Shown one piece after another: positions 1 to 9,457 of a stretch of 9,457 nucleotides of DNA; the first letter of the stretch is position 1; each line of letters starts with the position of its first letter. The stretch is from an uncultured Prevotellaceae bacterium. GTDB taxonomy: Bacteria; Bacteroidota; Bacteroidia; Bacteroidales; Bacteroidaceae. The stretch is taken from contig CACYKX010000117.1 of assembly GCA_902775075.1 (NCBI GenBank), positions 1-9,457 on the forward strand. Direction: 5' to 3'. The translations under genes and the position numbers were made by a program. The notes under the pieces are model-generated. The model searched no databases and had not been told where the DNA came from. It saw only the letters and a program-made list of their open reading frames with translations.

Positions 1-45
1 CCCTTGCAGGGGGCTGGGGTCTGACTCCGAAGTCGTCATCCCCTG
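1..45. other. possible oriT region with two hairpins
   Basis: Two inverted repeats lie just upstream of mobA. The first is CCCT (1-4) with AGGG (8-11) around a 3-base loop, and it may continue to the left of the window. The second is GACT (23-26) with AGTC (31-34) around CCGA, inside an outer GGGG (16-19) and CCCC (40-43) pair. In Bacteroidales mobilizable elements the transfer origin commonly sits directly upstream of the mob genes and contains such repeats. No nick sequence was recognised, so the role is inferred from position. The first hairpin could instead belong to the end of an upstream gene. Confidence 0.35.
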
Positions 46-79
46 ATTTAGAAAGCGATAGTAACGTATCATAGATAAT

Positions 80-502
80 ATGGAAGAAAACAAAAAGAAA
101 AGGACGGGTCGATACCCGAAGAACAACAAGCGGATACACTGTGTTATGGTTCGTTTTGACGATGTGGAATGGGCCAAGTTCCTCACGCTCTACGAGCAGT
201 CCGGGGTCTATGCCAAAGCCGTTTTCGTCAAGTCGCGTGTCTTTGGCGAGACGTTCAAGGTCGTGAAAGTCGATAAGACAATGGTGGACTTCTACGATAA
301 ACTGTCATCATTCCACGCTCAGTTCCGGGGTGTGGCGGTCAACTACAATCAGGTGGTAAAGGAACTGCGTAGCCATTTCTCTGAGAAGAAGGCAATGGCC
401 TTGCTCTATCGTCTGGAGTCGATGACTCGGCAGATGATGGAGCAGGGACAGCAGATAGTGGCATTGGCAAAGGAGGCAAGAGAACGATGGTTGCAAAGAT
501 AA
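80..502 (+). CDS. mobA: MobA, relaxosome accessory protein (MobC/RHH-like)
   Basis: A 140-residue basic protein resembling MobA of CTnDOT-type Bacteroidales conjugative transposons. Such proteins bind oriT and help the relaxase melt and nick the DNA. Residues 1-18 are a Lys/Arg-rich tail. Residues about 19-60 (a strand with VMVRF, then helices) look like the ribbon-helix-helix part of bacterial mobilization accessory proteins. The segment GVAVNYNQ near residue 84 matches the GxxxNQ-type helix start of that family, and a helical stretch runs to the end. It is the first of three mob genes and overlaps mobB by 16 nt, suggesting translational coupling. The ATG at 80 is the first start in frame and follows an AT-rich leader. 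The family call is from resemblance alone. Confidence 0.82.
   Translation: MEENKKKRTGRYPKNNKRIHCVMVRFDDVEWAKFLTLYEQSGVYAKAVFVKSRVFGETFKVVKVDKTMVDFYDKLSSFHAQFRGVAVNYNQVVKELRSHFSEKKAMALLYRLESMTRQMMEQGQQIVALAKEARERWLQR
471..476 (+). promoter_or_regulatory. Shine-Dalgarno-like site for mobB inside mobA
   Basis: AGGAGG lies 10 bases before the mobB ATG at 487, inside the last codons of mobA. A perfect Shine-Dalgarno is not usual for Bacteroidales, where AT-rich leaders are common, so it may be partly a by-product of the Lys-Glu-Ala coding there. It supports 487 as the mobB start and coupling of the two genes. Confidence 0.45.
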
Positions 503-1788
503 CGATTGGTAGTTCCCTTTTCGGTGCCATCAAGTATAATGCCGACAAGGTGAACATGGGGAAAGGCCAGTTGCTGGACACTAACAAGGTGTTCAATAAC
601 GGTGACGGTAAGGTCGATGTTGTACAGGTGTTGGCAGATTTCGAAAAGCGGATGCCCAGACAGATGCGGACGGAAAAGCCTGTCATCCACATCTCGCTCA
701 ATCCCCATCCTGATGATAGGTTGACGGACGGGGAACTGACACAGATGGCGCATGAGTATATGCAGCGCATGGGTTATGGCGACCAGCCCTATATCATCGT
801 CAAGCATGAGGATATAAACCGCCACCATCTGCATATCGTTTCCGTCCGTGTAGACGAGCAGGGCAAGCGTATTAAAAGCGACTTCACAAAACGGAGAAGC
901 CTTGCCATCATCAGGGACTTTGAACAGAGATACGGACTGCATCATGGCAACGAGCGAGAAGAGGAAAGACTGTCCAACCGCATCCCGCCGGTCAATCCTT
1001 CCGAGGGGGACATCAAGAAGCAGGTGGGCAATACGGTCAAGGCCGTGTTCCACGACTATCAGTTTCAGACCATTGGCGAACTTCGCGCACTATTGTCGCT
1101 CTATAACCTGACTGTCGAAGAAGTTAGGGGCAATGTCAGAGGTGAGGACTATAATGGTCTTGTTTATTCTGTCATTGATGCCGATAGCAATAAGGTTGGC
1201 AATCCGTTCAAGTCATCCCTGTTTGGCAAGTCCGTTGGCTATGAGGCATTGCAGAAAAAGGCTGCATTCTCAAAGAAGAACATCAAGGATAAGAATCTGA
1301 CTGAGCCGACCAGAAAAAACTTGGAGTATGCGCTTAGACGGACTTACGACAAGGAGGAGTTTGTCAGGATGCTCAAAGAGAAAGGCATTGATTGCGTCTT
1401 CCGCTATACAGACGAAGGCAGGATCTACGGTGCTACGTTCATTGACCATCGTACCCATTGTGTCCTCAATGGTTCCCGGATGGGCAAGGTTTTCTCTGCC
1501 AATGCGCTTGAACAGCACTTCAATACGCCGTCAGAGGAACAGATTCCTTTCAAGGAAAAGGAAGAACAGGAGGAACAGCCGAATACTGGCAGCACATCGG
1601 CAGAAGGACTTCAACAAACCACTTCTCACGATGAGCAGGAACATTACGAAAGCAAAGGCGGTTTCGCATCATTCCTTGATGCTCTTGACATCCTCAATAC
1701 CGACAATCCTGTCACTGATGCAGAGGAAGAGGCATTCCGTCGCAGGTTCCAGCGCAAGAGGAAAAAGCGTCGTAGCCCGAGACTTTAA
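487..1788 (+). CDS. mobB: MobB relaxase (mobilization nuclease)
   Basis: A 433-residue relaxase that would cut one strand at oriT and stay bound to the 5' end during transfer. The N-terminal half carries the relaxase/mobilization nuclease signature: a strand with VIHISLNP (66-73), then HEDINRHHLHIV (107-118), the histidine triad that holds the metal ion (H107, H113 or H114, H116). Tyr17 in AIKYN is the best candidate for the nucleophile; this is inferred from its N-terminal place, as in MOBP-like enzymes. The C-terminal part from about residue 345 is acidic and low in complexity, and it ends in a very basic tail (RRRFQRKRKKRRS) that could bind DNA. Length and motif order fit CTnDOT-type MobB. 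It lies between mobA (16-nt overlap) and mobC (40-nt gap). Confidence 0.88.
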   Translation: MVAKITIGSSLFGAIKYNADKVNMGKGQLLDTNKVFNNGDGKVDVVQVLADFEKRMPRQMRTEKPVIHISLNPHPDDRLTDGELTQMAHEYMQRMGYGDQPYIIVKHEDINRHHLHIVSVRVDEQGKRIKSDFTKRRSLAIIRDFEQRYGLHHGNEREEERLSNRIPPVNPSEGDIKKQVGNTVKAVFHDYQFQTIGELRALLSLYNLTVEEVRGNVRGEDYNGLVYSVIDADSNKVGNPFKSSLFGKSVGYEALQKKAAFSKKNIKDKNLTEPTRKNLEYALRRTYDKEEFVRMLKEKGIDCVFRYTDEGRIYGATFIDHRTHCVLNGSRMGKVFSANALEQHFNTPSEEQIPFKEKEEQEEQPNTGSTSAEGLQQTTSHDEQEHYESKGGFASFLDALDILNTDNPVTDAEEEAFRRRFQRKRKKRRSPRL

Positions 1789-1828
1789 CCAGAGAACAAT
1801 AGTATCACCAATTTAATTCAAATGTATT

Positions 1829-3832
1829 ATGCAACAAGAAGATGATTTGAGGGCATTGGCGAAAATCATGGATTTTCTCCGTGCCGTGAGTATTATTCTC
1901 GTAGTGATGAACGTCTATTGGTACTGCTATGCCAGTATCGTGGAGTGGCACCTGAACATCGGTGTGGTTGACCGCATCATGATGAACTTCAACCGCACCG
2001 CAGGGCTGTTTCATTCCACGCTCTACACAAAACTATTCTCTGTTCTTCTCTTGGCCCTGTCGTGCATGGGAACGAAAGGCGTGAAGGAGGAAAAGATTAC
2101 TTGGAAACACATTGGCATAGCACTGGCAATAGGCTTTATCCTGTTTTTCCTCAACTGGTGGATTCTTAACCTGCCATTACCCTTTGAGTTCTGCACAGCC
2201 CTGTATGTCCTGACGCTGACCCTCGGCTATATCGGTCTGCTGATGGGTGGCCTGTGGATGAGCCGTCTGCTTCAGAACAACCTCATGGATGATGTGTTTA
2301 ACAACGAGAACGAATCGTTTATGCAGGAAACCCGTCTGATGGAGAACGAGTATTCCGTCAATCTGCCGACACGCTTCTACTACAAAAAGAAGTGGCACAA
2401 GGGCTGGATTAACGTGGTCAATCCCTTCCGTGCCACCATTGTACTCGGAACACCAGGTAGTGGTAAATCGTATGCCATCGTCAACAACTTCATCAAACAG
2501 CAGATAGAGAAAGGCTATTCGCTCTATTGCTACGATTACAAGTACCCGGATTTGTCAATGATAGCCTATAATCACCTGATGAATCACATGGATAGTTATA
2601 AGGTAAAGCCGAAGTTCTATGTGATTAACTTCGATGACCCGCGCAGGAGTCACCGCTGCAATCCCATTCACCCAGATTTCATGACAGATATATCAGATGC
2701 CTACGAGTCTGCATATACTATCATGCTTAACCTCAACAAGACATGGGTGCAGAAGCAGGGAGATTTCTTCGTAGAGTCGCCTATCATCCTGTTTGCTGCC
2801 ATCATTTGGTTCCTCCGTCTCTATGAAGATGGTAAGTATTGCACATTCCCCCACGCCGTTGAACTATTGAATCAGAAATACGAGGATATATTTCCGATTC
2901 TTTCCAGTTATCCCGAACTGGAAAACTACATGTCCCCGTTCATCGACGCATGGCAGGGAGGTGCCGCAGACCAGTTACAAGGTCAGATAGCATCTGCCAA
3001 GATTCCTCTGTCCCGAATGATTTCCCCTCAACTTTATTGGGTGATGTCTGCCAGTGAGTTCACGCTCGACATAAACAATCCCAATGAACCGAAAATCCTG
3101 TGTGTCGGCAATAATCCCGACCGTCAAAACATCTACGGTGCAGCCCTCGGCCTGTATAACAGCCGTATCGTCAAACTCATCAATAAGAAGGGAATGCTAA
3201 AGTCTTCGGTTATCATTGACGAGTTGCCCACCATCTATTTCAAGGGACTTGACAACCTCATTGCCACCGCACGAAGCAACAAGGTTGCCGTCTGTCTCGG
3301 TTTTCAAGATTTTAGCCAATTAGTCCGTGACTATGGTGATAAGGAGGCAAAGGTGGTACAGAATACGGTAGGCAACATCTTCAGTGGTCAGGTCGTAGGT
3401 GAAACAGCCAAAACTCTGAGTGAGCGTTTCGGCAAAGTCCTTCAAAATCGCCAGTCCATGACGATTAACCGTCAGGATACATCCACCTCCATCAATACAC
3501 AAATGGACAGTCTGATTCCAGCCAGCAAAATTTCTGGCTTAACCCAAGGAATGTTTGTCGGTGCTGTCTCAGACAACTTCGACGAACGCATCGACCAAAA
3601 GATCTTCCATGCAGAAATAGTTGTCGATACCGAGAAAGTTTCCAAAGAAACCAAAGCTTACAAGCCAATCCCCATTATCACTGATTTCACTGATGAAAAC
3701 GGTAATGATAATATGGATCAGATGGTCAAAGAAAACTATATACAAATAAAAAAAGATGTTAAGGATATTGTGACTAATGAACTAAAACGTATCGCTGAGG
3801 ATCCTGATTTAGCACATTTAACAAAGAAATGA
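1829..3832 (+). CDS. mobC: MobC, VirD4/TraG-type coupling ATPase
   Basis: A 667-residue type IV coupling protein that links the relaxosome to the mating channel and pumps DNA. The N-terminus has about four membrane segments (roughly 18-36, 66-80, 95-114, 122-146). The cytoplasmic ATPase follows, with Walker A GTPGSGKS (207-214) and Walker B with SSVIIDELP (459-467, D464 and E465). A GFQDFSQL segment (491-498) sits where TraG/TraD proteins have their conserved Gln motif. This is the architecture of Bacteroidales MobC/TraG proteins, and the length is full. It is the last gene of the mob unit; a strong stem-loop begins two bases after its stop. No frameshift is seen. Confidence 0.9.
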   Translation: MQQEDDLRALAKIMDFLRAVSIILVVMNVYWYCYASIVEWHLNIGVVDRIMMNFNRTAGLFHSTLYTKLFSVLLLALSCMGTKGVKEEKITWKHIGIALAIGFILFFLNWWILNLPLPFEFCTALYVLTLTLGYIGLLMGGLWMSRLLQNNLMDDVFNNENESFMQETRLMENEYSVNLPTRFYYKKKWHKGWINVVNPFRATIVLGTPGSGKSYAIVNNFIKQQIEKGYSLYCYDYKYPDLSMIAYNHLMNHMDSYKVKPKFYVINFDDPRRSHRCNPIHPDFMTDISDAYESAYTIMLNLNKTWVQKQGDFFVESPIILFAAIIWFLRLYEDGKYCTFPHAVELLNQKYEDIFPILSSYPELENYMSPFIDAWQGGAADQLQGQIASAKIPLSRMISPQLYWVMSASEFTLDINNPNEPKILCVGNNPDRQNIYGAALGLYNSRIVKLINKKGMLKSSVIIDELPTIYFKGLDNLIATARSNKVAVCLGFQDFSQLVRDYGDKEAKVVQNTVGNIFSGQVVGETAKTLSERFGKVLQNRQSMTINRQDTSTSINTQMDSLIPASKISGLTQGMFVGAVSDNFDERIDQKIFHAEIVVDTEKVSKETKAYKPIPIITDFTDENGNDNMDQMVKENYIQIKKDVKDIVTNELKRIAEDPDLAHLTKK

Positions 3833-3833
3833 T

Positions 3834-3871
3834 TTTAGGGGATGTGCTTTTTGTTGAGCACATCCCCTAAA
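3834..3871. terminator. perfect 15-bp stem-loop between convergent operons
   Basis: The left arm (3834-3848, starting TTTAGGGGATG) pairs base for base with the right arm (3857-3871), leaving an 8-base loop. It lies between the mobC stop and the converging lipoprotein gene, so it probably ends transcription from both sides. Neither strand has a clean run of T directly after the stem: the + strand continues AGATTCC, omitting the pairing A, and the - strand continues with a short ATCATTTC-like run. It is therefore not a textbook intrinsic terminator and could also act as a 3'-end RNA stabiliser. Confidence 0.65.
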
Positions 3872-3924
3872 GATTCCAAAAAATCGAGAACCATACATAG
3901 AGTTGCAAACCGAGATTTAAATTG

Positions 3925-3942
3925 CCATCTGTTTAATGATGG
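3925..3942 (-). terminator. weak hairpin downstream of the lipoprotein gene
   Basis: CCATC (3925-3929) can pair with GATGG (3938-3942) around an 8-base loop, about 30 bases past the lipoprotein stop on the - strand, followed by an A/T-rich run. The stem is short and could arise by chance. The stronger stem-loop at 3834-3871 is the better terminator. The rest of 3872-3973 shows nothing recognisable. Confidence 0.2.
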
Positions 3943-3973
3943 ATATTTAACAATGGCTATACAATAGAGATAC

Positions 3974-4429
3974 TTAATATAATCTCCACGGCAAATAATC
4001 ATCTCCGCATTTCCACTCACGCCAGAAATCCCAAATGTGTTCAATCATTAAGTCCGTCTGAAGTGAGGTATGCACTATATTCCCATTTTTATCATAGATT
4101 ACTTTGATATTCTGTTCAAATGATTTGAATGGAACTTTTACCTTTGCAATCCTTCCAATAGCATTTTTAGGATTTTTGTTATCATCTAATACGGTACCAA
4201 AATCAGGTTTTTCTTCAGAACGATAGTTCCCATTGCGCAGCATATCAGAAACGGCATTAAATGGATCATAAATACTGTCCAATTTGCTAATGCTGATGAT
4301 TTTGACTTTTGTTGCAGGATAATGAGTCTGCAGGAACTCTTCTAATTGCGCTTCTTCCTCAGACTTCATACATCCAGTTATTAACAATAAAGCCAAACAG
4401 ATTATTACATTGATAATTATATTCTTCAT
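3974..4429 (-). CDS. small predicted lipoprotein, unknown function
   Basis: A 151-residue protein with a lipoprotein signal peptide: Lys2, a hydrophobic stretch at about 4-18, and the lipobox I-T-G-C with Cys20 as the lipidated residue. The next residues (MKSEEE) are acidic, resembling the lipoprotein export signal that sends Bacteroidetes lipoproteins to the cell surface. The remaining ~130 residues are soluble, with no recognised domain; they end in an aromatic-rich stretch (WDFWREW, then PWRLY). The start overlaps the stop of the adaptor gene in an ATGA arrangement, so it is translated with the export genes. As the last gene of a peptide operon it might protect the producer, help export, or hold the product at the surface. 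None of these is shown by the sequence. Confidence 0.75.
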   Translation of the reverse strand: MKNIIINVIICLALLLITGCMKSEEEAQLEEFLQTHYPATKVKIISISKLDSIYDPFNAVSDMLRNGNYRSEEKPDFGTVLDDNKNPKNAIGRIAKVKVPFKSFEQNIKVIYDKNGNIVHTSLQTDLMIEHIWDFWREWKCGDDYLPWRLY

Positions 4430-4908
4430 TTTCTGATAATTTGTTGTAAGATTGTTTTGTTATTGATTATTGTTGTCGAATGGACTTTCATATTTTCCTT
4501 TAATCTGTACTTCTTTATATCATCATTACTAATATAAGTATAGGCATGAAAGAAATTTTCTCCATTTAGTATAACAACATTGTCAGAAATAGAATCAATA
4601 TCACATTCTATAACCACACTTTCTCTACCTTCATATGTTGTTGATACTTGTCTTTTTACTTGGTAATAGTCATTATATCGGTACGGAATAAACAACTCAA
4701 TTATTAGATTATTATGTATTGAATCTGAAGATACGACAATTCCATCCGCTTCAATTGTAAAAGGATACGGAATTTTATAAGTTGCATAACATATGATAGC
4801 AAAAAAAACGGTAACGATCATCGTCCCAGTACGTACTAAAATTGGAGGTATCTGACCCATGACATGCCTTACTTTCTCGCTTCTTAATTCGATCTTCTCT
4901 ATATCCAT
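4426..4908 (-). CDS. short HlyD-like membrane-fusion (adaptor) protein
   Basis: A 160-residue protein that begins like Bacteroidetes HlyD-family secretion adaptors: ELRSEKVRHVMGQIPP at 7-22, then one membrane helix (about 24-43) and a strand reading FTIEADGIV (50-58). In full-length adaptors of roughly 400 residues the lipoyl domain and long coiled-coil hairpin come next; here they are missing. The C-terminus (ENMKVHSTTIINNKTILQQII, around 138-158) resembles the usual last beta-barrel strand and GK-x-LL-x-IF end. The reading frame is open throughout with no sign of decay. It starts 12 nt after the transporter stop, so it is most likely the transporter's partner in the inner membrane and periplasm. 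How it would reach an outer-membrane channel without a hairpin is unclear. Confidence 0.72.
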   Translation of the reverse strand: MDIEKIELRSEKVRHVMGQIPPILVRTGTMIVTVFFAIICYATYKIPYPFTIEADGIVVSSDSIHNNLIIELFIPYRYNDYYQVKRQVSTTYEGRESVVIECDIDSISDNVVILNGENFFHAYTYISNDDIKKYRLKENMKVHSTTIINNKTILQQIIRK

Positions 4909-4920
4909 ATTAACAATAAT

Positions 4921-7119
4921 TCAATTTCCTAATTCCAATTGATTCTTGACTAGATTGTAATATGTCCCTCGCTTTGCCGTCAGGGACTTGTGATTTCCTG
5001 TCTCAACAACCTTTCCCTTGTCCATGACTATTATCTGGTCTGCATTCTTTACTGTGCTTAGGCGATGGGCAACTACCACGACAGTCCTGCCTTTGTAGAA
5101 TGTGCTCAGTTTCTCAACGATGGCACGTTCATTGCTTGCATCCAAAGAATTTGTCGCTTCATCAAGGAAGATGATCTTCGGATTCTTATATACTGCACGT
5201 GCAATCAAGATACGCTGCTTCTGACCTTGGCTTAATCCCATTCCGTCCTTTCCGATGTTTGTATTGAACTTCAACGGGAGAGCTATAACAAAGTCCTTGA
5301 CATTAGCGATTTCGGCAGCCATTTCAAGTCTTTCCTCATCTATCTCGCCATCATCAACCGCAATATTCCTTGCAATAGATTCGGAGAATATGACACCATC
5401 TTGCATGACAACGCCGCATTGCCGCCGCCACCATTTCAAGTTGTATTCGGATATGTTGTGACCAGCAATCGTTATCTCACCACTCATTACCGGGTAATAC
5501 CCCAGCATGAGTTTTATCAGTGTGGTCTTGCCACTTCCTGATGCCCCCACGATGGCCGTGATTTTCCCATCTGGGATATGAATGTTCACGTCCTCAATGG
5601 TCTTCGACAGGGCATGAGGGTCATACTTGAAGTCAATATTGCTCAATTCAATATCATGACATTCATTGTCAAACTCTGTTCTTGAACGATTGTAATCTTC
5701 CTCATTATCCTTCTTGTGAATCTCATTGATACGCTCAAGACTTATCTTTACATCCTGTACGGAATATATGAAGTGCATCAGTTGCTCTATAGGACTGTTT
5801 AACTGGCCTATGATATACTGCACGGCCAACATCATACCAAGCGTAAGACTGCCATTAATGACCGCAGTAGCTGAGACAACGGTAATGATGATATTCTTCA
5901 ATTCGTTGATAAAAATGCTTCCAGCCTCCTGCGTTTGTTGGAGTTTCAGACTCTTCATCTGAATGTGGAACAGGTCTGCCTGTACATCCTCCCATTCCCA
6001 GCGTCTGCGCTGTTCGCAGTCTTGAAGTTTGATTTCCTGCATGGAGGTTAGGAATTGATAGGTTTTATTGTTGTTTGCTGCCTGTTGCTCAAAGAGTTCG
6101 TAGTCAATAACCTTACGACGTCGCAAAAACAGTGCCATCCATCCACCATACAGAATACTTCCAATAAGAAATATTAAGAAGATGAGCCTGTTATAGATCA
6201 ACAGTACACAACTGAACACGGCGAAGCTAATCAAAGAGAATGCCACATTTAACGTCTGCTGTGTCAGGAATGAGTTAACCCGTGAATGATCACCGATACG
6301 CTGCATCAAATCACCCATCAATTTCGTATCGAAGAACGACATAGGAAGCTGAAGCAACTTGATGAAAAAGTCGCTTACCAATGAGATGTTGATGCGCATG
6401 GAGATATGCAGCAAGAGCCACCTACGGATAAAGTCAACCGATGTCCGGCTGAGGGTAATGACAAGTTGGCCAATCAAAATAAGCCAGATGAAGTCTATAT
6501 CTTTGTTTTTGATGCCAATATCGACGATGTTCTGGGTAAGGAATGGCAATGCGAGTTGTAGCAAGCTACCGACAAACAGGCCAAGTATTATCTGGAAGAA
6601 ATACTTTCGATATTGCTTGATATAGCCGAATAAGAACTTGAACGGCTTTTCTGTTCGTGTTTCATGTTCGTTGGTGTTATCGTAAAAAGCCTGAGTTGGT
6701 TCAAAAAACATGGCGATTCCTTTACCCTCGTTGTATCGACCCGTTCCTATCCAATGCTGTTTGAACTCATCCATAGTGTAAGTTATCAGTCCTTTTCCTG
6801 GGTCGGCTATATAGAACTTTTGTCTTTTCTTCACCTTATATAAAACAACAAAGTGATTCTGGTTCCAGTGAAGAATACACGGTAACGTTGCTGAGGATAG
6901 TTCATCTATAGTTAAACGACCACTAATAGTATATAATCCAATTTTAACGGCTGCGTCTCTGATGCCAAGAAGGGATACCCCTTCTTTAGACGCATAACAT
7001 ATATCAGATAAGCACTTTTGATTATACCTCTTACCATAATATTTGCATATCATCTGAATACACGCTACTCCGCATTGCATGGAATCTTTTTGTTTGATAA
7101 ACGGATTCTTATTTAGCAT
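4921..7119 (-). CDS. peptidase-containing ABC transporter (C39 bacteriocin-type)
   Basis: A full-length 732-residue protein that removes Gly-Gly leaders and exports the peptide. Residues about 5-140 are a C39 peptidase: oxyanion Gln10, catalytic Cys16 in MQCGVAC, His89 in NQNHF, and Asp106 in IADPGKG. Six membrane helices follow (about 165-450). The ATPase has Walker A GASGSGKT (525-532), Q-loop Gln573, signature LSQGQ (629-633), Walker B IIFLDE (649-654), D-loop SLD (658-660) and switch His685. All catalytic residues are present, so it should be active. It starts 3 nt after the gwsS stop. The expected substrate is the GG-leader precursor at 9307-9457. The gene body is clearly richer in G+C than its first ~280 bases and than its neighbours. 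Confidence 0.95.
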   Translation of the reverse strand: MLNKNPFIKQKDSMQCGVACIQMICKYYGKRYNQKCLSDICYASKEGVSLLGIRDAAVKIGLYTISGRLTIDELSSATLPCILHWNQNHFVVLYKVKKRQKFYIADPGKGLITYTMDEFKQHWIGTGRYNEGKGIAMFFEPTQAFYDNTNEHETRTEKPFKFLFGYIKQYRKYFFQIILGLFVGSLLQLALPFLTQNIVDIGIKNKDIDFIWLILIGQLVITLSRTSVDFIRRWLLLHISMRINISLVSDFFIKLLQLPMSFFDTKLMGDLMQRIGDHSRVNSFLTQQTLNVAFSLISFAVFSCVLLIYNRLIFLIFLIGSILYGGWMALFLRRRKVIDYELFEQQAANNNKTYQFLTSMQEIKLQDCEQRRRWEWEDVQADLFHIQMKSLKLQQTQEAGSIFINELKNIIITVVSATAVINGSLTLGMMLAVQYIIGQLNSPIEQLMHFIYSVQDVKISLERINEIHKKDNEEDYNRSRTEFDNECHDIELSNIDFKYDPHALSKTIEDVNIHIPDGKITAIVGASGSGKTTLIKLMLGYYPVMSGEITIAGHNISEYNLKWWRRQCGVVMQDGVIFSESIARNIAVDDGEIDEERLEMAAEIANVKDFVIALPLKFNTNIGKDGMGLSQGQKQRILIARAVYKNPKIIFLDEATNSLDASNERAIVEKLSTFYKGRTVVVVAHRLSTVKNADQIIVMDKGKVVETGNHKSLTAKRGTYYNLVKNQLELGN

Positions 7120-7122
7120 ATA

Positions 7123-8088
7123 TTATACAATTATTGAGTATAAGCCATTACCAATTTCTCTCAGATTGTTCGTAACATACATATTATATCTTAATGGATT
7201 ATCCTTAATTTCAATTATACGATCAGCAGTGCATTTCCAAAGTTGCCTATAGGAAGAACTATTGATTATAGAAAGAATGTTCATATCCTTATCCATAATG
7301 TTCCCAAAAGTTTGATTGTTTTTCAAACAGTTTTTGATATTCCCAAATTTATCAATACAAAGGCGTTTATAATAGTAGGGGTTGAATGAATGTGCGAGAA
7401 TAAAATATTTTAGGTCGAAAATGCAATTCTTTGCATAATTGTTATTTGAAGTACAGAGTTCATTATAACTACTCTTGACATAATGAAAGTATTTTCCGCC
7501 AAATGTCTTACTTCTTGAAAAAGGTGCCCCATAGAAAATAATACTACTTATTATGTCTGCCTCTTTATTCTTACATATGTTATAAAAGAGATTCTTTTGT
7601 TTGTAATTTGCAACGAGTTGTGTACTTTTGATAGTGCTATTGTATATTTGAGAAAGCACATACTCTATTTCTTGAGCAGTTATCATTTCGGGTATTCGTA
7701 TTTCCAAGAATTTAACTAGCAATTTATTGATCATGGATAGAGCAGCATTGCTATTATATTGGTGGGAGTATTCAATTACCATGTGTTTTATATGCTCTGG
7801 TGAAGAATAATTAAAATCAATATTGGGGAAGATATCCGTTTTCTGTTTAACTCCGATTATACCTTTGTCTTTAAAATATGAAATGGTTTCTTGAAGCAGA
7901 TCCAACTGGTCTGAATAAATTCTTTCTATTTCGGAGATGCTGTAATCTCCAAATAGGTTGATAAGCGAAATGATACTATCAGTTATGTATGTGATAGTAG
8001 ATTTCTGAGCGTTATAAATGATGCTCGATGTACTTCCTGTTACTATGAAACAATAAGGAAAAATGAAATAATGCAAATTATTTGTCAT
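7123..8088 (-). CDS. gwsS: GwsS-like SPASM-domain peptide maturase, degenerate
   Basis: A 321-residue protein resembling the SPASM-domain partner of grasp-with-spasm systems. Residues about 20-80 (IIYNAQ, then helices, ending DKGIIGV) look like the PqqD-type winged-helix that binds precursor leaders. No CxxxCxxC motif of radical SAM enzymes is present anywhere. The late part keeps the SPASM landmark CIDKFGNIKNC (244-254) and FGNI (261-264). The next cluster segment usually reads C-x2-C-x5-C with an RY pair; here it reads IKDNPLRYNM (294-303), keeping the RY and the spacing but with Ile294, Asn297 and Met303 in place of Cys. It should thus hold no complete auxiliary cluster and may serve as a leader-binding scaffold for GwsG. 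It overlaps the upstream small ORF by 11 nt and precedes the transporter by 3 nt. Confidence 0.75.
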   Translation of the reverse strand: MTNNLHYFIFPYCFIVTGSTSSIIYNAQKSTITYITDSIISLINLFGDYSISEIERIYSDQLDLLQETISYFKDKGIIGVKQKTDIFPNIDFNYSSPEHIKHMVIEYSHQYNSNAALSMINKLLVKFLEIRIPEMITAQEIEYVLSQIYNSTIKSTQLVANYKQKNLFYNICKNKEADIISSIIFYGAPFSRSKTFGGKYFHYVKSSYNELCTSNNNYAKNCIFDLKYFILAHSFNPYYYKRLCIDKFGNIKNCLKNNQTFGNIMDKDMNILSIINSSSYRQLWKCTADRIIEIKDNPLRYNMYVTNNLREIGNGLYSIIV

Positions 8089-8284
8089 GACTGATTACGA
8101 TATTAGAAAATGGAATCGTCGGCATAACGACCCGATACTGTTTTGCTTGATGACATTCACTTATCGTGAACGCATCTTTTCTATGTAGTTCTTTGACATC
8201 CGAGGTCTTCATCTTATCCATTTTATGGTAAAATAAAGGCAACTTACGAAGTTCTTCTTTGCAAAAGATATTGTCTTGTTCCAT
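8078..8284 (-). CDS. small ORF in the peptide operon, unknown function
   Basis: A 68-residue ORF between gwsG and gwsS with no recognised family. It is charged in its first half (many Lys, Glu, Asp and His), has no signal peptide or membrane helix, and ends in an uncharged stretch (VVMPTIPFSNIVIS). It overlaps the end of gwsG by 41 nt and gwsS by 11 nt. A second possible start, ATG at 8221, gives 47 residues; it lies 22 nt after the gwsG stop behind an AT-rich leader, which avoids the long overlap and may be the true start. There is no Gly-Gly leader, so it is unlikely to be a second substrate of the transporter. It could be a small helper protein, a leftover of a larger gene, or not translated. 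Confidence 0.5.
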   Translation of the reverse strand: MEQDNIFCKEELRKLPLFYHKMDKMKTSDVKELHRKDAFTISECHQAKQYRVVMPTIPFSNIVISHDK

Positions 8285-9230
8285 TTTTAATAAGCCATTT
8301 AGCTATAAGTTTCTCTAAATCAAAATTGCAGCGATTGCTTGGTGCCATAAATTGCCCTACGGGATTAACTTCTATGAATGTAAATTCACCATCCACTGTC
8401 TTAATTATATCAAGAGATCCCGTGTTAAGGGATAATTTGTTCATGAATAATTTTATTTTATTTTCTATCTCATAGGGAAATTTAAACGGAATCCATCGGA
8501 TATGTTCAGACCCGAAAATTCTTTTCACATCATCATAATTTTTGTCATCAACTATAATGGCGCTTGCATATATGTTTCCATCCAAATAAAATGCTCTTAT
8601 CTCAAAATCTTTATTGACTTTCTCTTGAATTAAAGAGGGGAAAAATATATCGCATTCAAGTTGAGTTATATCTTCGACACTAATAGAGTTTGTATATACG
8701 TTATAAGTCGTGTCTCTCATAATATAGTAACCAGAGAAACGTATCGGTTTTATTATGGAAGATGGATATTTTGACAAAAAATTCACAAGATCTTGTTTGT
8801 TATTACTTATCAAACATTTTGGCACTTTTAAACCACAATCCTGAGCATACAGAATAGATGTTAACTTGTCAATACTAACATTATAAGGTGCTGGAAACCA
8901 AATCTTTTCTTTTAACAAGAAGAAAATATGTTTAATTAGGTCATTAAGTTCATACTTTAATTCGAATAAAGCTTGGCTCATTGGATACCCAGATCTTAGA
9001 TTCAGATTAATGTTATCTTCAAATCTTCTGAAATAAACACAACGTACTTCTTTTATCAAGTCAACCCCATTAAATATTATTCGTCTATTAGTGATATCTA
9101 TTGACACTTTTGAAGAGTCATAAAGATCTTGCTGGGTGAGTTTCAGGAATGGAGCCTTGTAGTATAGAAGCCAATCAATGACTGGATCCGTACATTGCTC
9201 ATATCCGAAAAAAGACAATATTAAAATCAT
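8244..9230 (-). CDS. gwsG: GwsG, ATP-grasp peptide ligase (graspetide type)
   Basis: A 328-residue ATP-grasp enzyme of the grasp-with-spasm/microviridin-ligase type. In graspetide pathways such enzymes phosphorylate Asp/Glu side chains of the precursor core and join them to Ser/Thr (ester) or Lys (amide). The N-terminal domain carries VYFRRF (65-70), an Arg pair typical of the group. ATP-grasp landmarks follow: SSIIKPIRF (157-165) with Lys161 for ATP, the hinge QEKV (202-205), FEIRAF (209-214), then SLDIIK (272-277) with Asp274 and FIEVNPVGQF (285-294) with Glu287 and Asn289 as metal ligands. The set is complete, so activity is expected. A 12-residue tail (GTRQYLLQRRTS) overlaps the next ORF. 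The ATG at 9230 sits after TAGGA. G+C is very low (about 14 of 60 bases in one counted line). Confidence 0.88.
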   Translation of the reverse strand: MILILSFFGYEQCTDPVIDWLLYYKAPFLKLTQQDLYDSSKVSIDITNRRIIFNGVDLIKEVRCVYFRRFEDNINLNLRSGYPMSQALFELKYELNDLIKHIFFLLKEKIWFPAPYNVSIDKLTSILYAQDCGLKVPKCLISNNKQDLVNFLSKYPSSIIKPIRFSGYYIMRDTTYNVYTNSISVEDITQLECDIFFPSLIQEKVNKDFEIRAFYLDGNIYASAIIVDDKNYDDVKRIFGSEHIRWIPFKFPYEIENKIKLFMNKLSLNTGSLDIIKTVDGEFTFIEVNPVGQFMAPSNRCNFDLEKLIAKWLIKNGTRQYLLQRRTS

Positions 9231-9245
9231 TCCTATCTGATTTAA

Positions 9246-9288
9246 ATTTCTTAAGATACTCCTTTGTTTATGGAGTACCTTAAGAAAT
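9246..9288 (-). promoter_or_regulatory. intercistronic stem-loop between precursor and gwsG
   Basis: Arms 9246-9262 and 9272-9288 form a 17-bp stem around a 9-base loop (TTTGTTTAT on the + strand). On the + strand one pair is an A-C mismatch (9256 with 9278); on the - strand transcript the same position is a G-U pair, so the stem is fully closed only in the sense direction of the operon. It lies 18 bases after the precursor stop and 15 bases before gwsG. RiPP operons often have such a leaky terminator or RNA-stabilising hairpin here, giving more precursor than enzyme. No long U run follows, so a processing or stability role is as likely as termination. Confidence 0.65.
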
Positions 9289-9306
9289 GTTTTAGAACCT
9301 TAGAAT

Positions 9307-9457
9307 TCAGTTCTGTGAACTGGTTCTATGATTGGTTGCGGTGTTCTCATTACCTTGGAAGGTGTCGTTGTTGTCGGAATCGTGATGCTGCGAATCCTCA
9401 GATGGAGTTGTGTCCTGAGCGATTGAGCAAGCCCCACCTTTGACATTGTTCAGTTCG
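9307..9457 (-). CDS. RiPP precursor peptide, GG-leader type (5' end missing)
   Basis: The last 49 codons of a small gene cut by the window edge; the start and most of the leader lie beyond 9457. The visible leader end reads ELNNVKGG, matching the end of GG-Bacteroidales natural-product precursors and the double-Gly site cut by C39 peptidases. The remaining 41 residues would be the core, starting ACSIAQD and including TTPSEDSQ. It has about 11 Ser/Thr, seven Asp/Glu, no Lys and one Cys, as expected for an ATP-grasp substrate forming side-chain esters. TTPSED loosely recalls the microviridin TxKYPSD motif but is shorter. It is the first visible gene of the operon, 76 nt ahead of gwsG. The identification rests on the GG site plus neighbours encoding a ligase and a C39 transporter. 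Confidence 0.8.
   Translation of the reverse strand, partial: ELNNVKGGACSIAQDTTPSEDSQHHDSDNNDTFQGNENTATNHRTSSQN

Follow-up and report, generated by a model that had tools for sequence, protein, structure and literature searches.

In graspetides the nucleophile lies N-terminal and the acid C-terminal (PMC12291112), and the ring patterns have been summarised as interlocked and hairpin (PMC13097080); statements on these two papers and on PMC8939145 refer throughout to their accessible parts. Among the graspetide groups that are poorly characterized, Branch 5, the grasp-with-spasm systems of Bacteroidota (perhaps group 14 of PMC13097080), is described as the largest (PMC8939145). These systems have GG-leader precursors encoded upstream of a TIGR04192-like ATP-grasp enzyme and, as further features shared with the locus described here, an LPL protein, a TIGR04193-like protein, a C39 exporter, an OMP barrel and several precursors per locus. 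For the LPL family of small proteins two roles have been proposed, either as a PqqD-like helper of the SPASM enzyme or as a partner of the ATP-grasp enzyme (PMC8939145). A named product from Branch 5 was not found in the accessible parts of the literature searched. The closest precedent for the peptide analyzed here is corallotide (group 15), where a ring between Lys9 and Asp13 of a KxxxD unit was established by NMR (PMC13097080).

The DNA studied here, in the following called the window, is a stretch of 9,457 nucleotides from an uncultured Prevotellaceae bacterium. It contains the gene set of a Branch 5 locus, namely a precursor gene, an ATP-grasp gene, a gene for an LPL-type protein directly upstream of that for the SPASM-like protein, and a C39 exporter gene (Table 1).

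Table 1. Features of the window, with positions, strand and supporting observations
Feature	Position	Strand	Observation
gwsP, graspetide precursor gene, 3' part	9307..9457	-	49 codons and TGA stop at 9307-9309; 5' end past the window
Leader end ELNNVKGG with Gly-Gly cleavage site	9433..9456	-	VKGG invariant, 25-row alignment
41-residue core peptide without Lys	9310..9432	-	Translation
Optional ring unit S3-x3-D7	9412..9426	-	Asp here in 15/23 homologues
Predicted ring unit 1, T9-x3-D13 (alternative pairing T8-E12)	9394..9408	-	[ST]xxx[DE] in 22/23 homologues
Predicted ring unit 2, S14-x3-D18	9379..9393	-	23/23 homologues
Predicted ring unit 3, S19-x3-D23	9364..9378	-	23/23 homologues
Variable C-terminal tail, core residues 26-41	9310..9357	-	18 distinct tails in 23 homologues; alignment
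17-bp RNA hairpin between gwsP and gwsG	9246..9288	-	-22 kcal/mol, z -8.6
gwsG, ATP-grasp graspetide synthetase, 328 aa	8244..9230	-	TIGR04192 199.5 bits; AMdnB 7m4s E 7.5e-24; model pLDDT 92.8
Small LPL-type protein (KLPLFYHKM motif), 68 aa, probable partner	8078..8284	-	Small ORF here in 11/11 clade loci
gwsS, SPASM-like, 321 aa, no radical-SAM motif, 1/8 conserved SPASM-region Cys	7123..8088	-	TIGR04193 105.1 bits; cysteine table
GwsS N-terminal RRE-like domain, model residues 4-81	7843..8076	-	Predicted model
GwsS radical-SAM/SPASM-like fold, residues 95-320, apparently inactive	7126..7803	-	Predicted model
C39 peptidase/ABC exporter, expected GG cleavage and export	4921..7119	-	PF03412 113 bits, PF00664, PF00005
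Short membrane protein, perhaps minimal HlyD-like adaptor (by eye)	4426..4908	-	No family match
Predicted lipoprotein, 151 aa	3974..4429	-	Signal and lipobox by eye; weak Tim44 matches below cut-off
mobA, mobB, mobC, Bacteroidales mobile element	80..3832	+	NF041324, NF041325, NF041326 above NCBIfam cut-off

The gwsP frame (9310-9456, minus strand) begins within the leader, whose last eight residues ELNNVKGG are followed by the core ACSIAQDTTPSEDSQHHDSDNNDTFQGNENTATNHRTSSQN and the stop codon. The GG leader end of the original prediction is thus in frame. An upstream start and a full leader were also found, in close relatives of the gene. In contig 44 of the genome G001, which is 99.93% and 100% identical to the window over two aligned pieces, the same DNA passes position 9457, crosses a run of 11 N and reaches an in-frame ATG (L004 15326; 61 codons as scaffolded). 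In the alignment, the final base of the window falls directly next to this run, so an assembly gap is what ends the window. The length of the run need not be taken literally, because the corresponding part of the leader in a sister gene is longer. This tandem second precursor (MAKQELVSIADIEKLNASELNNVKGG followed by VCSFTQSTSEEDSEHHDSNNNDTFPVSNPGNAFQY) is complete and lies one gene further upstream in G001; the break was likely caused by the repeated leaders of the tandem gwsP copies. A gap-free homologue, P0016, comprises 67 residues with a 26-residue leader ending in VKGG. Of the 49 residues that it shares with the window, one is different, so that a gene-encoded precursor is at hand in full length, from the leader through the cleavage site to the core. 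That the frame might be the end of a larger unrelated protein, the objection raised along with the original prediction, is ruled out by the continuation in G001, the complete P0016 and the locus L003. A further homologue, P0002, combines the front of the window precursor with the tail of the tandem sister, as would result if copies had recombined or had been mis-assembled.

No known precursor model matched gwsP above its cut-off. P0016 scored 14.4 bits with the GG-Bacteroidales precursor model TIGR04149 and 16.2 bits with PF14406 (cut-off 25 in both cases), in keeping with the earlier remark that no known consensus was recognisable. TIGR04149 matched 23 of the 25 precursor rows weakly (best E 0.015), and the leader gave weak matches below cut-off to generic bacteriocin leaders (TIGR01847, ComC).

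With the composition of GwsG and GwsS as reference, the core is enriched in Ser, Thr, Asp and Glu (19 of 41 residues, p 0.0008) and, as noted before, free of Lys (0 of 41, p 0.035). Taken alone, the absence of Lys is weak evidence. It gains weight because, among the 23 homologous precursors, P0023 alone has a Lys (a single one) in the block up to F25 and the other 22 have none there, despite Lys in 11 of the 23 tails and Lys-rich leaders. As Lys does occur within the units of sister families, its absence was not kept as a defining trait. From this absence it had been concluded that any side-chain rings must be esters to Ser or Thr. Esters are indeed the likely type of link, but "must" is slightly too strong, because the sequence leaves room for a Cys2 thioester or a freed N-terminal amine as nucleophile and because sister families of the same enzyme clade (L093, L138) carry Lys inside units.

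The core can be parsed into hydroxyl residues followed by an acid four residues later: S3IAQD7, T8, T9PSED13, S14QHHD18 and S19DNND23. Three of these pentads (T9-D13, S14-D18 and S19-D23) stand back to back without a linker; the S3-D7 unit is optional, as not all homologues have Asp7. Protein searches yielded 25 relatives, of which the short P0024 and P0025, without a core, were dropped to leave 23. In their alignment the leader is nearly invariant. Invariant core residues in the 25-row alignment are S14, D18, S19, N21 and D23 (S40, D44, S45, N47 and D49 of P0016), and S3, Q6, E12, N22, T24 and F25 are nearly so. It is thus chiefly the acid, hydroxyl and Asn residues of the core that are conserved. 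At position 2, 17 of the 23 homologues have Cys, 5 have Ser, and one has Thr next to a deletion. The window reads TTPSED where SSAED is usual, a one-residue insertion that keeps the spacing because T9 then sits four residues before D13; P0023 lacks unit 1. TTPSED, singled out earlier as the best ring-forming block, therefore does contain one unit, but only one of three or four, and the invariant part lies downstream of it (DSxHHDSxNND). Past F25, sequences and lengths scatter. Of the two fates suggested for the polar second half, a tail is borne out, and a separate conserved ring region is unlikely because this part is so variable, only NGHE remaining in L003. From the arrangement of the units in the core, i to i+4 macrolactones are predicted.

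The precursors beside related synthetases in other Bacteroidota carry the same unit at other periods. The window family has mainly linker 0 and period 5. Five units, mostly with linker 1 and period 6, are present in L118 and in L058, a locus with two precursors. L093, L094 and L120 have two to four units, in most cases joined by a two-residue linker (VD, ID), and L138, on a Hymenobacter canadensis plasmid, has two units joined by VD or TD, the period being 7 in both cases. Across these loci the main period is therefore 5, 6 or 7, whereas the distance from Ser or Thr to Asp remains 4, from which macrolactones between residues i and i+4 are again predicted. For the same reason period-5 [DE][ST] dyads were replaced as the defining pattern, since their distance differs between families; in the window block the dyad statistic was reached by 54 of 20000 shuffles, or by 360 of 20000 when any period from 2 to 8 was allowed. 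In the period-7 cores of L093, L094, L120 and L138 (e.g. SKKKDVD), the second Asp of the DxD linker is preceded, at a distance of four residues, by a Lys, and an extra i+4 Lys-Asp amide may interlock with the Ser esters there. L138 also has ten tandem 47-residue precursors upstream of gwsG (3068-4851).

An offset of 4 between [ST] and [DE] was found above shuffled sequences in the window core (z 2.8), L058 (4.8), L093/94 (6.6) and L095 (3.0). In L118, fetched after the idea had been formed, the offset-4 count was reached by 17 of 5000 shuffles; the L138 cores alone gave no significance (631 and 1185 of 5000). Other offsets are raised as well: offset 9 in P0001 (z 3.1, against 2.7 for offset 4) and L093/94 (3.8), and offset 10 in L058 (3.6) and L118 (3.8, against 3.3). 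That offset 9 or 10 exceeds offset 4 in P0001 and L118 is expected for a repeat. Unit chains are open to more than one parse. Tandem [ST]xxxD units within 0-2 residues, counted with a regular expression set after the cores had been seen, occurred in all 9 clade loci (the clade is defined below) having a small GG ORF as compared to 5 of 39 other loci, or, by ORF, in 35 of 35 (many near-copies) as compared to 5 of 73; in two of the eleven clade loci (L097, L119) no precursor was found. Representatives of the precursor families are weakly similar in BLASTP (L093-L095, E 3e-6; L118-L095, 8e-6; L138-L095, 1e-4; window precursor against the other clade families at best 0.009, with L118). These families are thus not fully independent, and the spacing may be inherited. 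Among 26 hand-picked cores of SPASM-intact loci offset 4 was highest too, at a low z of 2.1, so the unit may not be special to the cysteine-less clade. The cores of L108 and L111, beside SPASM-intact GwsS proteins, contain S-x3-D runs (SGGGD SDSFD; SNSTD), and the i+4 unit may accordingly predate the loss of the cysteines.

The product of gwsG is a graspetide synthetase by sequence and by predicted fold. With 199.5 bits it stays below the curated TIGR04192 cut-off of 230, which is still the best-scoring model. Sequence matches were AMdnB (7m4s, E 7.5e-24) and MdnC (5ig9, 1.6e-19), and the best PDB folds for the model were AMdnB, MdnC, PruB, CdnC and PsnB. E210, R212, D274 and N289 are invariant in 58 rows and E287 is nearly so; we take these five to be catalytic residues. 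For the GwsG tree, as for the count of tandem units above, 60 rows were used, consisting of the window, L003, L138 and 57 stretches chosen from the matches, mostly best-scoring first. The matches were more numerous than these, one source search alone having given 70 places in 54 genomes. Left out were L007-L012 and also L028-L042, which at about 20 to 32 bits were taken by score as ordinary SPASM proteins. In this tree the 11 loci with a cysteine-less GwsS form one clade (support 100/100, 100% of 200 bootstrap trees), of which L093, L094 and L120 are near-copies.

Viral contigs gave no match to GwsG, to the GwsG alignment or to the precursor alignment, nor did a near-search of plasmid DNA give any, and tblastn of GwsG against plasmids matched 34 records, with H1 as the best. 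Two plasmids of Elizabethkingia anophelis (NZ_CP016375.1, H2; NZ_CP071549.1, H3) have an annotated gwsG about 30% identical to that of the window. In 393 genomes of the order the precursor alignment matched G001 alone, and in 200 genomes of the genus it matched G001 and, doubtfully (E 8e-6), a site inside a 1075-residue frame. Depositor labels on precursor or GwsG homologues include Prevotella, Muribaculaceae, a Lachnospiraceae bin and a Phocaeicola candidate species.

GwsS, which goes by the label of a SPASM peptide maturase, likewise falls short of its curated model (TIGR04193, 105.1 bits, cut-off 175). The radical-SAM motif CX3CX2C is absent from the window GwsS and from all 61 GwsS frames (one a 57-residue fragment). 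Eight Cys columns are filled in 20 of 20 chosen intact GwsS proteins, four of them by that choice itself, as the 20 were picked among proteins with the full motif. Within the clade seven of these columns are empty in all 11 members and the eighth is filled in 7; the window GwsS keeps one of the eight and so lacks the cysteines of the SPASM auxiliary cluster. A class of 16 loci scored as partial has CX2CX5C only. The L138 GwsS, likewise without SPASM cysteines, is annotated as a hypothetical protein. In a model built on 18 sequences (pLDDT 80.8, pTM 0.63) the N-terminus adopts an RRE fold and the remainder a radical-SAM/SPASM-like one; the former is predicted to bind the leader. Since gwsS, which lies beside gwsG in 59 of the 60 loci examined (the exception being L137), was retained despite the loss of cysteines, its function must lie at least in part outside iron-sulfur chemistry, and GwsS is probably a partner protein and not a radical enzyme. 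A thioether at Cys2 was also considered and judged unlikely, as 6 of 23 homologues have Ser or Thr in place of this Cys and GwsS lacks the motifs.

By its motif, the small protein encoded between gwsG and gwsS fits the LPL family of PMC8939145. At the place of the LPL gene, the small ORF contains LP[LIVM] in 7 of the 11 clade loci and VPL, IPV, VAP or CPA in the others. The LPLFY motif of the window protein resembles the classic leader motif of the PFFxRFL type. Of the two published roles we favour that of an ATP-grasp partner where radical chemistry is lost and GwsS brings a predicted RRE of its own. The RNA hairpin between gwsP and gwsG has a counterpart in L003 (-19.8 kcal/mol, z -7.3) and may act as an expression-ratio element keeping precursor transcripts in excess. 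An OMP barrel (PF14905) is encoded upstream in G001, L003 and L138. In L003 the C39 exporter frame stops after 125 codons (8110-8487); short frames come next, and then a gene that by eye is ATPase-like. The lipoprotein encoded downstream of the window exporter may, as a guess, be an immunity or cluster-23-type protein. With mobA, mobB and mobC on the opposite strand and, by eye, tra genes further along in G001, a conjugative-type element probably carries the cluster as cargo. Within mobC, 63 bases of the window (1908-1970) are missing from G001; this number is divisible by three, and 21 residues may therefore separate the products of the two mobC genes.

Taken together, it is in our view probable, if by no means assured, that gwsP encodes a graspetide precursor on which GwsG makes a row of i+4 esters with GwsS and the LPL protein as partners, and that the C39 exporter cuts at the GG site. 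GwsS would hold the leader by its predicted RRE and serve, together with the LPL protein, as substrate-binding partner. GwsG would use ATP to phosphorylate Asp and Glu side chains, the activated acids would be attacked by Ser and Thr hydroxyls four residues upstream, and three or four waters would be lost. The expected product has adjacent five-residue macrolactones (17-atom for Ser-Asp) at T9-D13, S14-D18, S19-D23 and perhaps S3-D7. The exporter would then cleave the leader after GG and export the peptide, for whose passage or uptake the OMP barrel may serve. More tentatively, and as a possibility rather than an expectation, the system may represent a distinct subfamily whose string of i+4 lactones is neither interlocked nor hairpin and in which leader recognition is split, the GwsS RRE holding the leader and the LPL protein filling the leader pocket of GwsG itself. 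The acidic peptide would be stiffened by such a lactone string in a way similar to a helix with i,i+4 staples.

The links might instead be of the hairpin or interlocked kind known from plesiocin and microviridin, with the S-x3-D spacing as a by-product of repeat expansion or common descent. Characterized graspetides are described in these terms in the accessible parts of PMC13097080, and the enrichment of offsets 9 and 10 alongside 4 and the weak similarity between precursor families are consistent with it. We nevertheless consider it rather unlikely, as the offset of 4 is constant while the main period is 5, 6 or 7 by family, and as corallotide has single i+4 rings in its repeats.

Two readings that depart further from the i+4 ester row carry much less weight. 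GwsS could still be a redox maturase, the main product bearing a thioether or another link at Cys2 and the ester rings being secondary. The almost constant neighbourhood of gwsS and gwsG and the prevalence of Cys at core position 2 would fit, as would the thioethers suggested for Branch 5 (PMC8939145, accessible parts). Set against the missing radical-SAM motif in 61 of 61 frames, the seven empty Cys columns in 11 of 11 clade members, the homologues with Ser (5/23) or Thr (1/23) at position 2 and the L058, L095 and L118 cores without any Cys, this appears very improbable. The slightest chance is given to a plain GG-leader exported peptide, such as a microcin or pheromone, beside a synthetase acting on something else. 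The C39 exporter and the weak TIGR01847 and ComC leader matches speak for it; however, the only small GG ORFs listed upstream of gwsG at the window's locus are the two precursors, a peptide with an [S/T]xxx[D/E] unit is found upstream of gwsG in L003, L058, L093, L118 and L138, and the conserved core residues are chiefly acids, hydroxyl residues and Asn.

Overall, the window system is a Branch 5-type graspetide system and not a new class. It differs from the Branch 5 systems of PMC8939145 in its [S/T]xxx[D/E] ladder, in the lost SPASM-region cysteines of GwsS, in the position of the cluster beside mob genes and in that GwsG and GwsS both score below curated cut-offs. New here are the pentad ladder with its constant i+4 spacing and the loss of SPASM cysteines across one GwsG clade. 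Neither a contiguous ester ladder nor such a clade-wide loss was found in the accessible parts of the literature searched, although Fig. 5 of PMC8939145 may already show some of the cores; SxxxD or TxxxD was not found in the graspetide literature searched. The constant spacing amounts to one simple ring rule for one clade of the diverse Branch 5, and the cysteine-less clade offers a natural experiment on the 'SPASM maturase'. Located beside Bacteroidales mobilization genes, such peptides can probably move between species.

Several characterized systems share single traits with the one described here. The RRE proteins lasso B1 (6jx3, 5v1u), PbtF RRE (8t19) and SuiB have the fold of the modelled GwsS N-terminus; in GwsS this domain is joined to a radical-SAM-like fold in which the radical-SAM motif is missing. 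Rosaritide depends on a synthetase with a partner and carries macrolactones, both of which are predicted here, but its partner MirC is a PPIase/chaperone-domain protein and not of RRE/SPASM fold, and its rings interlock (PMC13097080). Plesiocin and thuringinin are multivalent with tandem ester-bearing repeats (PMC12291112; plesiocin also PMC13097080), yet have two ester links per repeat, as hairpins in plesiocin, in contrast to one per predicted pentad here. Corallotide comes closest, with repeated units, one i/i+4 ring in each and the nucleophile first. It differs in that a Lys amide, subsequently hydroxylated, takes the place of the Ser/Thr ester, and in its precursor of about 22 kDa from Corallococcus and its TIGR04187 synthetase (PMC13097080). 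As corallotide contains i+4 rings in repeats, albeit as Lys amides, such rings are within reach of a graspetide synthetase.
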